IMG/VR virus record: IMGVR_UViG_3300031707_000050
Location: 1-41,914 of that record
Reading direction: 5' to 3' (one strand)
Origin: a virus
Length of the DNA stretch: 41,914 nucleotides
A model generated the notes under the pieces. The model saw only the letters and a program-made list of their open reading frames with translations. It was not told the origin of the DNA and did no database searches. Shown here one piece after another: positions 1 through 41,914 of this stretch. Each line of letters opens with the position of its first letter. Within the stretch, counting starts at the first letter, position 1. Made by a program: the position numbers and the translations under genes.

Positions 1-127
1 GACGCTGAGCGAACCGGTCCAGGAGATAATGGAGCTGGTCGGCCGGGACGTGGCAACCGATGCGATCAACGGCAAGTTTGGAACCGAGCTCCAAAAGGCG
101 AACTGGAAGGATTACGCGGAGCTGGCC
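1..127. repeat. Terminal direct repeat, left copy (circular-assembly overlap)
   Basis: The first 127 bases are identical to the last 127 (41788-41914). The length 127 is a common largest k-mer of short-read assemblers, and the coding frame continues in phase across the join. This is therefore best read as the overlap of a circular contig, giving a 41,787 bp genome. A true terminal repeat of the packaged DNA is possible but less likely for this length. Confidence 0.95.
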
Positions 128-3100
128 CTGCGCACCGCCGACATGGCATTCCGAAGCAGCCTGGTTTTTGCCCTGCCTGGCTCGATCAAGGAAGCCCGCG
201 CCGCGGTGGGAGAGACGTTCAGGGAAGCAGGGACGAAGGAGGCGAGCCGAAAGCTTGAAGCGCGGGACAAGATGAGCGACCAGGCCCGCCCGCCGGTGGA
301 GCGGATCAAGGAGGTTACCGGCAGGCTGGATGAGCTTGGCGCGGCGCAGAGGAAGCTGGAGCTGGAGAACCCCCAGATCCTCGATCTCACCGGCGTGAAG
401 AAAATCGACAAGAAGCTCGGCGATCTGATCAAAGAACACCAACGCAACACAACAGAGGTCCACTACCTGAACCTGCTGCTCCAGGAGACCAAAGCTGCGA
501 TGCCCCAGCCTTGGAAGCAGATCCGGGAGGAAGGGCAGCGTTCCGCGCCGAGCGCCGAGACGACAGCGGTCGAGACTCCTCCTGTCATCGAGTTGCGGTC
601 CCCTGTGGTCGAGCAGATCCGCAGCGGCATGCCGAACCTGACCCCCGAGCGGGCCCAGGGAGCCGCGCTGTACGTCAAACTGCACGCCGATACCATCGGA
701 ATGAGCCTCGAAGACTACATGAGCAGCAGGTTCGTCAAGGACATCTTCGATCCGACCATGGCTGCCGAACTGGAGAGGCAGGGCCGCTGGGGCGGGATGC
801 GCTGGGACGAGGCTGGCAAGGCGATCTTCATGACAACCACCCAGAGCAACTTCTCCACTTGGGTGCACGAGCTGAACCACCTTTTCGCGCGAGAACTGAC
901 AGCAGAGGAGCGGACCTCCGCGGAGGGCTGGCTCGGCGTGAAGCACGGCGTTCCCTGGTCGACAAAACAGCAGGAGAGCTTCGCCAACGCAGGGCTTGCC
1001 TATGTAATGAGTGGTCGTTCTCCCACCGAGGAGCTGAGGCCAGTGTTCCAGCGTTTCTCGGGTTGGGTGGATGAGGTCTACCACAGCGTAAAGGATCAGT
1101 GGCCGGTCACCGAGGACATCCGAAAGACATACGAGGGGATCCTCGCGGGGAAGCGGAAGGCGGAAGCTCCAGCTCCTGGGGCGGCTGCCGAGCTTTTCCA
1201 GACTCCCGCCATGCACGGCACAGCATTCGACTTCGAACGCTTCTCCCTCGAGAAGGCAGGCACCGGCGAAGGTACCGCTCAGTTTGGCCAGGGGGTCTAC
1301 CTCACCTCCAAGGAGAATGTGGCCCGCTACTACGCCGACTACGTCACCAGGCGCAGAGGCGGCGAGGCGCGCCAGGTTCTCAAGACGGAGATCGCCAGGG
1401 ACAACTTCCTGAGCTGGTACGAAAGTCCGACCGACGCGCAGCGCAAGCAAATCCTCGAGGGGGCGATCAAGGAAAGCATCTTCGCCGACCGGGAGAACAA
1501 AGGCTACTTGGTCGAGCGATTCAAGCAGGCGGTGAGAGACGGCACCGGGGAGGACTTGTACCGCTATCTTTCCATCGCCCTGGGAGACGAGAAGGGGGCC
1601 AGTGCGTTCCTCCAGCGATCCGGGATCGATGGCTTTACCTATCCGGTGGGGACAGTCATGGGCGGGAACCTCGCCAAATCACCCGAGCGCGGAATGAACT
1701 ACGTTGTCTTCGACCCTGGCAACATTTCCATCAAGGAGCGGGTGCTCTTCCAGACCCCGCCCGTGGCTGAGGAAGATCTGAAGTATGAAGGCTGGCGTCT
1801 GAAGAGCGAGGATGTGATCCGGGCGAAGATGACGGGCCCGATGCCGGCAGAAAGCGCGCGGAAAATGCTGCTGAACGCCGGCGTGAGTCCCGAGGAAATG
1901 AAGTGGATGGGGCTCGATGAGATGCTGGCCAAAGGAGGGAAGATCACACCCGAACAGCTCCTGGAGGCCATCCGGGAGAATGGGATACAGGTAGTTGAGG
2001 TCGTGAAGGGCGATTCATCTCAGCGCGACCTGGAGCAGGCCGAGGCGGAGTTCATGAGGATCGCCACCCGGGAAGGTGTGGATCCCGGGGACGCGCGGGA
2101 TATCGGGCTGGACGCGGCTCGCGGCCAGTTCACCGAGTTCTGGAGCGCCGAGGAAGCGCGCAAGATCGCTCAGCAGCAAGACCTTCTCACGCCGGAGGCC
2201 CGCGCGGCGTTGGACGAACTGAAGCGTGCCTACCAGCGGCGTGGCGAAGTGCCGGTGGGCGAACAGACGAAGTACGGAAGGCCGGAGCTCAAACTGCCGG
2301 GCGGAGAGGCATATCGGGAGCTACTGTTGCGCATCCCTGCGGCTGCAACGACGAAAGGCCTTGGAATCTTCCAAAGCCCGCATTGGAAAGAGAGTAACGT
2401 GCTTGCCCATGTCCGCTTCGACGATCGGGTCGATGCCAAGAGAGCGCGCATTCTGTTCATTGAGGAGCTCCAGAGCGACTGGCATCAGGCAGGGAGAGAG
2501 AAGGGGTATAAGGGAGAGGTACCTGCATACTCGCCAGAAACGCAAATCTTGATTGATCAGGTCCGCGCCCTTGGGATAACCAAACCGGTCAGCGAAATCG
2601 CCGTTCGGGATATCCAGGTTCACGGCGGCGGTTCTGAATTATCTCAACGCTGGTCGAGGGCGATGATCGCCGGCGAGTTGAGACCGAAGGATATGTTCGC
2701 TATTCCCCAGGCGCCCTTCAAGAAGAGTTGGCCCGAGCTCAGCTTCAAGCGGATGCTCCGCTGGGCCGCGGAGAATGAGTACGACGAGCTCGCCTGGACT
2801 ACGGGGGAGCAGCAGGCCAAACGATACGACCTCTCGAAGCAGGTGGACGGGATCTCGATCCGCAAGGAGGCAGACGGGAGCTTCAGCATCCTCGCCGACA
2901 AACAGGGGGAGCCTCTCATCGAGAGCGCCGCGCGGGATGCTGGAGATCTAGCCGGGATCGTGGGCAAGGATCTCGCAGCCAAGGCAGACGCTTTGCCGGT
3001 GGGCCAGGAGGAACGATTCACCGGGAAGAACCTGGTCGTTGGCGGCGAGGGCATGAAGGGCTTCTACGACAAGATCGTCGTGGACGTGGCCAACAAGATC

Positions 3101-6100
3101 GGCAAGAAGTGGGGGGTGAAGGCAGGGGAGACAAAGATCGCTGCCACGGATGCGGCCGCGCTCAGAGAAAAGTACAGGCCCGACCTGCTGACCGAAGGGA
3201 TCATGAGTCCGGTCCATTCCCTGGCCATCACTGACGAAATGCGGCAGGGCGTCGAGCGGGGGCTGTATCTCTTCCAGACCCCCCCGAAGGTCACCGATGA
3301 GATCGACCAGCGCCGGCTGAACAAGGCGATGGGCGACTTCTGGGGCTTCACTGAGGATCCCCAGTACGGGGCCTTTATTCTATCCACCGGGCAGATGCTG
3401 GACTTCTACCACAAGAGGATCGGCCAGACCGAGACCGTGATGGAAGGCGGCAGGCCCGTCCATCGAGGGATACCTCTTCCGTACGAAGGGCTGTTCAAGA
3501 CGGAGCGGTTCAGTGAGGAGTTCATGTCCCGCGCTGGCGCCATCCGCATGGCGTACGACCCGGATGTGACGATCCTGGAGAGCATCCGACAGCCCTCCGA
3601 AGAGCAACTTGCGCGGATCGCTTCCATCGCACCCAAGACACGGTCGCTCGACCTGGAGGTCTCCGATTCGGAGGGAGCGTCGCTTGGCTACAAGAGGATC
3701 GAGTATCCGTCCGCGGATCACGTGCGCGCCTTCTACAACGCCTTCGACCTGTACTCCCCTCGAGGGATCCTGGCGCAGCCATCTCCGCATGAGGAAGCTG
3801 TCCAGCGAGCTGTGAAGATCGGCGACCCGGTGCCGCAGAAGGTGCTGGATCAATACCAAAGCCGGGACTGGGCAAAAGAGGAGATTCATCGACGCAGCGG
3901 TCTGGTGGAGGAGGCGCGCAAGGCTGCGTACTTCGACGAGTTCGCCGACTGGATGGCCCGGGCAGAGTCCGATCGGTCGGCAAGCGACTCGTATTACCGC
4001 ATGATCTGGGACCAGGCGCAGAGGCCCGCGGATCCTGACGTGCAGGCGGCTCGATTCACCGCCGCCATGGATGATGCCACGATCAAGGACGTGCTGGCGG
4101 AAATCGAGTTCGCCGAGGGCGATCTCGTTCCTGCGCCCGCGCGTGTAAGCGAGCTCACTCCCGAAATGCGCGAGCTGGGAAAGAAACTCCTGAAGAACGA
4201 GCAGGACGACGCGCTTCTTGCAACCGTCAGGGCCCAGATTCAGGGGGAGGCGGACCGGTGGCGGCGCATTCTGATGATCGAGAATCCCGAGAATCCTACC
4301 CGGGCGGCCAGTGCGATACAGACCGCGGAGTCGCAGGCCGAGGAGCCCGCCTTCCAGCCGATCACTGCGCGCCAGGCGAATACACGATTCATCAAGCAGA
4401 TGGAGGCGGGCGGACTGGCCAACTTCGCGGCCGATCTCTACGAGCGGCAGATAGCCAGGTTCCATCAGGCTGGCAAAACCAAGGAGCAGAAGTTCTCCCT
4501 GCCGCGCTGGATCGCGGTCCTCGGGAAGCAGGCAAGTGACGGCGTTCCAGACGTACTGTCGGAACGCATGGCCCTGAAGGAGCTACGCAGGGAGCCGACG
4601 GTCTATCGGGAGATGTTCGCCGGCTTCTACCACGAAGAGGAGATGATCCGACAGCTCGAGCACGAAAAGGCGACGGGGGACGTAGCGGAGGATGAGCGGC
4701 TTCGAACGGAGAATCTCCGGCTGCGCGGCCAGGTCTCGAAGTGGAAGGAAGAGCTTGCCGCAATCCAGAAGCAACTGGACTGGGGAGCACACCCCGACGA
4801 CCGAATCGCTGATCTGAACAAGACCCTTGAAGAGCAGCGCCAGGGGGTAGAGACAGCGAAAGAGGAGCTTCGCCTTGCTCAAGTGAAAGCGGAGTCACTC
4901 GAGCGAGACCTCGAGAGCCACCGGGGCGGCGAGGTCGAGAAGAGCTATCAGCAGCAGATTCACTTGCTCGAGGGGCTAGTGGAGAAGCAGAGAAACCAGC
5001 AGTCGGCGATGATGGCGAACCAGTTCCGCCGGGACCGCATGGAGCGCCTGATCCTCGAGATTCATCGCCCAGGGGATCCGTACATCGCCGATGCGGAACA
5101 GCGGATGATCGAGGACATTCAGAGCAGGATTACATACGACCCTGTCGACGCAGAGGGCGGGATGCTCAACCGGCTTCGCGAGTGGAGGCGACAGAATCCG
5201 AACGCGGAGATGCCTCCCGAATTGGTCCTGCAGATCGAGGCGAGGAATCCTCGAGTCCTGAGCTTCGCGGAGCTGGATCAGATCGCCAAGCGCGTGCGGG
5301 ACCTGCGAAGGCAGGGCCGGCAGAAGAGGATGCAGGAGCTGAGCTGGGAACGGGCCATGGTCACCTTGCAGCAGAGCGATGCCATCATGCAAATACGGAA
5401 GGGCGAGCCACCTGCGGAGGTGAAGGGATTGGGTACGGCCGGGGCGCGAAAAGTCTACAAGACTGGCGCTCTGAAGGCGGGGCTATGGGGGACCTGGAGG
5501 ATGAACCGGATTGCCGACATGCTGGGTCCGACTTTCACGCGCTGGTTGTGGGACGAGGTCAACGACGCGACCGACGCCACACTTTCGGAGATCCGCAAAG
5601 TAGATAGGGCTGCGGTGGAGAAGCTGAAGGCCCTGGGCATCGGGCCGCGCGAGCTCGGGCGGATGGAGACAATCGATGGCATCCAGTTCACGCGCGCGCA
5701 GATGATCGGTGTCTATATCTACAGCCAGGACCTAAAGACCTATGCGGCCATCAGGTGGGGAAACAGGATCCCAGACGAAACGATCCGGGCCGCGATCCAG
5801 AAGCTCACGCCGCAGGAGAGGGAGTATGCCGACTGGATGGTGAGCACGCTCTCAAGCGACGCGGATTTCGACCGCCTGCAGGCGGCTCAGATCGAGTTCA
5901 ACAACACCCGCATGCAGAGGGTGGCGCGGTACTTCCCCATGCAGAGGCGAGGAATTGCCGGCGGCATGTTCCTGAGCGAGATTGCCCAGGAGTTGCTGGA
6001 AATGAGAGGATACTCGCGCAGGCCGCGGCCCCGCTCTGGTTTCCTCGTTTCTCGAATTGACATCGCTCCAGGGAACCAGACCCCGGTACGTCTTGATGCG

Positions 6101-7324
6101 CCCGCCATCTTCCATGATCACGTGAACAAGCGGGAGTTCTTCATCAACAACGCGATGCTGATCAAGCGCCTGTCCAGGATCTTCGACAACCGGGAAGTCA
6201 CGCAAGCGATGTTGGATCGCTATGGCGACGCAATGCCGAAGCTGATCCAGAACTATATTACCGCGTATACGAACCCCAATATCTACCGGGCCGTTGAGGA
6301 CTGGGGCGACTTCGGGAGGATCCTCAGGGCCAACTACGGGCTCTCCCTGATTGGCTCCAACCTGATGACCATCCTGCGCCAGATCCCTGACATCCCTATG
6401 ATCATGATCCAGGCAGGCCCGATAGATGGGATTGTGGCGGCCGCTCAGTTCGCCCGCAATCACGCTGAGGCCATCAGGACGGTGCGGGAGAAGGCGCCAC
6501 AGCTGGAATTGCGTTCCTACGACCGCGTGATCGAGGAGATGCGCCTGCTCGACAAGACTGCCTACGAACGGGTGGTGAGGCGCGTCGGCGAGGCAGGTTT
6601 CGCCGCTCTCAAGGCGTTTGACACTGCCTCGAACACGATTGGCTGGCTGGCCATGTATAACAAAACCATGCGGCGAACAGGCAACGAACAGATGGCCGTG
6701 AAGGCCGCCCGGGACTTCATCCTGGCCAAGCGGCCCGCGGCGCGCGCGAAGGACCTGGCGCAACTCTGGAGGCAGCCGGGGATCATGAGCTGGCTCACGA
6801 TGTTCACCAACCAGCCCAACCAACAGTGGAACGTACTGACATACGACATCCCGCATAAGCTGGCAAGCGGCCTCCGGGGCAATTGGCAAGACCTGGGCGA
6901 GGCTGTCATGAATGCAACAGCGCTGGCGATCGGAGCTGTGGGCATGGGGATGGTTGCCAGAAAGTCAATCGGAGGGATCCGGGATTGGGGCAAGGACACG
7001 GTAGCCGGGATCCTTGGGAATATCCCCTTCATCGGCTACGACGTCGAGAACGCCATTCGCGGGCAGGGACCGCGCGGGGGATTCGAGCCGATATCAGGCG
7101 CTTACGAAGTGGCCAAGGCGATCACGGACATCGCGGGTGGCGAAGAGAAGGAAAAGGCGGTGCGTGAGGTGATGAACGCATTCTGGGGTCTTTCGCAGAC
7201 AGCAGGGCTGCCCGCGATCCAGATGCGGCGCTTGTATAGAGCCGCGGAAAGCATGCTTCAGGATGGCGCTCAGGTAGAGGATCTCTGGCAGCTTGTGGGC
7301 GGCCCACCGAAGAAGGAGAAGTAA
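1..7324 (+). CDS. Giant polyvalent ejection protein, C-terminal 87% (joins 40706-41914)
   Basis: Codons start at base 2. Joined with 40706-41787 the gene encodes 2,801 residues, and this part holds about residues 362-2801. Visible domains (whole-protein numbering): a zincin-like metallopeptidase with HELNH at 650-654 and a likely third ligand Glu686; an ART-PolyVal-type ADP-ribosyltransferase-like domain at about 764-942, opening with an HGTAFDFERF-like motif and GQGVYLT; a common phage polyvalent-associated domain at about 1108-1440 (EELQSDWHQAG, WTTGEQQAKRY, GMKGFYDK); a further phage domain around 1476-1608 (GFTEDPQYGAFILSTGQMLD); a coiled coil at about 1895-2045; and a C-terminal region at about 2405-2745 resembling the LPD38-like end of these proteins. 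The linker LFQTP occurs at 759, 943 and 1451, that is at domain edges. Proteins of this kind are packaged in podovirus heads and ejected, and P1 DarB acts against restriction. The role here is inferred from architecture. Confidence 0.9.
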   Translation, partial: TLSEPVQEIMELVGRDVATDAINGKFGTELQKANWKDYAELALRTADMAFRSSLVFALPGSIKEARAAVGETFREAGTKEASRKLEARDKMSDQARPPVERIKEVTGRLDELGAAQRKLELENPQILDLTGVKKIDKKLGDLIKEHQRNTTEVHYLNLLLQETKAAMPQPWKQIREEGQRSAPSAETTAVETPPVIELRSPVVEQIRSGMPNLTPERAQGAALYVKLHADTIGMSLEDYMSSRFVKDIFDPTMAAELERQGRWGGMRWDEAGKAIFMTTTQSNFSTWVHELNHLFARELTAEERTSAEGWLGVKHGVPWSTKQQESFANAGLAYVMSGRSPTEELRPVFQRFSGWVDEVYHSVKDQWPVTEDIRKTYEGILAGKRKAEAPAPGAAAELFQTPAMHGTAFDFERFSLEKAGTGEGTAQFGQGVYLTSKENVARYYADYVTRRRGGEARQVLKTEIARDNFLSWYESPTDAQRKQILEGAIKESIFADRENKGYLVERFKQAVRDGTGEDLYRYLSIALGDEKGASAFLQRSGIDGFTYPVGTVMGGNLAKSPERGMNYVVFDPGNISIKERVLFQTPPVAEEDLKYEGWRLKSEDVIRAKMTGPMPAESARKMLLNAGVSPEEMKWMGLDEMLAKGGKITPEQLLEAIRENGIQVVEVVKGDSSQRDLEQAEAEFMRIATREGVDPGDARDIGLDAARGQFTEFWSAEEARKIAQQQDLLTPEARAALDELKRAYQRRGEVPVGEQTKYGRPELKLPGGEAYRELLLRIPAAATTKGLGIFQSPHWKESNVLAHVRFDDRVDAKRARILFIEELQSDWHQAGREKGYKGEVPAYSPETQILIDQVRALGITKPVSEIAVRDIQVHGGGSELSQRWSRAMIAGELRPKDMFAIPQAPFKKSWPELSFKRMLRWAAENEYDELAWTTGEQQAKRYDLSKQVDGISIRKEADGSFSILADKQGEPLIESAARDAGDLAGIVGKDLAAKADALPVGQEERFTGKNLVVGGEGMKGFYDKIVVDVANKIGKKWGVKAGETKIAATDAAALREKYRPDLLTEGIMSPVHSLAITDEMRQGVERGLYLFQTPPKVTDEIDQRRLNKAMGDFWGFTEDPQYGAFILSTGQMLDFYHKRIGQTETVMEGGRPVHRGIPLPYEGLFKTERFSEEFMSRAGAIRMAYDPDVTILESIRQPSEEQLARIASIAPKTRSLDLEVSDSEGASLGYKRIEYPSADHVRAFYNAFDLYSPRGILAQPSPHEEAVQRAVKIGDPVPQKVLDQYQSRDWAKEEIHRRSGLVEEARKAAYFDEFADWMARAESDRSASDSYYRMIWDQAQRPADPDVQAARFTAAMDDATIKDVLAEIEFAEGDLVPAPARVSELTPEMRELGKKLLKNEQDDALLATVRAQIQGEADRWRRILMIENPENPTRAASAIQTAESQAEEPAFQPITARQANTRFIKQMEAGGLANFAADLYERQIARFHQAGKTKEQKFSLPRWIAVLGKQASDGVPDVLSERMALKELRREPTVYREMFAGFYHEEEMIRQLEHEKATGDVAEDERLRTENLRLRGQVSKWKEELAAIQKQLDWGAHPDDRIADLNKTLEEQRQGVETAKEELRLAQVKAESLERDLESHRGGEVEKSYQQQIHLLEGLVEKQRNQQSAMMANQFRRDRMERLILEIHRPGDPYIADAEQRMIEDIQSRITYDPVDAEGGMLNRLREWRRQNPNAEMPPELVLQIEARNPRVLSFAELDQIAKRVRDLRRQGRQKRMQELSWERAMVTLQQSDAIMQIRKGEPPAEVKGLGTAGARKVYKTGALKAGLWGTWRMNRIADMLGPTFTRWLWDEVNDATDATLSEIRKVDRAAVEKLKALGIGPRELGRMETIDGIQFTRAQMIGVYIYSQDLKTYAAIRWGNRIPDETIRAAIQKLTPQEREYADWMVSTLSSDADFDRLQAAQIEFNNTRMQRVARYFPMQRRGIAGGMFLSEIAQELLEMRGYSRRPRPRSGFLVSRIDIAPGNQTPVRLDAPAIFHDHVNKREFFINNAMLIKRLSRIFDNREVTQAMLDRYGDAMPKLIQNYITAYTNPNIYRAVEDWGDFGRILRANYGLSLIGSNLMTILRQIPDIPMIMIQAGPIDGIVAAAQFARNHAEAIRTVREKAPQLELRSYDRVIEEMRLLDKTAYERVVRRVGEAGFAALKAFDTASNTIGWLAMYNKTMRRTGNEQMAVKAARDFILAKRPAARAKDLAQLWRQPGIMSWLTMFTNQPNQQWNVLTYDIPHKLASGLRGNWQDLGEAVMNATALAIGAVGMGMVARKSIGGIRDWGKDTVAGILGNIPFIGYDVENAIRGQGPRGGFEPISGAYEVAKAITDIAGGEEKEKAVREVMNAFWGLSQTAGLPAIQMRRLYRAAESMLQDGAQVEDLWQLVGGPPKKEK

Positions 7325-8707
7325 ATGCTTACCTCGACCATTCGAAAGGTGCAATACAATCTCAGCTATCCCTTCGGCGATACCTACGGCATCACCTACA
7401 GTTACTGGCTGAAGGCTCAGCTCTTCGCAGTGCTGAGCTTCGACGACGGAACCGCGGACCAGACGCTTGTCCTTGATGCTGACTACTCTCTGACGGCTCC
7501 CGGGGCCACTGGCACGCTGACCAAGCTGTCGGACTGGGATCACGAAGCCATACGCCTCACGATCTACCGGGTGGTGGATCTGGACCAGTCCACGGATTAC
7601 CGCAACGGCGAGGCTGTGGACATGGATCTGCTGGAGCAGGACTTTGATCTCACGGTCGCGCGGGATCAGCAGTTGCAGGAGCAGATTGATCGCATCGGAA
7701 GCACGCCGATCACCGATCCTTCGGCTGCAGGTTCGCTGCCGGCTCTCAGCGAACGCCTGGATAAGTTCGCCGCCTGGGACGGGGCGGGGCAGTGGATCGC
7801 GGCGCTGGGGATCCCTTCGGTTCCCGCTACGGCCCTCGCGGCTACGCTGCTTGATGATACGACGCTTCTCCAGCAGCAAAAGACACTCGGCCTGCTTGCC
7901 TCAGGTGCATCGGCCGCGATCGCGGCCGACCTTCAGGCCATCCTCGCGGCAGCAGACGCTCCCACCGCGCTTACGCTTCTCGGAGGCGTGCAACTCACGA
8001 CAAGCAACTGGGCGAAGATCTTCAAGAGCCTTCTGGTCCCAGGCGTGCCGACTCCCGTGCACAAGGGTTTCATCGTGGCGGTGGGGGGGACTGCTCGCTA
8101 CGCGAACAACCGCACAAACAGCTCCACCACCGCTCTGAAGCTGATTGACTCGGGGGCCACCTTCACGACCTGGGGAGTGCAGGCTGGCGACTACGTCCAC
8201 AACGCTACGGACGGCACCTGGGCGCGTGTCACGGCAGTGGACTCGCAGGTTCAGCTCTCGATCGACACCGATATCTTCCTGGCCACCGGCAAGACCTACA
8301 AGCTCTGGAGCGTGCCCAGCTGGTCAACAATGGGCGTGGGCAACGTGCTGGAGTGCGACGGCAGCACGATAAGCGACGCGCAGAGTCCTTGGAACGGGTT
8401 CAAGTTGCCCGACCTCAACGGAGCGGGTCCGTATGCGGACGATTCGGACAGCGGAGGACGGATCCTGCGCGGCGGAACAACGGCGGGAGTGTTGCTGGAG
8501 GACCAGGTGCAGGGGCATTTCCATCCAATCGCAATGACGACACAGGCTCAAGGGGCTCCTGTAGGCACGGGCGGAAACAACACAGTCACCGGGGGAACGA
8601 TGTATACAGGATCCCCTTCCACCGACGGTACCAACGGCACCCCGCGCGTGGGCAAAGAGAGTCGCGGTCGTTCGATGAGCGTTGTCTACGTCATGAGGAT
8701 CAAGTAG
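7325..8707 (+). CDS. Tail fibre protein with collar-like C-terminus
   Basis: 460 residues. The ATG follows the stop of the giant gene directly and has an AAGGAG ribosome site. The N-terminus (residues about 1-125, rich in Tyr and beta-prone) looks like the particle-binding end of a podovirus fibre and ends in a short helical stretch (LLEQDFDLTVARDQQLQEQ). The middle is Ala/Leu-rich and probably forms the trimer shaft. The C-terminus from about residue 335 (ECDGSTISD, FKLPDLNG, RILRGG, QGHFHP, VVYVMRIK) resembles phage tail-collar domains. The next gene looks like a fibre-assembly partner. It would bind the host surface; the receptor cannot be read from sequence. Confidence 0.85.
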   Translation: MLTSTIRKVQYNLSYPFGDTYGITYSYWLKAQLFAVLSFDDGTADQTLVLDADYSLTAPGATGTLTKLSDWDHEAIRLTIYRVVDLDQSTDYRNGEAVDMDLLEQDFDLTVARDQQLQEQIDRIGSTPITDPSAAGSLPALSERLDKFAAWDGAGQWIAALGIPSVPATALAATLLDDTTLLQQQKTLGLLASGASAAIAADLQAILAAADAPTALTLLGGVQLTTSNWAKIFKSLLVPGVPTPVHKGFIVAVGGTARYANNRTNSSTTALKLIDSGATFTTWGVQAGDYVHNATDGTWARVTAVDSQVQLSIDTDIFLATGKTYKLWSVPSWSTMGVGNVLECDGSTISDAQSPWNGFKLPDLNGAGPYADDSDSGGRILRGGTTAGVLLEDQVQGHFHPIAMTTQAQGAPVGTGGNNTVTGGTMYTGSPSTDGTNGTPRVGKESRGRSMSVVYVMRIK

Positions 8708-8716
8708 GAGGCTGGA

Positions 8717-9274
8717 ATGGAAGAGCAGAGAATCGCCTACCAGTTCAACGAGATCACCGGCGAGTACATGGGAGTGCGCTTCGCACAGTTCCATGCTGAG
8801 CAGTGGCTCCTGCCCGGATCCTCCACGTGGGAGAAGCCGCCCGATCTCGCCGAGCACCAGGAGGCCGTGTGGGATGGAAAGGCTTGGCAGGTAAAGGCTG
8901 ATTTCCGTCTCATCCCTTATTGGCACAAGATGACCAAGCAGCAGTTCACAATCGAACGGATCGACTGCTACGCAGATGCCGACTGGACCGATCAGGACCC
9001 CGCCAAGGTAGACTTCAACTATACGCGCTTCGACGAGGACAAAGGTCGCTGGGTATTCGACCAGGCCGCCAAGGATCGAGCAGACGCGGAGCAGGTGGCG
9101 CGGCAGGCATCGGTCTATCTGCGCTGCAGCGACTGGTACGTGCTTCGGAAGGTCGAAAAGGGCACGCAGATCCCGGTCGAGGTGACGGCCGCGCGCGACG
9201 CGGCCAGGATCTCCATCGATTCGGCCGAGGCTGTCGCGCCAGGCATCAAGGACAAGCTACAGGGAGCGCTCTGA
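8717..9274 (+). CDS. Tail fibre assembly/chaperone-like protein
   Basis: 185 residues, GGAGG before the ATG. The first half is Trp/Tyr-rich (WEKPPDLAEHQEAVWDGKAWQV) and the second half carries a helical RCSDWYVLRKVEKG...VEVTAARDAARIS segment. That segment resembles the SDW...R pattern near the end of phage tail-assembly chaperones (Phage_tail_APC and fibre-assembly families). Its place directly after the fibre gene supports a chaperone or fibre-tip role. The homology is read by eye and is only moderate. The stop overlaps the next start (ATGA). Confidence 0.6.
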   Translation: MEEQRIAYQFNEITGEYMGVRFAQFHAEQWLLPGSSTWEKPPDLAEHQEAVWDGKAWQVKADFRLIPYWHKMTKQQFTIERIDCYADADWTDQDPAKVDFNYTRFDEDKGRWVFDQAAKDRADAEQVARQASVYLRCSDWYVLRKVEKGTQIPVEVTAARDAARISIDSAEAVAPGIKDKLQGAL

Positions 9275-9555
9275 TGCCAAACGGGAACGGCAAGACAGCA
9301 GCTCTTGTGCTCTCCATAGTTCTTGGAGCGGCGACAATCGCGAGCACTACAGCGGCAATCATCGGATGGGGAGAGGCGCGCAGAACGGAGAGGATTGACC
9401 AGGAGATCAAGGAATGGCGGAAGGCGGAGTATGCGCCCTTCAAGGCCGACTTCGACACTCTGAAGGGCCAGATACTCGCAGAGCTGAAGAATCTGACCGG
9501 TGGACAGCAGGACCTCAAGAAGCTCCTGCAGGACTACATGCTGACACATAGGTAG
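9274..9555 (+). CDS. Small membrane protein with one transmembrane helix
   Basis: 93 residues. The ATG overlaps the upstream stop. Residues about 7-28 (AALVLSIVLGAATIASTTAAII) form one transmembrane helix, followed by a charged helical tail (RIDQEIKEWRKAEYAPFKADF) that could make a coiled coil. There is no signal cleavage site or lipobox. Just before the lysis genes, it could be a holin, an antiholin or a virion membrane protein. It is not recognised as a named family. Confidence 0.7.
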   Translation: MPNGNGKTAALVLSIVLGAATIASTTAAIIGWGEARRTERIDQEIKEWRKAEYAPFKADFDTLKGQILAELKNLTGGQQDLKKLLQDYMLTHR

Positions 9556-9569
9556 GGGAGGGGAATGCA

Positions 9570-10319
9570 ATGGATGCCATAGAGAGACTTATGGGGAATC
9601 GGCCTCTGGTGTGGGGCCGCAACGCCATCGTGGGCGTGACCTGGGAGGAACTGTACTCCTACGACCAGCCGCTGGACTGGCCGACGATTCTCCCCGCGGC
9701 CGCGAAGGTGGACGTCACCAGCTCTGCTGCAGCGGATGCATCAGCGGGAACTGGCGCCCGCACGATCGAGCTTGTGGGACTGGACGGCAACTACAAGTTC
9801 CAGTCGGAAATCCTCTCGATGAACGGCAACACAATCGTGGTGTCGGCGCTGTTTTATCTGCGGCTCTTCTCGGCAGATGTGAAAACAGTAGGCAGCGGGG
9901 GCGTGAACGCAGGCGATATCCACATCGTGAAGACCGGGACCGGTGGCACATACACGGCTGGAGTGCCCGGCACGGTGACCAGTGCGCTCCTGAAGGTCCT
10001 CGCAGGATACGGAAGTGGCATGTCGGGGATCTTCACCACACCCGCAGGCACGGTCTACATGCTTCAGTCCATCATCGCAGGGTGCCGGACCCAGGCCGGG
10101 GTGCTCGGCGTTTTCAAGCAGGACCTCGGGGCGGCCGGCGCACTCAAGATCGTGCACTCCATCGACATGGGCGCGTCGACGTCGGCGTTCTACGACCTGG
10201 AGTGGTGCGGGCAGATCATCACCTTCAAGGAGAAGACAGACATCCGCCTGCGAGGCATAGGCGCCGCGGCATCGGCGGTCATGAGCGCCACCATGGGGCT
10301 CAGGAAGACCGACGGATGA
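9570..10319 (+). CDS. Putative virion structural protein
   Basis: 249 residues with a strong GGGGAGGGG ribosome site. The AAADASAGTGARTIELVGLDGNYKFQSE stretch (residues about 53-78) is typical of a phage structural family in which a beta domain carries 'GTGARTVxIxGLDxNY'. The rest is Gly/Ala/Thr-rich and beta-prone, with no catalytic motif. It lies between the fibre and lysis genes, so a minor head or tail component is likely. The exact role is unknown. Confidence 0.65.
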   Translation: MDAIERLMGNRPLVWGRNAIVGVTWEELYSYDQPLDWPTILPAAAKVDVTSSAAADASAGTGARTIELVGLDGNYKFQSEILSMNGNTIVVSALFYLRLFSADVKTVGSGGVNAGDIHIVKTGTGGTYTAGVPGTVTSALLKVLAGYGSGMSGIFTTPAGTVYMLQSIIAGCRTQAGVLGVFKQDLGAAGALKIVHSIDMGASTSAFYDLEWCGQIITFKEKTDIRLRGIGAAASAVMSATMGLRKTDG

Positions 10320-10879
10320 GCAACGTGCTCAACTGGCTGGAACTTGTAAGGGCTCTGCAAAGGCGGCTCGAAGGCTCGGGCCCCGCGGTGCAGTTCCGTG
10401 CCTTCGCCTCGTTTCTCCTGGATGTACCTTATGTCTGGGGCTCCGAGAACCCCGATGGCACCGACTGCTCGGGGACCGTCTGCTTTCCGCTCTGGCTCAT
10501 GGGATGGAACATCCGGGTGACAGCGGACGTTCTCTACAGGCAACTTTTCACACGTGTCGTGACCAACGATCAGGACATGAGCCGCCTCATGGCCGTGTTC
10601 TACCTCACGCGGGAAGCTCGCCACCACGTCGATCGCGAAGTTCCTGCCGGGACGGCGATCCACGTGACGCCGGTGGTGGGCCACAACGTGGTACTCAATG
10701 CGGGCACCACGGTCCAACTCTGGACGGCCCGGGCGATCCGCGAGGAGCGGGAGGCAAAAGGCTGCATGGCGGAGTGGCGGGAGATCAACTGGGAGGCCGC
10801 CAAGCGCTTGAGCGACAGCGGAAAGTACGCATGGGACGTGGATCCGGTGCTGACACTTATTCGAGGAGGGCAACCGTGA
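10316..10879 (+). CDS. NlpC/P60-type cysteine peptidase, likely endolysin
   Basis: 187 residues; the ATG overlaps the upstream stop. The core is NlpC/P60-like: PYVWGSENPDGTDCSG puts the nucleophile at Cys51, and HVTPVVGHNVVL puts the partner His at His123. This family cuts amide bonds in peptidoglycan stem peptides. There is no signal peptide, so release to the cell wall would depend on a holin, and the next gene is holin-like. The place at the end of the late operon suits an endolysin. A tail-associated wall-degrading enzyme is the alternative. Confidence 0.8.
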   Translation: MSNVLNWLELVRALQRRLEGSGPAVQFRAFASFLLDVPYVWGSENPDGTDCSGTVCFPLWLMGWNIRVTADVLYRQLFTRVVTNDQDMSRLMAVFYLTREARHHVDREVPAGTAIHVTPVVGHNVVLNAGTTVQLWTARAIREEREAKGCMAEWREINWEAAKRLSDSGKYAWDVDPVLTLIRGGQP

Positions 10880-11154
10880 AAATGATCAAGCTCCTGCAGC
10901 TGGCCACGGTCGTGATGTTCGTCATCATTGTCGTGGTCGGCCTGGTCATCCTGTTTCTCATGGCCGAAAAGATGAAGGAGTACAAGGACCTGGTGGGAAC
11001 GATCTTCCCGGTCTTTCTTACCATGGTCGTGCCGGCGCTGATCGGCTCGCCCCTGAGTGACTACATGCACGCCAAGGCGACGAATATCGCCAACAGGAAG
11101 GCCGTACAGCAACCAGGCGTCGAGACCGGCTCGCAACAGGGTCTGGTGGGATGA
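10876..11154 (+). CDS. Holin-like membrane protein
   Basis: 92 residues from a GTG that overlaps the endolysin stop (GTGA) with GAGGAGGG five bases upstream; an ATG two codons on is an alternative start. There are two hydrophobic segments: residues about 7-30 (LATVVMFVIIVVVGLVILFLMA) and about 40-58 (VGTIFPVFLTMVVPALIG), then a polar tail. Size, topology and position between endolysin and spanin-like genes fit a class II holin. No family-specific motif is visible. Confidence 0.65.
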   Translation: MKMIKLLQLATVVMFVIIVVVGLVILFLMAEKMKEYKDLVGTIFPVFLTMVVPALIGSPLSDYMHAKATNIANRKAVQQPGVETGSQQGLVG

Positions 11155-11606
11155 AGCGTGCGCTGGCATTCCTGGTCACCGCGGTCCTGGCCCTGCTGGC
11201 TGGCGCTGCTCTGGTTGGCATTCTTTTCCTTCGTCCCGCCCTTGGCCGCGCAAACGACGAGCGAGTCCGAGCCGACAGAGAATCTGCCGCGAGATCTGAA
11301 AGTGAAGTTGCTCTTGCAGAAAGCCGACGAGTTCTTGACGAGCTCGGAAAAGGGCTTGGCGCAGCGACCGCTGCAACTCGCGACCTTGCAAAGCAACTTG
11401 CAGAAAGCGAACGAATTGCTGGCCGACTCGAAGAAAGAAATCGAGGATTGGAAGGTCAGCTGGGGGAGATCGGAAGAATCGCGGGCGAGCTTGGAAGCGG
11501 CATTGGGGAGGATGCAGAGCTCGTACGACGGGCTCATGAAGCGGTTCAACTTGCTCTCCGACTCTATGAAGGCCTACCAGAAGGAGATGCAGGGGCAGGT
11601 CCATGA
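11151..11606 (+). CDS. Rz-like inner-membrane spanin candidate (frame A)
   Basis: 151 residues; the ATG overlaps the holin-like stop. It has one N-terminal transmembrane helix (residues about 4-27, LAFLVTAVLALLAGAALVGILFL) and then a long Arg/Glu-rich helix with heptad character to the end. That is the layout of an i-spanin such as lambda Rz. Nearly all of it is also coded in the +1 frame by 11158-11718. By eye its third codon positions are less GC-rich than those of the overlapping frame, so it may be the weaker of the two claims. Confidence 0.5.
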   Translation: MKRALAFLVTAVLALLAGAALVGILFLRPALGRANDERVRADRESAARSESEVALAESRRVLDELGKGLGAATAATRDLAKQLAESERIAGRLEERNRGLEGQLGEIGRIAGELGSGIGEDAELVRRAHEAVQLALRLYEGLPEGDAGAGP

Positions 11607-11718
11607 TCTGCAGGGGCAGAAAGACCTCTGGAGAGCACTTGCTTGGGGAGCGAGTACTCTCCTCTTGATTGATCTATTGATCAGGCTGGTGAGTTGGATC
11701 GCCAGCCTGATCGCTTGA
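11158..11718 (+). CDS. Secreted coiled-coil protein, spanin-like partner (frame B)
   Basis: 186 residues from GTG, in the +1 frame relative to 11151-11606. It starts with a signal-like hydrophobic stretch ending in PPLAAQ, then a coiled coil (residues about 45-150), then a C-terminal transmembrane helix (ALAWGASTLLLIDLLIRLVSWIASLI). No lipobox Cys is present. The two-ended topology recalls unimolecular spanins, except that the lipid anchor is missing. Codon third positions look GC-rich like the rest of the genome, favouring real coding. Alternatives are a phage envelope protein outside the spanin families, or only one of the two frames being used. Confidence 0.65.
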   Translation: MRWHSWSPRSWPCWLALLWLAFFSFVPPLAAQTTSESEPTENLPRDLKVKLLLQKADEFLTSSEKGLAQRPLQLATLQSNLQKANELLADSKKEIEDWKVSWGRSEESRASLEAALGRMQSSYDGLMKRFNLLSDSMKAYQKEMQGQVHDLQGQKDLWRALAWGASTLLLIDLLIRLVSWIASLIA

Positions 11719-11728
11719 GGAGGAAACG

Positions 11729-11782
11729 ATGGGTGTTCTCACGACCGCCGGGAGGGAGCACATCTATAGTGAGGGGTCGTGA
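11729..11782 (+). pseudogene. 17-codon stub of a truncated structural gene
   Basis: A strong GAGGAGG site (11717-11723) precedes an ATG that opens only 17 codons, MGVLTTAGREHIYSEGS. The start MxxLTTAGRxxI is typical of a group of phage tail or baseplate proteins beginning 'ITTAGRAAIA'. The frame ends inside the 3' end of the oppositely oriented HNH gene. This looks like the surviving 5' end of a gene cut off when the HNH segment arrived. It could also be a real short peptide. Confidence 0.45.
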
Positions 11783-12285
11783 ACATATTGATGACAGGAC
11801 GGGCAAAGAATGGCCAGGTTGGAAGTCGCGTTGTCGGTGCGATTCCCATTGCGATGATGGACGAGAAGTCCATTCTTTCTTCCACAACGAGAACAGACAG
11901 AACCAGCTTTCAGGATGATCTCGCGATAGTGTCGTCTCAACCAAATCTCGCGATTGACCCAATTGCCGTTGGCTTCCCTGGAGACATGGATTGCCTGAAG
12001 GATGTGCCCACACTTGACCGAACAGGTTCGGCTGGGTCCTACGAATATATCGCCACAAACAGGACAATTCTTAGGGATCCGTATTCCTTTCCAATTGGGA
12101 TTGTCCGGTCCATATCTATGGACTCCATCACGGCCCTTGTAGAGACAAACCTTCATTGCACTAGAACAAGAACGAGAACAATACAACGATCTCCCATTCT
12201 TGATTCTCGAAGGAAACGCCTTGAACTGCTTTCCGCATTCGCGGCAGACCACACTGACAGATCCTCCCCGGTCGATGTTTGTCAT
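11764..12285 (-). CDS. HNH endonuclease (homing type)
   Basis: 173 residues on the minus strand. An N-terminal zinc-ribbon-like region has paired cysteines (CRECG, YCSRSCS), a second pair follows (CPVCG...CSVKCG), and the C-terminal HNH domain reads CSRCGRKNGLLVHHRNGNRTDNA...LAILCPSCHQYVH. The LVHHRNGNRTDN...NLAILCPSCH pattern is the classic HNH active site with two CxxC zinc knuckles. Such free-standing enzymes spread by cutting intronless or empty sites. It is the last gene of a minus-strand operon and overlaps a truncated rightward gene stub. Confidence 0.9.
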   Translation of the reverse strand: MTNIDRGGSVSVVCRECGKQFKAFPSRIKNGRSLYCSRSCSSAMKVCLYKGRDGVHRYGPDNPNWKGIRIPKNCPVCGDIFVGPSRTCSVKCGHILQAIHVSREANGNWVNREIWLRRHYREIILKAGSVCSRCGRKNGLLVHHRNGNRTDNATSNLAILCPSCHQYVHDPSL

Positions 12286-12307
12286 GGGCAGATCGTATCA
12301 CAAGCGC

Positions 12308-12691
12308 TCAGGCATCCAGTTCGTCTCCAAGCCCCAGCTCGTCAATCGCCTGATCCAGAATGTCGTTGGCTTCGTCCATTTCTTCGATCGCGCGGTCCAT
12401 CTCCGCGGCTTCCGCGTGAGCTCTCTCGATGAGCGCAACAACCGCCGGCATGCCGCCGTCTCTCCGTGCCAGGAACAGATCGGCGACGATGCTCATGGCC
12501 GCGTCCGCCCGAGATGTGTAGGGGAACCGGCGCCGCGGCGAGAACCAGATCATACTGCCTGGGCGGCGCTGGATCACGCCCACGGGCTGGCCTTCGAAGC
12601 AGACCAGCCGCCTGTCGGTGCTGCTGAGTCTCTTGGTCGTCGTCTTGGAAAGGATGCGGGCGCGAACGCCCATCAGTTCGGAAAGGTTCAT
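12308..12691 (-). CDS. Unknown protein, minus-strand operon near attP
   Basis: 127 residues with a GGAGG ribosome site. The middle is beta-rich (RRLVCFEGQPVGVIQRRPGSMIWFSP), followed by a helix (SRADAAMSIVADLFLARR) and a strongly acidic helical tail (AEMDRAIEEMDEANDILDQAIDELGLGDELDA). No family is recognised. Together with the 97-residue gene upstream and the HNH gene downstream it forms a leftward operon. In the prophage that operon would lie beside the host junction, a usual place for genes expressed in the lysogen. Confidence 0.75.
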   Translation of the reverse strand: MNLSELMGVRARILSKTTTKRLSSTDRRLVCFEGQPVGVIQRRPGSMIWFSPRRRFPYTSRADAAMSIVADLFLARRDGGMPAVVALIERAHAEAAEMDRAIEEMDEANDILDQAIDELGLGDELDA

Positions 12692-12788
12692 GTACTACCT
12701 CCGTAGTAGCGCATCCGAAAATGAGCGCCGGGGCAACCCGTCGGAAGCAGGCTTTCGGGTGTACTGCCCTATCCCCGGCAGCCCCATG

Positions 12789-13082
12789 TTACTCGGGCTG
12801 CCCCTTGGTGTCCAGCTTGCGCGGTCGTCCTCCCTTCTTGCCGTTCTCCGCGCTCGCGCGAGCCTTGCGCTCTGTCTTCACCGATCCCGCCCTACGCAGG
12901 TGATTGCGCAGGGCGTTGGCATCGATCGTCTCGACGGTGGCGCTTGCCATGTGCGCGATCGTGCGATCCGCTGCCCACTTCCACCCACGCGCCGTCTTGT
13001 AGACGTAGGCGGGCAGGTCCACCCGCTTGCTCCATGCGAGGGCCGCTCCCGCCGCCCGGTCCTTGCTTGCCTGTCTCACCAT
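12789..13082 (-). CDS. Unknown small basic protein, first gene of minus-strand operon
   Basis: 97 residues, GGAGG before the ATG and a good promoter about 20 bases further up (13105-13133). It is basic and helical. The tail ASAENGKKGGRPRK recalls the NGKKGGRPxK motif found in many small phage and plasmid DNA-associated proteins. An AT-hook-like GRPRK core suggests nucleic-acid binding. No catalytic motif. Function unknown. Confidence 0.75.
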   Translation of the reverse strand: MVRQASKDRAAGAALAWSKRVDLPAYVYKTARGWKWAADRTIAHMASATVETIDANALRNHLRRAGSVKTERKARASAENGKKGGRPRKLDTKGQPE

Positions 13083-13104
13083 GGCCTATATCCTCCGTGC
13101 CCTA

Positions 13105-13133
13105 AATATACCCCATCATGTTAGGTTTGTCAA
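13105..13133 (-). promoter_or_regulatory. Sigma70-type promoter for the minus-strand operon
   Basis: Read on the minus strand: -35 TTGACA (13133-13128), 17 bases, -10 TATATT (13110-13105). Transcription would start near 13098 and reach the ATG at 13082. The -35 box lies eight bases from the left integrase arm repeat, so integrase binding may affect this promoter. Confidence 0.75.
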
Positions 13134-13140
13134 GGGCATT

Positions 13141-13159
13141 GGTACGCGAATTGGTACGC
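13141..13159 (+). repeat. Arm-type integrase site, left copy
   Basis: GGTACGCGAATTGGTACGC contains GGTACGC twice. A near-identical copy with one base changed lies at 13382-13400 on the other side of the tRNA-derived core. Paired repeats flanking an att core are the expected layout of integrase arm-binding sites; that role is inferred. Confidence 0.7.
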
Positions 13160-13272
13160 AACTCCCTGGTTTCCATGGCCTACTAAAGACTACGGGGCAT
13201 TTTTCGTGCTGATTGTGGGGATAGAACCGGTGTTTTGCGGCTATTTGGGTCTCTTGGCTTTGATCTGAGCGC

Positions 13273-13314
13273 CTTTTAAGCTGTGGGTCGCCGGTTCGAC
13301 TCCGGCGCGGCTCA
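13273..13314 (+). other. attP core: 3' half of tRNA-Lys(UUU)
   Basis: This stretch matches the 3' half of a tRNA: anticodon loop CTTTTAA (13273-13279, anticodon UUU), 3' side of the anticodon stem (13280-13284), five-base variable loop GGGTC, a perfect five-pair T stem (GCCGG/CCGGC) around TTCGACT, the 3' acceptor strand GCGGCTC and discriminator A. No 5' half is upstream, so it is not a complete tRNA. Such a fragment beside an integrase gene is the usual attP of phages that insert into tRNA genes and restore their 3' end. The rest of the 352-base gene-free stretch 13083-13434 holds only the arm repeats, two promoters and a terminator. Confidence 0.9.
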
Positions 13315-13343
13315 CTACAATCGCCCATCCTGCAAGGAGTTAT

Positions 13344-13374
13344 AGAGCGTCGGCCCCGCTGGCGCTCTTCTTTT
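13344..13374 (+). terminator. Rho-independent terminator beside attP
   Basis: A ten-pair hairpin (AGAGCGTCGG / CTGGCGCTCT, with T-G wobbles) with loop CCCCG is followed by TCTTTT. It points rightward, 29 bases after the tRNA fragment. It may be the original terminator of the host tRNA captured with attP, and it would shield the integrase promoter from upstream transcription. Confidence 0.75.
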
Positions 13375-13381
13375 CAAAAAT

Positions 13382-13400
13382 GGTACGCGAATTAGTACGC
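13382..13400 (+). repeat. Arm-type integrase site, right copy
   Basis: GGTACGCGAATTAGTACGC differs from 13141-13159 at one position. It directly abuts the -35 box of the integrase promoter, so integrase bound here could repress its own gene (inference). Confidence 0.7.
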
Positions 13401-13428
13401 TTGACAATCGACCCAAACCGTCTATCCT
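13401..13428 (+). promoter_or_regulatory. Integrase promoter, probably giving a leaderless mRNA
   Basis: TTGACA (13401-13406), 16 bases, TATCCT (13423-13428). A start about seven bases beyond the -10 box falls at the integrase ATG (13435). No ribosome site precedes that ATG, which supports a leaderless transcript. Confidence 0.7.
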
Positions 13429-13434
13429 GGCCTC

Positions 13435-14607
13435 ATGAGCAGCCGGAAGCCGTTCATCATGTACCAGAAAGCCGCCGGCGGAAAGGGCGGCAAGGTCTGG
13501 TACGCCGCGTTCTGGAGCGCCGAGGAAGGGCGCTACATCAAGCGCACCAGCACGCACACGGTCGACCGGGGCGGGGCAGCCCTGGCCGCGGAGGAGATCA
13601 TCAGGCGGGGCATCGTGCCGAGCGCCGAGGATCCCCCGGTGGCGCAGTATCTGGCCTCTTTCTGGACCGCCGATTCCTTCTATGCCCGGGCCAAGGCGTT
13701 GCGGCACCGGGAGCTGTCCCCCCGCTACATCGAGCTCTGCTCATCGGCCGTTCGGCTCTACGTCGCCACCTGGCCGGCCTTCAAGAGGCTCCGAGTATCC
13801 GAACTCACCCCCGGGGCGGCGGATAAGTGGATGCTTCACCTGCAGAGCCAGGGGAAGAGCGCGCGCACCACCAACATCGCCCTGCAGGCGCTGAGGGTCG
13901 CAGTCCGACGGTGGGCCAAGAGCCGGCGGCTGCCGGATCCGCTCGAGGGATTCCAGAAGGCCGCCGAGGACAGGCAGAGCAGGGGCTCACTCTCCCTGGC
14001 GGAGATCAAAGCGCTGCTGGACTGCCGGGAGGGGATCGACCAGCGCGCCCGGGCCGGGGTTCTGCTGGCAACCCTGGCAGGGTTGCGCCTGGGGGAGTGC
14101 CGGGGGCTCACCTGGCAGGACGTCGATGAGGAGAAGGGGATCATCACCATCCGGCAGAGCATCCCCGTGGGTGAGAAGTTGCCGCGAAAGCCGAAATGGG
14201 GATCCGCCGGGGAGGTTCCTGCGGCCGCCCCGCTCATGGAGGAACTGGCCGAGCTCGCGGAAGCCTGCCCCTGGGGAAAGATAGGATATGTGCTATGCGC
14301 GGATCTCCAAGGGAAGCCAGTCGGCTCTGACACGCTGACCAACGGATTCCGCCGGATGCTGAGAGCGATCGGGATCCCCGCCGAGGAGCAGAAGCGCCGG
14401 CGGCTATCTTTCCACTCCACGCGCCACGCATTCGTTTCCCTGGCGCGCCTTGCCGGGCTGGCTGATTTCCTGGTACAGCGTTACGCCCGGCACAAGACCC
14501 CCATGATGATGGAGCAGTACTCCCACTCCAACATCCTGGACATCGAAGAGGCGAGGCGGAAGCTGGCGAATGCGGTGATGCCGAAGAAAACGAGGAGAAC
14601 AGGGTGA
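13435..14607 (+). CDS. int: Tyrosine-family site-specific integrase
   Basis: 390 residues. The N-terminal part (about 1-60, KVWYAAFWSAEEGRYIKRTSTHT) resembles the arm-binding AP2-like domain of phage integrases. A core-binding SAM-like domain covers about 70-165. The catalytic domain has Arg218 (LAGLRLGE), His327 and Arg330 (HSTRH), His353 (ARHKTP) and the nucleophile Tyr362 (EQYSH). It joins attP to the host tRNA-Lys gene. The gene lies directly beside the core site. The start is the ATG at the predicted transcription start, with no ribosome site. The stop overlaps the next gene's start (GTGA). Confidence 0.95.
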   Translation: MSSRKPFIMYQKAAGGKGGKVWYAAFWSAEEGRYIKRTSTHTVDRGGAALAAEEIIRRGIVPSAEDPPVAQYLASFWTADSFYARAKALRHRELSPRYIELCSSAVRLYVATWPAFKRLRVSELTPGAADKWMLHLQSQGKSARTTNIALQALRVAVRRWAKSRRLPDPLEGFQKAAEDRQSRGSLSLAEIKALLDCREGIDQRARAGVLLATLAGLRLGECRGLTWQDVDEEKGIITIRQSIPVGEKLPRKPKWGSAGEVPAAAPLMEELAELAEACPWGKIGYVLCADLQGKPVGSDTLTNGFRRMLRAIGIPAEEQKRRRLSFHSTRHAFVSLARLAGLADFLVQRYARHKTPMMMEQYSHSNILDIEEARRKLANAVMPKKTRRTG

Positions 14608-14798
14608 GCGATATCAGAGCTGCAACTTGCATGCATTACGGCATGGATGGTCCTGTATTCTGGCCACTGATGTACCTCACTCGCTGGGGGCAGCGCATTC
14701 GTTGCCCGGTGTGTCAGCGGAAGCTAACTCGGCCGACTATGAGATGGGCGGTGCGGGCGTGGAACAGACGGGTGAGGCCGAAGAAGGCGGCGGGGTAA
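14604..14798 (+). CDS. Small Lar-like zinc-finger protein
   Basis: 64 residues from a GTG that overlaps the integrase stop. A Cys/His start (CMHYG), a CPVC knuckle and the ending AVRAWNRRV resemble the Lar restriction-alleviation family, where CPFC is followed by a helix ending in AxxAWNRR. The second zinc pair expected in Lar is not complete. Its 3' end overlaps the end of the minus-strand lipoprotein gene by 75 bases. The assignment is tentative. Confidence 0.5.
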   Translation: MSDIRAATCMHYGMDGPVFWPLMYLTRWGQRIRCPVCQRKLTRPTMRWAVRAWNRRVRPKKAAG

Positions 14799-15485
14799 GG
14801 CAGCCTTTTTCCCTATTAAGGGCATGCTTTTGACTACAAATCCCGCAAGCACTTGGTAGCCATGATCGGTAAAGTGGACGTTATCCGGGATTTGTTCCTC
14901 CGGAAGCATAGGTAGGATCTTGTCGTGCAGGTCATCGATGGGTATACCCTCCTTCTGCATGATCTGGGCTGCAGCCTCGTTGTACTGTATGACGTTCGCC
15001 TCGAATCCCCAAGTCGAGCCGGTAGGGATCGGAGTTGTGCTTGCCCAGATGAGTTCCGCCCGGGTGTCCTTGAGGATAGAGACGATCGCGCGCAGATTGC
15101 TCTTGTAGTCCTCGAGGGGGACCTGCCAACTCCCGTCGATGTAGCGGAGATCGTGTAGCCCGAAATTGAAATGAATGACGTCCCAGTCGCCATCGCCGAC
15201 CCACGCCTGTATATTCTGTAGCCCCCGTGCCGTCGAGTAGCAGTTCTCCGCGGGATGCTCCACGGTGCCAGCGATTGCCTCTCTGACATAAGGGGTATAG
15301 CCCATCGAGATCGAATCGCCGATTAGGAGGATCCTGGGATGGGGGGAGGGTACGGGAATAGGTTCGGGTTCGGGAATAGGTTCGGTTTGGGGAATAGGTT
15401 CGGGTTCGGGCGCGGGGGCCGGCTGTAAGGGCGGCTGGCAAGAGATGAGGGCGAGGAGAGAGAGAAGGGCAAAGAGCTTTTTCAT
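14724..15485 (-). CDS. SGNH/GDSL-hydrolase lipoprotein, lysogeny operon
   Basis: 253 residues. A signal peptide ends in lipobox LISC, giving a lipid-anchored Cys16. Next comes a Pro/Glu spacer built from six-residue EPEPIP-type repeats (about 20-48), then an SGNH domain: GDS with nucleophile Ser58, a GLHD block (109-112, where the family usually has GxND) and DNVH with Asp201 and His204. SGNH enzymes remove acyl groups from lipids or surface sugars. This one would sit on the cell envelope. It lies third in the repressor operon and so would be made in the lysogen, which suggests surface modification or exclusion of other phages (inference). The last 25 residues are basic and may be an extension. 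Confidence 0.85.
   Translation of the reverse strand: MKKLFALLSLLALISCQPPLQPAPAPEPEPIPQTEPIPEPEPIPVPSPHPRILLIGDSISMGYTPYVREAIAGTVEHPAENCYSTARGLQNIQAWVGDGDWDVIHFNFGLHDLRYIDGSWQVPLEDYKSNLRAIVSILKDTRAELIWASTTPIPTGSTWGFEANVIQYNEAAAQIMQKEGIPIDDLHDKILPMLPEEQIPDNVHFTDHGYQVLAGFVVKSMPLIGKKAALPRRLLRPHPSVPRPHRPSHSRPS
15354..15407 (-). repeat. Three tandem 18-bp repeats coding the Pro/Glu spacer
   Basis: GGGAATAGGTTCGG recurs at 15354, 15372 and 15390, a period of 18 bases that keeps frame and encodes the EPEPIP/QTEPIP units between lipid anchor and enzyme. Copy number could vary without breaking the gene, changing spacer length. Confidence 0.85.
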
Positions 15486-15595
15486 GCCGGTTCTCCTAAT
15501 TCGTTATAGCCCAATTGTGGGGCCGGGTCTTTGCATCCGGAAAAAGCCAATAAGGCCATCACCGCAAGAAGGGACAGAATAATTTTAACTCTCAC
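15482..15595 (-). CDS. Tiny lipoprotein, 37 residues
   Basis: GTG start with an excellent AAGGAGG site (15603-15609 on the plus strand). The product MRVKIILSLLAVMALLAFSGC... has a basic start, hydrophobic core and lipobox FSGC, followed by only 16 residues (KDPAPQLGYNELGEPA) after Cys21. The stop overlaps the SGNH gene start (ATGA), so the two are co-translated. Size and prolines recall o-spanins or small exclusion lipoproteins such as T5 Llp. The place in the repressor operon favours a lysogen-expressed role; this is inference. Confidence 0.8.
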   Translation of the reverse strand: MRVKIILSLLAVMALLAFSGCKDPAPQLGYNELGEPA

Positions 15596-15654
15596 AGTGA
15601 TACCTCCTTCCAGAAAAGAAGTCGATCATGATGCACGGTTGGCGTCGAAGCCGG

Positions 15655-15915
15655 TCATGGGGAACTGCCGTCCTTTTCTTTCAGCGATCTATCTCTCTGA
15701 AGCCTCATGGCGTCCGCATCCCTGGCAGCTCCCTCGCGTATCCAGCGCTCGACGGTCTTCTGGTATTTTTGCGCTTCGTAGAGCAACGTGGTGACAGCCG
15801 CCGTGAAATCGCCACCATGCTTCTCTTTGGCTAGCTTCTGAATCCAGCGGTAGATTTCTGGAGGGAAGCGTACCGATCTCTGTTTCGTCCTTTGTGGCTT
15901 CTTCGATTCGCCCAT
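15655..15915 (-). CDS. Ribbon-helix-helix repressor, CI analogue
   Basis: 86 residues from the ATG at 15915. The first 50 residues (KQRSVRFPPEIYRWIQKLAKEKHGGDFTAAVTTLLYEA) fit the Arc/Mnt/MetJ fold: a beta strand RSVRFPP followed by two helices. A charged helical tail (YQKTVERWIREGAARDADAMRLQRDRSLKEK) could tetramerise, as in Mnt. Earlier in-frame ATGs overlap the -10 box, so the 15915 start is chosen; the predicted transcript begins one or two bases before it. It faces a second RHH gene across shared tandem operators, which marks it as the likely prophage repressor. Confidence 0.8.
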   Translation of the reverse strand: MGESKKPQRTKQRSVRFPPEIYRWIQKLAKEKHGGDFTAAVTTLLYEAQKYQKTVERWIREGAARDADAMRLQRDRSLKEKDGSSP

Positions 15916-15917
15916 GT

Positions 15918-15934
15918 CACCCATTATAACCCAT
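15918..15934 (-). promoter_or_regulatory. Operator, left (over repressor -10)
   Basis: On the minus strand ATGGGTTATAATGGGTG: ATGGGT twice, ten bases apart, straddling the TATAAT box. The same 17-base pattern with two bases changed lies at 15982-15998 in the opposite orientation. Tandem half-sites about one helical turn apart fit RHH dimers bound side by side. Confidence 0.7.
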
Positions 15935-15951
15935 CTGACGGATTTCTGCAA
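15923..15951 (-). promoter_or_regulatory. Repressor promoter (leaderless mRNA)
   Basis: Minus strand -35 TTGCAG (15951-15946), 17 bases, -10 TATAAT (15928-15923). The start about seven bases on falls at 15916-15917, right at the repressor ATG, so the mRNA would be leaderless, as for lambda cI from PRM. Confidence 0.75.
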
Positions 15952-15964
15952 GAAAAAAATGTTA

Positions 15965-15993
15965 TTGACATGCAAGTGACAATGGGTTACTAT
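15965..15993 (+). promoter_or_regulatory. Rightward early promoter
   Basis: TTGACA (15965-15970), 17 bases, TACTAT (15988-15993). It drives the early operon starting at 16016, which has AGGAGG at 16004-16009. The -10 box lies within the right operator. Confidence 0.8.
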
Positions 15994-15998
15994 GGGTG
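15982..15998 (+). promoter_or_regulatory. Operator, right (over early -10)
   Basis: ATGGGTTACTATGGGTG on the plus strand, a mirror placement of the left operator across the 47-base gap between them. The two differ only in the middle two bases. A protein bound here would block the early promoter. Confidence 0.7.
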
Positions 15999-16015
15999 TT
16001 GCCAGGAGGCTTTTT

Positions 16016-16171
16016 GTGGTAAAGAAGAGCCAGATTCAGAGGTCGATGAGGTTCCCGCGCGACTTGGTTGACTGGGTCGAGCGTGAGGGGAAGAAGAACG
16101 AGCGGAACTTCACCAAGCAGGTGACATTCATACTCCGCAGGGTCCAGGCGAAGGAGAAGGTCTCCGCGTGA
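16016..16171 (+). CDS. Small ribbon-helix-helix protein, Cro analogue
   Basis: 51 residues from GTG with AGGAGG six bases upstream. The sequence IQRSMRFPRDLVDWVEREGKKNERNFTKQVTFILRRVQ is close to P22 Arc in length and pattern: strand RSMRFP, helix, turn with Asn, second helix. It is the first gene after the early promoter and is divergent from a larger RHH repressor that shares the RS(V/M)RFP strand, which contacts DNA in this fold. It therefore probably reads the same operators. Confidence 0.8.
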   Translation: MVKKSQIQRSMRFPRDLVDWVEREGKKNERNFTKQVTFILRRVQAKEKVSA

Positions 16172-16222
16172 GGCGATCCACAGGCAGGGAGACCTCCCGG
16201 TGAGCCGGTCCAAGGGGGAGAG

Positions 16223-16372
16223 ATGAAGAAGCGATCCAAGGCCGTGAAGGCTGTCGACATTGACGGAGCCCTGGCAAAGAGAATAGCCCGCAAGGCATTG
16301 GGGAAGAAGGCCTCGCGGATGCGCGCTCCAACCTTCAGTTACGAGGAAATCAAGGAGATGTTCTGCCGATGA
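16223..16372 (+). CDS. Unknown small basic protein, early operon
   Basis: 49 residues, GGGGGAGAG before the ATG. Very basic N-terminal half (KKRSKAVKAVDIDGALAKRIARKALGKKASR) and a short acidic helix at the end (SYEEIKEMFCR). The family is unrecognised; nucleic-acid contact is possible from charge only. Confidence 0.6.
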   Translation: MKKRSKAVKAVDIDGALAKRIARKALGKKASRMRAPTFSYEEIKEMFCR

Positions 16373-16550
16373 ACTCCAGGAACTCTTCTGCGAATGCGAC
16401 GGTTCTTGCCGGGCTGAAGATTCTTTTGGCTGTTGGAATCCTCTCGGCTTTCTCGCATTCGAATGCTACTACCTTCGCTTTCTCGGGTATGGCGGCCAAG
16501 TATCCGATCGCGAGCTCAAGCGCCTTTGCCCTGATTTCAGTCTGGTTCAT
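16350..16550 (-). CDS. Possible antisense helical protein
   Basis: 66 residues on the minus strand from an ATG preceded by GAGGAGGGACCG. The product (MNQTEIRAKALELAIGYLAA, then KAKVVAFECEKAERIPTAKRIF and FAEEFLEFIG) looks like a normal soluble helical protein. It lies antisense to 16369-16626, so probably only one of the two is real. Nothing shows a promoter for it. Confidence 0.4.
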   Translation of the reverse strand: MNQTEIRAKALELAIGYLAAIPEKAKVVAFECEKAERIPTAKRIFSPARTVAFAEEFLEFIGRTSP

Positions 16551-16626
16551 TCGGTCCCTCCTCACTGGTTCGATGTTGCTATTACCTCCTGGCATCCTAC
16601 TCCCTGGGGAGGGCTCTTTCAAATGA
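16369..16626 (+). CDS. Possible small membrane protein, early operon
   Basis: 85 residues. Its ATG overlaps the upstream stop and its own stop overlaps the next start (ATGA at both ends), the joint style used throughout this operon, and AAGGAG lies 11 bases upstream. It is hydrophobic, with segments about residues 12-28 and 50-75. Hydrophobic character is also what the antisense of a charged helical gene gives, so 16350-16550 competes with it. Confidence 0.4.
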   Translation: MNSRNSSANATVLAGLKILLAVGILSAFSHSNATTFAFSGMAAKYPIASSSAFALISVWFIRSLLTGSMLLLPPGILLPGEGSFK

Positions 16627-17057
16627 GAGGACGCCGGCGCTTCTACCCCACCTTCCATGTTTCCATCGGCGACTACCGATATGCGGTCATCTGCCGCGTC
16701 GAGGTACCGAGGGCTGCCCCTCACGTCAGTGCTGACTCACCGCGCCACATGAGCCCGGGGTCCCCGCTTCGGGTGCGCGTGCTGAGGATCCTGCGGGACA
16801 GGATCGACGTGACCGAGGAGCTCTTTCCAATGACACGATGGGCGATCGACCGGGCCGTCTACCGGGAAGCAGCCGTCCGGTACGGCCGCGGTTCGGCCCA
16901 GGGGCCGGATGTTTCCTCTACCTCCTTTGGTCCGGCCCCTTCTTTTTTCTACGACGAGCGTGCACTGGCCATTGGGAGGCGGATCCTGGAAAGCCGGGAG
17001 CGGGCCACGCGAGATGAGCGGGAGCAGATTCCCCTTCCGCTGGAGGCGATGAGATGA
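16623..17057 (+). CDS. Unknown early protein
   Basis: 144 residues; the stop overlaps the deformylase start. The first part is beta-rich with many Arg (RRRFYPTFHVSIGDYRYAVICRVEVP), the middle carries RVLRILRDRIDVTEELFPMTRWAIDRAVYREAAVRY, and the tail is charged and helical. No motif is recognised. Confidence 0.65.
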   Translation: MRGRRRFYPTFHVSIGDYRYAVICRVEVPRAAPHVSADSPRHMSPGSPLRVRVLRILRDRIDVTEELFPMTRWAIDRAVYREAAVRYGRGSAQGPDVSSTSFGPAPSFFYDERALAIGRRILESRERATRDEREQIPLPLEAMR

Positions 17058-17548
17058 TCCGCAGGATCTTCACGCTTCGCTGGAATCCCTACCAAGGGCG
17101 GATCTTGCGCTCGAAGTGCTCCGAAGTGGCATGGCAGGACGATTGGCCGAAGATCGTCCGGGACCTGAAAGACACGATCGAAGCCAACCCAAATGCGATT
17201 GGCCTGGCAGCCCCACAAATCGGATCCCTCCTTCGCATCTTCGTCGTACGTGACGGCCCGCGCTTCCTCACCTTCATCAACCCTTCGATCACCGATGATG
17301 GTGAGTTGGAGAGTGAACATGAAAGCTGCCTTTCGATGCCCGGATGCGTCGCCCTGGTCACTCGGCCGAAGGCGATCAAGGTTGTTCCCGTAAGGCTCAA
17401 GAACGCACCCAAACCGACAGAGCCGACAGAGTTCAAGGCGCCTGGCAGGCTTGCCCGGGTCATTCAGCACGAGTTCGATCACCTTTCCGGCATCCTCATC
17501 ACAGACAGGGAGGCACAGGCCATCCGCGAAAAGAAGGCAGGTTCATGA
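17054..17548 (+). CDS. def: Phage peptide deformylase
   Basis: 164 residues. All three deformylase motifs are present: GLAAPQ (50-55, Gln55), ESCLS (90-94, metal ligand Cys92; the usual form is EGCLS) and QHEFDH (138-143, His139, Glu140, His143). The enzyme removes the formyl group from the N-terminal Met of new proteins, using a bound metal. The host already has one, so a phage copy probably keeps processing going during infection. It is short, without the C-terminal helix of many bacterial enzymes, as is known for phage deformylases. It is translationally coupled on both sides. Confidence 0.93.
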   Translation: MIRRIFTLRWNPYQGRILRSKCSEVAWQDDWPKIVRDLKDTIEANPNAIGLAAPQIGSLLRIFVVRDGPRFLTFINPSITDDGELESEHESCLSMPGCVALVTRPKAIKVVPVRLKNAPKPTEPTEFKAPGRLARVIQHEFDHLSGILITDREAQAIREKKAGS

Positions 17549-17775
17549 GCAGGACGCTGAACAGAACGCCCAGCAGCTCTGCTCTGGGGGCACGGTACGT
17601 GTGGGAGGTGGCTGCAGATCTGCTGTGCTCTGAGAGTCAGGTCTGCGCCCTGATCCGGGAGGGCAAGCTCCGGGCGCGAAGGATCGGCAAGCGGCGCCTC
17701 ATCATCATGCCGGCAGATGTCCAGGAGTACTTGGAGAGGTCCAAGACGGGGACGAGGGCTGACAACGAGGGCTGA
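17545..17775 (+). CDS. Excisionase-like helix-turn-helix protein
   Basis: 76 residues, ATG overlapping the deformylase stop. Residues about 20-70 (YVWEVAADLLCSESQVCALIREGKLRARRIGKRRLIIMPADVQEYLE) have the MerR-like winged helix pattern of the excisionase/HTH_17 family: 'V...L..GKLRARRIGKR..I...DVQEYL'. In a temperate phage with a tyrosine integrase this is the best candidate for the directionality factor. It could instead be a transcription factor, since it lies 3 kb from the integrase. Confidence 0.75.
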   Translation: MSRTLNRTPSSSALGARYVWEVAADLLCSESQVCALIREGKLRARRIGKRRLIIMPADVQEYLERSKTGTRADNEG

Positions 17776-17787
17776 GGAGGCAGCGGG

Positions 17788-17961
17788 ATGATCGAGCAAT
17801 TGATTCTTACGATCCGCAGCGGCGGCGTTCCTCAGATCGCTCTTTTGATCGTCATTCTTGTGCTGCTGGCATTCGGCGCATTGGCCTGCTGGCTCGGTTG
17901 CCTGGAGAGTTCAGAACACAGCAGGACCAAATATCAGGACAGGGAAGGGGGGACCAGGTGA
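17788..17961 (+). CDS. Small single-pass membrane protein
   Basis: 57 residues, GAGGAGG before the ATG. One strong transmembrane helix (QIALLIVILVLLAFGALACWLG) is followed by a short polar tail (SSEHSRTKYQDREGG). Its stop overlaps the next start. Early expression suggests a host-takeover or exclusion role, but there is no recognisable family. Confidence 0.6.
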   Translation: MIEQLILTIRSGGVPQIALLIVILVLLAFGALACWLGCLESSEHSRTKYQDREGGTR

Positions 17962-18209
17962 GGCTAGAAATAACGCCCGAGGCCTATTCCACGATCTGTG
18001 ACAACCTGCGCGGCGCGATCGCGGCTGCTGGGCAACTGAACGGCAATTCGACCCCGCATCAGATCAGCCTTCTTGCCTCGCGGATAGAGAGCTGTCTGGC
18101 CAAGTGCCAGGGTGAACTTGGCAGGATCATCATCGAAAAGGGGGAATCTCATGCAGCAGAAACAGGAGGAGGAACTCTCGCTGGCCAGCTTGGCACAGGG
18201 AGCGGCTGA
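17958..18209 (+). CDS. Unknown small early protein
   Basis: 83 residues from a GTG overlapping the upstream stop (GTGA). Mostly helical (ITPEAYSTICDNLRGAIAAAGQL, ISLLASRIESCLAKCQGELGRIII). The last 59 bases overlap the next gene in another frame, so the real C-terminus may matter less. Family unknown. Confidence 0.55.
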   Translation: MRLEITPEAYSTICDNLRGAIAAAGQLNGNSTPHQISLLASRIESCLAKCQGELGRIIIEKGESHAAETGGGTLAGQLGTGSG

Positions 18210-18495
18210 GGAACTGTTTGCCTACGAGCTCGGCAGAGTGCTGGCGAACGTCGCGGATGTGAACACGGCGGCCACGGCTGAGCGCGAGATCGTCGTTCAC
18301 GTCAAGTTCAAGCCATCGAAAGACCGGTCATTCGCGCCCTTCATAGTTTACTGCACCTCCAAGCTGGCGCCGACCAACCCGTGCGAAGGGCAGATCTTCA
18401 TTGGGATCGAAGACGGGGCGATCGTGGCTCGCGAAAGCCACGCCCGGCAGCTGAGCCTGCCGGGGACGGGCATCGAATTGAAAGGGGGAAAATGA
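18151..18495 (+). CDS. Replication-terminator-family protein
   Basis: 114 residues from the ATG with GGGGGAA upstream. The pattern LSLASLAQGAAEELFAYELGRVLANVADVNTAATAEREIVVHVKFKPSKDRS...VYCTSKLAP matches a phage family often labelled 'replication terminator protein' in Firmicutes prophages, with a helical start and a beta-rich C-terminal half. The name is inherited and its activity in phages is not established. As in those prophages, it is followed by a gene of about 240 residues, here the next one. Confidence 0.7.
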   Translation: MQQKQEEELSLASLAQGAAEELFAYELGRVLANVADVNTAATAEREIVVHVKFKPSKDRSFAPFIVYCTSKLAPTNPCEGQIFIGIEDGAIVARESHARQLSLPGTGIELKGGK

Positions 18496-19217
18496 TGGAC
18501 GGAGAAGCGGTAAGGGAAATTGCGAAGCTCGCGGAGCGGCAGACATTCGCGATCGAGGGGAAGACCTTCTCTCTCACGGACCTGAAACAGGTCGACACCC
18601 AGCCCATCCCTGCAGCCTTGAGGGTATCGACGCTCACGGCGCTCAAGGACTACCTGAAAGCCGACATCGACATGCTCTCAGTGGAAGAACCGGAAAGGCT
18701 CATCATCCATGTCGAAAGCCCAACGGCGGTCGAGCTGATCGGGCCGGTCCAGGGTGACTGGAACAAGCGGATCGTGTGGGTCCGGGCGCAGCGGGAAGAA
18801 GTGGGGGCGCTGAAGTTCGGCGCATACCTTGACCATGAGACTTTCATGATCGGCCTCCTGACGCAGTTTGAGCAGACGGAGGACCTGGCGGAGGTCTTGC
18901 GAGTTATAGGCACGATGAAGGCCGAGTCGGTGAATACCTCGGCGGACGATGGGATGTCGCAGACCGTGAGCGCACGCCGCGGCGTCGCCCTGGCGGAGAA
19001 CATCAAGGTACCGAGCCCGGTGATGCTGCGGCCATACCGGACCTTCCGGGAGTTCGAGCAGCCCGAATCGCCGTTCATCTTCAGGCTGCGCAACACGGAA
19101 GGGATGCCGGAGTGCGCTCTGTTCGACGCCTCGGGGGCGGCCTGGAAGACTGCGGCGGTCGAGTCAATCAGGAAGTGGCTCGCCGAGAACATCAAGGACG
19201 TTCCGGTCATCGCATGA
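18492..19217 (+). CDS. Conserved phage protein paired with the terminator-family gene
   Basis: 241 residues; the ATG overlaps the upstream stop. The start EIAKLAERQTFAIEGKTFSLTDLKQVDTQPIPAALRVSTLTALKDYL is typical of a phage family found next to the 'replication terminator' gene. The middle contains repeated beta stretches (RLIIHVESPTAVELIGPV, RIVWVRAQREE) and a helix-rich section (FMIGLLTQFEQTEDLAEVLRVIGTMKAESV). Function unknown; nucleic-acid handling near replication is plausible from context. Confidence 0.7.
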   Translation: MMDGEAVREIAKLAERQTFAIEGKTFSLTDLKQVDTQPIPAALRVSTLTALKDYLKADIDMLSVEEPERLIIHVESPTAVELIGPVQGDWNKRIVWVRAQREEVGALKFGAYLDHETFMIGLLTQFEQTEDLAEVLRVIGTMKAESVNTSADDGMSQTVSARRGVALAENIKVPSPVMLRPYRTFREFEQPESPFIFRLRNTEGMPECALFDASGAAWKTAAVESIRKWLAENIKDVPVIA

Positions 19218-20473
19218 TCCGCGTGGCTGACCTATTTTGCGGGGCGGGTGGGGAGACGACGGGGATCGTGCAGGCAGCGGCTGCCGCGGGGCTCCGCGTG
19301 GAGCTCGCCGCGGTGAATCACTGGCAGATTGCCATCGACACGCACCACCTGAACTATCCCGAGGCTCGGGCGTACTGCCAGGACCTCGCGACGCTCAATC
19401 CCCTGGATGTGTTCGGAACTCGAGATCGTGTTGACCTGCTCTGGGCATCGCCCGAGTGCACGCACCATTCGAACGCCAGAGGCGGGAGGCCGCGATCGGA
19501 GCAGGGCCGCGCCTCGGCCTGGCTCATCCTGAAGTGGCTGTCCGAATTGTACGTCCGGCGAGTGATCCTCGAGAACGTCTCCGAGTTCCTCCAGTGGGGG
19601 CCCCTGGGCGCGGATGGGAAGCCGCTGAAGAGTCGCCGCGGGGAGACCTTCAAGGCGTTCATCGCGGCCCTGCAGAGCATGGGCTACAAGGTAGAATGGC
19701 GTCTCCTCTGTGCGGCCGACTATGGCGATCCGACCACGCGGACGCGGCTTTTCGTCCAGGCTGCCCGCGGGGGAGCTCGCGTCGTGTGGCCCGAGCCCTC
19801 GCATGCGAAAGCGCCCGGCCTGTTCGCGACGCAGCCGTGGAGGTGCGCGCGGGAGATCATCGACTGGAGTATCCCGGGGCAGAGCATCTTCGACCGAAAG
19901 CGCCCGCTCGCTCCGGCGACCATGCAGAGGATCGCCGCGGGCATCCGCCGCTACTGGGGGGAGTGGGCGCAGCCGTTCTTGACGGCTATCGACCACACGG
20001 GGAGCGGGCTGGACCGGGCATACACGCTGGACGATCCACTGCGCACGATCACGACGGAAAACAGGTTCGCGCTCGTGCAGCCGTTCCTTGTCCCGCACTA
20101 CGGCGAGCGAGAGGGGCAGGAGCCGAGGACGCATGCCATCGGGGAGCCGGTGCCCGCCATCCGCTCGCGCAACGGGCACGGCCTCGTGCGTCCGTTCATC
20201 GTGCCGTACTACGGGACCGGCGTCGCGGACCGCGTTGACTATCCGCTGGCAAGCGTGACGGGCAAGGACCGCTTTGCTCTCGTGAACGGTGAGCCCGTGG
20301 CGCTGGACATCACGTTCCGCATGCTCCAGCCGCACGAACTCGCCGCTGCGCAGGGATTTCCAGATACCTACCAGTTCGCTGGGAATAAGGGCGACCAGGT
20401 GAAGCAGATCGGCAACGCGGTGCCGGTGAATACGTCACGAGCGCTCGCGTTGTCGGCGCTGGGGGCTGCATGA
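19214..20473 (+). CDS. dcm: C5-cytosine DNA methyltransferase
   Basis: 419 residues. Motif I is DLFCGAGGETTG (6-17), motif IV has the catalytic Cys82 in SPECTHHS, motif VI is ENV (120-122), motif VIII is TRTRLF, and motif X is QIGNAVPV near the end. It transfers a methyl group from AdoMet to cytosine C5. No restriction enzyme is next to it, so it more likely protects phage DNA from host restriction. The target site cannot be read. The joints to both neighbours are ATGA overlaps. Confidence 0.95.
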   Translation: MIRVADLFCGAGGETTGIVQAAAAAGLRVELAAVNHWQIAIDTHHLNYPEARAYCQDLATLNPLDVFGTRDRVDLLWASPECTHHSNARGGRPRSEQGRASAWLILKWLSELYVRRVILENVSEFLQWGPLGADGKPLKSRRGETFKAFIAALQSMGYKVEWRLLCAADYGDPTTRTRLFVQAARGGARVVWPEPSHAKAPGLFATQPWRCAREIIDWSIPGQSIFDRKRPLAPATMQRIAAGIRRYWGEWAQPFLTAIDHTGSGLDRAYTLDDPLRTITTENRFALVQPFLVPHYGEREGQEPRTHAIGEPVPAIRSRNGHGLVRPFIVPYYGTGVADRVDYPLASVTGKDRFALVNGEPVALDITFRMLQPHELAAAQGFPDTYQFAGNKGDQVKQIGNAVPVNTSRALALSALGAA

Positions 20474-21342
20474 AGCCGCGCAGACCGGTGCTCCGATACT
20501 TCGGGGGGAAGTGGAAGTTGGCCCCCTGGATCATCTCGCATTTCCCAGAGCACCGCGTCTACATAGAGCCGTTTGGTGGCGCCGCGTCCGTGCTGATGCA
20601 GAAGCCGCGGACCTATGCTGAAATCTACAACGACATCGACGGTGAGGTGGTGAATGTCTTCCGCGTGCTGCGTGATCCAATACTGGCCGCAACCTTGCAG
20701 CGTCTGCTTTGGTTGACGCCATTCGCGCGCGCTGAGTTCAACGAGGTCTTCGTGCCTATCCCAGAGGATCCGGTGGAATGGGCACGTCGGACTATCTTCA
20801 AATCCTACTCCGGCATCGGGTCGGAAACAATCTTTAGGGGGGCCAGAGCCGCATCGGGGCTTCCGACGACTGGTTTCCGATCGGCGCCGCACCAAAAGGG
20901 CCGAGCCACGCCGGCAGGCGAATGGGCCCGGTATCCATGGGAGATATCTATCTTCTGTGCACGTCTGCAGGGCGTAGTCATCGAACAGCGCCCAGCGATA
21001 GATGTCATACGACAGTACGACGACAAAGGGGCTTTCTTCTACGTTGATCCTCCTTATGTGCGGGAGGCTTGCCGTCGAAGGCGCGATCACGGCTATCGCC
21101 ATGAGTTGACTGCGAAAGATCACCTCGAACTAGCAACCGTACTCTCCTCGATCCGTGGGATGGCCATCGTATCCGGCTACCCGAGCGAACTGTATGAAGA
21201 CATCTACAAGGAATGGCGGACGGTTGAAATCGCGGCGCACACCGGAAGCAAATACCCGGGCCACGTGCGCGAGATCCTCTGGCTCTCGCCAAACGTGCCG
21301 GCCCGGGCCGGGGATCTGTTCCCGGAGGTCCCCCATGCCTGA
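20470..21342 (+). CDS. dam: N6-adenine DNA methyltransferase, D12 class
   Basis: 290 residues. FGGKWKLAPWI (11-21) is the N-terminal motif of D12 (Dam-type) enzymes, EPFGGAASVL (33-42) is the AdoMet-binding motif and DPPY (193-196) the catalytic motif. It methylates adenine N6, often in GATC, though the site here is not known. It directly follows a cytosine methyltransferase, so the phage can mark both bases. The start overlaps the upstream stop. Confidence 0.93.
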   Translation: MKPRRPVLRYFGGKWKLAPWIISHFPEHRVYIEPFGGAASVLMQKPRTYAEIYNDIDGEVVNVFRVLRDPILAATLQRLLWLTPFARAEFNEVFVPIPEDPVEWARRTIFKSYSGIGSETIFRGARAASGLPTTGFRSAPHQKGRATPAGEWARYPWEISIFCARLQGVVIEQRPAIDVIRQYDDKGAFFYVDPPYVREACRRRRDHGYRHELTAKDHLELATVLSSIRGMAIVSGYPSELYEDIYKEWRTVEIAAHTGSKYPGHVREILWLSPNVPARAGDLFPEVPHA

Positions 21343-21526
21343 ACGCCGCGAGACCGCAGCAGAACGCCGTGAACGCCAATGGCAGACCGATCAGCAAGCC
21401 ATCTATGCCGTGTACTGCGACGGATGTCCCTACAAGGGGTGCGCGGGATCGAACGCCGCGGTGACCTTCGAGGAGCGCACAAGCCGACTGCAGGAGTTGC
21501 TGGCGGAAATGAGGGAATTGGTGTGA
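21335..21526 (+). CDS. Small Cys-rich protein
   Basis: 63 residues; the start lies inside the end of the adenine methyltransferase gene with GGAGG upstream. A cluster YCDGCPYKGCAG may bind metal, and the rest is charged helix (RETAAERRERQWQTDQQ, RTSRLQELLAEMREL). Unrecognised. Confidence 0.6.
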   Translation: MPERRETAAERRERQWQTDQQAIYAVYCDGCPYKGCAGSNAAVTFEERTSRLQELLAEMRELV

Positions 21527-21569
21527 CAGCCCGGAGAGACGGGCAATATTTCAACCGAGGGAGGGAGTC

Positions 21570-21863
21570 ATGGAAGGAGTTGTTGAAGGCCGGATCGTGC
21601 ACTACATCATGGCCCAGGGTCTCGAACGGCCTGCCATCATCGTGAGGGCGTGGGGGGACGGGGGTGGACCGAATGGTTGTGTGAACCTGCAGGTCTTCAT
21701 CGACGGGACGAACGACACACCGCCGACGCCTGGGCAGGCATTCCCGCTGCCGGAGACTGAGGACGCGAAGCGCGGCGTGATGTGGCGGAAAAGCGTCGTG
21801 TTCTCGCAGAACGTCAAGGACAGCAACACCTGGCACTGGCCGGAAAAGGGCGTAGCCGGCTGA
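21570..21863 (+). CDS. Conserved phage protein of unknown function
   Basis: 97 residues, GGGAGGGAG before the ATG. The pattern VEGRIVHYIMAQG...RPAIIVRAWG...GCVNLQVFIDG...VVFSQ...TWHWPEK recurs in many phages as a small conserved protein, compact and beta-rich. No activity is known to me. Confidence 0.75.
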   Translation: MEGVVEGRIVHYIMAQGLERPAIIVRAWGDGGGPNGCVNLQVFIDGTNDTPPTPGQAFPLPETEDAKRGVMWRKSVVFSQNVKDSNTWHWPEKGVAG

Positions 21864-21973
21864 AAGGCCCGCACGGTGTTACGGCCCGGCGGGAACGAAC
21901 CATCGCCAGGAAGGATTCCGCGGATCCAAAGGCCGGGGTTAAGAAGTGCTCCGGTGTAGCGATGTAGTAGGGC

Positions 21974-22037
21974 GAGCTCGGGGCGGACCCTCCCAGAAGT
22001 GCCGCCCCTGGCGAGCTTCACGGTGTGACGCTTTTTT
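21974..22037 (+). terminator. Hairpin cluster, possible weak terminator
   Basis: In the 230-base gap between 21863 and 22094 there is a GC stem GGGGCGG/CCGCCCC (21980-21986 with 22002-22008) extended by AGCTC/GAGCT, then a short TCAC/GTGA hairpin (22018-22028), then six T (22032-22037). The strong stem is too far from the T run for a textbook terminator. It may end some early transcripts or be a small structured RNA. Nothing else is seen in the gap. Confidence 0.4.
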
Positions 22038-22093
22038 AGAGTGAAAGGCCGGTGGAGGCGCGCCGAAGCCGGCCCACCTTTCGAGGAGGGCTT

Positions 22094-22423
22094 ATGGCGA
22101 AGTACAGGAAAAAGCCGGTTGTGGTTGAGGCTACACAGTGGTTCAAGAACGGCGATCATCCGCTGGACAATCCAGAGTTCATCGGCTCTACGCCTGATGA
22201 TCCGCTCGAAGGAAAAATCGTGCGGTTCTACAGGCGCCCCGAAGATTCCGGAGAAAGGCTTTGTGAGAAATGCGGCGTTAAGATGAACGATCACGGGTGG
22301 ATCGACACCCTCGAGGGTGGTCATGTCGTATGCCCGGGTGACTACATCATCACGGGGATAAAGGGAGAGCTCTACCCCTGCAAGCCGGACATCTTCGCCG
22401 CCACCTACGAGCGGGCTGGTTGA
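22094..22423 (+). CDS. Conserved phage protein (PGDYIITGIKGE family)
   Basis: 109 residues, GAGGAGGG before the ATG. KYRKKPVVVEATQW at the start and PGDYIITGIKGELYPCKPDIFAATYE at the end are hallmarks of a very common small phage protein of unknown function. A CEKCG pair in the middle may bind zinc. Confidence 0.8.
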   Translation: MAKYRKKPVVVEATQWFKNGDHPLDNPEFIGSTPDDPLEGKIVRFYRRPEDSGERLCEKCGVKMNDHGWIDTLEGGHVVCPGDYIITGIKGELYPCKPDIFAATYERAG

Positions 22424-22437
22424 AGATCTAGTAGCCC

Positions 22438-23196
22438 ATGGGCGACAAGACGAAGATCGAATGGGCAGATAGCACGTGGAATCCAGTCACCGGTTGCACG
22501 CCAGTCAGCGCCGGGTGTGAGCACTGCTACGCGAAGCGGCAGGCTGAGCAGATGCAGCGCCAGGGCATCGAGAAGTACCGGAACGGGTTCTCTGTGACCG
22601 TCCACCTGGATGAGATGGATAGGCCGAAGCGCTGGAAGAAGGGGAGGCGGATATTCGTGTGCTCCATGGGGGACCTGTTCCACGAGCGCGTTCCGGGCCA
22701 GACGATCCTGAGCGTCTTTGACGTGATGAGGGAATGCCCGCAGCACACGTTCATGGTGCTGACCAAGAGGGCGCAACGAATGGCGTTGGAGCTGCACGGG
22801 ATGGATGTCCCCTCGAACGTGTGGGTGGGAACCACTGTTGAGAACGGTCGGGCGAGCTTGAGGCTTTACTCTCTGGGAGAGGTTTCCGCCGCTGTTCGCT
22901 TTGTCTCTTTCGAACCACTTCTCGAGGATCTTACTGGCGCATATTTGCCTGATGCTTTGGATCGGGCCCACATCGATTGGGTGATCGTCGGCGGGGAGAC
23001 CGGGCCCGGAGCGCGCCCGATGGAGAAATCCTGGGTGATTCCGCTCCGCGACTACTGCCAGCAAAGAGGGATCCCTTTCTTCTTCAAGAATTGGGGAGGC
23101 GAGCGCCCCTGGTCTGGGGGCCGCCTGCTCGACGGCACGACCTGGGACGAGGTTCCGGAGGTGCGAAGTGCAGAAGCGTTTCACAGCTCCCGCTGA
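22438..23196 (+). CDS. DUF5131 (phage Gp37/Gp68 family) protein
   Basis: 252 residues. The start TKIEWADSTWNPVTGCTPVSAGCEHCYA, then VCSMGDLFHERVP, VLTKRAQRM, WVGTTVEN and VIVGGETGPGARPM are the conserved blocks of the phage Gp37/Gp68 family. Cys in GCTPVSAGCEHCYA could hold an iron-sulphur cluster, in the manner of radical-SAM-like barrels. The biochemical role is unknown. Confidence 0.88.
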   Translation: MGDKTKIEWADSTWNPVTGCTPVSAGCEHCYAKRQAEQMQRQGIEKYRNGFSVTVHLDEMDRPKRWKKGRRIFVCSMGDLFHERVPGQTILSVFDVMRECPQHTFMVLTKRAQRMALELHGMDVPSNVWVGTTVENGRASLRLYSLGEVSAAVRFVSFEPLLEDLTGAYLPDALDRAHIDWVIVGGETGPGARPMEKSWVIPLRDYCQQRGIPFFFKNWGGERPWSGGRLLDGTTWDEVPEVRSAEAFHSSR

Positions 23197-23410
23197 TCTG
23201 CTTCACCAGGCTGAGGAGTACGCCCGGCTGGACCATCGAACCTTCTCCGAACTGGTCTGCGAGGCCCTCCATCAGCATATGACGCGATTCGAGAAAAAAG
23301 CCCGGAAACGATCAAAAGAGGACCTGGCGGCCAGAGTATCGGTCCTGGAGGAGATCGTTCGCCAGAAGTACGCGCAAGTACATCCTGGCCGAGTTTCAAG
23401 GCAGGGCTGA
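23168..23410 (+). CDS. CopG-like ribbon-helix-helix protein
   Basis: 80 residues from GTG, with GGAGG upstream, starting inside the previous gene. The first 45 residues (KRFTAPADLLHQAEEYARLDHRTFSELVCEALHQHM) fit the RHH fold: strand, helix, short turn, helix. A charged helical tail follows. It is the third RHH protein of this phage. Its place just before replication genes suggests control of replication or of the late switch (inference). Confidence 0.7.
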   Translation: MQKRFTAPADLLHQAEEYARLDHRTFSELVCEALHQHMTRFEKKARKRSKEDLAARVSVLEEIVRQKYAQVHPGRVSRQG

Positions 23411-23423
23411 GAGGAGCATAGAC

Positions 23424-23759
23424 ATGGATTCCTGGTATTCCGGCTTCACCCCTCAGGTCCAGCATATCCTCCCCACGATCGCCATCATGCTCGTGAGCGG
23501 GTTGCTGTGTTTTCTGACCTGGCTCGCGACCCGGTATCTCACGAATGAGCAATGGCGCGCAAGGATTCGGGACCATATGCCAGAACTTGCTCGCACAGCC
23601 CTGGAGGCAGAGCAGGCGCGCGCGGACTCCGCGGAATCAGTTGCGAAGGCAGCCGCGGATGAGAGAGACGTGCTCGCGGCAGAACTCAGTGCCGTCCGGC
23701 AGATCGTGTCCAGCCCACTGAGCCTGGTTCGGGAGCAGATAGGGAAAGCCGCTCGGTAG
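23424..23759 (+). CDS. Membrane-anchored coiled-coil protein
   Basis: 111 residues. One transmembrane helix (about 16-38, LPTIAIMLVSGLLCFLTWLATRY), then an Ala/Glu-rich coiled coil (ELARTALEAEQARADSAESVAKAAADERDVLAAELSAV). The layout is Rz-like, but the gene lies in the early region, not beside the endolysin, so a role at the membrane during replication is also possible. Confidence 0.65.
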   Translation: MDSWYSGFTPQVQHILPTIAIMLVSGLLCFLTWLATRYLTNEQWRARIRDHMPELARTALEAEQARADSAESVAKAAADERDVLAAELSAVRQIVSSPLSLVREQIGKAAR

Positions 23760-23781
23760 GGGGAACGGCAGGGAGGGGACC

Positions 23782-24501
23782 GTGGAATACAACCTGATCA
23801 TCAACCAGGCCGCGTTGCGGAATTGGATCAAATCCGGGGCGGTCACGGTGAAACATGCGCTCATCATCGGCTTCATCCGAGGACTGAACGCTGACGATCC
23901 AGAAGTCAAGCGCTACATGTTCAACGGGTACTACCTGATCTCGCGCGCCTGGATGCTGGGAGAGATGCCGCTCTTGAAGATCAAGGAGGACACGCTCTCC
24001 AAGCAGCTCAAGTACCTGTCGAAGTTGGGGCTGATCGACCTCATTTCTGCCGTTGATGACCACCACCGCTACCGAATGTACGCCCGTCTCTCGAAGCTGT
24101 ACTTCCAAGAGGAGGCGAAGCGCAGAAAAGAGGTTGGTGAGGGGCAAAAGAAGGGGAGGTCGGCAAAAATATCCGACGGAGAAATATCCGACGGACAAAA
24201 AGCCGTACGGCTTTTGCAGCAATATCCGTCGGACGAAAACACGCCTGATCATATTAAGAATGATCATGAAGAGGCTGACGGCACCGCCCCCCTGGATGGG
24301 GCGGTTGCCGACAGCCAAGAACAAGAAGTTTCCGCCGCGGCCGAGTTCGAGGCGGCGATCGCGAAGCTGCCAGCCGAAATGAGACGGATTCGGCAGGTGC
24401 GGAGAATGGAGATCAAGCAGGCCGATCTTCCCGGCCTGGGCCCGCCGGCTGATTCTGACACCAAAACCGCCCCCTATGAGCCGAAGGGACCTGCACCGTG
24501 A
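23782..24501 (+). CDS. Replication initiator-like winged-helix protein
   Basis: 239 residues from GTG with GGGAGGGG upstream. Residues about 1-115 (ALRNWIKSGAVTVKHALIIGFIRGL...WMLGEMPLLKIKEDTLSKQLKYLSKLGLIDLI...YRMYARLSKLYF) form a winged-helix domain like those in phage replication and DnaD-type proteins: 'L..L.KLGLI' followed by a wing. The middle (about 120-165) is disordered and its DNA carries iterons and palindromes. The C-terminal part (VSAAAEFEAAIAKLPAEMRRIRQVRRMEI) may bind the host helicase. An initiator with its origin inside the gene is the lambda O arrangement. Confidence 0.7.
   Translation: MEYNLIINQAALRNWIKSGAVTVKHALIIGFIRGLNADDPEVKRYMFNGYYLISRAWMLGEMPLLKIKEDTLSKQLKYLSKLGLIDLISAVDDHHRYRMYARLSKLYFQEEAKRRKEVGEGQKKGRSAKISDGEISDGQKAVRLLQQYPSDENTPDHIKNDHEEADGTAPLDGAVADSQEQEVSAAAEFEAAIAKLPAEMRRIRQVRRMEIKQADLPGLGPPADSDTKTAPYEPKGPAP
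24167..24266 (+). other. Putative replication origin (iterons and palindromes)
   Basis: AAATATCCGACGGA occurs at 24167-24180 and again at 24182-24195, and AATATCCGTCGGA with one change at 24221-24233. Between them is a perfect 18-base palindrome AAAAGCCGTACGGCTTTT (24198-24215). An AT-rich inverted repeat TGATCAT...ATGATCA (24246-24266) follows. All lie in the linker-coding part of the initiator-like gene. Confidence 0.7.
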
Positions 24502-24746
24502 ACCCACTGCGGCCAGGAAAGTCGATCGGGGGCCATCAGCCTGATGTGCTGAGGCCGAAGGGAAAGCCCCAGGAGCACCGGGGCCGGCAGTTTCATGTGT
24601 GCTTGATGCCGGGGTGCCGTGGGCAGGTAGAGACATACGCCACTGACCTGGCGAGTTGCCAGTCTTGCGGCGCCGACTATTTCGTGCGTAGGAAGAAGGA
24701 CATATGGACCTTGCAGCTAATCAAGAAGGGCCGACAACAGAGCTGA
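24498..24746 (+). CDS. Small zinc-ribbon-like protein
   Basis: 82 residues from a GTG overlapping the initiator stop (GTGA). Two Cys pairs, CLMPGC and CQSCG (about 35-60), with GRQFHV before them, suggest a zinc ribbon. The basic N-terminus and C-terminus suggest nucleic-acid contact. Unrecognised family. Confidence 0.65.
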   Translation: MNPLRPGKSIGGHQPDVLRPKGKPQEHRGRQFHVCLMPGCRGQVETYATDLASCQSCGADYFVRRKKDIWTLQLIKKGRQQS

Positions 24747-25069
24747 CCGAGTCGCTCATGGCGCGTGTGCGGCGGATCCCGCAGCTGGTGGACCGCCAGG
24801 TGTTGCTGATCAAGGCCACGGGCGGCTACAAGTTCATGATGTCCTTCGCGGCGAGTGAGGCGGAGGTCAGAGCGGCCGCCGAGAAGTCGATTGCGCAGAT
24901 GTGCGCATTGCAGCTGAGGCTCGCCGTGGCCGAGGACCTCCTGCGCAACACCTCGGTGATCAACCGGTGCATCGAGACGTACGAGGAGCGGGTGAAGGAG
25001 TTGCTGGTCGATCTTACGGGCCCGAAGGTGATCGAGGCGGCGACGGATCGGAAGGAAGAGGAGCAATGA
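24704..25069 (+). CDS. Unknown helical protein
   Basis: 121 residues; starts inside the previous gene with AAGAAGGAC upstream. Nearly all helix (ELTESLMARVRRIPQLVDRQVLL, SEAEVRAAAEKSIAQMCALQLRLAVAEDLL, RCIETYEERVKELLVDL). No motif. The stop overlaps the next start. Confidence 0.65.
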   Translation: MDLAANQEGPTTELTESLMARVRRIPQLVDRQVLLIKATGGYKFMMSFAASEAEVRAAAEKSIAQMCALQLRLAVAEDLLRNTSVINRCIETYEERVKELLVDLTGPKVIEAATDRKEEEQ

Positions 25070-25722
25070 GCGAGTTTCTCGTCTACTTCATCAAGCGAGT
25101 GAACTCCCTGCCCAGGATGGGAGAGGAGATTGAGCACATTGTGAGCAACCCCCGCACGCTGCGGCGCCTTGGCCTGCCGGAGTACAGCGCCCGGATTCGC
25201 GGGTATCAAGTCGCCCTGTTCAGCGGCAAGACTCCTTGCTTCTTGGTGAACCGCTCGGACACCGGCAAGCACGAGGACTGGCTGGAAGACTACCAGCTCG
25301 AGCCAGAGCCCGACTGGAATCTCATGTGCTTCCTAAACAGGATGCGTGAGATGAGGAAGCCGTACAGAACGACGCGACGGGAACCGGATGGAAGGCTCAT
25401 TTCAGTCGAACCGGGAGACGTAACAGGCAAGCCGCTATTTCGTACCGATGACGGAGAGGAGGTTAAAATGAGCGAGGAAAATATTCAGGTCGCGCTGAGG
25501 GACGGCCTCATTATCATACGAGCAGGATCGTACACCGAGATCAATCTCAGCAGACAGGAGGCTATCGAGCTGGCGGGAAAGCTCCGGGATAGCGTGTACC
25601 CTGTCAAAGATCTGGGAATGCAGCTGGGCAAGGATGGCTCGATAGAACGCGTGGTCGAGCTCCCGTTGCCGGATGACCCGGAGCGGTACATCCGGCTGAG
25701 CGCGGCGGTGCTCTCGCGATGA
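25066..25722 (+). CDS. Unknown early protein
   Basis: 218 residues, ATG overlapping the upstream stop. The N-terminal 90 residues (FLVYFIKRVNSLPRMGEEIEHIVSNPRTLRRLGLPEYSARIRGYQVALFSG) and a C-terminal part (LPLPDDPERYIRLSAAVLSR) flank a Ser/Asp-rich middle. A second possible internal start (KMSEENIQVALRDG, preceded by GGAGG at 25457-25461) opens a 85-residue C-terminal section with its own fold-like look, so two products from one frame are possible. Confidence 0.65.
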   Translation: MSEFLVYFIKRVNSLPRMGEEIEHIVSNPRTLRRLGLPEYSARIRGYQVALFSGKTPCFLVNRSDTGKHEDWLEDYQLEPEPDWNLMCFLNRMREMRKPYRTTRREPDGRLISVEPGDVTGKPLFRTDDGEEVKMSEENIQVALRDGLIIIRAGSYTEINLSRQEAIELAGKLRDSVYPVKDLGMQLGKDGSIERVVELPLPDDPERYIRLSAAVLSR

Positions 25723-25823
25723 AGCTGATCCACGCCGTTCACTACCATCCCGGCTATTGCGCGGTGGCGATAGGCACGCGGGGCAATCCTGTCATTTGGG
25801 CTTTCGTTGTGAGGATGAATTGA
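25719..25823 (+). CDS. 34-residue peptide, early operon
   Basis: The ATG overlaps the upstream stop. MKLIHAVHYHPGYCAVAIGTRGNPVIWAFVVRMN is His/Tyr-rich and partly hydrophobic. Its stop overlaps the next start (TTGA). Support is only the coupled joints. Confidence 0.45.
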   Translation: MKLIHAVHYHPGYCAVAIGTRGNPVIWAFVVRMN

Positions 25824-25954
25824 AGGAACCACTATTCAAGTTCAAGGCCATCCCCGTGAGGATGTTGGACGCACTCATTCTGACCAGCAGCCGCTGGTGG
25901 AGGTTTAAGCGATGGCTAAAGAAGTTGCTCGGAAGACCACGGTGGAAGCAATGA
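25820..25954 (+). CDS. 44-residue basic amphipathic peptide
   Basis: TTG start overlapping the upstream stop. The C-terminus SRWWRFKRWLKKLLGRPRWKQ (tail of the product) is Trp/Arg/Lys-rich and amphipathic, the composition of membrane-active or nucleic-acid-binding peptides. It overlaps the next gene by 43 bases. The start codon is uncertain. Confidence 0.4.
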   Translation: MKEPLFKFKAIPVRMLDALILTSSRWWRFKRWLKKLLGRPRWKQ

Positions 25955-26223
25955 GCCAAGCTGAGATTGATGTCCTGGCTGAGCGCCAGAGACAGATATT
26001 CGAGGAAGGGCACGACGAGGCGCACGACGATCTATGGACCGGTGGAGAGCTTGCGGAAGCAGGAGCATCTTATGCGCTTGCTTCTCATAAGGCTGCACGC
26101 GCACCGATTGAATGGCCATGGGAGTCCGGATGGTGGAAGCCAAAGGATCGACGACGCAACCTGGTTCGCGCCGGCGCGCTCATCATAGCGGAGATCGACC
26201 GCTTGGACCGGGCCAAATCATGA
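25912..26223 (+). CDS. Conserved phage protein (WPWxxxWWKPxDRRRNLVRAGALI)
   Basis: 103 residues with GGAGG upstream. ERQRQIFEEGHDEAHDD, then WPWESGWWKPKDRRRNLVRAGALIIAEIDRLDR form a pattern seen in many phage genomes as a conserved small protein of unknown function. The stop overlaps the next start. Confidence 0.8.
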   Translation: MAKEVARKTTVEAMSQAEIDVLAERQRQIFEEGHDEAHDDLWTGGELAEAGASYALASHKAARAPIEWPWESGWWKPKDRRRNLVRAGALIIAEIDRLDRAKS

Positions 26224-26501
26224 GCGTCCAGGAAGATCAGAAGGCCCTGCAGCGGATCCCCGAGTACCCGTACTGGGAGATGGCCGCGCGGAAGTCCAGG
26301 TGGCGCAAGGCGATCAGCTCGAAGCCGATCCCCGTGACCCTCACTGGCTTGAGGTACCAGGTCAACGTACTCATCGTGAAACCGATCGGGGCCGACCCGT
26401 ATGCGGTGTACGCCTCGGCAGTGGGGATCCCAGTCCCATTCGCCAACTATCGACCAGGCACCGTCGAGGTGGATAGCATCCGCTGGTGGAAGGCGTTTTG
26501 A
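26220..26501 (+). CDS. Unknown protein before the small terminase
   Basis: 93 residues, ATG overlapping the upstream stop. It has a helical start (EDQKALQRIPEYPYWEMAARKSRWRKAISS) and a beta-rich rest (IPVTLTGLRYQVNVLIVKPIGADPYAVYASA). The terminase gene begins at the base after its stop. Unrecognised. Confidence 0.6.
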   Translation: MSVQEDQKALQRIPEYPYWEMAARKSRWRKAISSKPIPVTLTGLRYQVNVLIVKPIGADPYAVYASAVGIPVPFANYRPGTVEVDSIRWWKAF

Positions 26502-27191
26502 GTGGTGGGAAGAAAATGCACGGTATGCGCTCATGCGAAAGCCCAGGAAATCAACAAGGCGATCGTGCGGGGGGACTCATACCGCGCCATTTCGCACCGG
26601 TTTGGAGTCTCGAGAGATGCGACGCAGAGGCACCGGAAGCACCTGGCCACCCAACTGTTCAAGTTGGAAGAAGCGAAGAAGCTGGCCGATGCGAGATCTC
26701 TTCTTCAAGAGGTCCAGAACAACAGCGAGCGCATGTACAAGATGTTCGATGCCGCGGACCTGTACCTCCGGGATCCCGAGCATCCCAAGCGCTACGAGCT
26801 GGGACCGCGCGCGGAGGACGTCGCGGTCACGTATGTGGACCAGCAGAAGGTAGGCCGGGGCAAGAAGGCGAAAGTGCTGTGGGTACGGAAAAGGGCTCGG
26901 CTTTCCGAATTGCTCAGGCGAACGAGGAAGCCCATCACCGGCTGGTACTACAGAATCGCGGATCCCCGAGAGCTCTTCCTAAAGACGGCGCTCGCGTTGA
27001 ACAAGCAGCTGGAGCTCATCGGTCGCCTGAATGGGCAGATCAAGGACGTGCAGGTGCCAGTCTCCATCGCAGAGCTATGGTTGAGGATCCGAACCGTGGT
27101 ATGGATCGCCACTGAGAAGCATCCTCAAGTTCGTGAGGCCATCGTGAGGCTGCTCGAGAAGCAGGCGGACTTGGATGAAAGCGGCTTGTGA
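26502..27191 (+). CDS. terS: Terminase small subunit
   Basis: 229 residues from GTG. An N-terminal CTVCAH zinc-like knuckle leads into a helix-turn-helix (EINKAIVRGDSYRAISHRFGVSRDATQRHRKHL), the DNA-recognition form common in phage small terminases. Helical oligomerisation segments follow (LEEAKKLADARSLLQEVQNNSERM) and a tail (TEKHPQVREAIVRLLEKQADL). It overlaps the large-subunit ATPase gene by 17 bases. It would select the packaging site. Confidence 0.75.
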   Translation: MVGRKCTVCAHAKAQEINKAIVRGDSYRAISHRFGVSRDATQRHRKHLATQLFKLEEAKKLADARSLLQEVQNNSERMYKMFDAADLYLRDPEHPKRYELGPRAEDVAVTYVDQQKVGRGKKAKVLWVRKRARLSELLRRTRKPITGWYYRIADPRELFLKTALALNKQLELIGRLNGQIKDVQVPVSIAELWLRIRTVVWIATEKHPQVREAIVRLLEKQADLDESGL

Positions 27192-28089
27192 GCTCACAAG
27201 GACCGAGTTGAACGAGTGGATCTACCAGCTCTCCATCACTCGCTACGTCGAGTCGCTTGGATTCGAGCCCTATCTCTGGCAGAAGGAAATCTATCGAAGC
27301 GAGCACAAGCGGAAGCTGATCAACGGCGCACGGCAGAGCGGGAAGAGCACACTAATATCCTCAAAGCCCTGCCATCGATCAAAGTACTGGCCCGGTAGCC
27401 TATCGATCATCATAGCGGCCACGGAGGAGCAGGCGATCGAGGACATGCGGAAGGTGAAGGATTTCATCGCGCGGGATCCGGACTACCCGCGGCTGGTTCG
27501 AGACGCCGACACTCTGCTCGAACTGTCGAACAAGAGCAGGATCGTCGTCCGCCCCGCAACGGAGAAGGGCGCCCGTGGACAATCGAGTCCTGACCTGATC
27601 ATTCTGGACGAGGCAAGCCGGATTGAGGACGCTGTCTATAAGGGCGCAGTGCGCTCAATGTTGACCGACAACGAGAAGTGCGAGCTGGCCGCGATCTCCA
27701 CGCCGAATGGCAGGGAGGGATTCTTCTTCCGCGCCTGGGAGTCCAGCAGATGGGAGCACTATGAGATCCGCTCCCAGTGGGACGTGGACGAAGAGGGATG
27801 GAGGCTTGTGCCTGCGATGCCGGAGAAAGCATTCCGCGAGCCGCGCGAGAAGAAGGGAATCCGCGCGTTCTACTCGCCCCGCCACAGGAATCTCGAGGAG
27901 CAGCAGGAGAACCTGGAGGAGATCGGGCCGCTGATGTACCGGCAGGAGAACAACGTAGAGTTCGTGGAGCCGGAGGACCAGGTCTTCAGCTACGAGGAGG
28001 TCGAGAAGATGTTCTCCCGCGAGGTCAAGTCCATGGATTTCGGTCTGGTGAAGGAACGTGAGGTCGCAGCGCTGGAGGTGAGGGGGTGA
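27175..28089 (+). CDS. terL: Terminase large subunit, ATPase half (split gene)
   Basis: 304 residues. Walker A GARQSGKST (51-59), Walker B LIILDEA (141-147) and coupling motif STPNG (175-179) mark the packaging ATPase. A normal large terminase continues into an RNase H-like nuclease, but this frame stops after FSREVKSMDFGLVKEREVAALEVRG, in the linker before the nuclease. The nuclease domain is a separate gene at 29069-29806, with about 1 kb of small genes between. The two proteins would have to assemble on the portal. Confidence 0.9.
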   Translation: MKAACELTRTELNEWIYQLSITRYVESLGFEPYLWQKEIYRSEHKRKLINGARQSGKSTLISSKPCHRSKYWPGSLSIIIAATEEQAIEDMRKVKDFIARDPDYPRLVRDADTLLELSNKSRIVVRPATEKGARGQSSPDLIILDEASRIEDAVYKGAVRSMLTDNEKCELAAISTPNGREGFFFRAWESSRWEHYEIRSQWDVDEEGWRLVPAMPEKAFREPREKKGIRAFYSPRHRNLEEQQENLEEIGPLMYRQENNVEFVEPEDQVFSYEEVEKMFSREVKSMDFGLVKEREVAALEVRG

Positions 28090-28127
28090 GTCCGATCACA
28101 AAGTTGCTCAAGGGGTGCGAGGGGTGA
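28086..28127 (+). CDS. 13-codon coupling mini-gene
   Basis: GTG overlaps the terminase stop (GTGA) and its own stop overlaps the next GTG. The product VSPITKLLKGCEG ends, like the two mini-genes at 28396 and 28655, in a GAGGGG codon string that doubles as the ribosome site of the following gene. It probably serves translation rather than making a peptide. Confidence 0.35.
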   Translation: MSPITKLLKGCEG

Positions 28128-28399
28128 TTTTGGTCAAGTGCGAACTGTGGCCCATGGGGGATGAAAGCAAGGCGCGGGAATTGTGCCGTGCCTACATTTC
28201 CAACGACGGAAAAACGTCTGCTCAGACACAAGGAATGCACGGGAGCTATGACGCGCGTTTCATGCAATCGAGCCGCTTCGACCCGAAAAAGGTATGGAAG
28301 ACCGGCCATGCGGAAAACATACACCGAACGAAGCAAGGGGTGTGGGACATACTCTATGTCTGCCTGAGAGCGGCGGGGTTGGACAGGCGCAACCCATGA
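28124..28399 (+). CDS. Conserved small phage protein (ELWPMGDxxKARELCRA)
   Basis: 91 residues from a GTG inside GAGGGGTGA. The pattern VKCELWPMGDESKARELCRAYISNDGKT...WKTGHAENIHRTKQGVWDILYVCLRAAG matches a small conserved phage protein usually found in early regions. Here it sits inside the packaging module. Function unknown. Confidence 0.7.
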   Translation: MILVKCELWPMGDESKARELCRAYISNDGKTSAQTQGMHGSYDARFMQSSRFDPKKVWKTGHAENIHRTKQGVWDILYVCLRAAGLDRRNP

Positions 28400-28425
28400 G
28401 CGAGAGAAAGAGGCGCGAGGGGTGA
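28396..28425 (+). CDS. 9-codon coupling mini-gene MSERKRREG, copy 1
   Basis: ATG overlaps the upstream stop, and its stop overlaps the next GTG. Its codons for REG carry GCGAGGGG, the ribosome site for 28422. An almost identical copy lies at 28655-28684. Confidence 0.4.
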   Translation: MSERKRREG

Positions 28426-28430
28426 GTGAA
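28397..28430 (+). repeat. 34-bp direct repeat, copy 1 (copy 2 at 28656-28689)
   Basis: 34 identical bases, 259 bases apart. Each copy spans a stop, a nine-codon mini-gene, a GAGGGG ribosome site and the GTGAGTGAA start of the next gene. It is a duplicated reinitiation cassette and a possible recombination point. Confidence 0.9.
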
Positions 28431-28658
28431 ACGATCCGCGATGATAGACCTTTCCCAATTCAGGGTGGTGCCTATCCCGACCCAATCAGACCGCACTATT
28501 ACCCTGCCTGCACGATTCCATGGTGGCTCGCAGAAGAGGCATACAAAGTCTATTCGGCAAAGTATGGCACCCAACAAAGTCTTGAACGACTGGCGGAACG
28601 AGGAGGTTTTGGTAGGGAGGAACTTGTGTGGCTTCTTAGGGGGGCCATCAGGACGTGA
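28422..28658 (+). CDS. Conserved phage protein (IPWWLAEEAY...LERLAERGGFGREEL)
   Basis: 78 residues from GTG. IPWWLAEEAYKVYSAKYGTQQSLERLAERGGFGREELVWLLRG is the signature of a widespread small phage protein of unknown function. Start and stop both overlap mini-genes carrying the 34-bp repeat. Confidence 0.8.
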   Translation: MSETIRDDRPFPIQGGAYPDPIRPHYYPACTIPWWLAEEAYKVYSAKYGTQQSLERLAERGGFGREELVWLLRGAIRT

Positions 28659-28684
28659 GCGAGAGAAAGAGGCGCGAGGGGTGA
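28655..28684 (+). CDS. 9-codon coupling mini-gene, copy 2
   Basis: GTG version of the mini-gene at 28396, same nine codons after the start. It overlaps the stop of 28422-28658 and the GTG at 28681. Confidence 0.4.
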   Translation: MSERKRREG

Positions 28685-28689
28685 GTGAA
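28656..28689 (+). repeat. 34-bp direct repeat, copy 2
   Basis: Identical to 28397-28430. Recombination between the copies would remove exactly the gene at 28422-28658 and leave one cassette. Confidence 0.9.
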
Positions 28690-28923
28690 GGACAGCAATA
28701 CGGCCGCCAGCCCGTCACACCGCAATTCATCCTGACGAACATGCTTCTAAAGGCCTCCGAGATTGAACATCTGGTGATCTGCACCAAGACCAAGGATGGA
28801 TTGTTGCATGCGTACTGGAGCGACATGAGCAGTGAGCTGGCCATCGGCCTTTTTGAAATCGGCAAGATGAGCGTCTACAACGAGATTCTCAAGCATCATG
28901 TCGACGTTGAGGGAGAGGGATGA
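28681..28923 (+). CDS. Unknown small protein between terminase halves
   Basis: 80 residues from GTG. It has a beta-alpha look (ILTNMLLKASEIEHLVICTKTKDGLLHAYWSDMSSELAIGLFEIGKMSVYNEIL), resembling small phage proteins with a 'vvv.tkdg....ywS......laxaxl...k' pattern. The stop overlaps the next start. Confidence 0.65.
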   Translation: MSEGQQYGRQPVTPQFILTNMLLKASEIEHLVICTKTKDGLLHAYWSDMSSELAIGLFEIGKMSVYNEILKHHVDVEGEG

Positions 28924-29072
28924 AGACGATCAGCCAAGAGCAAGCCGAGCGCCTGCTGGTGGCACTGAAGGAAGCGGAGCAGGTATTTGCCAACGAGTGG
29001 CAGCACTTCGAGCCATGCGAGACCTGCGCTCTGATCCGAGAGATCGATCCTGACTGGAAGGTGCAGGATTGA
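28920..29072 (+). CDS. 50-residue helical protein with CxxC
   Basis: ATG overlaps the upstream stop; GGGAGAGG precedes it. MKTISQEQAERLLVALKEAE is helical and EPCETCALIREIDPDW carries a CxxC pair that may bind zinc. Its stop overlaps the TTG start of the nuclease half of the terminase. Confidence 0.6.
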   Translation: MKTISQEQAERLLVALKEAEQVFANEWQHFEPCETCALIREIDPDWKVQD

Positions 29073-29806
29073 AACAACACGCTGTCTGCGTGGACCTGGG
29101 GAAGAAGCGCGACCGCGCGGTGTTCTTCGTCATGAAGGACAACCCTCAGATCGTCGACGGGGATAGGCGGTTCGGCAAGCCCGACCGGCTTCTTCATCTC
29201 TACGATGTGCTTTTCATCGATCAGTTTGTGAGGAAAAGCTACCCGTCCCTGGTCGAGTCCCTGTGCGTCCTCATTGGCAACAAGGAACTGAGCCAGGCGA
29301 GCGATCTGCTGGTCGACGGGCGCAATGTCGGGGAGCCGGTCGTAGACATGATGCGCGAGAAGGGCCTGTATCCGATCCCGATCATGGCCACGGGCGGCGA
29401 GCACGTGCACGAGGAGTATGAGGAGATGGGGCGCGTCTTCTCAAACGTGCCGACCAAACTGAAGGGAGCTCGAGTACTTTCGCAGATCGACGTGCCGAAG
29501 AAGGATCTGGTCGACGCCGGCATGTTGCTCGCTCAGCAGGGCAGGGTGGGAGTGGCCAGGGGCTTGCATTGGGCTGAGGAGTTCAAGCGGCAGCTCAATC
29601 ACTTCAAAGGCGTGGAAAACAAGAGGACCAAGCATACATCCTACGCCGCGGATGACGAGGACGTGCACGACGATATCGTCTTCACCTACCTGATGGCCGC
29701 CTGGTGGTTTACAAGAGGGGGCGAGGCTGTTAGTCCAGAAGACAGGGAACTCTCGGGCGGGAGCGAGAAGCGGAGCGCGGATTGGAATCCCGTCGAGTAC
29801 TTCTGA
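29069..29806 (+). CDS. terL: Terminase large subunit, nuclease half (split gene)
   Basis: 245 residues from TTG, coupled to the upstream stop (TTGA). The RNase H-like nuclease acids are present: Asp9 in CVDLGKKRDRA, Asp83 in LLVDGRNVG and Asp201/Asp202 in HDDIVFTYLMAAWW. It starts precisely where the nuclease domain of an intact large terminase begins and has no ATPase motif. It would cut DNA into genome lengths with the ATPase encoded at 27175-28089. Confidence 0.9.
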   Translation: MKQHAVCVDLGKKRDRAVFFVMKDNPQIVDGDRRFGKPDRLLHLYDVLFIDQFVRKSYPSLVESLCVLIGNKELSQASDLLVDGRNVGEPVVDMMREKGLYPIPIMATGGEHVHEEYEEMGRVFSNVPTKLKGARVLSQIDVPKKDLVDAGMLLAQQGRVGVARGLHWAEEFKRQLNHFKGVENKRTKHTSYAADDEDVHDDIVFTYLMAAWWFTRGGEAVSPEDRELSGGSEKRSADWNPVEYF

Positions 29807-29817
29807 GGAGGTCGATC

Positions 29818-31527
29818 ATGGCGAAGCGATCCGATGAAATGGAGCTCACAGCTCCCAGGATATCCGAGGACAGCCTGAAGAGCCTGGAGAAGATCGAAGG
29901 CCAGGAGGCGGAGAAGCGCGCCGTTCGGATGCCTGCCTTGCGCGAGGTGGCCAGGCTTTTCAATCCGCTCATGACAGGTTGGGACACGGGTGAGGACGAG
30001 AAGAATCCCATTCCAAGCATGAAGGACCTCATGGAGAACCGCGGCTGGAAGGACTCCGTACGAATGGGCGACGGTATCCAGGCCTACGGGTTTTCGCGCC
30101 AGAACCCATGGGTGCGGATCGCGATGGAGGATGAGGACCTCATGGAGGAATCCGACGTCGCTGACTGGTGCCAGAACGGAGAGTTGCACTGCTCTCGCCA
30201 GTTCGGAAGAAGCAATTTCTACGACGAGGGCCGGGCTGCGGTGAGGAGTTGCGGAGATTTCGGGACCGCCATCATGGTGCGCAACCGGAACAAGGAACGC
30301 AACTACCCCAGCTACAGGAATCTCCACATAGGGCGCTCTCTGATCATGGAGGATGAGAACGGCGAGGTTGACGTACTTTTCTACGAACTGTGGCTGAGCG
30401 CATTCGACGCCGTGCGGATGTTCGGCGAAGCCTCTTTGCCCGCCACGATCCAGGAGGCTTATCGGAACAACCTCACCCGCAAATGGCAGTTCTACCACCT
30501 GATTTTCCCGCTGGACAAGTTCGATCTCGACTTGGGACGGCGATCAATACGCGGAATGCCGATCTACTCGCTGTACGTTTCCACCTCGCCGAAGTGGAAG
30601 GCTGTGAGAGAAGGCGGGTACGAGGTGCCGAACTTCTGGGCATGGAGATGGAGCAGGGCGAGCGACGGGTCAGCCTGGGGGACGGATGCCCCAGGGCTTC
30701 TTTCGGTCTCCGATGTGCGGCAAGCCAACGGAATGCGGAAGGAGTTCAACCGACAGATCCTGCTCAAGGGCAGGCCGCCGCTCAAAGCCACGGAGGGCAT
30801 CGCCAACCGGATCAATATCACTCCATCCGGCGTGACGACGATTCGGCCGGGGCAGGATTACACTGCCGGCCTGGTGATCGGTGACCCAGTACCTATTCTG
30901 GACATGATCAAGTACATCGGCGAGGACGTCGACGATACCTATCACACGAAACTGTTCCTGGTTCTCTCTCAGACCATGGACCAGCAGCGCACCCTCGGCG
31001 AGGCGGGGATGATCAAGGGAGAGCAGGCGGCGATGCTCACCGCATTCATGGGCAGAATGAGCATGGAGTTTCTGGAGAGGGCCCACGAGGACATGGTTCA
31101 ATCCGAGCTCGAGGCCGGGCGGATGCCTCCTCCACCTGCCGTGCTTCAAGGGAAGAGGATAAGGACCGACCTGGTATCACCGCTGGCCCTGCTGATGAAA
31201 CGGTATATGCTTTTGGATCCGACGCGGCAGTGGCTTTCGGAAGTCATCACCATCGGAAAGAACTTAGACCAGACGATCGTGGACGTTGCGAATGTCGAGA
31301 GGTACATACGGAACGCTGCTGAGTTGTACCACGTGGACCGCAGAGTCGTGCGCGACGTCGTGGAGGTGGAGAAGCGACGGCGGATCCGCGCGGAGCAGCA
31401 GCAGGCGATCCTTCAGGCTCAGCTTGCTGCGCAGAAGGCGGAAGCGGGAGCGAAGGCGTATGCTGCGGGGTCCAGGGCACCGGAGGCCGGAAGCCCGATG
31501 GCGGCGGCGATGGGGCCGGCGGCGTGA
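29818..31527 (+). CDS. Portal protein, podovirus head-tail connector type
   Basis: 569 residues from the ATG with GAGGAGG upstream. Length, place after the terminase, and blocks such as GFSRQNPWVRIAMEDEDLMEES, SCGDFGTAIMVRN, NFWAWRWSRASDGSAWGTDAPGLLSVSDVRQANGMRKEF and FLERAHEDMVQSELEAGRMPPPP fit the podovirus head-tail connector/portal family. The C-terminus is an Ala/Gln-rich helix (QQQAILQAQLAAQKAEAGAKAY), the barrel or crown end. It forms the ring through which DNA enters and leaves. Confidence 0.88.
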   Translation: MAKRSDEMELTAPRISEDSLKSLEKIEGQEAEKRAVRMPALREVARLFNPLMTGWDTGEDEKNPIPSMKDLMENRGWKDSVRMGDGIQAYGFSRQNPWVRIAMEDEDLMEESDVADWCQNGELHCSRQFGRSNFYDEGRAAVRSCGDFGTAIMVRNRNKERNYPSYRNLHIGRSLIMEDENGEVDVLFYELWLSAFDAVRMFGEASLPATIQEAYRNNLTRKWQFYHLIFPLDKFDLDLGRRSIRGMPIYSLYVSTSPKWKAVREGGYEVPNFWAWRWSRASDGSAWGTDAPGLLSVSDVRQANGMRKEFNRQILLKGRPPLKATEGIANRINITPSGVTTIRPGQDYTAGLVIGDPVPILDMIKYIGEDVDDTYHTKLFLVLSQTMDQQRTLGEAGMIKGEQAAMLTAFMGRMSMEFLERAHEDMVQSELEAGRMPPPPAVLQGKRIRTDLVSPLALLMKRYMLLDPTRQWLSEVITIGKNLDQTIVDVANVERYIRNAAELYHVDRRVVRDVVEVEKRRRIRAEQQQAILQAQLAAQKAEAGAKAYAAGSRAPEAGSPMAAAMGPAA

Positions 31528-31781
31528 TCCTACGGCGGTTTCTCATGACACTGAAAGCCTGGAACTGGTGGAAGAAAAACCACACCGAGCGGGTCTACAC
31601 GCTTCTGAGCCAGGAGGATGCGCGCAACATCATCTGGATCACTTTCGAGACGAAAACCATGCGCGTGAACTACGCCGTGCTGCCCGACAGCCTTGACCTG
31701 GAGCAGAGCCTGCGACACCTCATGGCAAAGGCCGAGGAGCGCCTCCGAGCGCGGCAGGCGGACGAGGCATCGGCATCGTGA
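31524..31781 (+). CDS. Unknown small protein after portal
   Basis: 85 residues from GTG overlapping the portal stop; an ATG at 31545 is an alternative start. It has a short aromatic start (WNWWKKNH), a beta stretch (IIWITFETKTMRVNYAVLP) and a charged helix (LRHLMAKAEERLRARQADEA). No family recognised; probably linked to head assembly by position. Confidence 0.6.
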   Translation: MILRRFLMTLKAWNWWKKNHTERVYTLLSQEDARNIIWITFETKTMRVNYAVLPDSLDLEQSLRHLMAKAEERLRARQADEASAS

Positions 31782-32104
31782 GCGACGAATATACCGCGGA
31801 GGAAGTCAATCAGGTCCAGAACGAGCGGGCGCTGTTCTACCGGGTTTTCTTCGAGAACCCGGATGGGGCAGAAGTACTCGCATGGATCGGGAACAAATGC
31901 GGCGCTTGGGCGCAAGATCCGGCAGTCGTCAAGCCTGAGCTTGTGGCGTTTTTCAACACGCTCTGCGGGATGATCGGGATCATACATCCCAGCAACCTGC
32001 ACGAGTTGGCAGAGAAGTACGGCGAGGCGGCCAACAATAGCGACCTCGCGGAGATCCGTGAGAGGATCAAACAGTCAGAGGGAGGGGCGAATGGGCAAGG
32101 ATAG
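31778..32104 (+). CDS. Bbp19-like small phage protein
   Basis: 108 residues, GTGA joint with the previous gene. RALFYRVFFENPDGAEVLAWIGNKCGAW...ELVAFFNTLCGMIG resembles the Bbp19-type small proteins found between portal and scaffold in podoviruses such as Bordetella BPP-1. The function in that family is unknown. Confidence 0.55.
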   Translation: MSDEYTAEEVNQVQNERALFYRVFFENPDGAEVLAWIGNKCGAWAQDPAVVKPELVAFFNTLCGMIGIIHPSNLHELAEKYGEAANNSDLAEIRERIKQSEGGANGQG

Positions 32105-32942
32105 ATTCGATTTCGATGTGCCGCTAAACTGGTTCGGGGATGCCGATCCGGCAGGTGGAGCGGGAGGCGACGTCTCTGATGGCGGCGGCGGAGAGGACGG
32201 AGGGGATGGGGCCGGGGGGAAGGGCGTAACGGTAGCGTACGTTTCCCAGATGTCCCCAGAGCTCCGCGCGGACAAGGAGTTGATGAAGCTGCTGCAAGAG
32301 GCGCCGAAGATCTCCGACTTGGCCACGCGTTACCGGGACCTTCACGCGCGGTCGAAGCGCTCGATCGTCATCCCGAACGCGGAGAAGCCCGACCCCGCCG
32401 AGGTGAAGGCGCTTCGGGAAGCGCTGGACATACCCGAGAAGGAAGACGGGTATGCACTCAAGATCGACGCCTTCAAGGACCTTCAAAGCGCGCAGCCCAC
32501 GGCGCAGGCGGTGACAAAGCATGCGGCTGCATCCTCGATGACGCGGGTTCAGGCCCAGAAGACGCTGGATTTCATTCTGGGAATCCAGAGGCAGGCCCGG
32601 GCCGCGGCCGAGAAAGCCGGCAAGGAATACCGGGGGTCGTTCGAGGCGAGGCTTTTGGAAGCCGTGCAAGGTGATACGAAAAAGCGAGATGCGATAGTCA
32701 ACCTTGCCACGCGCTTCTGGGTGAAGAGAATCGGAGACGCTGCTCTGATCAAAAGCCTGGACGCAACTGGTCACATTCATGATACCGCCTTGGCGCTGAA
32801 GCTTGCGAAGGTCGAGGCGGACATGAGTGAAGAGCCTTTCTTCGATGGCGAAGCGGGCCCTGTGCGCAAAGGGGCGAAACAGGGAAAGATGGGGAGCTAC
32901 GATCCGGAGTTCGAAAACCGCTACGGCGGGAAAGGGACGTGA
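32091..32942 (+). CDS. Scaffolding protein
   Basis: 283 residues, GAGGGAGGGG before the ATG. The Gly/Asp-rich disordered start (about 15-45), acidic middle, long helices (AQKTLDFILGIQRQARAAAEKAGKEY) and basic C-terminus ending GSYDPEFENRYGGKGT are the features of podovirus scaffolds placed just before the capsid gene. It would shape the procapsid and leave before or during packaging. The tail motif recurs in the next gene. Confidence 0.75.
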   Translation: MGKDRFDFDVPLNWFGDADPAGGAGGDVSDGGGGEDGGDGAGGKGVTVAYVSQMSPELRADKELMKLLQEAPKISDLATRYRDLHARSKRSIVIPNAEKPDPAEVKALREALDIPEKEDGYALKIDAFKDLQSAQPTAQAVTKHAAASSMTRVQAQKTLDFILGIQRQARAAAEKAGKEYRGSFEARLLEAVQGDTKKRDAIVNLATRFWVKRIGDAALIKSLDATGHIHDTALALKLAKVEADMSEEPFFDGEAGPVRKGAKQGKMGSYDPEFENRYGGKGT

Positions 32943-33223
32943 CGATGGGCATACTTGAAACCGTTCTTTCGCAGCTGCCGCAAGCGGATCCCGTAAAGCC
33001 AGCGGGGAAAGAGGATAAGCAGGCAGGCAATCCCGCGGCGGCCAAGGCAAAGGCGAAGGTGGATGACGCTGCCGGTGGGGAGAAACCGGCTAGCAAAAAG
33101 ACCGATGAGCTGGAGTTGCCCGCCGAGGAGCAGCCGGAAGAGGAACCGGGCTCCACGGGGGCAAAGAGAACTGGCAACGATTACAGCCCCGGGTTCAAAG
33201 AAAGATTCGGGGAGAGGGCTTGA
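32939..33223 (+). CDS. Small scaffold-tail-like protein
   Basis: 94 residues from GTG (GTGA joint), or 92 from the ATG at 32945. Mostly disordered Ala/Lys/Glu/Pro (KPAGKEDKQAGNPAAAKAKAK, ELELPAEEQPEEEPG). Its ending NDYSPGFKERFGERA mirrors the scaffold end GSYDPEFENRYGGKG (Y-x-P-x-F-x-x-R-Y/F-G). It may be a second, minor scaffold that competes for the same capsid site. Confidence 0.65.
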   Translation: MTMGILETVLSQLPQADPVKPAGKEDKQAGNPAAAKAKAKVDDAAGGEKPASKKTDELELPAEEQPEEEPGSTGAKRTGNDYSPGFKERFGERA

Positions 33224-33262
33224 CAACTAGCGTCGAGGTTGTCACAAGGCACTCAGAATAGA

Positions 33263-33389
33263 TATCCAGGGTTCCTGGATAGCGGCCCGATTGGATCGGG
33301 GCGCTGGAAATGGACCTGAAAGGCCGTCCCGCTGAAACCGGGTAGGTAGTAAGAGGGGACATCCCGCCAGGGGACAGGACGGCACTACC
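33263..33389 (+). ncRNA. Structured leader with pseudoknot before the capsid gene
   Basis: The 231-base gap 33224-33454 holds hairpin TATCCAGG/CCTGGATA (33263-33281, three-base loop), hairpin CCCGAT/ATCGGG (33286-33300), and a pseudoknot: GCCGTCC (33323-33329) pairs with GGACGGC (33377-33383), while GGTAGT (33345-33350) pairs with the directly adjacent ACTACC (33384-33389). The zero-base junction allows coaxial stacking. No known RNA family was recognised. Confidence 0.65.
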
Positions 33390-33419
33390 AACCAAACAAA
33401 CGCCGCTGATCGCTCACTG

Positions 33420-33443
33420 CTCGCCGTCTCAAGACGCAGCGAG
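33420..33443 (+). promoter_or_regulatory. Hairpin touching the capsid ribosome site
   Basis: CTCGC/GCGAG enclosing CGTCT/AGACG with loop CA ends right at the GAGGAGGA ribosome site (33443-33450) of the capsid gene. It could stabilise the mRNA or gate translation. Confidence 0.5.
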
Positions 33444-33454
33444 AGGAGGACAGC

Positions 33455-34447
33455 ATGCCTACCATCCTTGCCAATGCCGCACTGACATGGGCAGAGGTGG
33501 TGAAACGCGCAGGCTTCGACGACGACGCCTCAGTGCTTGGGGAAATCGCTCAGAGCAACGAGTTCTGGGACGAGGTGATCTGGTTCCCCACCACGCACGG
33601 CTTGTACAACAAGCAGCTCCAGGCGAAGCGCCTGGGCAAGGGCGCATTCTCGAAAGCCTACGGACCCACCACCGACATCTCCTCCAACACGGATGAGATC
33701 ACCGAACCGGTGAAGCTGTACGAAGGTGACAGCAACATCGACGACCGCATTTTCAAGGGCGTCCCCGCAGGTGGCGCGTATTCGCTTCGCGACGGAGAGG
33801 ACGGACTGAACCTCGAGGGGATGATCCAGGACCTCTCGTACCTGCTCGTCTACAACCACGAAGGCGACTACCCCGACGGCTGGAAAGGCTTCTGGCGGCG
33901 CAGGGGCACTCTTTCCGTGCCTGGTAGCCCCCCACTGACCACATGGGGATGTGGCGGCACTGGCTCGGACCTCACGAGCATGCCGATCTTCGAGTTCTCC
34001 AAGAAAGGTTTCTACCTCGCCTATCCGCCAAACAGCGGAACGCCGGGCCTGAAGAACGAAGACCGCGGCCTCAACAAGATCCCGGTGCCCGTTGGCTCAG
34101 GAACCTACTGGGCCTGGATCAGGCACTACGAGCTCTGGGCGGCCATGGTCCTTCGCAACAACATGGCGATTCAGAGGCTGGCGAACATCGAGACGGCAGG
34201 CGCGGCGAACCTCTTCGATCCGTCGATCTTCATCAAGGCGAAGAACTGGTTGCCTGGGGTGGGAAGGAACGCGGTCGCGTTCGCCAACCGCACCCTCAAG
34301 GCCCAGGTGGACAACAACGCCTACGCCAAGACCAACGTCTGGATGACCGTGCGCGAGGTTCAAAATTACGGCCCCATCACCTTCATCGCCGGGGTTCCCG
34401 TGCGAATGTGGGAGGCCCTCCTCGAAACCGAAACCGCGATCGCGTAG
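33455..34447 (+). CDS. Major capsid protein
   Basis: 330 residues, strong ribosome site. The start (LANAALTWAEVVKRAGFDDDASVLGEIAQSNEFWDEVIWFPTTHG) matches a podovirus capsid family beginning 'tl.dwakr.dpd..i..i.E.L.qtNe.l.d...'. The end (WMTVREVQNYGPITFIAGVPVRMWEALLETETAIA) is the typical beta-rich A-domain close, with TETAIA. Place after scaffold and before a cement-like gene supports the call. The unusual structured leader fits a gene needing high expression. Confidence 0.85.
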   Translation: MPTILANAALTWAEVVKRAGFDDDASVLGEIAQSNEFWDEVIWFPTTHGLYNKQLQAKRLGKGAFSKAYGPTTDISSNTDEITEPVKLYEGDSNIDDRIFKGVPAGGAYSLRDGEDGLNLEGMIQDLSYLLVYNHEGDYPDGWKGFWRRRGTLSVPGSPPLTTWGCGGTGSDLTSMPIFEFSKKGFYLAYPPNSGTPGLKNEDRGLNKIPVPVGSGTYWAWIRHYELWAAMVLRNNMAIQRLANIETAGAANLFDPSIFIKAKNWLPGVGRNAVAFANRTLKAQVDNNAYAKTNVWMTVREVQNYGPITFIAGVPVRMWEALLETETAIA

Positions 34448-34456
34448 GAGGCCACC

Positions 34457-34891
34457 ATGCGCAGCGCACTGGAAGATTTTGGCGCCATCGCCCTGGCCAC
34501 CAAGGACACCGATGTCTTTGCTGTCGACGAGATCGACTGGGGGACGATCGACGCGCGGTTCCGCTCGACGATGCACCAGACCGGCGTCCACCCGGACGCC
34601 GTGGTCGTGTACAACGCGGCGGCGGATTTCGTTGCGGGTGACGGATTCATCCCGTTCATCTGCGATGGAACGGCAACCGCCCCGACGGACAAGGTGATCA
34701 CGGGCCCGCAGGTGGAAACCGTCACCGGCGCCACCCCGAAGAAAGGCATCGCGTGGGTGCTCCCCATGCCGAGGCTGCACCGGCGCTTCATGCGCGCGGG
34801 TGCCACGCCGAAGAGCACGGGAACATTCACGGCCAAGAGCGTGAAGGCCTACATCGAGTACGGCCCGAACGCCGGGCTGGGGATCCTGTAG
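34457..34891 (+). CDS. Capsid cement-like protein (Bbp16-like)
   Basis: 144 residues, GGAGG before the ATG. Beta-rich (DTDVFAVDEIDWGTID, DAVVVYNAAADFVAGDGFIPFICDGTATAPTD), with the closing block RRFMRAGATPKSTGTFTAKSVKAYIEYG. That close resembles Bbp16-type cement proteins of podoviruses, which end in a similar 'R.lR........g.fTAg.v.A.ie'. A GC-rich terminator hairpin follows. Confidence 0.6.
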   Translation: MRSALEDFGAIALATKDTDVFAVDEIDWGTIDARFRSTMHQTGVHPDAVVVYNAAADFVAGDGFIPFICDGTATAPTDKVITGPQVETVTGATPKKGIAWVLPMPRLHRRFMRAGATPKSTGTFTAKSVKAYIEYGPNAGLGIL

Positions 34892-34911
34892 GGAACCCCT
34901 GATCTGAAATC

Positions 34912-34939
34912 AAGCCCCCTGCCGACCAGCGGGGGGCTT
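34912..34939 (+). terminator. Hairpin terminator after the capsid genes
   Basis: An 11-pair stem AAGCCCCCTGC / GCGGGGGGCTT with loop CGACCA, followed by CTCTC in place of a T run. It probably cuts transcription partly, so that capsid and cement mRNA exceeds that of the connector genes. Confidence 0.7.
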
Positions 34940-34956
34940 CTCTCGAGGAGGAGCAC

Positions 34957-35277
34957 ATGCCGAAGTTCTACTGCACGCAGAGGTTCTACCAGGAGAGGAC
35001 CTACTATGAGGGGGAAACCTACGACCTCTCCAAGGATGAGGTCGCCTCTTTCCAGAAGTCCGGGCAGATCAAGCGCCTGCAACCGTCGGACGCTGAAGCC
35101 CAGGCCATGCTCGCCGGCGGGGACTCCCCCACGGCGGCCACGGCAGAGGGCAAGCCGCGGGAGAAGATGAACCGGGCAGAGCTCTTGGCTCTGGCCAAGG
35201 AGAACGGCATCGCCGGAGCCGAGGACATGACCAAGGCCCAGCTCACCGAGGCACTCACGGCGGCCACGGCAGAATAA
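34957..35277 (+). CDS. Small head protein with Rho-N/HeH-like C-terminus
   Basis: 106 residues with GAGGAGGAG upstream. The start FYCTQRFYQERTYYEGETYDLSKDEVASFQKSGQIKRL resembles small phage head-completion proteins. A linker leads to MNRAELLALAKENGIAGAEDMTKAQLTEAL, a helix-extended-helix motif of the Rho-N/SAP/HeH type seen at the ends of many phage head proteins. An 18-base repeat codes TAATAE on both sides of this motif. Confidence 0.65.
   Translation: MPKFYCTQRFYQERTYYEGETYDLSKDEVASFQKSGQIKRLQPSDAEAQAMLAGGDSPTAATAEGKPREKMNRAELLALAKENGIAGAEDMTKAQLTEALTAATAE
35130..35147 (+). repeat. 18-bp repeat flanking the HeH module (second copy 35256-35273)
   Basis: CACGGCGGCCACGGCAGA occurs twice, in the same frame, before and after the C-terminal helical module. 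It is consistent with insertion or duplication of the module by recombination. Confidence 0.8.
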
Positions 35278-35280
35278 GCC

Positions 35281-35898
35281 ATGGCGTCCGGCATCACGTA
35301 CCCGTCGAGCTGGACAGACATCGCGAACTTGGCGCTGACCCGGCTGGGCTCTGCCAAGATCAACAACGTCCTCCAACCCGACAACGAAAACGCCAGCTAC
35401 TGCAGCATGTTCATCGGGCAGGCGGTGGACGATGTCTACAGCGAGCACTCCTGGAAGGGCGCGACAAAACGCATCCAGCTCGCCCAACTGAGCGAAACTC
35501 CAGCCTTCGGATTCTCCTACTTCTACCAGATGCCCACCGACTGGGTTCGCAACCCAGACCAGGAAAAGGAAGGTGAGCGCTCCAACATCGACACTGACGG
35601 CCAGGAGTACTCCATAGAGGGGGACCGGCTGCTCACGGACGCCACAGAGGTCTACATGGCCTACATCGCGCGGCCGGATGAGGTGAGCAAGATCCGTCCC
35701 TACCTGCGCACCGCGATCGCGCTGCGGCTCGCCTTCCTCCTGACTACTGCCCTGACCTCTGCGGAGTCGTTGGCCAACCGTGTGGCGGCGGAGTACTCCG
35801 CCGCAATCAACAGCGCGATCGCCAACGACAACAAAGTCAGGGAGGAGCAGACCCAAGAGAAGCAAATGGGCGCGACCTGGTTCGATGAGATGAGGTAG
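35281..35898 (+). CDS. Head-to-tail adaptor (tail tubular A-like)
   Basis: 205 residues. WTDIANLALTRLGSAKINNVLQPDNENASYCSMFIGQAVDDVYSEHSWKGATKRIQLAQLSE and the later YIARPDEVSKIRPYLRTAIALRLAFLLTTALT match the adaptor family of T7-like gp11: a helical bundle with conserved 'n.aL..lG...I' and 'h.W..a..r..L' patterns. It would sit between portal and nozzle. Confidence 0.82.
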   Translation: MASGITYPSSWTDIANLALTRLGSAKINNVLQPDNENASYCSMFIGQAVDDVYSEHSWKGATKRIQLAQLSETPAFGFSYFYQMPTDWVRNPDQEKEGERSNIDTDGQEYSIEGDRLLTDATEVYMAYIARPDEVSKIRPYLRTAIALRLAFLLTTALTSAESLANRVAAEYSAAINSAIANDNKVREEQTQEKQMGATWFDEMR

Positions 35899-35902
35899 GC
35901 GA

Positions 35903-37597
35903 GTGGCCAACGTCACCCTGCTTACCAACGACTTCTCCAGCGGCGAGCTCAGCCCGAAGCTCGAGGGCGCGGTTGATCATCCCTCCTATCCGAATGGGTG
36001 TCGGATCATGGAGAACTTCATCCCCATGAAGCCGCGGGGATTCCGCACCATCCCCGGCAGCTACTACTGCGGCGCCGCGCCCGGGCCGGGGCGCCTGGTG
36101 CCATGGTACGCGAAGAATGGCACCTATGCGGCGGAGCTGACCAACGCCCTGGCAAGATTCTGGAAGTTGGACGATACCACGCATGCAACGACGATCGTGA
36201 TGCCCTACGCGGCCGCACAGCTCCCTGCCGTCCAGTGGAAACTCATCAATAACGAACTGTACCTGGTCCACGCTACCTACGCGCCGCGAAAAATCGACGA
36301 CGGCGGCGGAACGCCAACGCTGAGCACCCCGACGTTCACCGGAGCGAAGACCTTCGCCGCAGCCGGGGCGTATCCATCGATCATCGGACTGAACCAGGGC
36401 CGGCTGATGCTGGGCGCCACGAACGACGAGCCCAACGGCCTCTTCCAGAGCCGCGCGCCCAACAGTGCGGGCTACAGGCTCACCGACTTCACCGCGGGGG
36501 TGGATAACGACTTTGCCATATTCACCTACCAACCCGACGGATTCGGATCCCGCCTTCGCTGGGTCATGGCAAACCGCAGAGTGGCAGCAGGGGCGGACAT
36601 GTCGGTGTGGATGGATGCCGGGGGCCTGGCGACGCCAGCTGCCTTCTACATGAGCGTTGCGAGCTTCTGCAACTGCGCTGGCGTCCAGGCGGTAGCGCTG
36701 GACAACGGCATGCTGTACATCGGGGGACCGACTCCCTCCCTGCACCTGCTGCTGTACTCCCAGGAAAGCGGCGGCCTTATCGATCTGGACCTGACCAGGG
36801 ACTCAGACCACATCCTGCTGCCGGGCGTCGTGGAGATGGCGGTCCAGGTGAATCCTGAGCCCGTAGTCTGGATCGTGAGGAACGACGGACAGCTCGTCGG
36901 CTGCTCGCTGCAGATAAGCCCTGCAGGGGTGAAGGTGGGATGGGGGCGGAGGACGTGCGCGAGCGGCGGCCTGGTGGAGTCAGCCTGCGTCTTAAGGACT
37001 TCCACCCTGGATCGGCTCTACATGATGGTCAACCGAGGCGGAACTCGCCAGATCGAACGGTTCGAGTTCATCGACGACAGCGATTTCACGGAGATCCACT
37101 ACGTGGACAACGGCCTGCGGAAGACCCCCGCTTCCGCCACGGTGACCGGACTCGCTCATCTGAACGGGAAGACCGTGCATGCGATTGCGGACGGCTCCTC
37201 CATGCCGGAGAAGGTGGTCGCCGGGGACTCGGTGACTTATGACCGTGTAGTCCAGAAAATCCACATCGGCCAGCCCTACACATCGGAATGCCTGCCGCAG
37301 CGGCCCGAGGTGCCGATCAACGCAACCTGGCAGGGCAAGAAGAAGCGCGTGGAGAAGACGATGGCGCGGATGTACCGATCCTACGGAGGAAGGATCGGGC
37401 AGCCCGGCCAGGCCGTGGAGGACATGCAGCGCCTGACCTACGAGCCTTTCATCACGCCGACTCCCTTCACTGGGGACAAGGAGATCACCATCTCGGGACA
37501 GGTGACCACCGACGGGGCGGTGAAGATCGTACGGGACGAGCCCTTCCCGCTCACGGTACTCGCCATCACCAGCCGGATCGCCATCATGGAGACCTAA
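35903..37597 (+). CDS. Tail nozzle protein (tail tubular B-like)
   Basis: 564 residues from GTG. The start LLTNDFSSGELSPKLEGAVDHPSYPNGCRIMENFIPMKPRGFRTIPGSYYCG is the usual opening of podovirus nozzle proteins ('F.gGElSP.l.gR.D...Y..G...l.N...'). The rest is beta-rich, as in a beta-propeller-based nozzle. It follows the adaptor gene directly and would close the short tail tube. Confidence 0.85.
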   Translation: MANVTLLTNDFSSGELSPKLEGAVDHPSYPNGCRIMENFIPMKPRGFRTIPGSYYCGAAPGPGRLVPWYAKNGTYAAELTNALARFWKLDDTTHATTIVMPYAAAQLPAVQWKLINNELYLVHATYAPRKIDDGGGTPTLSTPTFTGAKTFAAAGAYPSIIGLNQGRLMLGATNDEPNGLFQSRAPNSAGYRLTDFTAGVDNDFAIFTYQPDGFGSRLRWVMANRRVAAGADMSVWMDAGGLATPAAFYMSVASFCNCAGVQAVALDNGMLYIGGPTPSLHLLLYSQESGGLIDLDLTRDSDHILLPGVVEMAVQVNPEPVVWIVRNDGQLVGCSLQISPAGVKVGWGRRTCASGGLVESACVLRTSTLDRLYMMVNRGGTRQIERFEFIDDSDFTEIHYVDNGLRKTPASATVTGLAHLNGKTVHAIADGSSMPEKVVAGDSVTYDRVVQKIHIGQPYTSECLPQRPEVPINATWQGKKKRVEKTMARMYRSYGGRIGQPGQAVEDMQRLTYEPFITPTPFTGDKEITISGQVTTDGAVKIVRDEPFPLTVLAITSRIAIMET

Positions 37598-37600
37598 GAC

Positions 37601-38380
37601 GTGGCGTGGTTTGAAGGTGCGATGCTTGGAGGGGCCATTGGCACGGCGATCCCGGGCTTCGGAAATGTCGCCGGAATGGTCATTGGCGGTCTGCTTGGTG
37701 GCGCACTAGATCTGTACAATTTCTTCACTGGAGCAGGTGCTGCCGCGACCCAGAGCGCAGCAAACGCAGCCGCCATCCAGGCGCAACAGACGGCACTTAC
37801 GGCATCCCTATTGCAACAGGAGGCGGCGCTTAGCGGCCAGCAGGCTCAGCTAACCATAACGAAGGGCACCATCCAGCAGCAACTCGATGAGGCTCAGGAG
37901 AATGCGAGCGCCTACCAGACATTTCTTTCGAAGATCCCGACCGCGGGGGAGACGCTGACAGTAGCAGGGACTGGGGATCTCGAGTTTGATAGGCAGTACA
38001 GAGCTTTGCTTGGAAATCTGGGGAACCTGAACGTGCTGGCAGGCGCAACCGGTAATGTGGGGCCCGGGACGTCGATGGCGCTCGTCCAGGAGCAAGGGAA
38101 AGCGGACGTGGGGTCATTTGTGGAGGTAACCAGGGACGTCAAGCAGAGGCAACTTGATGTCTTCGCGGCCACTGCAGGCATGTTGACTGAGTCCATTGCC
38201 ACGATAGGCCAGACTCAACAGGACTTGGCAGAGTCTCAGGCTGAGCTGGAAGTCTTGCAGAATGCACCACAGCCGACCCTACCCCCGCCCGACACGACCA
38301 CCACCATAGGCAATTGGTGGAATGATCCGAACAACTGGCTGAATCCCGCGAACTGGGAGTTCAGGTGGCCCTTCACTTAG
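37601..38380 (+). CDS. Internal virion (ejection) protein 1
   Basis: 259 residues from GTG. A Gly-rich hydrophobic start (GAMLGGAIGTAIPGFGNVAGMVIGGLLGGALDLYNFF) forms a glycine-zipper-like membrane segment. A Gln/Ala-rich helix (about 45-105), a middle section and a Pro-rich end (PQPTLPPPDTTTT) with Trp/Asn repeats (NWWNDPNNWLNPANWEF) follow. The first of three genes between nozzle and fibre, a typical place for proteins ejected to extend the tail. Confidence 0.7.
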   Translation: MAWFEGAMLGGAIGTAIPGFGNVAGMVIGGLLGGALDLYNFFTGAGAAATQSAANAAAIQAQQTALTASLLQQEAALSGQQAQLTITKGTIQQQLDEAQENASAYQTFLSKIPTAGETLTVAGTGDLEFDRQYRALLGNLGNLNVLAGATGNVGPGTSMALVQEQGKADVGSFVEVTRDVKQRQLDVFAATAGMLTESIATIGQTQQDLAESQAELEVLQNAPQPTLPPPDTTTTIGNWWNDPNNWLNPANWEFRWPFT

Positions 38381-38390
38381 GGAGAATGAC

Positions 38391-40709
38391 GTGGCGCTGA
38401 CCATCAACCTGGTTGACTACGGACCTCTGTATAACGCGTACGGCGCGCAGCGAAATGCCGCTGTGCTTGCGACCACTCAGAAGGAGATCGCTGCCGGACA
38501 GCTGGGGTTCAAAGCTCAGCAGCAAGGCTTCGCGGCCGATGTGCTGAGCTACCGGGCAGGCCTGGAAAGAGAACAAGCGCAACAGGTGGCAGAAATCACT
38601 CAAGCGATCGCCGATATCGGAAAGATCATCTACTCGACCATGAAAGATGTGGCCATGGAAAGGACCAAGGTCAAGACGATCAACCTGGAGACGGAGTACT
38701 CCAAGCGCATTGCCCAGGGCATTTACACGGGGCAGATCAGCTTCGATTCGGAAGGCAAGCTTCAGATTCCAGATGAACTGGAGGCTTGGTACAAGGAGGA
38801 ATCAGGAAAAATAGAGAAAGGCGTTGAGGGTTTCCCTGAGGTCCAGGCATGGGCTTCCGGGCAGACGGCTGCGATACGACAGAGCGGAGAGATCCATGCC
38901 CTGAACGTCGCATCGCAGGCGGCCACCGCTCAAAGGGCCGCAGCCCAGAAGGATACCCTGCAGATGGCCCTGAACACGGCGGTTGCCGCGGGCAACATGG
39001 CTCCGGTGGATTCAGCCCTCGAGAGTTTCACCAACATGTCGGACCAGGAGAAGAAAACGCTCCGTTCGCTTGCAGGGCAGGACTTCGACTTCCGCAGCAG
39101 GGAGGGCGTGATCCGCGGTATGGTATCCGTCTATGGATATGACCCTGGGGCAACCACAATCGAAGAGTGGCGGAAGGCTGGAGAGGTGACCTCGGAGCAG
39201 GCGGACTCGCTTCTCCAAACCGCAGCCAACCAAGGCAAGGTACAGGGAGCTGTATACGCGCAGCAGTCGCAGGCGGCATACCAGAAAATGATAGATGCCG
39301 GGGTCGACGCCGAGGCGGCTGTCAAGATCGTCGCCAAGGGGATCCCCGAGGCCTACAGGAGCCAGACGGAGGAGCTCCTGCAGGCGGCCAAGGAGACTGC
39401 TGAGACCCGCGCGGATTCCGTCGCTGACGAGAAGATGCAGGACTACTACAAGAATCACCGCGGCGATCCTGCAGGACTGCGTGCCTTCCTTGACCTTCCT
39501 GCCAACGGGTTCTCCAAGGCCATGAAGCGCGAAACCTACATGTACTGGGATGCCGTGGCCGAGGCAGTCCTGAAGAAAAAGGAGCCGGAGCCTCCCATGG
39601 GGCCGGGGGAGAAGGCCGCCTGGGGGTTGTTCTACGATTCCATGAAAACCGACACCATGGTCGGCAAGGGAATCCAGAAGATGGTGAACGCAGGACTTCT
39701 AGATCCCACCCTTGCGCCCGAGATCCTCTCAAAGATGAGCGAGCGCAAATACTTCACGAATCCGATCGTGCTCTCGGGGCAGAATATCATCAACTCAACG
39801 TTAGACCTGATTGCGGAGAAAGAGAAGGATCCGACCAAGAGATCGGCGATACAGTTCGCCCAGCGCGATGCACTGATGAATCTGGACAAGTTCCTCGGGG
39901 AGGGCCCGCACACAGAGGCGCAGGTCTCGGGCGCGGTTCAGGCCTTCCTGAAGCCGTACAAGGCCGACCTGCTGAAAGCCGATTGGTGGAACCCTGTGAC
40001 CCGCACTGACGTCGACGTGATTCGGGGTCAGGCTTGGCAGGGAAGGTACATCCCTCCCGACCAGCAGGCAGCCTTCGAACGCTACGATCGGGACATGCTG
40101 GAAAGCACGTACGGCGTCGGCAAAACGCCCGGAACTGCAATCCTGAATGTTGCCGATGCGACAGTTCCATCAGACCTCACCGGTCCAGGCGCCTCCTACT
40201 TCAAGATGTACCTGGTTACAGGTCTCAATCCAAAAAAGCCGGACAAAGCCTTCTGGTACACCTTCCAGACCGACCCGGCAACAAGGACCGAACGGCTCAT
40301 GGTGCTGGAAGAAGTGAAGAACCTCCAGGGGCAGACCATAGGCGCCAACTGGCGGCCGGCCGACTTCGCGAAAACTCTTACCCAGGAGCGGGCGGCGAAA
40401 GTAGAGGAGGTTGCTGCTGCAGCGGCGGCGGCGGGCGTCACCGGGCCACAGGCAGTCGCAGACATAGCCGCAGCTGTGGGTGTCAAACCGAGTGAGCTGA
40501 CGCCTGCGGAATTAAAGCAGGTTCCCACCGGCACGTTGCCGGGGGAGGTCGAAGCCACGCCGGCGCAGGTCAATAAAGTGCTTGCATTCCTCAAAGGTAA
40601 GACTTCTGTCACACTAGCCGAAATCCGTAAAGTAGCCAAACAGATCGGACTAACCGAGGAGAAGCTGACCGAGATTGCCACGAACCGCGGCATCAAGGTG
40701 ATCCAATGA
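38391..40709 (+). CDS. Internal virion (ejection) protein 2
   Basis: 772 residues from GTG. Largely helical: coiled-coil-rich N-terminal third (QKEIAAGQLGFKAQQQGFAADVLSYRAGLEREQAQQVAEI), a middle with many Ala/Gln/Glu helices, a more globular C-terminal third, and an Ala-rich run (KVEEVAAAAAAAGVTGPQAV) before a last helical domain (VNKVLAFLKGKTSVTLAEIRKVAKQIGLTEEKL) that resembles a small DNA- or wall-contact domain. No lytic transglycosylase motif is visible. The stop overlaps the start of the giant gene (ATGA). Confidence 0.7.
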   Translation: MALTINLVDYGPLYNAYGAQRNAAVLATTQKEIAAGQLGFKAQQQGFAADVLSYRAGLEREQAQQVAEITQAIADIGKIIYSTMKDVAMERTKVKTINLETEYSKRIAQGIYTGQISFDSEGKLQIPDELEAWYKEESGKIEKGVEGFPEVQAWASGQTAAIRQSGEIHALNVASQAATAQRAAAQKDTLQMALNTAVAAGNMAPVDSALESFTNMSDQEKKTLRSLAGQDFDFRSREGVIRGMVSVYGYDPGATTIEEWRKAGEVTSEQADSLLQTAANQGKVQGAVYAQQSQAAYQKMIDAGVDAEAAVKIVAKGIPEAYRSQTEELLQAAKETAETRADSVADEKMQDYYKNHRGDPAGLRAFLDLPANGFSKAMKRETYMYWDAVAEAVLKKKEPEPPMGPGEKAAWGLFYDSMKTDTMVGKGIQKMVNAGLLDPTLAPEILSKMSERKYFTNPIVLSGQNIINSTLDLIAEKEKDPTKRSAIQFAQRDALMNLDKFLGEGPHTEAQVSGAVQAFLKPYKADLLKADWWNPVTRTDVDVIRGQAWQGRYIPPDQQAAFERYDRDMLESTYGVGKTPGTAILNVADATVPSDLTGPGASYFKMYLVTGLNPKKPDKAFWYTFQTDPATRTERLMVLEEVKNLQGQTIGANWRPADFAKTLTQERAAKVEEVAAAAAAAGVTGPQAVADIAAAVGVKPSELTPAELKQVPTGTLPGEVEATPAQVNKVLAFLKGKTSVTLAEIRKVAKQIGLTEEKLTEIATNRGIKVIQ

Positions 40710-41914
40710 GCGATCTCGCCGACAGGCTCACACCGGTCGATACCACACTTGCCCTTGGCCAGCAGGCCGTCAGCCGTTGGGAGCACACTCGATCAAACAT
40801 GGCTTTGGAGGACAGGCTGACCCCGGTAGATCCAGCAACAGGGAATGGCTTGCCCGCCTCCATCGATCCCTGGGGATCCTACCAGCAACAGCGCCGGCAG
40901 TTCGACTACCAAACCCTCATGCAGCTCGCCGGGGTCGGAAACGACACAAACCCCGAGCGCCGCGACGAGGAGGAAGCGAAAATCCAGGTCTCTCTCTACC
41001 TCTCCGACCGGCTGAGGTTGAAACCCCGCGACGTCTACCTTTCCTGGGACCCGGCCGGGCACAGTCCTTTCGCCGAGGCGTACTTCAAGACGGTCGACCG
41101 ACCCATCTCCTACAAGCAGCAGGTGAAGAACGAGATCACCCGGATGGCAAAGACCTACCAGGCGATGAACATCGCCACCGAGATCATGTTCTCCGCCTAC
41201 GATCCCGCGAAATACGATGAGCTTCTGCAAACCCTAGGCTCCATCCCGCGCGAGCAAGGGCCGCCGGCGCGGAAGCTTGGTCAGGGCGGTCTGTGGGACT
41301 GGATCAAAGGGATCCCGTTGGCGGCAATTCAGCAGAGCCCGTACCTGATGGAAATGGGAGTCGCTGAGTTGGTTGGCGCGGCGGTCGGTGGTGGCCTAGC
41401 CGCTCTCGGCGGTCCAGAGGCCGTGCCAGCAGGCGCATTGATTGGACGCCGCGTAGCCGGGTTCCTGGCAGGAACCCGCGAGGGGGCGGCTTCGATCTTC
41501 ATGGACATCGTGACCATGATCGATCCTGAAACCGGAGAACCGCTCTACAAGGTCGTGAGAGACAAGGAGGGACTGGCCAACATCGCCCGCGTGTCTGCCG
41601 CTATGTTCGGCGGCATTGAGGGCGGACTGAACATGCTTCAGTTTGAGACGCTCCTGGGCGCCAACTTCGCCAAGAAGATGGCCCAGAGCATCGGCCTGGG
41701 CGCTGTGGAGAAGGCCGGGAGGTCGGGGGCGATCCGTTCCGCTTTCCTGACGTTCTTCAAGAAGTACGGCGTCAACGTCGCCTTTCAGACGCTGAGCGAA
41801 CCGGTCCAGGAGATAATGGAGCTGGTCGGCCGGGACGTGGCAACCGATGCGATCAACGGCAAGTTTGGAACCGAGCTCCAAAAGGCGAACTGGAAGGATT
41901 ACGCGGAGCTGGCC
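40706..41914 (+). CDS. Giant polyvalent ejection protein, N-terminal part (continues at 1-7324)
   Basis: The ATG at 40706 overlaps the upstream stop, the joint style of this operon; an ATG at 40799 is possible but lacks a ribosome site. Residues 1-360 lie here before the 127-base overlap. A motif DRLTPVD appears at 6-12 and 36-42. A Gly/Ala-rich hydrophobic stretch (about 200-265, VAELVGAAVGGGLAALGG, then VAGFLAGTREGAASIF) could meet the membrane during ejection. Frame check: codon 41786-41788 (CAG) runs into ACG at base 2 of the window, so the whole protein has 2,801 residues. Confidence 0.9.
   Translation, partial: MSDLADRLTPVDTTLALGQQAVSRWEHTRSNMALEDRLTPVDPATGNGLPASIDPWGSYQQQRRQFDYQTLMQLAGVGNDTNPERRDEEEAKIQVSLYLSDRLRLKPRDVYLSWDPAGHSPFAEAYFKTVDRPISYKQQVKNEITRMAKTYQAMNIATEIMFSAYDPAKYDELLQTLGSIPREQGPPARKLGQGGLWDWIKGIPLAAIQQSPYLMEMGVAELVGAAVGGGLAALGGPEAVPAGALIGRRVAGFLAGTREGAASIFMDIVTMIDPETGEPLYKVVRDKEGLANIARVSAAMFGGIEGGLNMLQFETLLGANFAKKMAQSIGLGAVEKAGRSGAIRSAFLTFFKKYGVNVAFQTLSEPVQEIMELVGRDVATDAINGKFGTELQKANWKDYAELA
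41788..41914. repeat. Terminal direct repeat, right copy
   Basis: Identical to 1-127. Remove one copy to close the 41,787 bp circle. Confidence 0.95.

Follow-up and report, generated by a model that had tools for sequence, protein, structure and literature searches.

How the ATPase and nuclease of large terminases are turned on and off during packaging is an open question, and the presence of both activities on a single polypeptide makes it difficult to address. In Aeromonas phage Aeh1, the essential enzyme encoded by nrdA is reported (Friedrich et al. 2007) to be split and to function as separate polypeptides, with a homing endonuclease between the halves. Among packaging motors, a large terminase encoded by two ORFs is reported for the Arthrobacter phages of actinobacteriophage cluster AY (BlueShadow gp2 and gp3; PMC12820723). 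The terL gene of Vibrio phage ICP1 is interrupted by a spliced intron, with a homing endonuclease gene nearby (PMC10448857), and terL of Mic1 carries inteins (PMC7156551). No description of the split clade reported below was found in the literature searched.

The window analyzed in this study is the whole of a 41,914-base IMG/VR virus genome (IMGVR_UViG_3300031707_000050), whose ends share a direct repeat of 127 bases and which also encodes an integrase and DNA methyltransferases. Its packaging operon runs from a putative small subunit (TerS) through the ATPase, a block of small ORFs and the nuclease to the portal, with the following features (L002 is a twin contig described below).

26502 to 27191, plus strand: putative terminase small subunit, 229 aa; weak HTH matches and position; overlaps the ATPase start
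27175 to 28089, plus strand: large terminase ATPase half, 304 aa; PF03237, phrog_7579, and profile matches to gp17 and P74-26
28086 to 28127, plus strand: minicistron of 13 codons (VSPITKLLKGCEG, then stop) containing GCGAGGGGTGA; 4-nt overlaps at both ends; matching minicistron in L002
28124 to 28399, plus strand: g1, 91 aa; match to phrog_8231, which has no assigned function; absent from L002
28396 to 28425, plus strand: minicistron of 9 codons (MSERKRREG, then stop); first copy of a 34-nt direct repeat
28422 to 28658, plus strand: g2, 78 aa, no family; homologue in L002
28655 to 28684, plus strand: minicistron of 9 codons (VSERKRREG, then stop); second copy of the 34-nt direct repeat
28681 to 28923, plus strand: g3, 80 aa, weak phrog_32645; a longer frame from 28426 is not a likely start
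28920 to 29072, plus strand: g4, 50 aa, relay ORF with no family match
29069 to 29806, plus strand: large terminase RNase H/RuvC-like nuclease half, 245 aa; phrog_27743, fold, aligned acids, and Terminase_6C in relatives
29070 to 29080, plus strand: TGAAACAACAC, single copy in the window; duplicated around a 526-bp insertion in L002
29782 to 31527, plus strand: portal/head-tail connecting protein; PF12236 (2.3e-62), phrog_332

In the tested relatives, a syntenic homologue of the putative TerS (30–34% identity) lies upstream of the ATPase, and the portal gene follows the nuclease. The window portal is a head-tail connecting protein of the short-tailed phage type, and its real start may be the ATG at 29818.

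The original prediction had placed two terminase halves at 27175–28089 and 29069–29806, 979 bases apart; these coordinates were exact, and the homology of both halves was supported. The ATPase ORF matched Terminase_6N (PF03237) with an E-value of 3.6e-7, which passes the curated cut-off, and carries a P-loop packaging ATPase domain of the Terminase_6 type. Its best PHROG match was phrog_7579 (E 5.6e-29), an ATPase-only terminase family of 239 positions, indicating that ATPase-only terminases were already present in the PHROG library. A profile built from eight relatives matched the solved ATPase structures of P74-26 (the 4zni entries, titled 'Phage terminase large subunit') and T4 gp17. The ORF ends about 33 residues past the VEPEDQVF motif, in the linker region, and its dN/dS of about 0.01 versus L002 indicated purifying selection. 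An AlphaFold model of this half was set aside (pLDDT 48).

The nuclease ORF showed no direct match to Pfam, nor did direct tblastn against phage records yield one, so its link to known terminases runs through two relatives (L084 and L085), profiles and fold. It matched phrog_27743 ('unknown') at 2.3e-14. The relative in L084 scored above the Terminase_6C cut-off (6.9e-8), Terminase_6C was also found in the relative in L085, and tblastn from the latter, an Acidobacteria homologue, reached the P74-26 and Meiothermus TerL proteins. With the AlphaFold model (pLDDT 77), the top Foldseek match in the PDB was the G20c large-terminase nuclease (E 4.7e-5), at modest TM-scores of 0.42/0.54, and the E217 and SPP1 TerL nucleases ranked lower. 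The catalytic aspartates D9 and D83, the HDD at 200–202 and a W-x-P C-terminal tail are conserved; the aspartates of VDLGKKRD, LLVDGRNVG and VHDD align with the three catalytic acidic positions of P74-26 TerL, and the catalytic acids are kept across the aligned relatives. The RNase H/RuvC-like nuclease with three conserved acids, C-terminal in large terminases, is present, but in a separate ORF, and it is under purifying selection (dN/dS about 0.12 versus L002). The first RNase H strand comes immediately after the ORF start, where the fused Meiothermus MMP17, Thermus Riverbug and P74-26 proteins have a linker, so both halves look like complete domains. No second ATPase or nuclease half was found elsewhere in the window when all six frames were scanned.

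To place the split, relatives of either half were drawn from IMG/VR and GTDB and scanned with both profiles. Both halves were carried by 39 distinct loci, as separate ORFs in all 39 and fused in none, for a clade gathered from its own halves via conserved peptide patterns, which close fused relatives with diverged motifs could escape. Thus, neither the window nor any relative with both halves has the two domains in one polypeptide, and ATPase and nuclease in neighbouring ORFs are a stable lineage trait (39 distinct loci, one main clade). The halves overlap by exactly 4 bases in 10 loci and are apart by up to about 115 bases in most others, and all three frame relations between them occur. A programmed frameshift or readthrough was ruled out by these frame relations together with the 979-nt gap of the window. 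In the maximum-likelihood tree of the ATPase half, 31 split rows grouped together with a support of 97 by a quick method. Three Acidobacteria loci whose halves are likewise separate fell near the fused Meiothermus and Thermus terminases and may represent a second fission, although long branches make this uncertain.

Since the separation is common to all loci with both halves, the split is older than the block, which entered an existing boundary. Judged from this comparison of sequences, clade-wide gene fission appears to have come first and the small genes later. The original prediction, that a 1 kb block had split the terminase, is not supported, because every relative with both halves already has them separate, usually abutting or with a 4-nt overlap; the special status it implied for one phage likewise gives way to a clade-wide trait.

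The 979 bases between the ATPase and nuclease ORFs hold an unbroken relay, in which each TGA overlaps the next start by 4 nt, from the ATPase stop through the frames listed above to the nuclease start at 29069. Joining by overlapping start and stop codons had been proposed before and was borne out, except that three minicistrons of 13, 9 and 9 codons, two of them inside the 34-base direct repeat, had gone unlisted. The proposed coupling of the nuclease start also held, as its TTG overlaps the g4 stop (TTGA). Because any single 4-nt overlap into a short frame costs little, some of the relay could have arisen by chance. The block genes had further been described as small, conserved and typical of phage early regions. 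This description was not upheld: a clear PHROG family was assigned to g1 only, and the single relative detected for g1, in L100, has a terminase-like gene on one side and a likely portal gene on the other. Family searches found no clear family for g2, g3 or g4, and outside the window g3 turned up in the twin contig alone. The core of the 34-nt repeat, sought in IMG/VR, occurred only in the twin and in one contig without similarity to the proteins of the window.

The twin, L002, is an independent contig that shares this layout but differs in some of its small genes, and its DNA is 97% identical to the window in the ATPase and 95% in the nuclease. The gap between its halves is 1185 bases. It lacks g1, and the GCGAGGGGTGA copies that flank g1 in the window are represented by one copy, consistent with g1 having been acquired or lost when the repeats recombined. 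A 526-base insertion lies exactly at its nuclease start, with TGAAACAACAC, an 11-bp repeat, on both sides (7576 and 8102). This shows that the insertion at the nuclease start of L002 is recent and that the window holds the empty site. By reading of the sequence, the old nuclease start now opens a short frame (LKQHMGGRGR, then stop); the stop of this frame overlaps the ATG with which the inserted gene begins, and the inserted gene in turn ends in a stop that overlaps the re-made nuclease start. By inference, this suggests that the minicistrons of the operon are scars of earlier insertions. The inserted ORF, Zn-ribbon-like and of 166 aa, gave no convincing family and no relatives in phage records or IMG/VR. 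In L002 the relay is interrupted where g2 ends, which means that strict coupling does not hold everywhere.

Other members of the clade also carry inserts at the junction, of 484 bases in L033/L073, 528 in L071, 532 in L072 and 451 in L059, and the tree requires at least four changes of insert state. L071, L072 and L073 have an HNH endonuclease at this position and L059 has YopX; thus an endonuclease gene between the halves, as in genes-in-pieces systems, was found in the former three loci and not in the window. Apparently one boundary earlier, between TerS and the ATPase, L012 has a methyltransferase-like ORF, as observed by reading only.

The HNH genes bear on how the fission arose. A homing endonuclease of the HNH type in the linker could have made two genes of one, in the genes-in-pieces manner reported for Aeh1 nrdA, and then been lost or replaced by other small genes, a possibility to which we give appreciable but minority weight. 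It is a rival on the origin only and is compatible with the explanation preferred below. HNH genes stand exactly at the junction in the three loci, and homing endonuclease genes often occur near terminases (PMC10448857), but the HNH carriers occupy derived tree positions within the already split clade, so the present HNH genes are later arrivals and the original event is not observable.

The explanation we prefer, and hold to be highly probable, is that of a linker fission ancestral to the clade, after which two cistrons were kept for one non-covalent motor and genes were added to the boundary later. In the ancestor of this podovirus-like clade, a gene fission in the linker would have separated the ATPase and nuclease domains, and the packaging operon (TerS, ATPase, nuclease and portal) would have retained the halves as two cistrons ever since. 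Both proteins would be made in sequence by translational coupling and would most likely come together non-covalently at the portal as a single motor, in which the ATPase would pump DNA and the nuclease would cut the concatemer. The boundary would later have gained genes in several branches (HNH in some, YopX in one), and in the window and its twin it would have gained the series of small genes linked by minicistrons and 4-nt overlaps, through which translation can still pass from ATPase to nuclease.

The product is likely two polypeptides, because the halves are found in every frame relation, both have a start of their own, the aspartates are kept and selection is purifying; this agrees with the original prediction that the motor would have to be built from two separately translated halves. 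That the two proteins form one motor is most likely because the catalytic residues, the portal synteny and purifying selection have been kept. In the split clade, the ATPase has about 25–30 extra residues after the STPNG motif (about 203–230) and the nuclease about 20–30 (about 113–142), and both segments are missing from fused homologues and from the Acidobacteria loci. These segments and the W-x-P tail are candidate docking surfaces. We tentatively propose a bolder reading, which we consider somewhat less probable than its alternatives taken together: the clade may use a true two-subunit large terminase that docks via segments absent from fused ones, and its boundary may be a landing site where genes insert by duplicating the start of the next gene, leaving coupling minicistrons.

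Alternatively, the nuclease half might stand outside the motor, as a free nuclease or a decaying remnant, with the ends made by another enzyme. Motors of the phi29 type work with a vestigial nuclease domain (PMC7672431), but the conserved catalytic acids, the purifying selection and the ATPase-nuclease-portal synteny wherever tested make this improbable.

Still less probable, in our estimate, is that an intron or another spliced element makes up all or part of the block and that splicing yields one fused terminase, as for ICP1 terL (PMC10448857). HNH endonucleases do occur at the junction in relatives, and HNH genes often lie in or near introns, but an Rfam scan at E<=1 detected no intron (its sole match, a sub-threshold CRISPR-repeat at 29034–29075, was taken as chance), most relatives have abutting halves with their own starts and 4-nt overlaps and hence nothing to splice, and the block of the window is filled with coupled ORFs. 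The earlier claim that the gap holds no intron, intein or HNH gene therefore stands, with no Rfam intron found and no HNH or other nuclease family detected by family searches of the block.

An assembly chimera, in which small genes were wrongly joined into a genome with a fused or abutting terminase, is the least probable reading: the abutting halves of relatives count for it, but the same gene order recurs in the independent contig L002, whose terminase genes diverge by 3–7% in DNA and whose insert content is different, and without the block the halves would still be separate ORFs, as in every relative. The outcome that the original prediction had named as its own refutation, with relatives all fused and the block an assembly error, did not occur, as no fused relative was found in the clade and L002 carries a variant of the block.

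A natural clade with separate, intact and selected halves would make it possible to express and titrate each part on its own and to mix them at will. Such a clade further suggests that a large terminase can persist over long periods with no covalent linker, and that a boundary created by fission becomes a repeated entry point for genes, including homing-type endonucleases.

Compared with known systems, the window shares ATPase motifs, nuclease fold and catalytic acids with the fused Terminase_6 TerL proteins (T4 gp17, Thermus P74-26/G20c, Meiothermus MMP17 and Thermus Riverbug), whereas those are one polypeptide with a linker and without the extra ATPase and nuclease residues of the split clade. 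Like Aeh1 nrdA, it presents a split essential phage enzyme; however, nrdA is a ribonucleotide reductase and not a packaging motor, the insert of the window is not a nuclease, and its split predates the insert. As in ICP1, the terL coding sequence is in two pieces, but in ICP1 splicing restores one protein, while no ICP1-type self-splicing intron was found between the two pieces in the window, where both halves have starts of their own; in relatives the halves abut. In cluster AY, too, two adjacent ORFs encode the ATPase and the nuclease domain, which is described as a cluster-wide trait; these phages are a different group, and neither an inserted block nor an analysis of coupling is part of the AY description (PMC12820723). 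No Arthrobacter record was among the matches listed for the window ATPase by tblastn at E<=10. With two-ORF terminases reported in cluster AY, the split of the window is not the first of its kind: such terminases are already known, and the split seen here is real but was not made by the block.

Three minicistrons lie between the ATPase and nuclease halves of the window terminase, each with a 4-nt overlap at either end:
28086-28127, minicistron
28396-28425, minicistron
28655-28684, minicistron
Two of the three are contained in an exact 34-nt repeat, and both of these repeat-borne minicistrons carry SE after the start, the same opening residues as the gene next downstream. For g1 (28124-28399, phrog_8231), the sole relative detected was on a contig of another phage (L100, 1-4964), where it has a terminase-like gene on one side and a probable portal gene on the other, a location that is not an early region.

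The independent twin contig L002 carries an insertion exactly at the nuclease start, for which the window represents the empty site:
L002 7576-8112, 526-bp insertion
The insertion encodes a 166-aa Zn-ribbon-like ORF, and an 11-bp direct repeat is found on both sides of it.

Further features of the window were as follows:
1-127 and 41788-41914, 127-bp direct repeat, one copy at each end of the record, the two identical
29-7324, ORF of 2431 aa that weakly resembles large endolysin-type proteins of phages
15354-15410, GGGAATAGGTTCGGGTTC three times in tandem at 18-bp spacing, one copy degenerate
Such a terminal repeat is what a complete, circularly closing phage contig would be expected to show.

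Observations on terminase loci of the relatives were also made. At L012 (722-2035), TerS, the putative terminase small subunit, and the ATPase half appear to be separated by a DNA methyltransferase-like ORF, and about 70 residues are missing from this ATPase half downstream of the STPNG-region motif. On the short contig L058 (1802-2541), the nuclease half is broken up by a frame change, reflecting either a sequencing error or a pseudogene. The split halves of three loci from Acidobacteria MAGs (L085, L087, and L090), possibly products of independent fission, group with the fused Meiothermus/Thermus terminases and not with the main split clade.
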